From: an uncultured Rhodospirillales bacterium
GTDB taxonomy: Bacteria; Pseudomonadota; Alphaproteobacteria; Azospirillales; Azospirillaceae
Length of the DNA: 36,993 nucleotides
Direction: 5' to 3'
Assembly (NCBI GenBank): GCA_903856295.1
Contig: CAIOBP010000212.1
Span: 1-36,993 of the forward strand
A model generated the notes under the pieces. The model had not been told where the DNA came from, made no database searches, and was given only the letters and a program-made list of their open reading frames with translations. This document shows positions 1 through 36,993 of the stretch, one piece after another (position 1 is the first letter of the stretch; each line of letters opens with the position of its first letter). The translations under genes were made by a program, and so were the position numbers.

Positions 1-56
1 AAGCGGCAGGTCGGCGCCGAGGGATGGTCTCTCCGGTCTCACCAAGGGATAAATGA

Positions 57-284
57 TGGGAGGCCGGCGTCCGGCGTCAGGGGCAGGCAGCTACTTCAAC
101 GCGAGTTCTAACCCACGAGTCGCAGCGACGGGCCATATTTTCGCTCTCTCTACCCGGCCTCACATGGTTCTTTGGGCTTTCATCGACCATCATCGGCATA
201 TTCATGTTAATTGGCATTGTATCGGCAGCATTTCTTCAGATGTGGAAGCTGCCTGGGATCAACTATCTGGCAGAATTGCTATAG
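57..284 (+). pseudogene. 3' remnant of a membrane protein (no start codon)
   Basis: The frame is open from a TGA at 54-56 to a TAG at 282-284 and has no ATG or other convincing start. From about 168 it encodes a strongly hydrophobic segment (FFGLSSTIIGIFMLIGIVSA) followed by a short polar tail ending in NYLAELL. That is what the last transmembrane helix of a membrane protein looks like. It stops 6 bp before the pentapeptide gene, which has no good Shine-Dalgarno, so the two may once have been translationally coupled. DNA before about 130 is GC-rich and DNA after it is AT-rich, so the frame crosses a composition junction. The family is not recognised. A chance open frame is possible. Confidence 0.3.
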
Positions 285-290
285 AATAAA

Positions 291-1769
291 ATGTCTACAA
301 CACGAAAACCTGGTGCATTTGAAGAAGCACAGATTATGGCGGAATTGGTCCGCCATCGGTTTTATATAAAAGGTGACGCTCGTGGTGTGAGGGCCGATCT
401 ATCTTTTCGCAATATGGCCGGCCTTGTGCTGAAGGGTCAGGTTCTAACAAATATAATATTGAAGGGTACAAACCTTTCAGGTGCTGATTTCTCAGGGTGT
501 GACCTTTCTGGTGCAGATATGTTTGGCTCTGATTTAGAGGGAGCAAACCTTCAAGGCGCCAAACTGACGGGTGTTGATTTCCGTGGTGCGAACCTTACCC
601 GCGCCATCTTATCAAATTGTCATCTCCAGGGTTCAGATTTTAGTTCTGGGGGTGATTCTGGTGAAGACAATGCGCGACTAACGGAAGCAAAATTGGATCA
701 CGCAATGTTGTGTGAGGCCAATTTAAATGGCTGTGATATGTCGGGGGCAGAACTCATTGATGCAGATTTGACTGGAGCCGATCTAAGCAAAGCAGTACTT
801 GTTGGCGCTGAACTATCTGGGGCACACCTTGATAACGTAAAGCTTGATTGCACGGTCATTGAGATATCACGACTATCTCCTTCACAGCGTGATCAAGTCG
901 GTTCTCTCGAAGGAATCGTAAAGCCATGTTACTCTGACATTTCTCCGGCAGCCATTGAGCTTGCGGTTAGCAGTCATGCTGTTTGGATTGAAAGCGGGGG
1001 AAGGAAAGGTAAGCGATTAGAACTTGAAGGCGTTCGTATAGTCTCTTATTCCTTCCGCGATAGGAATTTAGCTGGGGCGCGGTTCAGAAGGTGCTCATTC
1101 AATGGGCTAGATTTGTCCAGCGTCGTGCTTGATATGGCAGATTTGACTTATGCTGATCTTACACATACAAATCTCAAAAATGCATCGCTAAAAGGAACAA
1201 CCCTCAGAGGGGCTGATCTTTCAAATTCAGATATGAGCGGAGCACGTATTGAGGCTATGGTTTTGAAAGGTAATAAGCTGTGGCCCGCCAATCTTGATGG
1301 CGCCTTGATACAAAATTCGAACCTAACAAGCGCATCATTTGCTCATTCAATCATGAATTATGCCGACCTTTCAGGAAGTGTGTTGTCCGGAGCCAATTTT
1401 ATTGATGTTGACCTTACAAAGGTCAAGAAGTTAGAAACAAATCCTAAGCAGGAATCTGCATCGTGTCGACGGATAGTAAAGCGGTACAGCATACCAAAAC
1501 TGTTCGTTAAAACTTCATATGGTGTCTACCCGACTGTAAATTGGTCAACATCAGGAATTTGCTTATCGTATGCTGGTGACCAGAGGTTTGAGCAAGATAG
1601 CAATATTAGGGTGAAAATAGTTGCCGATGGTTATCCTCCACCAAGAGACGCCGAGCTTACGGTGATTAGGGATGACCAATCTCGTGGCGTTGTGCTGTTA
1701 AAGTTTCTGAGTAGTGATGAGGGCATGATACAATATCTAAACTCCGTCGCGCCAGATGAAGTTATATAA
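291..1769 (+). CDS. Pentapeptide-repeat protein with C-terminal PilZ domain
   Basis: The 492-residue product has two blocks of A(D/N)LXX pentapeptide repeats, at about residues 45-190 and 255-375. These should fold as two right-handed quadrilateral beta-helices. Each block is preceded by a similar head motif containing H-x(n)-G-x-R/K-x-x-L (about residues 20-45 and 228-258), which suggests internal duplication. The last 100 residues look like a PilZ domain: R394-IVK-R398 fits the RxxxR arm and N417-W-S-TS-G422 fits [D/N]xSxxG, the two c-di-GMP-binding motifs of that family. No signal peptide or membrane segment is seen. The ATG at 291 lacks an obvious ribosome-binding site. The role is unknown; a c-di-GMP-responsive scaffold is an inference. 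Its 3' end overlaps the displaced tail of the convergent hemerythrin gene by 8 bp. Confidence 0.85.
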   Translation: MSTTRKPGAFEEAQIMAELVRHRFYIKGDARGVRADLSFRNMAGLVLKGQVLTNIILKGTNLSGADFSGCDLSGADMFGSDLEGANLQGAKLTGVDFRGANLTRAILSNCHLQGSDFSSGGDSGEDNARLTEAKLDHAMLCEANLNGCDMSGAELIDADLTGADLSKAVLVGAELSGAHLDNVKLDCTVIEISRLSPSQRDQVGSLEGIVKPCYSDISPAAIELAVSSHAVWIESGGRKGKRLELEGVRIVSYSFRDRNLAGARFRRCSFNGLDLSSVVLDMADLTYADLTHTNLKNASLKGTTLRGADLSNSDMSGARIEAMVLKGNKLWPANLDGALIQNSNLTSASFAHSIMNYADLSGSVLSGANFIDVDLTKVKKLETNPKQESASCRRIVKRYSIPKLFVKTSYGVYPTVNWSTSGICLSYAGDQRFEQDSNIRVKIVADGYPPPRDAELTVIRDDQSRGVVLLKFLSSDEGMIQYLNSVAPDEVI

Positions 1770-1896
1770 TCACTTCTGCCGATGGTAGCGCGTCGCATTG
1801 ATGGGGGCTTCCCGCTTTCGCTTTCATCCGTCTCTCATAATAATCACCAAAATACCGATCTGATATAAGTATATGCCCTGAAAGCCATGCACCAAT
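1762..1896 (-). pseudogene. Out-of-frame C-terminal tail of the hemerythrin gene
   Basis: In the -1 frame relative to the upstream hemerythrin frame, this stretch encodes IGAWLSGHILISD and then RYFGDYYERRMKAKAG, ending at a TAA at 1764-1762. The WLxxHIxxxDxxY pattern is the standard last helix of bacteriohemerythrins and provides the sixth and seventh iron ligands. Joining it to residue 171 of the upstream frame gives a complete protein of about 215 residues. The junction is U UUU UUA in the zero frame, which matches the X XXY YYZ form of a -1 slippery site. A single T deletion in the homopolymer explains it equally well. Confidence 0.7.
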
Positions 1897-2411
1897 AAAA
1901 AAATCAGTTGTTCAAAGTCTGCGCGTTCACCTTCTATTTCATCAGATAGAGTAAGGATGTCGTGCATAAACTGGTCGTGCTGGCATATATGGCGAAATAG
2001 TCCTGGGTAATTTTCATGAAACATAATCTCCTCTTCTTCAGCAAAGTGCTCGCTAAATGTGACAATCAGTGGCTTCAATCGTTCTGCGAGTATCCTTGCT
2101 CTTGATCGGCTGCGACGAAACTTTGTAGCATCATTAACAAGGGTATTGTAAGCCATCATAATAATTTTATGTTTTGTATCAACGACAGAAATGCCAATCG
2201 TATAACTATCATCAAAGTTGATTGATGCAATGTCCAGCAGTCGGCGATTATGTGTGGGTTGGATAACCGCCTTTGATGTTTTCCATATTGCTTTTCTCTC
2301 AGCATTCTGCTTGCGCTCTTGAATTTTATGTAAAATTTGATTCACAGGCGCCTGAAAAAGTCGAACTAATCGACTAACCATCCTGCGGTGAATGCTTCCT
2401 GACTCAGCCAT
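1824..2411 (-). CDS. Bacteriohemerythrin, C-terminus frameshifted
   Basis: As read, this gives 195 residues: a basic extension of about 60 residues, then a bacteriohemerythrin domain that binds O2 at a di-iron centre. Ligands visible are H81, H122, E126, H141 and H145. The usual last pair, HxxxxD, is missing in this frame (H175 is followed by I180), and the protein ends in an untypical hydrophobic tail. Stepping back one base at the T7 run (plus-strand A7, 1897-1903) restores a canonical tail, WLSGHILISDRYFGDYY, which supplies the missing His and Asp; see 1762-1896. The gene is therefore a recent frameshift, a sequencing indel, or uses -1 slippage. The ATG at 2411 has a GAGG 7 nt upstream, and a perfect TATAAT lies at 2448-2453 on this strand, though with no good -35. 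Confidence 0.8.
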   Translation of the reverse strand: MAESGSIHRRMVSRLVRLFQAPVNQILHKIQERKQNAERKAIWKTSKAVIQPTHNRRLLDIASINFDDSYTIGISVVDTKHKIIMMAYNTLVNDATKFRRSRSRARILAERLKPLIVTFSEHFAEEEEIMFHENYPGLFRHICQHDQFMHDILTLSDEIEGERADFEQLIFLLVHGFQGIYLYQIGILVIIMRDG

Positions 2412-2651
2412 CGCATACCTCGCCTACTAATGAAAATTGATGTGCCTATTATATTCTGGAGTCAGTAACACATCATGCACTTTTGCAGCTGTCAAAACGC
2501 AATCGACTTGACCCTTCGGATTTCCCAATAAAACTGGACCGCCCAAACCTTTAACTCATGAGCAATGATCAAGAGAATTCCGACTAATAGAAATTAAACC
2601 GAAACTGTGTTGTTACCGATATATTCAGAATTTTTTGAATGCGGCGTGATA

Positions 2652-3101
2652 TCATGCAGCGGCCGATTTGAGTAGGCAAAGGGGATTGTTGTAATCACGT
2701 ATAGATTTCTTGAGGTAGGCACCAAATGAATGGTCGCGAGATTTGACGTGAGATGCCATCCAGCGTATAAGAAACATAAGCAGGTCGTTTCCAACCTCAA
2801 CGCCACGCTCAAAGTCAGCAATCATTATTGTCAGGCGGTCAATGAATGCCCAGTGCTCTATAATGTGCTGATCCCTCTCTTTATATCGGCATAAGTTCAT
2901 AAACTTCTCTTCAATGAGAAATCCGGCTCCGGCATAATCAGCGAGTTCACAAAGAATGTTTGAAACTGAGTCGCAATCTGCACCACGGTTTACGACGAGA
3001 TGAAGTCGGTTGATCAGGGATATCAGCTTCTGATGGGTTTCATCGATAGGGCCACCATCGACGGACATCGCTTCAGTCCAATTGACAAGCTTGAATTCCA
3101 T
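2652..3101 (-). CDS. Bacteriohemerythrin paralogue lacking one His ligand
   Basis: The 149-residue product is a single-domain bacteriohemerythrin starting MEFKLVNW, close to the usual family N-terminus. Di-iron ligands present are H23, E64, H79, H83, H118 and D123 (HVKSRD). The position that is normally the His of the HFxxEE motif is Gly60 (AGFLIEE), so one of the seven ligands is missing. Iron binding may be altered or lost. The ATG at 3101 is preferred over a TTG at 3158 because it has an AGGTG 5 nt upstream and gives the family-like N-terminus. It lies 240 bp upstream of the other hemerythrin on the same strand; low identity outside the motifs suggests they are not a recent duplication. 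Confidence 0.82.
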   Translation of the reverse strand: MEFKLVNWTEAMSVDGGPIDETHQKLISLINRLHLVVNRGADCDSVSNILCELADYAGAGFLIEEKFMNLCRYKERDQHIIEHWAFIDRLTIMIADFERGVEVGNDLLMFLIRWMASHVKSRDHSFGAYLKKSIRDYNNPLCLLKSAAA

Positions 3102-3501
3102 GGCGCACCTGTCCCGTTCAGCGGCTTGCTGTTGGTGCAGGGATTCTAGCAGCGCCAAATTTCGTTGGGATCAAGCTGATGTGCCGAACTTTCATTTGAT
3201 TCTGGGAAAGTGTTGCGTGAATACAACCTATTGAGATCGCAGATAGATGGGAATCTAATGAACGGGATTGAGTGAGGGGGAGCGATATTGGTGGCCGTGC
3301 GGTTAAGTCACCCCCTCATGCTGTTCCGACCTTGAAATGGTATCTGATAAGAATTTTGGCGGCATTTGCAGCGGCCATAACCTCGGGTATCGCTTCGCAA
3401 ACTTCGCGAAATTATAATGATCTTCGCGATTTATGCTACGATAACTCATCTCGCGAATCGTAGCATAACGTGTAGCATAAGAAAAATCTGAGAGCAACCC
3501 A
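3102..3501. other. Intergenic region with inverted repeats
   Basis: This is 400 bp between the divergent hemerythrin and rluE genes. It is AT-rich and holds no convincing gene. It contains several TTCGCGA-like palindromes (about 3403-3460) and a perfect 12-bp inverted repeat described separately. Promoters for both flanking genes must lie here, but none is clear. Confidence 0.5.
3431..3468. repeat. Perfect 12-bp inverted repeat, 14-nt loop
   Basis: TTATGCTACGAT (3431-3442) is repeated in exact inverse complement as ATCGTAGCATAA (3457-3468). A further partial copy, GTAGCATAA, follows at 3472-3480. It lies 34 bp before the rluE start and at the edge of the AT-rich segment. It could be an operator for a dimeric regulator, an RNA hairpin in the rluE leader, or the scar of an integration site. 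Confidence 0.6.
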
Positions 3502-4083
3502 TTGATAATATTGTTTAATAAGCCCTTCAATGTGCTCTCTCAGTTCACCGACGCCGGGCAGGGGCGGGCCACCCTGGCGCCCTATATTCCGGTGCCGGGG
3601 GTGGTGGCCGCCGGGCGGCTGGACCGGGACAGCGAGGGGCTGCTGGTGCTGACCGACGACGGCGCCCTTCAGGCCCGCATCGCCGATCCGCGCCATAAGC
3701 TGCCCAAGGTCTATTGGGCGCAGGTCGAGGGCGTGGTCAGCGCCGAGGCGCTGGAGCGTCTGCGCCGGGGCGTCGTGCTCAATGATGGTCCGACCCGGCC
3801 GGCGCAGGCGCGCGTGATCGCCGAACCCGCCGCCCTCTGGCCGCGCGAGCCGCCGATTCGGTACCGCGCCGCCATCCCGACCTCGTGGCTGGAGCTGATC
3901 TTGCGCGAGGGCCGTAACCGGCAGGTTCGGCGCATGACCGCCGCCGTGGGCTTTCCGACCCTGCGCCTGATCCGCCACGCCGTCGGCGATTGGAGCCTCG
4001 AAGGGCTGGCGCCGGGAGAGTGGCGCGAAGTTGCGCCCGGCAGCCGGAGCCTCCGGAGCGGGATATCACCCGCGTGCGTCTGA
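3502..4083 (+). CDS. rluE: 23S rRNA pseudouridine synthase, RluE-like
   Basis: The 193-residue product belongs to the RsuA/RluE group, which isomerises specific uridines in rRNA. The N-terminus [15 protein letters not shown], the catalytic-Asp motif [14 protein letters not shown] (about residues 35-48) and the C-terminal [20 protein letters not shown] motif all match E. coli RluE closely. Like RluE it has no S4 domain. The start is a TTG at 3502, with a second possible TTG at 3511; there is no ATG upstream of the conserved N-terminus, and GAGAG lies about 8 nt before the TTG. The gene lies at the edge of the AT-rich segment but is itself GC-rich and intact. Its 3' end overlaps the convergent kinase gene by 18 bp. 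Confidence 0.9.
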
Positions 4084-7000
4084 AGGTGCCTCGGCGTCGG
4101 CCGGAGGGGCGGTGCGGGGCAGGGTGAGCACGAAGCGGGCACCCCGCTCGCCGTCGCAGAACAGCTCGATACGGCCGCCCAGCTTCGAGGTCACCAGATT
4201 GTAGACGATGTTCAGGCCGAGCCCGGTGCTGCCGCTGCCGCGCTTGGTGGTGAAGAACGGGTCGAAGACCCGGGCGCGGTGCTCGGGGGCGATGCCCTGG
4301 CCGTCGTCGCGATAGGTCATGACCAGGGTTTCGCGGTCGTGTTCGGTGACCGAGAGGCTCAAGGTGCCGGTTTCGCCGCCGGTAAAGCCGTGAATCACCG
4401 AATTGACCACCAGATTGGTGACGATCTGGGCGATTTCGCCCGGCGAGGCGTCGATTTCCAGGCTTTCCGGGCAGTCCAGCGTCAGGGTGTGGCCGGCGCG
4501 CCGCCAAGTCGGCTCCAGGCTCAGCGCGACCTCGCGCAGATAGGGGGCGAGCGCGAAATGCTGCCGCTCGTCATGGGCGCGGCCGGCGGCGACCTTCTTG
4601 AAGCTGTCCACCAGATTTGCCGCCCGGCGGATGTTGCTGACCAGAATTTCGTTGGTGTCGCAGATGGTGGCGACGAAGGCGTTGAAGTCCGAGCGCCGGA
4701 CGTTGCCGGCCGCCGCGATCTCCTTGAAGCGCCGGGTGGCGTCGACCAGATAGGTGGCGCTGGTCAGGGCATTGCCGACCGGGGTGTTGATTTCATGGGC
4801 CATGCCGGCGACCAGCTGCCCCAGGGAGGCCATTTTTTCGGCCTGGACCAGCTGTTGCTGAGCATCGCGCAACTGCTCGTGGGTCTCGCGTTCCGCGGCC
4901 AGGGCGGCGGTCAGCTCGTGGGTGCGCTCGGCGACCTGGGCTTCGAGGGATTGGTTGAAGGCGTTGAGTTCGTCGTACAGCCGGACGTTTTCCAGGCTGA
5001 TTGCGATTTGCGCCGCCAGCAGCCGGGGTGCCTCCTGCCGCTCTCCGGCGAAGGCGTTGGTGGTCAGGTTGTTTTCCAGGTAGAGCAGGCCGACGCGCTG
5101 GCTCTGGCGCAGCAGCGGCAGGCACAGCACCGAACGCGGCCGGCGCGCTTCGATATAGGGGTCGGCGGCGAAGCGCTCGTCGTCGCCGGCGTCGGCCAGC
5201 ACCACGGTTTCGCCGCTGCGCAGCGCGAAGCTGATCACCGTGGCCGGCAGCCGGGGCAGCCCGTCATCGGCGGTGGCGTCGAGGGGCAGATCGGGCAGCG
5301 GGGTGAAGCGGTCCTTGCCGGCGTCGCCCTCGGCGGCCAGCACCAGCCGCTCGCCTTGACAGAGCAGCAGCACCCCGCGTTCGGCCCCGGCGTTGTGGAG
5401 CACGATGCGCAGCAGGGTTTCGACCAGCGCGTCGCGGCGGATTTCTCCCGAGATCGTCTGTGCCGCCTTCAGCATGGCGGCGACGTCGAGGGAGTGCGAG
5501 GCGAAGCGGTCGGTTTCGGCGCTGATCGTGCGTTTGTGGGTCACGGCGCTGTCGTCGGCCGTGCGCGGTTTCAGGTCGGGATGGCGCTGTTCCATCTGCC
5601 GGACCTTGGCCCAGGCGCCCCAGCGGCGATAGGCGTTGCGGGCCTGAAGGCGATAGGCCCGCGCCAGGGTGGCGTGTCCGCGTTCGGCGTGGAAGCCGGC
5701 GGCGCGTTCGTTGGCGATGCCTTCCTCGTGGATGTGGCCGTTTTCCGAGGCGGCGGCCACCGCTTCCTCGTAGCGCTCGGCGGCTTCGGTGCCGCGGCCG
5801 TGCAGGCGCAGCCATTCGGCTTCCAGCAGCAGCAGCCGGTGCAGCTGGTTGGTGCCGCCGACCTCCGTCGCCTTGCGCAGCAGGGTGATCGCCGGGACCA
5901 GCCGCGCCGCCAGCCGCTGGCGCGCCATGGTGTCGGACGGGCGCTGGGCGGTTTCGGCCAGCCCGCGCAGGAACAGCGCCACCGGATGGGTGGCGTAGCC
6001 CTCGATGAACGGTTCGATCGGTCCCTGTTCGGCGAGGATCGCCTTGATGTCGGTGCGGTCGTTGAAGATCACCGCCAGGGCCAGTTTCACGGTCAGCAGG
6101 TTCGCGACCACGATGCCGTTGCGCGCGGCGCGGAACGCCTCGAGGGTGACGGTCTCCTGGAAGAAGCTGCCGTTGAGCCGGGACGGATGGTCGCTGCCGG
6201 TCTCCAGGATGTCCACCGCCTGCCGCAGGGCGGCGATGTAGCCGCTGTAGGGGGTGGTGCCGAGACGGCTGAGACTGCGGGCGGTGTCCTCGAGTTCGGC
6301 CTTGAACTGGCTCAGCTCCACCCCGCACTGCCAGCCGGTGCGGGAGCGGAAGGCCAGGCCGTAGATGACATATTCGCGGTCGCCGGTGCCCAGGGCCACG
6401 TGGTGGGCGTCGAGGAAAATCTGGCGCAGCCGGGCCGGTGGCACCGACCAATGCAGGGCGGAGTAATGGGCGATCACCACCACCCGGTTGTAGCGGTGGC
6501 GCAGGATGTCGGTGTCGAGCAGGGCCATCGCCCGTTCGCCGGTGCGCACGGCGCCGAGCAGGTCGCCGGTGACCGAGCGGATCACCGCCCAGGCGAAATA
6601 GGCGAAGGAGGAGGTGCCGACATTGCGCGAGGGCAGGGCGACCTCCAGCAACCGCACCGCGACCGGAATCAGCAGATGGCGGGCATGGATGATCGCGGTG
6701 GTGACCATGGCCATCAGCAGGCCGGCGGTGGTGGCCCGGAGCGGCGAGTCCTCGCCTTCTTCCCGCTGGAGCAGGCCGAGCCGGGCGCGCAGCAGCGCAA
6801 TCTGCCCGCGCGCGACCTCGCCGAGCAGCCGCAGCCGCCCCAGCGAACCGGGCAGGGTGATGCCGAGGCCCTTGAGCGCCTCGAGGCCGATGGCCACCGC
6901 CGAGGTCGGGTTGCCGCGTCCGGCGGCGGCGGTCAGCCGGATCATCTGCACCTGGGCGGCGTCGAGCGGCGAGTGGGTGTTGTCCAGCACGGCGAGGGCG

Positions 7001-9438
7001 TGGCTTTCCATGCCCGGGAAATCATCGACCATCAGCGCCGCTTCGGCGGCTTCGATGTTCAGGCCGAGCATGGTCGGGTAATCGCTGCTCCAGCACCGGC
7101 CGTCCAGCCGGCCGAGTCCGGCCCGGGCATAGGCCAGCGCCGGTTCGAACGCCGCCGAGGCCTTGGCCCGCCGGGCCGCTTCGAGGGTGAGCCGGGCGAA
7201 GGCGCGGCGCTCCTCCGGATCGGTGATCAGCACCCGGCCCTGGTTGAGCTGGTCGACGATCTCGAACAGCCGCTCCTCGCGCTCGGGGCCGGACGCCTTG
7301 GCCTGGAGCAGCCGGCCGATGCTGAGATGGGCGGCGGCGCGGTCCTGTTCGGGGATCAGCGAGTAGGCGGCCTGCTGCACCCGGTCGTGCAGGAAGCGGA
7401 AGCGCACCGAAGAGCCGGTGGCGCCGGCTTCGTGGGCCGCGCCGGGGCTGAGGCAGCGATAGGCGTTGTCGAGGGGCAGAATCAGCCCGTCCTTGAGCGC
7501 CGGCCACAGGATGCCGGCCAGCCGCTCCGGCGTTTCCTCGGTGATCACCGCCAGGGTGGCGACGTCGAAGCCGTTGCCGACGCAGGCGGCCAAGCTGAGG
7601 GTGCGGCCGGTGGTGGCTTCCAGGCGGCGGATTTTTCCGACCATCAGGTCGAGCACGTTGTCGGTGCTGTCGCGGGCGGTGATGGCGGCGGCGTTCCAGG
7701 TCCAGCGGCCGGCGGCGCGGTCGAGGGTGATCAGCGCGTCCTCGTGGAGCGATTGCAGGAACTGGATCAGGAAGAACGGATTGCCCTGGGTCTTGGCGTG
7801 ACAGAGCGTGGCCAGTCGTCCGGTCTCGGCATCGTCGCGACGGGTGGTGTCGGCGACCAGCCGGCGGACGTCGGCGGCGGAGAGCGGACCGATCTCGATG
7901 GTTTCGATCTGGCGCCCGGCCTGGGTGATGCTCTCGATGGCGCGGCCGAGGGCGGGGTTGGCGGTGGCTTCCTCGGTGCGGCAGGTGCCGATCACCAGCA
8001 GGTGGTGCATCTCGGGGTCGGCGATCAGCTTGGCCAGCAGCGACAGCGACGCCCGGTCGGCCCATTGCAGGTCGTCGAGGGCCAGCACCATCGGTTCGCG
8101 GGCCGAGGTCAGGGCGACCACCAGATTCTGGAAGGTGATCTGAAAGCGGAATTCGCTCTCGGCCGGCGGCACCGGCGGCACCGGCGGCTGCGGTCCGAGG
8201 ATCGGGATGAATTCCGGGATCAGCTCGGTGACCAGGGCGCCGTTGGCGCCGATGGCCTGGACCAGCTCCTCGCGCCTTTGCGCCAGCCGGGCCTCGCTCT
8301 CGGTGAGCAGGCGGCGGGCCAGCCGGCGCAGGGCCTGGACCAGCCCGGAATAGGGGATGTTGCGCTTGAACTGGTCGTATTTGCCCTGGGGAAAGAAGCC
8401 GCGCCGGCCGATCAGCGGCGCCTGAAGCTCCTGGACCAGCGCCGATTTGCCGATGCCGGGCGGGCCGTAGACCAGCAGCAGCCGGGAGGCGCCGGCGGCC
8501 ACCTCCTCGAAGGTTGCGAGCAGGCGGGCGATGTCGCCTTCGCGGCCATAGAGCTTTTCCGGAATGTGGAAGCGCGGCGAGATATCGCGGTTGCCGAGGG
8601 CGAAATCGGCGATGCCGCCCGCGGGCGTCAGGGTGGCGAGGCAGGTTTCCAGGTCGGCGGCGATGCCCTGGGCGCTCTGATAGCGGCGATCCGGGTCCTT
8701 GGTCATCAGGCGCAGCACGATCGCCGACACCACCGGGGGAATCTCCGGATTGAGTTGCTCGGGCGGCAGCGGCGCGCGGGCGAGGTGGCCGTGGATCACC
8801 GACAGCGGCTCGTCGTCATCGAAGGGCGGGCGGCCGGTGAGCAGGCTGTAGAGGGTGGCGCCGAGGGAGTAGAAGTCGCAGCGCCAGTCGAGGCTGCGGT
8901 TCATTCTGCCGGTTTGTTCGGGGGCGATGTAGGCCAGCGTGCCTTCGAGCTGGTCGATGTCCGAGGGCGAGGTCTCGCGGGACAGTTCGGCGGCGATGGA
9001 AAAATCGATCAGCTCGACGGCGCCGGAGTCCGGGTTCCAGATGATGTTGGCCGGATTGACGTCCTTGTGAATGACGTGGCCGGCATGGACGCGGCCGAGG
9101 GCGCCGGCCACGGCGGCGCCGATGCGCAACACGTCCTTCAGGCCGGGCCGGTGAGGCTGGTGGGCCAGCGAGATGCCGCCGCAGTCGGCCATCACCAGGG
9201 CCGGTCCCCGTGATCCGGGCTCGATGGTCAGCACTCGGGCGATGCCGGGGCCGTTCAGCCGCCGCGCGATCTCGTATTCCCGCCTGAAGCGCGCGAGATC
9301 GGAAGAGCCGTCGCGGGGGCGCTCCAGGCATTTGAGAATCACCGAGGTTTCGTCGGCGATTCGGACCGCCCGGTAAACGGTCACCCGGGGTCCCTGATAG
9401 AGAACATCGAGGGTTCTGTATCCGGAAACAGCAGGCAT
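4066..9438 (-). CDS. Ser/Thr kinase-AAA ATPase-GAF-sensor histidine kinase hybrid
   Basis: This 1790-residue multidomain signalling protein has, in order: a Ser/Thr protein kinase domain (about 1-270; catalytic loop HKDVNPAN, metal-binding motif DFS instead of DFG, then [17 protein letters not shown]); a STAND/AAA ATPase (about 290-600; Walker A GPPGIGKS, Walker [12 protein letters not shown]); a long helical TPR-like region (about 620-1270); a GAF domain (about 1310-1460); a coiled coil; a HisKA dimerisation box with phospho-acceptor His (GMAHEINTP); and a HATPase with N box, DDGQGI, FFTTKRG and GLGL motifs. All histidine-kinase motifs are present. The ATG at 9438 fits the domain start; a GTG at 9552 would add 38 low-complexity residues. 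No membrane segment is seen, so it is probably a cytosolic sensor. The input signal and partner regulator are unknown. Confidence 0.9.
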
Positions 9439-9618
9439 TGGTTTCGTTTCCGGTGGTTTATCCGCGGGGAGGGGCGCGCCGGGCGGCGGCCGCAGGGTTC
9501 TAACACACGGTGTGCTCAATGAAAAGCGCGTGGAAAAGCGCCTGCGAGGCACCGTCCGCGTGCGCCGCGTTCAGGCCGGTGCGCGGAGCCGGGAGGGGCG
9601 CTTACTCGAAAGGGCCGC

Positions 9619-10095
9619 CTACTCGAAATAGACCGAATAGGATTGACGGTCGGACTCGTCCTTCTTTTCGCGCTTTTTGGCGTCCTCTTCCCGGCGGTGC
9701 ATGCGCTGGACCTCGCGCTGCTCATGGCGCTGCTGGCGCGCCAGCGAGCGGCCGCGGAGTCTTGCGATGGCGGCGCGGGGAACGGTGTCGTGCAGCACCG
9801 CCCAGGTCCAGGCCTTCCACAGCCGTTCCCGCAACGGCTGGATGCGGGGTGAGGCCAGGGCGTCGTCGAGGGCCGCGCGCAGCCTTTCGGCAACCGGCCG
9901 CTGATCCGCGCGCAGGCGCCTGAGCAGGTCCCGCCACTCGATCGACCGGACCTGTTCCGCCAGTTTGCCGGATGCCGAGCCGGCAGCCGCCACCACCCGG
10001 TCGAACACCGGCCGGAGGTGGGCAAGCAGGGACGCCAAGGGGCCGGGGGGCGATCCCTGAGGCGTCGTCGCGGGCACTCTGAGTTCATCGTCCAT
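9619..10095 (-). CDS. Hypothetical protein, charged C-terminus
   Basis: The 158-residue product is not recognised. It is rich in Arg and Ala, has several predicted helices and ends in a strongly charged stretch (about 120-150) with many Lys, Arg and Glu. There is no signal peptide or membrane segment. The ATG at 10095 gives MDDELRVPAT; a GTG or ATG further upstream (10152) would add 19 residues. It lies upstream of the giant kinase gene on the same strand with 180 bp between, so co-transcription is possible but not shown. Confidence 0.6.
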   Translation of the reverse strand: MDDELRVPATTPQGSPPGPLASLLAHLRPVFDRVVAAAGSASGKLAEQVRSIEWRDLLRRLRADQRPVAERLRAALDDALASPRIQPLRERLWKAWTWAVLHDTVPRAAIARLRGRSLARQQRHEQREVQRMHRREEDAKKREKKDESDRQSYSVYFE

Positions 10096-10283
10096 GGCGC
10101 TCAGTGTAGTCCAGCTCGGCGGAATAGTCCAGGTTAGCGGATTTTTCACCATGTATCTGGTTTTCCGCGATGGGTATCCGTTTTTTCCACGATGGGCCGG
10201 AATGCGGGGGTTAACACTTTTAGTGTCGGCGCGCCGGTGGTAGGGTATCGGATCGAAATTGTCCGGCGGTCGGCGGTGTCGGC

Positions 10284-12068
10284 ATGGGAACCCTGTCGAT
10301 GGCCTTCAAGAAAATGCAGAGCGATGACGCCGCCGAGCGGTGCTTCGCGTGCGGTGTGCCGACGGGGCGGGACGAGGTGGTTGGGCTGCGGCTGGCCGAG
10401 CGCGTGTTCGAGACCAGTACCGACGGGATCGTCATCGCCGACGCCGACCGGCGGATTCTCTCGGTCAATCAGGCCTTTTCGGCGGTCATGGGCTACAGCG
10501 CCGGGGAACTGGTCGGGAAGCGGGCCAGTCTGCTGTCCTCGGGGCGGCACGACTACGCCTGCGCCCGGCAAATCTGGCGCGCAGTGCGGCAGGGTGAAAT
10601 CTGGCGGGGCGAGCTGTGGGTGCGACGCCAGTCCGGCGAGGTGATCCCGACCTGGAACAGCCTGAGCGCGATTCATGACGCCACCGGCGCGGTGGCCAGC
10701 TATGTCGGCATCGTCTCGGACATCAGCGCGACCAAGAGTGCCGCCGAGCGCATCGAGTTCCTGACCCGCTATGACCAGTTGACCGGCCTGCCCAACCGGC
10801 TGTTGCTGCAAAACCAGTTCGAAGTGGCCCGGGCCGCGGCCGAGCGGGTGGGCGGCAGTCTGGCGCTGCTGTGTTTCGACCTCGACAACTTCAAGCATGT
10901 CAATGACATCCTGGGCCATTCCGCCGGCGATCTGGTGTTGCGCGAGGTGGCGGAGCGTCTGTGCGCCGGGGTTGGGCCGGGCGATACCGTCAGCCGTCAG
11001 GGCGGCGACGAATTCCTGATTCTGCAAACCGGGGTTTCGGGGCGGCAGTCGGTGGATCAACTGGTCGAGGCGGTGCTGGCCCGGCTGGCGCCGCCGTTCC
11101 AGCTGGCCGGGCATCGGGTCTCGGTGGCGGCGAGCGTCGGCATCAGCGTTTATCCCGAGGACGGCGCCAGTTTCGACGTGCTGTTCCGCCGGGCCGACAC
11201 CGCGGTGTTCGAAGCCAAGCGCCGGGGGCGCAATGCCGCCGCCTATTTCACCCCGGCGATGAACAGCGATTTCGCCGACCGGCTGGCTCTGCACGCCGAT
11301 TTGCGCCAAGCGCTGCCCCGCAAGGAATTTTCCCTTCAGTACCAGCCGTTCGTCGACTTTTCCTGTGGCCGGATCGTCGGCGCCGAGGCGCTTCTGCGCT
11401 GGAGCAGCGCCGACCATGGTCAGGTCTCGCCCGGGCGCTTTATCCCGATCGCCGAGGAGAGCGGCCTGATCGTGCCGATCGGCAAGTGGGTGCTGAACGA
11501 AGTCTGCCGCCAGAATCGCGAGTGGCGGGCGGCGGGCGGGCCGGATTTGTGTCTGGCGGTCAACGTCTCGGCCCTGCAGTTGCGCGCCGAGGGCTTTGTC
11601 GAGATGGTTGCGGGCTTGTTGGCCGAGTACGGTCTGCCGCCGGCCTCGCTGGAGATCGAACTCACGGAATCGATGCTGATTTCCGAGGCCGACCGCATGC
11701 TCGAGGTGGTGGACCGGCTGAAGGCGCTGGGAGTCCGGCTCTCCATCGACGATTTCGGCACCGGCTATTCCAGCTTCTCCTATCTGAAGCGGCTGAAGGT
11801 CGACAAGCTCAAGATCGATCGCTCCTTCGTCAGCAACATCGCGGTGAGCGAGGATGATGGCGCCATCGTCACCGCCATTCTCCAGATGGCCGAAACCCTG
11901 CGCCTGACCACCATCGCCGAGGGCGTCGAGACCATCGAACAGGCGGAATTCCTGAAAAGCCACGGCTGCCGGGAGTGCCAGGGCTATCTGTTCAGCCGTC
12001 CGGTGAATGCCGAGCAGTTCGCAATTCTGGTGGCCTCCGAGCGGGTGCGCAAGGGGTGGGGCGGCTGA
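10284..12068 (+). CDS. PAS-GGDEF-EAL cyclic-di-GMP signalling protein
   Basis: The 594-residue product has a PAS domain (about 35-155), a GGDEF domain (about 160-325) and an EAL domain (about 340-585). The diguanylate cyclase signature is intact (RQGGDEF), but the upstream inhibitory RxxD site reads GPGD, so feedback by product binding there is unlikely. The phosphodiesterase domain keeps EALLRW, NVSALQL, ELTES, DDFGTGYSS, KIDRSFV and AEGVE, so it should be able to hydrolyse c-di-GMP. No membrane segment is seen, so PAS would sense an internal signal. An in-frame ATG at 10299 has a better Shine-Dalgarno (GGGAA, 8 nt) and could be the true start. The window also encodes a PilZ receptor candidate (291-1769). 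Confidence 0.93.
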   Translation: MGTLSMAFKKMQSDDAAERCFACGVPTGRDEVVGLRLAERVFETSTDGIVIADADRRILSVNQAFSAVMGYSAGELVGKRASLLSSGRHDYACARQIWRAVRQGEIWRGELWVRRQSGEVIPTWNSLSAIHDATGAVASYVGIVSDISATKSAAERIEFLTRYDQLTGLPNRLLLQNQFEVARAAAERVGGSLALLCFDLDNFKHVNDILGHSAGDLVLREVAERLCAGVGPGDTVSRQGGDEFLILQTGVSGRQSVDQLVEAVLARLAPPFQLAGHRVSVAASVGISVYPEDGASFDVLFRRADTAVFEAKRRGRNAAAYFTPAMNSDFADRLALHADLRQALPRKEFSLQYQPFVDFSCGRIVGAEALLRWSSADHGQVSPGRFIPIAEESGLIVPIGKWVLNEVCRQNREWRAAGGPDLCLAVNVSALQLRAEGFVEMVAGLLAEYGLPPASLEIELTESMLISEADRMLEVVDRLKALGVRLSIDDFGTGYSSFSYLKRLKVDKLKIDRSFVSNIAVSEDDGAIVTAILQMAETLRLTTIAEGVETIEQAEFLKSHGCRECQGYLFSRPVNAEQFAILVASERVRKGWGG

Positions 12069-12126
12069 TGTCCGGGTGGTATGGATCCGGGCGTTATGCA
12101 GGCGGTGGCGGGAGAGCGCTCGCCCG

Positions 12127-12858
12127 ATGACCATCGAACGCCCGCAGCGCAGGCCCCAGCCGGACGATGAGAATTATTTCATCTCGATGACCGACATGAT
12201 GGTCGGCATGGTGTTCCTGTTCATCATCACGCTGATGTTCTTCGCCCTGAAGTTCAACGACGTTTCGGTCCAGGAAACCCAGGTGCTCAACACGCTGCTG
12301 GATGCCAACAGCACGCGGGCGGCGCTGCTCCAGCGGCTCAAAGTGGTGATGCTCGACAAGGGCTTCGTGGTCGAACTCGATCAGGACAACGGCATTCTGC
12401 ATCTGCCCGAGAACATCATGTTCGACAAGGGCGGCTATTACCTCAACACTCAGGGGCGCAAGGCGGTGGTGATTTTGGGCAAGGCGCTGGCCGACCTGCT
12501 GCCCTGTTTTGCCCGGCTGGAAAACCGTGCGCGTCCCGAGCATTGTCCGGCTTCGCCCCACAAGGTCGAGGCGGTGTTCGTCGAGGGCCACACCGACAGC
12601 GACGGCGAAGACGGCGCCAATTGGGACCTCTCGATCCGCCGTTCGCTCAACACCTATCAATTCATGGCCGAATCACAGCCGGAGTTGGCGCGGCTGCTCA
12701 ATCATGACGGGCAGCCTTTTTTCAGTGTTTCCGGTTATGGCAAGCAGCGGCCGATTCGTCCGAACGATAGCGATGATAACAAGCGAAAAAACCGCAGGGT
12801 TGATATTCGGCTGGTCATGGTTGCTCCGAAAGCCGGAGATGTCGAGGTTTTGAGGTAA
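12127..12858 (+). CDS. MotB/OmpA-like peptidoglycan-anchored membrane protein
   Basis: The 243-residue product has a short cytosolic N-terminus, one transmembrane helix (about 24-42) starting with the acidic motif SMTDMMVGM, a linker, and a C-terminal OmpA/MotB domain (about 100-235) with EGHTDSDG and NRRVDIRL motifs that bind peptidoglycan. Asp23 at the helix start sits where MotB, ExbD and ZorB carry their proton-conducting Asp. These proteins work with a MotA/ZorA-type partner, and none is encoded in this window. The ATG at 12127 places the helix as in the family; an upstream frame adds 40 poor residues. It follows the c-di-GMP gene by 58 bp and precedes the Fur box and the Mms6-like gene. 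Flagellar, Zorya-type or other envelope roles cannot be separated here. Confidence 0.8.
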   Translation: MTIERPQRRPQPDDENYFISMTDMMVGMVFLFIITLMFFALKFNDVSVQETQVLNTLLDANSTRAALLQRLKVVMLDKGFVVELDQDNGILHLPENIMFDKGGYYLNTQGRKAVVILGKALADLLPCFARLENRARPEHCPASPHKVEAVFVEGHTDSDGEDGANWDLSIRRSLNTYQFMAESQPELARLLNHDGQPFFSVSGYGKQRPIRPNDSDDNKRKNRRVDIRLVMVAPKAGDVEVLR

Positions 12859-12864
12859 TGGAGT

Positions 12865-12883
12865 AATAATGATAGTCATTATC
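12865..12883. promoter_or_regulatory. Fur box upstream of the mms6-like operon
   Basis: AATAATGATAGTCATTATC matches the classical 19-bp Fur consensus GATAATGATAATCATTATC at 17 of 19 positions, counted by eye, and has perfect ATAATGA/TCATTAT arms. It begins 6 bp after the OmpA-like gene stop and ends 131 bp before the ATG of the Mms6-like gene. Iron-dependent control of the mms6-mmsF pair is inferred from this position. A clear -35/-10 pair was not identified. Confidence 0.75.
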
Positions 12884-12941
12884 ACTGGCGTGACCTTGGT
12901 GATCTCGATGAATACCTCGCATGCGTCATCATGTCGCAGGC

Positions 12942-12950
12942 GGGGGGGGG
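12942..12950 (+). repeat. G9 homopolymer tract in the mms6-like leader
   Basis: Nine consecutive G lie between the Fur box and the Mms6-like start codon, 64 bp upstream of the ATG. Tracts of this kind change length by slippage and can alter expression of the gene downstream. It could also be incidental in GC-rich DNA. Confidence 0.5.
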
Positions 12951-13014
12951 TAAATCTTTATATGATGAGCAAACGTCCCAACGCTTCACGGCCTGATCAA
13001 GAGGAACCGACACT

Positions 13015-13671
13015 ATGGCTGTAGCAGTACCCGCTCCCGTCACGCCGCCGCCCATCAGCGAGACGCAGGCGATCCACAATTTGATTGCAGCCAAGGGGAC
13101 GAGCGGGGTCAAGGCCGCCGCCGCCGCCGGTCTGGATCCGGACGCGATTCGGGAAGTGTTGACCGCCAAGGCGGCGGCGGCCAAGGCCACTGCGGCCGGG
13201 GGAGCGGGCGCGATGGCCACGGCGGTTCCGCCGGTTGGTGTCGAGCCCGATATCTTCCGTCAGGCGCTGGCCGCCCAGGGCGGCGGGGCGAAGGCCGGAA
13301 CCGTCGGCATGAAGGCGGGCGCGGGGGTCGCGAAGGCCGGAGCCAAGGTCGGGATGGTCGGCGTCGAGCCCGATCTCATTCGCGAGGCGGTGGTGTCCAA
13401 GGCCATCGGCGGCGCTGGCGCCACCACGGCGGCCGCGACTACTGTTGGCGGGGCCAGTGCCGCCACGGTCGGGACGTGCGGCACGATCTGGACCGGCAAG
13501 GGCTGGAGCCTCGGTCTCGGTCTCGGCCTGGGCGGCTGGGGGCCGGTGCTGGTGGTCGCGGCCGGTGCCGCCGCCGTTTACGGCTACCTGGAATATCGCA
13601 AGCGGAACCTGGAGGGCGCCGGCGTGGCCGAAGCCGAGGGTGACGAAGGCTTTTATGCCGAGAAAGCGTAG
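13015..13671 (+). CDS. mms6: Mms6/MamD-like magnetosome biomineralisation protein
   Basis: The 218-residue product has an Ala-rich N-terminal half with three imperfect repeats centred on G[LV][DE]PDx[IF]R (residues 39, 75 and 116). Then come GTIWTGKG (156-163), a Leu-Gly repeat LGLGLGLGGWGP (166-177), a hydrophobic helix ending VYGYLEYRKR, and an acidic tail (200-217). The order GTIWTGKG, LG repeat, transmembrane helix, basic stop and acidic tail is the hallmark of Mms6, and is shared by MamD and MamG. In Mms6 the acidic tail binds iron and shapes magnetite crystals. At 218 residues it is longer than Mms6 and shorter than MamD, so the exact orthologue is uncertain. The ATG at 13015 has GAGGA 9 nt upstream. 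It is followed by the MmsF-like gene after 8 bp. Confidence 0.75.
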   Translation: MAVAVPAPVTPPPISETQAIHNLIAAKGTSGVKAAAAAGLDPDAIREVLTAKAAAAKATAAGGAGAMATAVPPVGVEPDIFRQALAAQGGGAKAGTVGMKAGAGVAKAGAKVGMVGVEPDLIREAVVSKAIGGAGATTAAATTVGGASAATVGTCGTIWTGKGWSLGLGLGLGGWGPVLVVAAGAAAVYGYLEYRKRNLEGAGVAEAEGDEGFYAEKA

Positions 13672-13679
13672 GTCCGATC

Positions 13680-14006
13680 ATGGTTGAATCGCTGCGCTGG
13701 ACGCCTGAAATCTCCGCCAAGCGCTCCCGGGTGATGGCATCGCTGAGCTATCTCGGGATTCTGTGTTTTATTCCGCTGCTGTTCGGGCGGGACGACGAGT
13801 TCGTGTCGTTCCACGCCCGGCAGGGGCTGGTGCTTTGGGCTTGGGGAGTGCTGGCGATCTTCACGCTCGCCTTCCCGGGACTTGGCTGGTTCTTCGCCCT
13901 GTCCTCGAGCCTGGTGCCGATCCTGTCGATGATCGGCTTGGTCTCGGCGCTGCTGCTCCAGGCCTGGAAGTTCCCGCTGATCGGCACCATCGCCGAGAAG
14001 CTCTAA
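13680..14006 (+). CDS. mmsF: MmsF/MamF-like magnetosome membrane protein
   Basis: The 108-residue product has three hydrophobic segments (about 20-36, 50-66 and 73-95). Between the first two is the motif RDDEFVSFHARQGLVLW, which closely resembles the MamF/MmsF family (a DUF4870-type fold). In Magnetospirillum, MmsF controls magnetite crystal size and shape and is encoded next to mms6. Here it starts 8 bp after the Mms6-like stop, so one transcript is likely. DUF4870 proteins also occur outside magnetotactic bacteria, so the magnetosome assignment rests on the close motif match plus the neighbour. A 115-bp hairpin repeat follows directly and probably ends transcription. Confidence 0.8.
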   Translation: MVESLRWTPEISAKRSRVMASLSYLGILCFIPLLFGRDDEFVSFHARQGLVLWAWGVLAIFTLAFPGLGWFFALSSSLVPILSMIGLVSALLLQAWKFPLIGTIAEKL

Positions 14007-14010
14007 CTCT

Positions 14011-14124
14011 CGGTTTCCAAAGGCCCATGGCCTTTGGCGGGGGTCCAAGGGGCAGAGCCCCTTGGGCCTCCGGCGGCCGGGGCTGTGCCCTGGACCCACT
14101 GGGGCCGTGGGCCCCAGACCCCGT
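14011..14124 (+). repeat. 115-bp multi-hairpin dispersed repeat, copy 1
   Basis: The element begins CGGTTTCCAAAGGCC and ends GGCCCCAGACCCCG. It contains four consecutive inverted repeats: AAAGGCC/GGCCTTT, CCAAGGGGC/GCCCCTTGG, a GGGGC/GCCC stem and CTGGGGCC/GGCCCCAG. A second copy lies in reverse orientation at 25776-25890. It exactly fills the gap between the convergent mmsF-like and L,D-transpeptidase genes, so it probably acts as a two-way terminator. Confidence 0.85.
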
Positions 14125-14128
14125 TTCT

Positions 14129-14623
14129 TCAGATGATCATCACGGTATCGCGGTCGCAGACGGCGAGCAGGGTCAGCAGGTCGGGCAGGGCCAGGGCGAC
14201 GCAGCCCTCGGTGGGCAGATAGCCCGGCTTGGCCACGTGGAGGAAGATGGCGCTGCCCAGGCCGGGGACCGGCGGGTCGTCATTGTGCCCCAGCACCACC
14301 ACCACATCGTAGAGACCGTCGTCGCGCCAGAGCTTTTCATGACTGGTGGCGCAGGGCAGGGGCACCGGGCGGTTGTAGCGGGGATCGGCCGGGTCGTCGC
14401 ACCAGCCATCCTCGGGGGCGATCGGACTCGCGGGCAGGCCGCTCACCGGTGGAGCAGGCAAGCGGTCGGGACGGTAGAGCGCCCGGCGCAGAACGAAGCG
14501 GCCGCTGGGGGTGGCGCCGTCGCCTTCCCGCTTGTCGGCGCGGATGCCCCCCCGCCCGAGGGCGCAGCGGCACTGCCCGCCATCCCAGCTCAGCACCCCC
14601 TCGGCGCGAACCCGAATGTCCAT
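14129..14623 (-). CDS. L,D-transpeptidase (YkuD domain)
   Basis: The 164-residue product is a compact YkuD-type L,D-transpeptidase, the family that makes 3-3 peptidoglycan crosslinks or attaches proteins to the wall. Visible motifs are GDGATPSGRF (about 37-46), HNDDPPVPGLGSAIFLH and the catalytic-Cys motif PTEGCVAL (about 140-147). No clear signal peptide is present, which is common in this short subfamily. The ATG at 14623 follows GAGGA; the Shine-Dalgarno overlaps the stop codon of the SPOR-protein gene 13 bp upstream. It is the last gene of a leftward envelope group and is convergent with the mmsF-like gene. Confidence 0.85.
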   Translation of the reverse strand: MDIRVRAEGVLSWDGGQCRCALGRGGIRADKREGDGATPSGRFVLRRALYRPDRLPAPPVSGLPASPIAPEDGWCDDPADPRYNRPVPLPCATSHEKLWRDDGLYDVVVVLGHNDDPPVPGLGSAIFLHVAKPGYLPTEGCVALALPDLLTLLAVCDRDTVMII

Positions 14624-14636
14624 CGGCCGATTTTCC

Positions 14637-15392
14637 TCAGGAGGTCTCGCGGCCGGCGGGCAACGGGTGGCAATACTGGCTGTGGCGGGCCTTTCTGATC
14701 GCCTCGCAGGCCTTCTCGGCGGCCTGCCGGCTGTCGAACGATCCGGCGAACAGGCGCGTGAACCGGCCCTTGCCGGGAACGTCGACCGCCACCGTGCTGG
14801 ATTGGAGGGCGCCAAGCACTGTTGGGAAGGCCTTTTGCAGATCGGTCCAGGCCTGACCGACCAGATGTTCGTCGCGGTATGAGTCGAGATGGATGCGGTA
14901 GGCGCCGGCACCAGCGGCGGCCGTCTGCGCCGCCGCTGGTGCCGGGGTGTGGGGCTTCTTGATCTCGGCGGCCGGGGTGTGCGCGACCTCGATGCCGCGT
15001 GTCCGGACATGGGGCGCCGGCTTCTTGACGTCGGCGGCGGGAGCCTGGGCGGTGGGCGCTTGGGCGGTCTCGATGGTGTGGGGCCGGGGCGCCGGCTTGT
15101 CGCGGGCGGCGGCGGTTCCGGGGGCGAGCACCCAGCCGGACTCCCGTTCCGCGCCGGTCAGCGGCTCACCGGTAATCGGGTTGGTGGTGGCGCCGGTGCC
15201 GACCCAGATCCGCGGCTGCCCGGAGTTGGCGGCGGCGGCTTTGGCCGGCGGCGGCGTCACGGCCTGGACCACCGGCACCACTGCGGCCGGGTCATGGGGC
15301 ATGGCGGCGGGCGCGCCGCCGGCAAGGTAATAACCCGAGGCGGTGGAGGTGCCGAGGATGCTGAGCGCCGTTCCGACAAATCTGAAACTCAT
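14637..15392 (-). CDS. SPOR-domain protein
   Basis: The 251-residue product has a hydrophobic N-terminus (about 5-28) that may be a signal peptide or anchor, a long Ala/Pro-rich linker with repeated Ala-Pro-Thr and Lys-Lys-Pro-His patterns (about 40-165), and a C-terminal SPOR-like domain (about 165-245; AYRIHLDSY, then GRFTRLFAGSFDSRQAAEKAC). SPOR domains bind denuded septal peptidoglycan. GGAGA precedes the ATG at 15392 by about 10 nt. It lies between the lipoprotein (12 bp upstream) and the L,D-transpeptidase (13 bp downstream), which supports a wall-related role. Confidence 0.75.
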   Translation of the reverse strand: MSFRFVGTALSILGTSTASGYYLAGGAPAAMPHDPAAVVPVVQAVTPPPAKAAAANSGQPRIWVGTGATTNPITGEPLTGAERESGWVLAPGTAAARDKPAPRPHTIETAQAPTAQAPAADVKKPAPHVRTRGIEVAHTPAAEIKKPHTPAPAAAQTAAAGAGAYRIHLDSYRDEHLVGQAWTDLQKAFPTVLGALQSSTVAVDVPGKGRFTRLFAGSFDSRQAAEKACEAIRKARHSQYCHPLPAGRETS

Positions 15393-15404
15393 GACTGCGT
15401 CTCC

Positions 15405-15989
15405 TCATCCTTCATTGGTCAGACGCAGGGCCTTCAAGGCTCCCGAGAGTTTGTCGGAATTCGAACGGGTTTCGAGATTGAACCGGCCCCAGCCGATCTT
15501 CTGGTTCTTGAGTTGTTCGTAGAGGTCGCGCTGATCGTGCCAAGTGTCGTCGATGACTTTGGCGATGTTGCGGTTGGCCGGGACGCTGAGCGGGCCGTAG
15601 CTCGGCCGGCAGGGCTCCATGTCGACCAGGAAGGCGGTGATCAGCTTGGCCTCGATGGCGCTGGCCTTGCGGGCGTCGGTCAGCACCGACGGGCTGGGCG
15701 GCGCCGGGCCGTCCTTGGGTGTGTGCAGTTGCAGGCTCCGGTACAGCGGCTTGGCCTCGACCGCGGTGACGCAGGCGGTGGTCTGGCGCAACGCGGCCAG
15801 GATGTTCTGGAGTTCGCTGACCTGGGCGCGCAGCTGGTCCTGGCTATACGCCACCAGCCGGGTTTGAATCAGGGCTTCGGTCTCGGCCTGATCGGCGCAC
15901 CCGGATACCGCCAGCCCGAGGGCGAGCGCCGGTACCGCCATCAGGCGCGCGAAGCCGGGAAACCGGCGCTGGGGTCGGAACTCGCTCAT
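15405..15989 (-). CDS. Hypothetical lipoprotein
   Basis: The 194-residue product begins with a basic stretch, a hydrophobic core and the lipobox VSGC, so it should be lipidated at Cys30 and anchored in a membrane facing the periplasm. The rest is soluble, mostly helical, and holds two further Cys (in TTACV and EPCRPS). The family is not recognised. The ATG at 15989 is chosen because GGGAG lies 8 nt upstream and the signal peptide then has normal length; a longer frame to 16046 would bury it. It is the first gene of the tight lipoprotein-SPOR-transpeptidase operon. Confidence 0.75.
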   Translation of the reverse strand: MSEFRPQRRFPGFARLMAVPALALGLAVSGCADQAETEALIQTRLVAYSQDQLRAQVSELQNILAALRQTTACVTAVEAKPLYRSLQLHTPKDGPAPPSPSVLTDARKASAIEAKLITAFLVDMEPCRPSYGPLSVPANRNIAKVIDDTWHDQRDLYEQLKNQKIGWGRFNLETRSNSDKLSGALKALRLTNEG

Positions 15990-16071
15990 GGTCGCACTCC
16001 CAAAGACGTGACGTCTGCAATCGTTGCCTCGTAATCTCGGGGGCACGATATCACCAAGTCGAGCGCGCTTA

Positions 16072-16085
16072 AAGGCTTAAGCCTT
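16072..16085 (-). terminator. Perfect palindrome after the Ala/Pro-rich gene
   Basis: AAGGCTTAAGCCTT is a perfect 14-bp palindrome 11 bp after the stop of the leftward gene ending at 16096. It could be a weak terminator or a regulator site for the downstream lipoprotein gene. There is no long T run after it. Confidence 0.25.
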
Positions 16086-16095
16086 GCCGGCCTGA

Positions 16096-17025
16096 TCAGT
16101 TGATGTAATTGCCCGGGCCGGGGCTGCGGTTGGCATTGCGCGTCATCGCCTGATACTTCTCTAGATTTCGTATCATCAGCTGTGAAATCACTTCCGGCGG
16201 CGGAATCTGTGGCGGAGCCTGGTTGGCCGTGTTCGCCGTCTGTCCAAGCGTTTGTCCTTGGCTCGGGGCGGCGCCCGGGACGTCGGCCGTCGTCGGCTGC
16301 GCCTCGGTTTGAGGCGGCGGGACCGCCGCCGATCCGGCGTGGTTGTAAGCGCCCCGGAAGCGTGGGCTGTAATATCCGGAGGGCATCGGCGGGGCGGCAC
16401 CGACCGCGCCCCACACCGGCATTTTCCCCGAACGCGCCTGGGGTTGGCCGGCGGCGCCCGCCGTGGCGCTGGTCGCGCTGTCGGTGCCGCTGTCGGCCGG
16501 TGCCGCCGGGGGGAGTGGCGCGGCGGACCGGGCGGCGGCTCCGGCCACCTGGCCGCCCGAGGCGAGGTCGCGGGCGAATTGCTGGAGGGCGTTGATGTTG
16601 GCGGCGTCTGTGGCCTGATGGCCCTGGCTCTCGCCGCCGGCCTGAGCGGGAATGGCGGCGCGTGCGGGCGCGGGCGCGGCGGCGGCGGCCGAACCGGCGG
16701 TCTGCGGGGAGGCGGCGGGACGGGCGAGCGGATGCAACTGGACCGGGGGGGCGGAGGCGGTCACCGCCGGCGCCGGCTTCGGAACCAGGGCGCCACCGAC
16801 AGCGGCGTCCGGGACCATGGCGTTGGAAATCTGCTCCCGGGGCCGGGCGGCGTCGAGGACCTCTGCGAAGGTCGACGTCCGCCGCTCTTTGGCCGCCGGC
16901 CTGACCGAGGCGGAGGCGGAAACGGGAGCGGGAACGGATGGGGCGGCGGCCCTGGTCCGGGGCGTCGCCGTTACCTGGTTCCAATCGGTCCTGCCGAAGG
17001 CTTGGCTGAAGGCGTCGATTGACAT
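16096..17025 (-). CDS. Hypothetical Ala/Pro-rich protein
   Basis: The 309-residue product is low in complexity: Ala, Pro, Gly and Gln make up most of residues 25-270. Only the N-terminus (MSIDAFSQAFGRTDWNQV) and the C-terminus (about 275-309; PPPEVISQLMIRNLEKYQAM) look ordered. There is no signal peptide or membrane segment. AAGGA lies 10 nt before the ATG. The family is not recognised; a disordered linker or scaffold protein is the simplest reading. It lies upstream of the envelope operon on the same strand with 106 bp between. Confidence 0.65.
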   Translation of the reverse strand: MSIDAFSQAFGRTDWNQVTATPRTRAAAPSVPAPVSASASVRPAAKERRTSTFAEVLDAARPREQISNAMVPDAAVGGALVPKPAPAVTASAPPVQLHPLARPAASPQTAGSAAAAAPAPARAAIPAQAGGESQGHQATDAANINALQQFARDLASGGQVAGAAARSAAPLPPAAPADSGTDSATSATAGAAGQPQARSGKMPVWGAVGAAPPMPSGYYSPRFRGAYNHAGSAAVPPPQTEAQPTTADVPGAAPSQGQTLGQTANTANQAPPQIPPPEVISQLMIRNLEKYQAMTRNANRSPGPGNYIN

Positions 17026-17171
17026 GATGGCCCGTCCTTGATCGCGTTGTCCGGGACCAAGCAGGTTTCATGCCAGCGCCTCACCCGCGCCTCACCCCGC
17101 GATTCCGGGGGGCTGGCGGGCCGGCGCCGGGCGGCGGGGCAGAAATTGCCGGGGGTGGCGGGAAAAATCCG

Positions 17172-18293
17172 TCAGAACAGATGGCCGCCGCGCTGGGCCT
17201 TGGTGCGCAGGTAGGCGGCGTTGTGATCGTTGCTGGGGATCACGTGGGGCACCCGCTCCTGAACCTCGATGCCGCAGCGGCCGAGCTGGTCGACCTTGTC
17301 GGGATTGTTGGTCATCAGCCGCACCCGGTCGAAGCCGAGCTGACGCAGGATTTCGGCGGCGGGCAGGTACAGCCGCTCGTCGGCGTCGAAGCCCAGGGCC
17401 TCGTTGGCGTCGAGGGTGTCGTAGCCCTCGTCCTGCAACTGATAGGCGCGCAGCTTGTTGACCAGCCCGATGCCCCGGCCTTCCTGGGCGAGATAGAGCA
17501 CGATGCCGTGGCCCTGTTCGGCGATGGCGGCGATCGCCCGGCGCAGCTGTTCGCCGCAATCGCAGCGCAGCGAGCCGAGCAGATCGCCGGTGAAGCATTC
17601 GGAGTGCATCCGTACCAGCACCGGCTCGCCGGGCCGGGGGCTGCCGATCACGATGGCCAGATGCTCGTGGCCGCCGTTGCTGGGGCGGAAGGCGATCACC
17701 TGGGCGTTGGGGGCGTCGGCCAGCGGCACCCGGGCATCGGCGACCCGGCGCAGGGCGCGGGCTTCCTGGCGGCGGTAATCGGCGATGTCGCAGGCCTGGA
17801 CCCGGCGCAGATCGTGACCAAGGCTCCAGGCGGCGTCGGTCCGGCGCTCCGCCGCGACCGGGGCGACCAGGGCGGTCGGCAACAATGCCGCCAGCTTGGT
17901 CAGCCGCACTGCGGCGACGGCGTGGCTGTCGGCTTCGAGCACCGGGGTTCCGGCGAGCGCCGGAGCGCCGCCGGGCTCGACCATCGCCTTGATCGCCTGG
18001 GCCGAGAGCAGGGGCGCGGGCGGGGGCAGCGCCACCACGCCCGGTCCGCCCGGCGTCACCAGCCCCAGCGCGGCGGCGCGCCAGCGGGTCAGCGCCACCA
18101 CCGGCGCCGAGCCCGACAGGCGCTGAAGCAGCGCCAGCGCCTCGCCGGTCAGGGTTTCCACCGCCAGCGCCAGGGCGACGCCGCCGCTGCCGTCGTCGAT
18201 GGCCACCACCTCACCGCACCGCAAGGCGACGCGCGCCCGGTCGACGGTGCGCAGGGGGGAGGCGTCGCTGTGGATGTCGGTTGGCTGGGGCAT
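17172..18293 (-). CDS. ribA: GTP cyclohydrolase II with RibB-like N-terminal domain
   Basis: The 373-residue product converts GTP to the pyrimidine precursor of riboflavin. The C-terminal half (about 175-370) is a complete GTP cyclohydrolase II: the zinc site ECFTGDLLGSLRCDCGEQL with three Cys, the QEGRGIGL loop and the LMTNNPDK motif. The N-terminal part (about 1-170) resembles the DHBP synthase half of RibBA proteins but has lost the conserved acidic motifs, as is usual in alphaproteobacterial RibA. The ATG at 18293 is used; the open frame extends 67 residues upstream into repeat-containing DNA that does not look coding. No FMN riboswitch is seen upstream. Confidence 0.93.
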   Translation of the reverse strand: MPQPTDIHSDASPLRTVDRARVALRCGEVVAIDDGSGGVALALAVETLTGEALALLQRLSGSAPVVALTRWRAAALGLVTPGGPGVVALPPPAPLLSAQAIKAMVEPGGAPALAGTPVLEADSHAVAAVRLTKLAALLPTALVAPVAAERRTDAAWSLGHDLRRVQACDIADYRRQEARALRRVADARVPLADAPNAQVIAFRPSNGGHEHLAIVIGSPRPGEPVLVRMHSECFTGDLLGSLRCDCGEQLRRAIAAIAEQGHGIVLYLAQEGRGIGLVNKLRAYQLQDEGYDTLDANEALGFDADERLYLPAAEILRQLGFDRVRLMTNNPDKVDQLGRCGIEVQERVPHVIPSNDHNAAYLRTKAQRGGHLF

Positions 18294-18472
18294 GGCCGGA
18301 ACAAATGAACAAGGCGGCGATCCGGATTGCGGGGCGCTCCGGACGAGGCGAGTTATCACGAGGCGAGTTCTTACAGGGCTGGCGGGGGCGCCGTCAAAAG
18401 ACTTCGCGGCCTGCCGGTCCAAGGTAGCCGCCGCGCGGCCGAAATGCAAAAGTCCGATTAGGTGGGGCAGGC

Positions 18473-18543
18473 AGGCGATCATACCGGCGCGCAAACAGCT
18501 TGAGAGGCCCGGTGCGCCGGTATCGGCCGCGACTGCGGCCGCG
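18473..18543 (+). repeat. REP-like two-hairpin repeat, copy A
   Basis: The core starts ATACCGGCGCGCAAACAG and continues through TTGAG, six variable bases and GGTGCGCCGGTATCGG to CCGCGACTGCGGCCGCG. ATACCGGCGC pairs with GCGCCGGTAT, and CGGCCGC pairs with GCGGCCG around GACT, giving two hairpins. Copies B (18588) and C (36794) keep the same length and spacing. Confidence 0.85.
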
Positions 18544-18587
18544 CGCCACGTGGCGCGGAAATCCTGATGAGCCAGGATTTCAACAAG

Positions 18588-18650
18588 AGGCGATCATACC
18601 GGCGCGCAAACAGCTTGAGACGATTGGTGCGCCGGTATCGGCCGCGACTG
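18588..18650 (+). repeat. REP-like repeat, copy B (second hairpin truncated)
   Basis: It is identical to copy A across the first hairpin except for the six-base variable loop segment. The match ends at GCCGCGACTG, so the second hairpin is lost. It lies 100 bp before the response-regulator ATG and may sit in its leader. Confidence 0.85.
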
Positions 18651-18749
18651 TGACAAGAGGAGATCATTCGCCATCGAAAGGCGTGGATGGTTTGTCGCAG
18701 GCTTGCGGTGATGGGTTGGCAGCGACCGCGCCATGAGGTAAGGGAGACT

Positions 18750-19454
18750 ATGGCAACTCGGTTAAATCCGGACACCATGACGCTTGCGAAACGGATTCTG
18801 CTGGTCGATGGCGCCACGCCGCTGCGCCAGTCGTTGTCGGATCAATTGCGCCAGAGCGGTGATTTTGAGATCGAGGCGGCGGAAACCGGCGCCGACGCGC
18901 TCGCGCGGGTGGCTGTCGCCGGGTACGATGCCATCGTGATCGAGGCCGCTTTGACCGACATGAGCGGCCGCGAGCTGGTTCGCCGGCTGCGCGACGAGGG
19001 CGAGCGCTGTCCGCTGGTGCTGCTGACCGCGGCGGGCGCCGGGGCGGCTCTCGAGTCGACGGGCTTCGACGTTCTGGCCAAGCCGTTCCGGATCGGGGTG
19101 CTGCTCACCCTGCTGCGCTCCCGGCTGAGTCAGGTCGGGCGCGATCTCGATGCCGTGTTCGCCATCGGTCCTTACAGCTTCCGGCCGGCGGCCAAGCTGA
19201 TGCTCGATCCGGCGGCCGACCGCACGGTTCGCTTGACCGAGAAGGAAACCGCGATCCTGCAGTTTCTCTACCGCGCCGGCCAGAGCGTGACCGGGCGCGA
19301 GGCACTGCTCGGCGCGATCTGGGGCTATCAGGCCGGCATCGACACCCACACCCTGGAAACCCACGTCTACCGGCTGCGGCGCAAGATCGAAACCGATCCG
19401 GCGAACGCCCGGATTTTGATCACCGAACCCGGCGGATACCGTCTGGTCACCTGA
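18750..19454 (+). CDS. OmpR-family response regulator with degenerate receiver
   Basis: The 234-residue product has an N-terminal receiver (about 14-125) and a C-terminal winged-helix DNA-binding domain (about 140-233; RLTEKETAILQFLYRAG, then THTLETHVYRLRRKIE). The wHTH is intact. In the receiver the phospho-acceptor Asp is replaced by Glu65 (AIVIEAALTDM), and the acidic pair is reduced to D20-G21. T93 and K111 remain. Glu can mimic phospho-Asp, so the protein may be permanently active or regulated without phosphorylation. The ATG at 18750 has GGGAG 5 nt upstream; an in-frame ATG at 18777 is possible. A closely similar regulator with a normal Asp is common in Rhodospirillales, so this copy may be a diverged paralogue. 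Confidence 0.88.
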   Translation: MATRLNPDTMTLAKRILLVDGATPLRQSLSDQLRQSGDFEIEAAETGADALARVAVAGYDAIVIEAALTDMSGRELVRRLRDEGERCPLVLLTAAGAGAALESTGFDVLAKPFRIGVLLTLLRSRLSQVGRDLDAVFAIGPYSFRPAAKLMLDPAADRTVRLTEKETAILQFLYRAGQSVTGREALLGAIWGYQAGIDTHTLETHVYRLRRKIETDPANARILITEPGGYRLVT

Positions 19455-19511
19455 GGCGCTGCCGACCGGGGGCGGCACTCGCGGCGGGGAGAGAGCAAAA
19501 CACCAGCCCTA

Positions 19512-20141
19512 TCAGGGGGTTGCCCTGTCGGCCAGCCGCTGGGCCAGCCGGCGGTCGCGCAGGGCCACCTTGCCCTGGAGCCGGGCGCGGTCGGCGACCG
19601 CGAGGCGCCAGCGCCAGTAACTGACGGCGTTGGGGGTGACGCCGAGGCGGCGGGCGATTTCCCGGTCGCTCCAGTCGGCGGAGACCGGATCGCGCAGAAC
19701 CTCGACCAATTGCTTGCGCTTATCGGAGGCGACGGCGGCGCGGACGCGTTTGGACTCGAGGGCCTGCCCGACATCCCACAGCTTTTCCGCGGTTTCCCTG
19801 GCCAGCAGATGCCAGCGCTTGGTCTCGCCACGCTGGCGGATCAACTCGGCGTCCTGGTTTTCAAGGGTATGCTCAAGCTCCCGGACCCGCGCCTCAAGCT
19901 CCCGGATCTTGCGGCGGAAGGTATCCTCGCCCGCTCCGGGAACGTTGGTCGGGACGAACGCCGCCTGATCGCCGGTCCTGGCTGTGGCGGCGAGGTCGCG
20001 GAACGTCAGCCCGGCCCGCGCCAGCATGATGCGGGCGGCGCGCAACGCCGATTGAGCCTCTCCGTGATGATCGGATTCGGCCAGGGCAAGGACCTTGGCG
20101 AACTTCTCCAGGTCCATCACTCTATGGGTTTCAGTCGCCAT
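19512..20141 (-). CDS. DUF2786-like protein with HTH
   Basis: The 209-residue product has an N-terminal helical domain (about 8-55; KFAKVLALAESDHHGEAQSA) resembling DUF2786, a central coiled coil (about 75-115, rich in Glu, Arg and Leu), and a C-terminal helix-turn-helix of resolvase or MerR-like appearance (about 160-190; WSDREIARRLGVTPNAVSYW). This suggests a DNA-binding protein. The ATG at 20141 is used; an ATG at 20117 would also keep the domain. It is convergent with the response regulator and lies 66 bp from yggS, same strand. Its target is not known. Confidence 0.7.
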   Translation of the reverse strand: MATETHRVMDLEKFAKVLALAESDHHGEAQSALRAARIMLARAGLTFRDLAATARTGDQAAFVPTNVPGAGEDTFRRKIRELEARVRELEHTLENQDAELIRQRGETKRWHLLARETAEKLWDVGQALESKRVRAAVASDKRKQLVEVLRDPVSADWSDREIARRLGVTPNAVSYWRWRLAVADRARLQGKVALRDRRLAQRLADRATP

Positions 20142-20207
20142 GATGCTCAGAGTAATACCACGTCTTGCGATGGCCTGTACCATATTTTGCGTGGCAGGGA
20201 TATAGTC

Positions 20208-20912
20208 TTAAAGTGCCGAGACCAATCTCGTGCCGAATATGGCAGTGCCGACACGAACATGGGTGGCGCCGAAGCGGATTGCCAGGGGGAAATCGCCGCT
20301 CATTCCCATACTGATCTCAGAAAGTTGATGGCGGCGGGCGAGATCGGCGAGCAGTGCGAAGTGCAGGGCCGGGTCTTCGTCTTGGGGCGGAATGCACATC
20401 AGGCCGGTGACCGGCAGTTTATAATCGTTGCGGCACAAAGCGAGCAGCGTTTCTAGATCGGCGGGGTCGACTCCGGCTTTTTGCGGCTCGGCACCGGTGT
20501 TGATCTCGATATAGCAGCGCAGATGCTTGGGCGCGCGTGCGAGTTCGGTGGCCAGGGCCGCCGCGAGTTTGGGCCGGTCGACGGTCTCGATGACGTCGAA
20601 CAGCGCCACCGCTTCCTTGACCTTGTTGGTTTGCAGCGGACCGATCAGGTGCAACTCGAGCCCGGGATGGTCCGCGCGCAGCTCCGGCCATTTCGCCGCG
20701 GCTTCCTGCACCCGGTTTTCGCCGAACACCCGCTGCCCGGTCGCCAGTGCCGCCTTCAGGCTCGCCACCGGCTGGGTCTTGCTGACCGCGACCAGGGTCA
20801 CGTCGCCGGGTGCCCGTTCGGCGCTGGCGGCCGACGCGGCGATTTCCCGGCGCACCTCCGCGAGGGCGGTGGCGATGCCGGCAGGTTCAGCCGCTCCGGT
20901 GGTGTCGCTCAC
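20208..20912 (-). CDS. yggS: YggS-family PLP-binding protein
   Basis: The 234-residue product is a PLPBP/YggS protein, a single-domain alanine-racemase-fold protein that holds pyridoxal phosphate and buffers it in the cell. Motifs seen are VAVSKTQP with the PLP Lys (about 45), FGENRVQEA, HLIGPLQTNK, IEINTGAEPQK and the phosphate-binding SMGMSGDFPLAI...GTAIFG. The GTG at 20912 is chosen over a GTG at 20948 because GGGGAG lies 8 nt upstream. The length is normal for the family. Confidence 0.92.
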   Translation of the reverse strand: MSDTTGAAEPAGIATALAEVRREIAASAASAERAPGDVTLVAVSKTQPVASLKAALATGQRVFGENRVQEAAAKWPELRADHPGLELHLIGPLQTNKVKEAVALFDVIETVDRPKLAAALATELARAPKHLRCYIEINTGAEPQKAGVDPADLETLLALCRNDYKLPVTGLMCIPPQDEDPALHFALLADLARRHQLSEISMGMSGDFPLAIRFGATHVRVGTAIFGTRLVSAL

Positions 20913-21013
20913 GGATTTCGCTCCCCGTTGCGCCGGTGGAAAGACCACCAGCTGGATTCATTGGATGCGGACGGTTATAGAGGGCCGCGTCAATCGACGG
21001 GAAGGGGCAAGCC

Positions 21014-21511
21014 ATGCGGATTTCGGCTTCGGTGCCGGTTGTGACGATACTGCCGGTGATGGTGGCGCTCGCGCTGCTGTCGTTCAGCGCCTCGCGGGCC
21101 CAGGCCGGATCGCTGGTCGGGAAATCGCCGCTGACCGGCCTGGTTTTCGAGGACCAACCGCAGCGGCTCGAGGACAAGGGCGCGTTCCGGGACGTCATGA
21201 ACAAGGTGGCGGCGGATTCCAAGCGCGCCTGCGGATCGCTGGAAATCTTCGGCTGGGAGGTCGCCGAAGATGATCAGAGCCGGGTCGACAGTCTGGAAAA
21301 ATCCGTGAAGGGCTTCTTCAAGAAGGGGAGCTTCACGGTCAGGGAGGCCCGGTCCGGGATACTCTGGAACGCCGACGCCGATGCCTTCACCGCCGATGCC
21401 GACGACACGCACATTCTGGCGCTGCTGACCCTCAGCCCGTCCGCGACTCGAGAGCGGACATCGGACATGGTGCTTCTGCTCTGCGCGGCGCCGCTCCTGC
21501 CGAAGAACTAG
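21014..21511 (+). CDS. Hypothetical exported protein
   Basis: The 165-residue product has a clear signal peptide (about 1-31; hydrophobic core VVTILPVMVALALLSFSA, cleavage probable after SRAQA). The mature part is about 134 residues with two Cys (RACGS and LLLCAAP) that could form a disulfide. The family is not recognised. The ATG has GAAGGGG about 6 nt upstream. It is divergent from yggS and faces a small gene on the opposite strand. Confidence 0.7.
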   Translation: MRISASVPVVTILPVMVALALLSFSASRAQAGSLVGKSPLTGLVFEDQPQRLEDKGAFRDVMNKVAADSKRACGSLEIFGWEVAEDDQSRVDSLEKSVKGFFKKGSFTVREARSGILWNADADAFTADADDTHILALLTLSPSATRERTSDMVLLLCAAPLLPKN

Positions 21512-21580
21512 GGCCGAAGCACCAGCCACCCGGCTCCGCGCGCTCCCGCGCGGCGTTGTCCCCCGGCTGGCCGGTCCGCA

Positions 21581-21793
21581 TCAGGCGGCGAGACGCGCCG
21601 CTCCGCCAGCGTGCCGGGAAGACGCGGCGCGTCCGGCGACGCTGCCATACAAGCGGAGGCGCATGTCCGCGACCACGGCCAGAACGTCGTCTCGAGTCAC
21701 GCCGTCACGCCGCATCAGCGTTTCAACGATGGGATCGTCGAGGAGATCGTGCAACCGGTCTCCCCCGGGGGCGCGGTGAGGCATCCCGTTCAT
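21581..21793 (-). CDS. Small hypothetical protein
   Basis: The 70-residue product contains RLHDLLDDPIVETLMRRDGV followed by TRDDVLAVVADMRLRL. The pattern L..DP.V..LM.RDGV..D.V recurs in short alphaproteobacterial proteins of unknown function, as far as I can recall. The ATG at 21793 is fixed by a strong GGAGGAG 8 nt upstream, and a good promoter lies upstream at 21869-21897. The tail is Ala/Arg-rich and may be disordered. Confidence 0.7.
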   Translation of the reverse strand: MNGMPHRAPGGDRLHDLLDDPIVETLMRRDGVTRDDVLAVVADMRLRLYGSVAGRAASSRHAGGAARLAA

Positions 21794-21868
21794 AAGCCAA
21801 CTCCTCCCTTTGTGGCTGCCTAGCGGTGCCGGCCTCCACTTATTTACTTTTATTTTTTTCGCGTCGAC

Positions 21869-21897
21869 ATTATAGCCAAGTCGTTGCTTATGCGCAA
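21869..21897 (-). promoter_or_regulatory. Predicted sigma-70 promoter of the small gene
   Basis: On the minus strand TTGCGC (21897-21892) is followed after 17 bp by a perfect TATAAT (21874-21869). It points at the small gene starting at 21793 and gives a leader of about 70 nt. The surrounding DNA is AT-rich in an otherwise GC-rich region. Confidence 0.5.
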
Positions 21898-22083
21898 CGC
21901 CTATGGGTACCAAACTATGCTAGAGTTGCCGCTTGCCAAGGGGGGCGGTATCTTTTCCGCCTTGGCCGCTCTGGCGGGGGAGCCTGGTTGGTCCGCCGGG
22001 GGAGTCACGAAGTGGCAGGTTCCGTTTGCTGAAATCCCGCCCGGCGGCACGGTGCGGCTCGCAGGAAGACGTAGAACGCGCAG

Positions 22084-22617
22084 ATGACCGACGCTGACGA
22101 GGATGCCAGAATTCTCCAGGGGATTGCCCCGGACGAACTCGCCGTTTTTTTGCAATGGCGGGAGAGGGTCCGGGGCACCAACATTTCCGAGAAAACCTTA
22201 CTCGCGACCGATTATCTCAATCATTTCAATGAAATCGTGATGCTGATCGAGATGGTCCCGGATATGACCATGATGCTCGAGGAGTGCTATCTCTGGGAGC
22301 CCAAGAGCTACCAGCAGCACTTTCTGGAGAGCGGCTTTTCCGACAAGGAACTGGCGGTTGCCGCCTATGAGCATGTGCCGGGCAAGTTCCGCCGCCCGTT
22401 CGAGGAGACCATTCTGCAGATGCAGCTGGTGGTCGGCGCCACCATTCAGCGCATGGCGGCGGCGATCGAGGCCGACAACATGGAGCAGTTGCGCATCGAC
22501 TGTCAGGTTTCGGTGGCCATGATCCACAAGATCATTCAGGTGGCCAACGGCATCATTCACGGCACCGCCGGCATGATGGATCAGGACGATATCGACGTTT
22601 ATCTCGGCAACGCCTGA
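22084..22617 (+). CDS. Conserved-type hypothetical protein, helical
   Basis: The 177-residue product is soluble and predicted mostly helical, with no signal peptide. It has many Met in the C-terminal half (QMQLVVGATIQRMAAAIE). The family is not recognised. The start at 22084 gives MTDADEDARILQ; GAAGACG lies nearby as a weak Shine-Dalgarno. The gene is followed 114 bp later by another small acidic-protein gene on the same strand. Confidence 0.7.
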   Translation: MTDADEDARILQGIAPDELAVFLQWRERVRGTNISEKTLLATDYLNHFNEIVMLIEMVPDMTMMLEECYLWEPKSYQQHFLESGFSDKELAVAAYEHVPGKFRRPFEETILQMQLVVGATIQRMAAAIEADNMEQLRIDCQVSVAMIHKIIQVANGIIHGTAGMMDQDDIDVYLGNA

Positions 22618-22731
22618 GTCGAGGGCAGTGGTCGGGGTGTCGGGAGTCTGGCGCCCGCCGATGAGGTCACGTATAAGGGGGCGGTGGCCCGCTTTTCCTC
22701 CCCCCTGGGCCCGGTTACGGAGAAGACGACG

Positions 22732-23004
22732 ATGGCGAGCAACAAGAGGGCGATCAAGGCGGCGGCCCGGAAGTTTTACGACGCCGTTGAATGCGCGGCC
22801 AGCAGCCTTGAGGAGTTGATCGCTTTCGGCGACGAGGATGTGTTCGAGGATATCGCCGAAGACCTTCTGGAAGATGCTCACGACGGCGACTCCGTCATCC
22901 GGCGCGCCTGGCTGGAACAGGTGGCGGCGTTCGCGCTGCTCCAGGCGGTCAAGCTGGATCTCGCCGACGATGGCGAGGTGGATGAGGACGAAGACGAGGA
23001 TTGA
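22732..23004 (+). CDS. Small acidic hypothetical protein
   Basis: The 90-residue product is a helical protein with a basic N-terminus (MASNKRAIKAAARKFYDA) and a very acidic C-terminus (DDGEVDEDEDED). The ATG at 22732 is preferred because GGAG lies about 9 nt upstream; an earlier ATG at 22684 adds 16 residues that look non-coding. The family is not recognised. Confidence 0.65.
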   Translation: MASNKRAIKAAARKFYDAVECAASSLEELIAFGDEDVFEDIAEDLLEDAHDGDSVIRRAWLEQVAAFALLQAVKLDLADDGEVDEDEDED

Positions 23005-23203
23005 CCCGTGTCGGGGGGCGGGGCGCCCTCCTGTCGGCGCTTGCCCCCGGGAGGCGACACGTGCTTAATCTTGTCCCGGCGGGCTGGGGGCACGGGGAGG
23101 CTCCGAGTCGTTGCGTGTCGTTCTTCCCAGGTTTTTCGCTTTCTTTTGTGACGTGCCCCGGCCTGACCTGCGCCCCGGCACACCTGCATTGAAAGGACCG
23201 ATC

Positions 23204-24073
23204 ATGAGCGTGTTTCCGATGATCCGCGTCGCCGTTTTCGGGCTGGCGATCGGTTCCCTTTCGGCCGGGATGGCCGCTCAGGCGGCGGAGCCCGCCCAGC
23301 CGGCCGGCGATCCGGTGGTGGCGCGGGTCAATGGCACCGAGATTCACCGCTCGGACGTGATGCGCACCATCGGCTCGCTGCCGGCGCAGATTCGCCAGAT
23401 GCCGACCGAGATGGTGTTCCCGGCGGTGCTCGATCAGATGGTCAATGGCAAGCTGGTGGCGGCGGCGGCGGCGGTCCAGAAGCTGAGCGACGACCCCGAG
23501 TTCAAGGACAAGATGAAGGTCGCCGAGGAGCGGGTGATCCAGGAGGTCTATCTGACCCGGGCGGTCAAGGCCCGGATCTCCGACGACACGCTCAAGGCGC
23601 GCTACAAGAAATATCTCGACGAGAATCCGCCCCAGGACGAGGTCAAGGCCAGCCACATTCTGGTGTCCACCGAGGCCGAAGCCAAGGCGCTGATCGATCA
23701 GCTCAAAGGCGGCGCCGATTTCGCCAAGCTGGCCAAGGAGAAATCCTCGGATACCGCTGCCGCGGCGCAGGGCGGCGATCTCGGTTACTTCACCCACGAG
23801 GCGATGGTCGCGCCGTTCTCCGAGGCCGCTTTCGCCGGCACCGTCGGCAAGGTCATCGAGACCCCGGTGCATACCCAGTTCGGCTGGCATGTCATTCGCG
23901 TCGATGATCGCCGCAAGGCGCCGCCGCCGAGCCTCGAGGAGGTGCGTGGCGACCTGGAGAGCGAATTGTCCCAGGAGATCGTCGCCGGGGTGGTTGCCGA
24001 TCTGCGCGGCAAGGCCACGGTCGAGGAGTTCCGCTCCGATGGCACGCCAATGCCCAAGGATGGCGGCAAGTAG
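23204..24073 (+). CDS. Periplasmic parvulin-type peptidyl-prolyl isomerase
   Basis: The 289-residue product has a signal peptide (about 1-28; VAVFGLAIGSLSAGMAAQAA), an N-terminal SurA/PpiC-like chaperone segment (about 35-145) and one parvulin domain (about 150-245; VKASHILV, GADFAKLAKEKSSD, GGDLGYF, FGWHVIRV). It should isomerise proline bonds and aid folding in the periplasm. AAAGGA lies 8 nt before the ATG at 23204. It is 30 bp upstream of argJ, the usual alphaproteobacterial arrangement. Confidence 0.92.
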   Translation: MSVFPMIRVAVFGLAIGSLSAGMAAQAAEPAQPAGDPVVARVNGTEIHRSDVMRTIGSLPAQIRQMPTEMVFPAVLDQMVNGKLVAAAAAVQKLSDDPEFKDKMKVAEERVIQEVYLTRAVKARISDDTLKARYKKYLDENPPQDEVKASHILVSTEAEAKALIDQLKGGADFAKLAKEKSSDTAAAAQGGDLGYFTHEAMVAPFSEAAFAGTVGKVIETPVHTQFGWHVIRVDDRRKAPPPSLEEVRGDLESELSQEIVAGVVADLRGKATVEEFRSDGTPMPKDGGK

Positions 24074-24103
24074 TCGGTTTCGAATCAGGAGGGTTTGGCT
24101 GTC

Positions 24104-25330
24104 ATGGCACTGTCTCCGCTTGCCCCGGCGGCTTTTCCGGAGTTGCCGATCGTCGCGGGCGTTCGGCTCGCCGTTGGTCAGTGCGGCATCAAGTATCAGG
24201 GTCGCACCGACCTGATGGTGGCGGAGCTGGCGCCGGGGACCACCGTCGCCGGCGTGTTCACCCGTTCCTTGACCGCCTCGGCGCCGGTCGAGTGGTGCCG
24301 TGAGGCGCTGCCCGGCGGGCGGGCGCGGGCGGTGGTGGTCAATTCGGGGAATTCCAACGCCTTCACCGGCCATCAGGGGCAGGCGACCGTCGCCGCGACC
24401 GTCGACGCCGTTGCCGATCTGCTGGGCTGCGCCCCCAATCAGGTGTTTGTCGCGTCGACCGGGGTGATCGGCCAGCCCATGCCGGCGACGCTGATTCCTC
24501 AGCACTTGCCGGGGGTGATCGCCGGGCTGTCGGAGACGGTGTGGTCCGAGGCGGCGCGGGCGATCATGACCACCGACACCTTTCCCAAGGCGGTGAGCCG
24601 TCAGGCGGTGATCGGCGACAAAACGGTGACCATCAACGGCTTCTGCAAGGGCTCGGGCATGATCGCGCCCGACATGGCCACCATGCTCGGTTTCGTCTTC
24701 ACCGATGCCGCCATCGAGGCGCCGGTGTTGCAGAAGCTGCTGTCCGACGCCACCGAGCGCAGCTTCAACTGCGTCACCGTCGATGGCGATACCTCGACCA
24801 GCGACACCGTGCTGCTGTTCGCCACCGGGGTGGCCGGCAACAAGCCGGTGGCCAAGGTGGGGGCCGAGCGGTTGCGGGACTTCCGCCGCGCCCTCGACGA
24901 GGTGATGCTGGACCTAGCGCAGTTGATCGCCCGCGATGGCGAGGGCGCGACCAAGTTCGTCACCCTGACCGTGGCGGGTGCCGAAAGCCGCAAGGCGGCC
25001 AAGCGGATCGCCCTGACCGTCGCCAATTCGCCGCTGGTCAAGACCGCCATCGCCGGAGAGGACGCCAATTGGGGGCGCATCGTCGCCGCCGTCGGCCGGG
25101 CCGGCGAGAAGGCCGATCGCGACCGGCTGCAAATCTTCATGGGCGGTGTTCAGGTGACCGCCGATGGCGCGGCGTTGCCGGACTATGACGAAACCCCGGT
25201 TGCCGCCCACATGAAGGGTCAAAACATCGACATTCGGATCGAACTCGGGCTCGGCAAGGGCGCGGCCACGGTCTGGACCTGCGATCTCACCCACGGTTAC
25301 ATCGATATCAACGGCAGCTACCGGAGCTGA
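24104..25330 (+). CDS. argJ: Bifunctional ornithine acetyltransferase/N-acetylglutamate synthase
   Basis: The 408-residue product moves acetyl groups from N-acetylornithine to glutamate in the cyclic arginine pathway, and may also make N-acetylglutamate from acetyl-CoA. The self-cleavage motif KGSGMIAPDMATML is present; cleavage before Thr frees the catalytic nucleophile. Other family motifs are VVNSGNSNAFTG and ASTGVIGQPMP, and the C-terminus is DINGSYRS. AGGAGGG lies 10 nt before the ATG at 24104. It is followed by mutT after 10 bp. Confidence 0.96.
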   Translation: MALSPLAPAAFPELPIVAGVRLAVGQCGIKYQGRTDLMVAELAPGTTVAGVFTRSLTASAPVEWCREALPGGRARAVVVNSGNSNAFTGHQGQATVAATVDAVADLLGCAPNQVFVASTGVIGQPMPATLIPQHLPGVIAGLSETVWSEAARAIMTTDTFPKAVSRQAVIGDKTVTINGFCKGSGMIAPDMATMLGFVFTDAAIEAPVLQKLLSDATERSFNCVTVDGDTSTSDTVLLFATGVAGNKPVAKVGAERLRDFRRALDEVMLDLAQLIARDGEGATKFVTLTVAGAESRKAAKRIALTVANSPLVKTAIAGEDANWGRIVAAVGRAGEKADRDRLQIFMGGVQVTADGAALPDYDETPVAAHMKGQNIDIRIELGLGKGAATVWTCDLTHGYIDINGSYRS

Positions 25331-25340
25331 GTGCGTCCCC

Positions 25341-25775
25341 ATGAGCTGTGCCGAAGGCCGCGACCAGCCCACGGGGCTGCCCCTGGTGCTGGTGGTGGCC
25401 GCGGCGCTGGTCGATAGCGATGGCCGGATTCTGCTGGCCCGGCGTCCCGAGGGCAAGCACATGGCCGGGCTCTGGGAATTTCCCGGCGGCAAGGTCCATC
25501 CGGGGGAGACTCCGGAAGCGGCGCTGGTGCGCGAGCTTCAGGAAGAGTTGGGCATCGACACCCGGCATAGTTGCCTTGCGCCCTTTACCTTCGCCTCGCA
25601 CGGCTACGAGACCTTTCAGCTCTTGATGCCGCTCTATCTCTGCCGGGTCTGGCAGGGCACGCCGGTTGCGCGCGAACATTCGGCGCTGGCTTGGGTACGC
25701 CCGGCGCGACTCGGAGACTACCCCATGCCTCCCGCCGACCTGCCCCTGGTCGCCATGCTCCGCGACTTCCTGTAG
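25341..25775 (+). CDS. mutT: 8-oxo-dGTP diphosphatase MutT
   Basis: The 144-residue product hydrolyses 8-oxo-dGTP and so prevents A:T to C:G mutations. The Nudix box is complete: GGKVHPGETPEAALVRELQEELGI (about residues 49-72) follows GX5EX7REUXEEXGU. The length is normal for MutT. It starts 10 bp after the argJ stop and is convergent with the exported-protein gene, with repeat copy 2 filling the gap. Confidence 0.93.
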   Translation: MSCAEGRDQPTGLPLVLVVAAALVDSDGRILLARRPEGKHMAGLWEFPGGKVHPGETPEAALVRELQEELGIDTRHSCLAPFTFASHGYETFQLLMPLYLCRVWQGTPVAREHSALAWVRPARLGDYPMPPADLPLVAMLRDFL

Positions 25776-25890
25776 CGGGGTCTGGGGCCTCAAGGCCCCA
25801 GTGGGGTTCAGGGGCGAAGCCCCTTGGCCGTCGGAGACCCAGGGGCTCCGCCCCTGGACCCCGCCAAAGGCCGGTGGCCTTTGGAAACCG
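25776..25890 (-). repeat. 115-bp multi-hairpin dispersed repeat, copy 2
   Basis: This is the reverse complement of the element at 14011-14124, with most bases identical and changes concentrated in the loops and paired stem positions. It starts directly at the mutT stop and ends 4 bp before the next gene, again between convergent genes. It carries the same four hairpins, so terminator function in both directions is likely. Confidence 0.85.
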
Positions 25891-25894
25891 GGAC

Positions 25895-26269
25895 TTATGG
25901 TGCCCGCGGCGGGCGAACCTCATGCTCGGACCAGCGCTGACCGGGGCGCATCATCGGGACATCGATCACCATCACCACACCGTGCTCGGCGGCGCGCTGG
26001 CTGAGACGGGCGAGGGTGGTTTCGCGCAGGCGTTGCCGGGCTTCCGGAGTCTTGGCCTCGCGCATGGCCGTGCGGTAGGCCTGACGTTCGGCGGGGGTGA
26101 TCAGGTCGCGTGCCCGCACCATGGCGACCACCGCCACGGCGCGCTGGCCTCCGGCGGCTTCGGGGCCGGGGGCCGTGCGGGCGGCTTCCTCGGCGGTGGC
26201 GGGCAGGGCGGCGGCGAACAGAATGGCTCCGAGGGTCAGGGCGCCGAGGCGACGGGTCCAGAGGCTCAT
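25895..26269 (-). CDS. Hypothetical exported protein
   Basis: The 124-residue product has a signal peptide (about 1-27; LGALTLGAILFAAALPATA). The mature part is helical, Arg/Ala-rich, and resembles small periplasmic proteins of the type that follow RDLITPAERQAYRTAMREAKTPEA; this pattern recalls CpxP/Spy-like or Fe-S-free helical adaptors, but the family is not assigned. The ATG at 26269 is fixed by AAAGGAG 8 nt upstream. A frame open to 26293 would add 8 residues. Confidence 0.7.
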   Translation of the reverse strand: MSLWTRRLGALTLGAILFAAALPATAEEAARTAPGPEAAGGQRAVAVVAMVRARDLITPAERQAYRTAMREAKTPEARQRLRETTLARLSQRAAEHGVVMVIDVPMMRPGQRWSEHEVRPPRAP

Positions 26270-26380
26270 GGTGGATACTCCTTTGCGGGACATTGGCCCA
26301 GGACACTAAGCTGGTGCTGGGTGTCGGCAGCCACAAGCTGAGCGATTGTCACAGGCTCGGGACTCGAGGGCGACTGGTGT

Positions 26381-26431
26381 TAGAGCGGATTCACGCTACG
26401 GGGTGATGCCACCCCTTTGCGACCCGCTCTA
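26381..26431 (-). terminator. Nested hairpin overlapping a stop codon
   Basis: TAGAGCGG (26381-26388) pairs with CCGCTCTA (26424-26431), and inside it GGGGT pairs with ACCCC around GATGCC. The stop codon of the gene ending at 26429 lies within the outer arm. A transcript end signal for that gene is likely. AGAGCGGATTCACG resembles dispersed sequences I recall from other Rhodospirillales. Confidence 0.55.
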
Positions 26432-26692
26432 GGCATTGTCGGCGTCGTCGGCCATTTCCTCGACCAGTTCGGCGGCGTAGTCCACGAATTCCTCCGGGGT
26501 GACGCTCAGCCCTTCCTGCTCGCAGATGCGCACGAACACCCGGTAGGCATAGAGAATGGCCACGTCGAACACGGCGCCGTCGGCGTCTTCGTCATGGGGA
26601 TTCTCGATGCCCTGCTCCTTGAGGGTGTCGGAAATATCGTGGCGGGCGGCGGTCAGGACCGCATCCATCGCTTGCTTGCGGAGGTTCGACAT
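26429..26692 (-). CDS. Small acidic hypothetical protein
   Basis: The 87-residue product is helical and acidic, with no signal peptide (MSNLRKQAMDAVLTAARHDI, ending EMADDADNA). AGAAGGAA lies 8 nt before the ATG. The family is not recognised. It lies 54 bp from uvrA, whose stop faces it on the same strand, so it may be on the uvrA transcript. Its stop codon is embedded in the hairpin at 26381-26431. Confidence 0.7.
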   Translation of the reverse strand: MSNLRKQAMDAVLTAARHDISDTLKEQGIENPHDEDADGAVFDVAILYAYRVFVRICEQEGLSVTPEEFVDYAAELVEEMADDADNA

Positions 26693-26746
26693 CGCGCTGT
26701 TCCTTCTGTCGGTCGTGACTAGACTATAGATGTCCGGGGCGAACCG

Positions 26747-29596
<2,850 letters not shown>

Positions 29597-29696
29597 GAGG
29601 CGTTCTGATAACAGCCCAAAACGCTTCAGACAAGCGATTTCAGCGGGATGCGGGCATGCGGTGAGCGGGCGGCGGCCTTGCCGGATCCTCGGGCCG

Positions 29697-31577
29697 TCAT
29701 GGCCCCGGCTCGGGAGCGATACCGGCGCAACCGGGGGCGATGCCGCGGCCGGTGTCGGTGACGGTCAGCCGCAGCCGTCCGGGGCCGATGGATTCGGCGA
29801 TCGTCACCAATCCGCCCCGGCGGTTGTACTTGATGGCGTTGGACAGCAGATTGACCAGAACCTGCTTGAGGCGGGTATGATCGGCCAGCACCTGGATCGG
29901 CGGACCGGACGGCAGGGTGAAGCGGATGGCGACGCCGGCCGGTTCGGCCATCGGCGTCACCAGCGCCAGACTCTCGAGCAGAACCTCACGGGCGTCGACG
30001 GTATCGATTTGCAGGCTGAGCCGGCCGGTTTCGATTTTGGCCAGATCGAGGATCTCGTTGATCAACTCGAGCAGATGGCTGCCGGCCCGGTGAATGTGTT
30101 CGACGCAGCGGCGCTGGGTTGGGGTGAGCGGCTCCTTGCGCTCGTTAATTTCCAGCATCTGGCTGAAACCGAGCACGGCGTTCAGCGGCGTGCGTAACTC
30201 GTGGCTCATGGCCGAGAGGAACTCGGTCTTGGCCGAATTGGCGTGGTCGGCCGCCTCTTTCGCCTGGACCATGGCCTCTTCGTTCGCCTTGCGGGCGGTG
30301 ATGTCGCGGGCGATGCCGACCACGCCGGCGATCATGCCGTTGGCGCCGATCAGCGGAGACTTGGTGGAGAGGTAGGTTGCCGTTCCGCCCGCCGCCGCGG
30401 GCAGGCGCTCTTCGACCGAAACCGTGCGTCCGCTGCTGGCCACCGTCTGGTCGATTGCGCGCAACCGGGCCACCACCTCGGCCGGCAGCAGATCGGTGTC
30501 GCATCTGCCGAGGATTTTTTCCGGCGGATGCCCGATGGCTTTGGCGCAGGCGCTGTTCACCAGCAGATAGCGGCCGTCCAGATCCTTGATGAAGATCGGG
30601 TCCTCCGAGCTGTCGACCACCGCGTGCATCAGCGAGAGGGTGTTGAGCAACTCGGCCTGGACCGCCCGCTGTTCGGTGATGTCGCGGATGATGCCGGTGA
30701 AGATCGGTTCGCCGGCGACCATCGCCTCGCTGACCGCGAGGTGGATCGACAGCAGCGTGCCGTCCTTGCACCGTGCGGTCACTTCCCGCACCGGCCCGTT
30801 GACGATCCGCGAGCTGCGGGTGCGGTCGTAGCGGGCGAGCGCCTTGTCATGGTGGGCGACCTCGGAGCGGGGCATCAGAAGGCCGATGTCCTGCCCGATC
30901 AACTCCTCGGGTTGATAGCCGAACAGACGCAGGCAGGCGGCGTTGGCCGAGTCGATGCGTCCGCGCCGGTCCATGGTGAGGATGGCGTCGACCGCGGTGT
31001 CGAGTACGCTGCGGTAGCGGGCCTCGCTGGCGGCGAGGGCCTGCTGGGTGGCGCGCAGGGCATCGGCCTCGGCCTGGGACTGCCGCACCGCCAGCCGGAG
31101 TTCCAGGGCATCGATCACCGATTCCGCAAGGTCATCGAGCCGGGCGATCTGCCCGGCCTCGAGCTGGCGCGGCTCCCGGTCGATCACGCACAGCGCCCCG
31201 ACGGTATGACCGGAGCGGCTGCGCAAGGGGGTGCCGGCGTAAAACCGGACATGGGGCGGCCCGAGGACCGCTGGGGTGTCGGCGAAGCGCGGGTCGGCGC
31301 GCGTATCCTCGATCACCAGCGCCTGATCCCCGACGATCGCCTGATTGCAGAAGGACTGCTCGCGTGGCACCTCGCGAACATCAAGGCCCAGCGCGGCCTT
31401 GAACCAGACGCGCCGCTCATCGACCAGGGTCACCAGCGCGATCGGGGTTCCGGTCAGGGCTGCCGCCAACCGGGCGATGCGGTCAAAGGCGGCCTCAGGC
31501 CCGGTGTCGAGGATGTCGTAAGCCCACAGGGCTTTGAGACGCTCCGCCTCGCTCTGAGGAGCTGCTTGAGGGGTCAT
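29697..31577 (-). CDS. GAF-PAS-PAS histidine kinase, ATPase domain truncated
   Basis: The 626-residue product has a GAF domain (about 25-160), two PAS domains (about 185-305 and 310-430), a HisKA box with phospho-acceptor His ([20 protein letters not shown], about 455-475) and the first half of a HATPase domain: N box ([12 protein letters not shown]) and G1 box ([10 protein letters not shown]). It then stops after 11 unrelated residues, so the F box and G2 (GxGLxI) lid are missing, about 60 residues short. No other frame downstream restores them. ATP binding is probably impaired. It lies 100 bp upstream of uvrA on the same strand. AGGTA precedes the ATG at 31577. Confidence 0.85.
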
Positions 31578-31861
31578 CGGCTACCTGTTGGTTTTGCGCC
31601 GGCCACCGTGCGGAGAGGGACTCGGGTGCGCTGACGGCCCCAATCCTATCGGCAAGCCGTAATTGGTCCGTTAAAATTTTCTCAAAGACTCCCCGACGTC
31701 GACCCGGTGCGGTTTTTTGCCGCAGCTTGGCCGGGCGTGCCGGGGCCGGACGCGACTTTCACCCGACTGTCGACCCGGAGCGGGTGGGGCGAGCCCTGAA
31801 ACGCCCCGAGGATCGAGCAAATTCAAAAAAGTGCTGAACATGTCGAGCGAAGGAGCGGTCT
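31578..31861. other. Intergenic region, no gene seen
   Basis: This is 284 bp between two leftward genes. It holds a small stem TGCGG/CCGCA around TTTTTTG near 31709, which could end the upstream small gene's transcript. Two GTCGACCCGG copies occur (about 31697 and 31769). No convincing reading frame was found. Confidence 0.4.
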
Positions 31862-32104
31862 TCAGGCGGCCCGGCGTGACGAGCGACTGACGTTCAGCGG
31901 AATAACGTTCACGAATTTGACAAAACCACAAATGCTGCTGATGTCGACATCGATGCCGCGTTCATGCAAGGTGGCCATCGCGAATGCTTCATACAACAGG
32001 CCAAGGGCGGCATCAATCTTGGTGCGCTGGTGAATGGTGATATTTCCCTGGCTGAAGGTTTGCAGGTCACGGATGACCGATTTAATTTCCTGGCGGGTCA
32101 GCAT
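31862..32104 (-). CDS. Small hypothetical protein
   Basis: The 80-residue product is soluble, with helices (MLTRQEIKSVIRDLQTFSQG, then AALGLLYEAFAMATLHERGI) and a short beta-rich end. There is no signal peptide. AAGGA lies about 11 nt before the ATG at 32104. The family is not recognised. It is divergent from the 3-hydroxybutyrate dehydrogenase gene and somewhat less GC-rich than its neighbours. Confidence 0.65.
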   Translation of the reverse strand: MLTRQEIKSVIRDLQTFSQGNITIHQRTKIDAALGLLYEAFAMATLHERGIDVDISSICGFVKFVNVIPLNVSRSSRRAA

Positions 32105-32351
32105 GGATGTCAGGTCCTTAGGGAAATACGGTGTGGTTAAATGCCGGGGCGGCTCATGTCCTGCCCGCAAGCGCTATCGAATCGTAAACCCACCAGGACT
32201 TCCACAAAAAAATCGACGGAATACCCTATTTTGATCGACCCGAGTCGTTTGGTCGCACCCCCGGCCGCTTTTCGCGGGACGCTTTCCGTCGCGGCCCGAG
32301 TTGCGTTACCATTCCGAATCGTCGCCGCCCTCACGGACCAAGGATGAAGCC

Positions 32352-33176
32352 ATGACCAGTCAAGCCTCGCCCGTGCCCCCTGTACCTGTCCGGAGTCTCG
32401 CGGGGCGTACGGCGCTGGTCACCGGGTCGACCAGCGGCATCGGGCTCGGGATCGCGCGGGCGCTGGCGGCGGCGGGGGCCGACATCGTGCTCAACGGCTT
32501 CGGCGATGCCGCCGGCATCGAGCGGCTGCGCGCGGAGATCGCGACAGAAACCGGGGGCGCCGTCGGTTTCATCGCCGCCGACATGCGCAAGCCCGAGCAG
32601 ATCGCGGCGATGATCGCCGAGGTCGAATCCCGGATCGCACCGGTGGACATTCTGGTCAACAACGCCGGCATTCAGTATGTCTCGCCGGTCGAATCCTTTC
32701 CGCTCGACAAGTGGGACGAGATCATCGCCATCAATCTCAACGCGGTGTTTCACGGGATTCGCGCGGTGCTGCCGGGCATGAAGGCGCGGCGCTGGGGGCG
32801 GATCATCAACACCGGTTCGGCCCATGCCCTGGTGGCCTCGCCCTTCAAGTCGGCGTACGTCTCGGCCAAGCACGGCGTGATGGGGCTGACCAAGGTGGTG
32901 GCGCTGGAGACCGCCGAGTATGGCGTCACCTGCAATTCGATCTGTCCCGGGTATGTCTGGACGCCGCTGGTCGAGACCCAGATCGCCGATCAGTGCACGG
33001 TTCACAACAAGTCGCGCGAGGAGGTGATTCACGACATTCTGCTGGCGCCTCAGCCGACCCGGCGCTTCGTCACCGTGGAAGAAGTGGGGGCGGTCGCGGT
33101 GTTTCTGGCCTCGGACGGGGCGCGGTCGATCACCGGCACCTCGATCTCGGTGGATGGCGGCTGGATCGCTCGTTGA
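32352..33176 (+). CDS. bdhA: 3-hydroxybutyrate dehydrogenase
   Basis: The 274-residue product is a short-chain dehydrogenase that interconverts 3-hydroxybutyrate and acetoacetate with NAD, a step in polyhydroxybutyrate turnover. It has the nucleotide motif TGSTSGIGLG, the NNAG motif (LVNNAGIQYV), the catalytic Ser/Tyr/Lys set (NTGSAHALVASP, SAYVSAKHG) and a C-terminal GTSISVDGGWIAR. HALVASPFKSAYVSAKHG and CPGYVWTPLVE are close to known BDH1-type enzymes. The ATG at 32352 follows AAGGATGA with 8 nt spacing. An earlier ATG (32301) would add 17 residues. Confidence 0.9.
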   Translation: MTSQASPVPPVPVRSLAGRTALVTGSTSGIGLGIARALAAAGADIVLNGFGDAAGIERLRAEIATETGGAVGFIAADMRKPEQIAAMIAEVESRIAPVDILVNNAGIQYVSPVESFPLDKWDEIIAINLNAVFHGIRAVLPGMKARRWGRIINTGSAHALVASPFKSAYVSAKHGVMGLTKVVALETAEYGVTCNSICPGYVWTPLVETQIADQCTVHNKSREEVIHDILLAPQPTRRFVTVEEVGAVAVFLASDGARSITGTSISVDGGWIAR

Positions 33177-33336
33177 TTTTATTCGCGCGTTCGGTTTGCA
33201 GGGAGCGCTCCGACCGTGTATCTTGCGCCGGTCCATCTTCAGGGCGATTTTGTGGCCCTGGATCACCGCTGCACGGGTTCGTCACCATACAGCCGACATA
33301 CTGGAAACGACCGTCACCATCCGGAAGAGCGCCTGA

Positions 33337-34125
33337 ATGTCTAATCCCGTCGATCACCTGAAGCCCTTGTTGCAGCGGCTGGTGAGTCTGTCCGAAGGCC
33401 ATGACGAGCGTCTGGCCCGTCTGGAAGCGGCCAATTCCCGCCTGAGCGCTCAGATCGCACGGATCGGTGAGCAGGTCGGCCGGCAGAGCGAGCAGTTGCT
33501 TCGGCTCGAGGAGAACCCGCCGGTCTTCGCTCCGCCCCCGCCGCCGCCGGCCCCGACTCCAGCGCCTTCTCCGCCTTCTCCGCCGCTGTCTCCGCCACCG
33601 CCGCCGGTTCCGGTCCGGGGGGCGCCGTTTGCCGGGGCCGCCGGCCATCTCAACGAGCAGATCACCCGTACGCGCGAGCAATTGAGCCGGCTGGCCGAGC
33701 AACTCGGTCGCATCGAGAAGGCGCAGTTGGAGCTGCGGGACGAGGTCGTGCAGCAGGGCGAGGACCAGCAGCAGCTGATCGAGGGGCTTCAGACCCGGAT
33801 GGCCGATGCCCAGGCCCGGATGGTCGACACGCAGACCCGGATCGCCGACACCCAGGAGCGTTTGCCGGTGCTGGTTCAGCGGCGGTTCGAGGCGGTGCTG
33901 GGCATCGAGAGCGAGGAGCCCGAGCGCGTCGAGCCGCCGGTGAAGTCCGAAGTCGGCGTGGTTCAGGAAGAAATCCGCCAACTTGGCCGGCACATGTCCG
34001 ACTTGGTTTCCCAACTGGGCAAGCTGACCGCGGGTGCGCCCGAGTCGCTGCCGCCCAGGGCCGAGCCCAAGCCGAAACCCGCGGTGTCACCCAAGCCGTC
34101 CGTGCGCCGGTCGAGTTTGCGCTGA
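33337..34125 (+). CDS. Hypothetical coiled-coil protein
   Basis: The 262-residue product has a coiled coil (about 10-58), a proline-rich hinge (about 60-92, with runs of Pro), a second long coiled coil (about 103-160, heptads containing RTREQLSRLAEQLGRIEKAQ) and a Pro/Lys tail. GGAAGAG lies 8 nt before the ATG. There is no membrane segment or signal peptide. The role is unknown; a scaffold or structural protein is inferred. Confidence 0.7.
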   Translation: MSNPVDHLKPLLQRLVSLSEGHDERLARLEAANSRLSAQIARIGEQVGRQSEQLLRLEENPPVFAPPPPPPAPTPAPSPPSPPLSPPPPPVPVRGAPFAGAAGHLNEQITRTREQLSRLAEQLGRIEKAQLELRDEVVQQGEDQQQLIEGLQTRMADAQARMVDTQTRIADTQERLPVLVQRRFEAVLGIESEEPERVEPPVKSEVGVVQEEIRQLGRHMSDLVSQLGKLTAGAPESLPPRAEPKPKPAVSPKPSVRRSSLR

Positions 34126-34260
34126 TCCGGAATGCCGATTCGTTGCGGCTGCGCGACGGTCCCGCCGGTGCGTGGAGGGCTGTGGCCATCTTACGGTGCC
34201 GTGTCCGGGTGCGGAGGGCGCCTTGATTTCAACAGGATTCGATAGGGGAGGGCATATTTG

Positions 34261-34755
34261 ATGACCGACAACGACTGTCCGTGTGGCTCCGGTCAGACGC
34301 TGGCGGCCTGTTGCGGGCCGTATCTTGGCGGCGCCGCTCCGGCTCCGACCGCCGAAGCGCTGATGCGGTCGCGCTATTCGGCCTTTGTCACCGGCAACAT
34401 CGACTACATCGAGCAGACGCTGTTGCCCGAGACCCGTGCCGATTTCGATCGCAAGAACATCACCGATTGGGCCGGCAACAGCTCCTGGCTGGGTCTGGAG
34501 GTGCGTTCGACCGAAGCCGGTGGCGTGGGTGATCAAACGGGGCAGGTGGAGTTCATCGCCCGTTTCACCTTTGGGGGCCAGCAGCATGCCCATCATGAGA
34601 TGAGCCGTTTCGTTAAGCGCGACGGTCGCTGGTGGTATGTGGATGGCGACATCGTGACGCCGCGTCCGCGCACCGTGGTTAAGATCGGGCGCAACGATCC
34701 CTGCTCTTGCGGCAGTGGCAAGAAATACAAGAAGTGTTGCGGCGGAGCCGGATGA
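34261..34755 (+). CDS. ychJ: YchJ-family SEC-C motif protein
   Basis: The 164-residue product has two SEC-C zinc motifs: CPCGSG...CC near the N-terminus and [15 protein letters not shown] at the C-terminus. Between them is the YchJ domain (about 30-130; [31 protein letters not shown]). The C-terminal motif matches that of SecA and probably binds zinc. The function of YchJ is not established. The ATG at 34261 follows GGGGAGGG; a TTG at 34258 is immediately upstream. It is 4 bp from the next gene, so the two are likely co-transcribed. Confidence 0.9.
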
Positions 34756-34759
34756 TTTA

Positions 34760-36760
34760 ATGGTTTCCTCCTCGGTTTCGCTGACCCTCGGCTTGCATTA
34801 CCATCGCGCCGGGCGGTTGGCCGAGGCCGAGGAGATTTATCGCGCGGTGCTGGCGGCGGAGCCGGAAAACCCCGACGCCTTGCATCTTTTCGGCGTGCTC
34901 GCCCATCAACTCGGGGAGCACGGCTTCGCGGTGGAGGCGATCAGCCTTGCGCTGGGTTTCGCGCCCGACCGGGCCGATTTTCTCTGCAATCTCGGCGATG
35001 TCTACCGGGTCTTGCAGTTTTATCCCGAAGCCGAAGAGACCTTGAACCGGGCGATCGCCCTTGATCCGGGGAACGCCCCCGCTCACAACAATCTCGGGCT
35101 GGTGATCCAGGCGCTGGGGCGCACCGACGAGGCGGCGGCGGCCTATCAGCGGGCGCTGGCGATCGAGCCGCATTTTCCCGAGGCGCACAACAATCTCGGC
35201 AACGCCTGGAAGGCGCTGCGTCTGCCCGAACGGGCCGAGGCGAGCTACCGGCGGGCCTTGATCCAGCGTCCGGACTATCCCGAGGCCCAGCATAATCTCG
35301 GCAATCTTTACAAGGAGATCGGCCGGCAGTCCGAGGCGGTGGCGGCCTTCGGGGCGGCGCTGGCGCTGCGTCCCGATTATCCGCCGGCGCGCTTCGGCCT
35401 GACCATGGCCCAGTTGCCGGTGATCTATCACAGCGAGGCCGAGATCGACCAGCGGCGGGAGGCCTATCGGCTGTCCCTGCTCCGGCTCGGCGATTATGCC
35501 CGTTTCGATGCCGGCGATCCGCTGCGGCTGAGCGAGGCGGTGGGCTCGCACCAGCCGTTCTTTCTGGCCTATCAGGGGCGCAACGACCGCGACCTCCAGG
35601 CGCTCTATGGCGGGGTGGCGGCGGCGGCGATGGCCCGGCGCTTCCCCGAACCGCTGGATTTGCCGAAAGCGGCGCCGGGCGAGCGCATCCGGGTCGGGGT
35701 GGTCAGCGGCTATTTCTGCAATCACTCGGTGTGGAAAATGCCGATCCGGGGCTGGCTGAGCCAACTCGACCGGCGCCGTTTCCGCGTTCAGTGCTACCAC
35801 ACGCGGGCGCAGCGGGACGCCGAAACCCTGGAGGCGGAGCGTCTTGCCGACCGCTTCATCCAGGGGCCGCTGCCGCTCGAGCACTGGCGGACGCTGATCC
35901 TGGCCGACGCGCCCCACGTCCTGATCTTTCCGGAACTGGGCATGGACCCGGTGAGCGCGCAACTGGCGTCGCAAAGGCTGGCGCGGGTGCAGTGCACGTC
36001 CTGGGGCCATCCCACCTCCAGCGGTCTGCCGGGCATCGATTATTTTCTCAGCAGCGACCTGATGGAACCGCCGGATGCTCAGGAGCACTACAGCGAAACC
36101 CTGATCCGGCTGCCGAATCTGTCAGTCTATTACGAGCCGCTGGTCCGGTCCGAGGCGGAGGTGTCGCGGGCCGAGCTGGGCTGCCCGGATGGGGCGGTGA
36201 TCTTCTGGTGCTGCCAGTCGCTCTACAAATACCTGCCCGGTTATGACGGCGTGTTTCCGCGCATCGCCCGCGCCGTTGGTGGCGGCTGCCGTTTTGTCTT
36301 TATCGACCATCAGGCTGGCGATGTGGTCTCGGAGGTGTTCCGGCGGCGCCTGGATGCGGCGTTCGCCGCCGAGGGCCTGGTGGCGGCCGAGTCTTGCGTC
36401 TTTCTGCCCCGGCTCAGTCCCGAGCGCTTCTTGGCGGTGGGGGCGGTGTGCGACGTGTTCCTGGACAGCATCGGCTGGTCGGGGTGCAACTCGACCCTGG
36501 AAGCCCTGGTCACCGATCTGCCGGTGGTGACCTGGCCCGGCGCGCTGATGCGCGGCCGTCATTCCCTGGCAATCCTGCGCGCCATCGGCGTCACCGAGAC
36601 CATCGCCGAGTCGCTGGAGGATTACGTGGCCATCGCCGCGCGTCTGGCCACGGATCGGGCGTGGCGAGGCGAAATCCGCGCCAAGATCGCCGCCAACAAA
36701 CACCGCGCCTATCGCGACCGCGCCTGCATCGAGGCGCTGGAGGCGTTTCTGGAGCGATGA
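34760..36760 (+). CDS. TPR-containing O-GlcNAc transferase-like protein (GT41)
   Basis: The 666-residue product has about seven TPR repeats (about 5-225; repeated HNNLG and YP/P-EA motifs) followed by a GT41/SPINDLY-type glycosyltransferase domain (about 300-660). Motifs seen are GVVSGYFCNHSV, QCTSWGHPTSSGLPGIDYFLSSDLMEP, FLDSIGWSGCNSTLEAL and GALMRGRHSLAIL. It should transfer a sugar to protein Ser/Thr; the substrate is unknown, with flagellin or surface proteins common in bacteria. The start at 34760 lies 4 bp after the ychJ stop; a longer frame from 34715 would overlap ychJ. Confidence 0.9.
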   Translation: MVSSSVSLTLGLHYHRAGRLAEAEEIYRAVLAAEPENPDALHLFGVLAHQLGEHGFAVEAISLALGFAPDRADFLCNLGDVYRVLQFYPEAEETLNRAIALDPGNAPAHNNLGLVIQALGRTDEAAAAYQRALAIEPHFPEAHNNLGNAWKALRLPERAEASYRRALIQRPDYPEAQHNLGNLYKEIGRQSEAVAAFGAALALRPDYPPARFGLTMAQLPVIYHSEAEIDQRREAYRLSLLRLGDYARFDAGDPLRLSEAVGSHQPFFLAYQGRNDRDLQALYGGVAAAAMARRFPEPLDLPKAAPGERIRVGVVSGYFCNHSVWKMPIRGWLSQLDRRRFRVQCYHTRAQRDAETLEAERLADRFIQGPLPLEHWRTLILADAPHVLIFPELGMDPVSAQLASQRLARVQCTSWGHPTSSGLPGIDYFLSSDLMEPPDAQEHYSETLIRLPNLSVYYEPLVRSEAEVSRAELGCPDGAVIFWCCQSLYKYLPGYDGVFPRIARAVGGGCRFVFIDHQAGDVVSEVFRRRLDAAFAAEGLVAAESCVFLPRLSPERFLAVGAVCDVFLDSIGWSGCNSTLEALVTDLPVVTWPGALMRGRHSLAILRAIGVTETIAESLEDYVAIAARLATDRAWRGEIRAKIAANKHRAYRDRACIEALEAFLER

Positions 36761-36793
36761 ACAAGGGTGGGGGCGTTGCCGGGGCGAGGGGCT

Positions 36794-36857
36794 TATACCG
36801 GCGCGCAAAAAGATTGAGTCAATCGGTGCGCCGGTATCGGCCGCGACTGCGGCCGCG
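36794..36857 (+). repeat. REP-like two-hairpin repeat, copy C
   Basis: It has the same length and the same two hairpins as copy A (18473), with changes at CAAAAAGATTGAGTCAATC in the loop. The loop itself forms a third small inverted repeat, GATTGA/TCAATC. The match ends exactly where the putative IS end begins. Confidence 0.85.
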
Positions 36858-36993
36858 GGCCGTGCAAGTTTTTTTCTGTAAATTCGCGCAGAAGACGACT
36901 TGATTCGAGGCGGGTAGTTACGCCGCCAGATTTATGTATATCTTACCAGTCATCCAGTCCTCATCGACCTCTGCGAGCAATGCTGAAACCAAG
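36858..36993 (-). mobile_element. IS256-type element, terminal fragment
   Basis: The segment contains CAAGTTTTTTTCTGTAAATT (36865-36884), which resembles the terminal inverted repeats of IS256-family elements as I recall them (a GTCAA-T run-CTGTAAATT pattern). Behind it lies the 3' end of a likely transposase frame. The REP-like homology stops at 36857, consistent with an insertion boundary there. The other end lies beyond the window. Confidence 0.45.
36918..36992 (-). CDS. Transposase C-terminus, partial (IS256-like)
   Basis: On the minus strand the window edge opens into LVSALLAEVDEDWMTGKIY followed by INLAA and a TAA at 36920-36918. The pattern L.SALL.E...W.TG.IYIN is typical of the C-terminus of IS256-family transposases. 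Only 24 residues are visible, so the assignment rests on a short match plus the terminal-repeat-like sequence 35-55 bp further on. Confidence 0.5.
   Translation of the reverse strand: MVSALLAEVDEDWMTGKIYINLAA

Follow-up and report, generated by a model that had tools for sequence, protein, structure and literature searches.

A one-base frame break in a T run of a bacteriohemerythrin gene: a probable recent pseudogene bearing a U UUU UUA heptamer

A bacteriohemerythrin gene divided between two frames

The window (the whole 36,993-nt stretch of DNA analysed, from an uncultured Rhodospirillales bacterium) begins with a low-GC island (positions 1..3500; GC 0.41–0.50 versus ~0.67 elsewhere in the window) that holds two hemerythrin genes and a gene encoding a pentapeptide-repeat protein. 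The pentapeptide-repeat gene (291-1769, plus strand; 492 aa) is convergent with the hemerythrin gene under study; a stretch 66% identical to its product is encoded on contig C220 of a sister-species genome (G003), and the C-terminal ~100 aa appear PilZ-like by eye, with no Pfam confirmation. The second hemerythrin gene, located upstream (2652..3158, minus strand), is intact, with its first helix-B His ligand replaced (GAGFLIEE). Because the G003 ortholog (L064, 745-1233) carries the same replacement, we interpret this gene as a conserved variant minus one ligand and not as a product of decay. Both contig termini (window 1-135 and 36858-36993) are ends of different high-copy repeats, the one at 1..135 belonging to a multi-copy repeat that recurs at >30 further sites of the genome, almost always at contig ends. 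A third repeat (ISL3) occurs 37 times, and the assembly breaks at these repeats.

The bacteriohemerythrin gene of interest lies on the minus strand and is divided between two frames. Its zero-frame ORF (1824..2411, minus strand; ATG at 2411, TGA at 1824-1826) encodes 195 aa and is preceded, 6 nt before the ATG, by a Shine-Dalgarno-like GGCGAGG (2418..2424, minus strand) as read from the sequence. The zero-frame product ends in an unrelated 25-residue tail, without the last two metal ligands. An ORF in the -1 frame (1762..1911, minus strand; stop TAA at 1762-1764; open over 1765-1911, 47 open codons) supplies helix D (WLSGHILISDRYFGDYY) and the natural C-terminus; its translation, FIGAWLSGHILISDRYFGDYY, is the helix D end of a hemerythrin, and the end of this frame overlaps the end of the convergent pentapeptide gene by 8 nt. 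The place of the frame change is a T7 run (1897..1903, minus strand; A7 on the window strand), where the heptamer T TTT TTA (U UUU UUA in the transcript; 1896..1902, minus strand) sits in phase inside ATT TTT TTA. The coordinates, the frame and the T7 run proposed in the initial annotation (1897-1903) were thus confirmed in the sequence, as was its claim of a heptamer of the X XXY YYZ form, present at 1902-1896 in the required phase. Apart from the T run, nothing in the gene is damaged: the start codon, the Shine-Dalgarno-like element, the -1 frame and, once read through, the ligands are all in place.

Homology and iron ligands across the join

To describe the relation of the two frames to the hemerythrin family, profile scores of the zero-frame and read-through proteins were compared. 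Both proteins score above the curated cut-offs of the two bacteriohemerythrin domain models, with read-through raising the PF01814 match from 28.0 to 36.4 bits (cut-off 25.3) and the TIGR02481 match from 57.8 to 77.6 bits (cut-off 51.75), in agreement with the hemerythrin identity first assigned to the gene. A third model, NF033749, stays under its cut-off of 84 either way (57.4 bits for the zero frame, 74.3 read through). The -1 fragment by itself aligns, at 14.4 bits, with the final 22 positions of a local hemerythrin profile that was seeded with the read-through protein. Because the PF01814 and TIGR02481 scores both rise on read-through, the junction of the zero frame and the -1 frame is, judged by homology, a real homologous join and more than chance. 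At the level of residues, the joined protein (..LIFFIGAWLSGHILISD.., with LIFFIGAWLSGH as the junction stretch) aligns with ..LFFVGSWWSGHVLISD.. of the intact G003 relative in a gap-free block, which in an intact relative from genome G001 reads LAFIGQWIRGHILITD. Alignment to these intact relatives confines the frame change to ~11 nt, comprising the T run and the bases next to it.

Ligand positions, checked against DcrH and bacteriohemerythrin matches, are complete in the read-through protein, which carries 7/7 ligands (H81, H122, E126, H141, H145, H187 and D192 in joined-protein numbering). H187 and D192 are absent from the zero-frame product, which consequently falls short of the seven-ligand set (5 His, Glu, Asp), and are restored by the -1 frame, as the initial annotation had stated of the last two iron ligands. 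After read-through, the protein is like the bacteriohemerythrin/hemerythrin HHE domain (PF01814, TIGR02481) both in domain order and in its 7/7 ligands, with DcrH-Hr (2awc, 2avk) and the bacteriohemerythrin 4xpx as the best solved relatives. Unlike that domain, the zero frame of this gene is without helix D and two ligands; the gene also has an N-terminal extension of ~60 aa, common to the G003 relative. By sequence, then, the gene belongs to the hemerythrin family, but its zero-frame product fails the ligand definition.

The T run lies over helix D phenylalanine codons

The nearest relative, G003:C146 of a sister species, is intact and shares 35% identity over residues 13-192, N-terminal extension included. 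Its gene encodes the matching Phe-Phe as TTC TTC in a single frame, with no heptamer at that point, a comparison that speaks against a programmed site. The most informative control is a paralog, C1:10094-10414, encoded in this same genome; it is likewise intact and has T7 across the corresponding Phe-Phe codons (GCT TTT TTT GAA CAG TGG CTC TCC GGC CAC; in-phase U UUU UUU), which indicates that the T run arises from helix D Phe codons. Since ATT TTT TTT ATT minus one T necessarily leaves ATT TTT TTA, the U UUU UUA heptamer can be understood as a consequence of the lesion; it follows automatically from that lesion and is therefore not independent evidence for programming. Searches of genome_contigs and viral_contigs found no close relatives, and plasmid records yielded only distant hemerythrins, mostly from Azospirillum, at ~26–31% identity among the matches listed.

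Weighing programmed frameshifting, slippage and assembly error

The initial annotation favoured programmed -1 frameshifting by the ribosome at U UUU UUA, with a truncated hemerythrin and a full-length one as its products, a reading that we now consider very unlikely. In its favour, the heptamer stands in the correct phase, the -1 frame is homologous to hemerythrins, and in E. coli 61% of heptamers proved prone to shift with no stimulator present, at rates 2.1 to 10 times a no-motif background that averages 0.055% (PMC4066793). Against it, no SD-like stimulator was found 6–17 nt upstream of the heptamer, the range used (PMC4066793), the sole SD-like element, AGGTG, lying 26 nt from the motif. 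Downstream folding was no stronger than that of shuffled sequence (z between -1.35 and +0.84 over 15 windows; z = -0.12 for a 93-nt segment), giving no stem-loop of note under a pseudoknot-free folding model. The site is also not conserved in the nearest relative; because this intact G003 relative carries an in-phase TTTTTTA elsewhere without a frame change, U UUU UUA alone means little. Among 82 family genomes, in which close orthologs were few, no frame break was seen at the same site. The gene thus resembles known -1 programmed frameshift genes (dnaX, the IS3/IS911 type, HIV-like U UUU UUA) in its in-phase X XXY YYZ motif, and differs from them in that no stimulators were found, the site is not conserved and the gene, a redundant one, changes frame close to its 3′ end. 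As slippage without stimulators reaches at most ~10 times the no-motif level (PMC4066793), traces of full-length protein would not in themselves prove programming. That the bare heptamer sets a regulated ratio of iron-binding and iron-less forms is likewise very unlikely. A literature search on frameshifted bacteriohemerythrins returned nothing relevant, such recoding not being described for hemerythrins in the papers searched; if programmed, the gene would found a new recoded family. Overall, the identity, ligands, frame and heptamer given in the initial annotation stood and its preference for a programmed site did not; the indel that it had already named as the alternative accords better with these observations.

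The main rival to a genuine lesion is that the gene is intact and that the draft assembly, of 255 contigs, misses one base of its T run, an explanation we regard as rather unlikely though deserving of weight. The remainder of the hemerythrin gene is undamaged, and homopolymer indels are the most frequent kind of error in sequencing and assembly; however, T7 is not a long run for current short-read chemistry, and other 7-base runs of the assembly sit in open genes, including the T7 of the C1 hemerythrin and a C7 in the gene at 14132-15157, within its YkuD domain. A genome-wide look at T7/A7 runs for breaks returned long frames of which most were not tied to known genes. Slippage of RNA polymerase or of replication in the T run, producing transcript heterogeneity or on/off phase variation, is improbable. 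Bacterial slippage at A or T runs does restore frames, as described for Shigella mxiE and Citrobacter tssM1 (PMC1088944, PMC4256274), and amounts in tssM1 to 20–25% at A11 (PMC4256274). The present gene shares with these and with Thermus dnaX (A9) a homopolymer at the frame change, but its run is only 7, where the bacterial examples whose length is stated in the cited passages have 9 (Thermus dnaX) and 11 (tssM1) (PMC1088944, PMC4256274), and it shows no sign that two products are needed. Nor would hemerythrins be expected among the surface antigens of the usual phase-variable kind.

A probable recent pseudogene

We consider the bacteriohemerythrin gene to be probably a recent pseudogene, created by the loss of one base in the T run. 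Under this explanation, a single base would have dropped out where helix D begins, in the T run that encodes Phe-Phe, and translation initiated at the usual ATG would yield the 195-aa protein, which carries the unrelated tail but neither the final His nor the final Asp ligand. Lacking these residues, the zero-frame product should form no di-iron site. Ribosomal or RNA-polymerase slippage may still give traces of the full-length protein, without selection for them. The lesion is isolated and the frame is broken relative to intact homologs, the pattern of an indel pseudogene. Support comes from the intact G003 relative with its TTC TTC, from the intact C1 paralog with its T7, from the size and decay of the family, and from the setting of the gene in a low-GC island next to the end of a repeat. 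A study of 1106 genomes assigns isolated frame breaks that BLASTp and Pfam confirm either to sequencing error or to indel pseudogenes (PMC3711429), and the present gene is like the GeneTack indel pseudogenes and singletons described there in its isolated, homology- and Pfam-confirmed break near the 3′ end, with no notable difference. A misread functional gene or a recoded gene would have the same appearance, all but the T run being intact.

Redundancy and decay in the hemerythrin family

The genome that carries this gene (4.0 Mb) contains 43 PF01814 matches, and four genus mates (sister species) have 30–40 each. Hemerythrin expansion is strong in the genus, with many members fused into larger proteins of 690–950 aa. 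In this genome, the family is redundant and partly decayed. Three of its further hemerythrins (C114, C177 and C142) are cut by different high-copy repeats of 32–37 copies: that on C114 by the repeat also found at the window's left end, that on C177 by the right-terminal repeat of the window (32 exact copies), and that on C142 by the third repeat (37 copies), which ends in an ISL3 transposase C-terminus. The ISL3 match scores 21.3 bits against a curated cut-off of 23; it falls just short since no more than the final 27 profile positions lie on the contig.

Broken hemerythrins also occur in sister species. In two of them, G002:C32 and G001:C15, the frame shifts close to the C-terminus, at sequences that are unrelated, with profile gains on read-through (82 to 104 bits and 60 to 76 bits, respectively) that are illustrative, since the profile was built from the loci compared here and seeded with the read-through protein. 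The former (L053, 616-1220, minus strand) is a hemerythrin of a tandem pair with its frame change before helix D and no T run; considered as a conserved recoding site, it was rejected, being a different gene with neither a T run nor a matching heptamer. A further hemerythrin, G002:C82, is interrupted by an internal TAA.

When a T run over Phe codons loses one base, a slippery heptamer of textbook form results automatically, which is a trap in hunts for recoding that start from raw sequence. As a pseudogene, the locus would carry little weight except as an example of turnover in a hemerythrin family that has expanded strongly.
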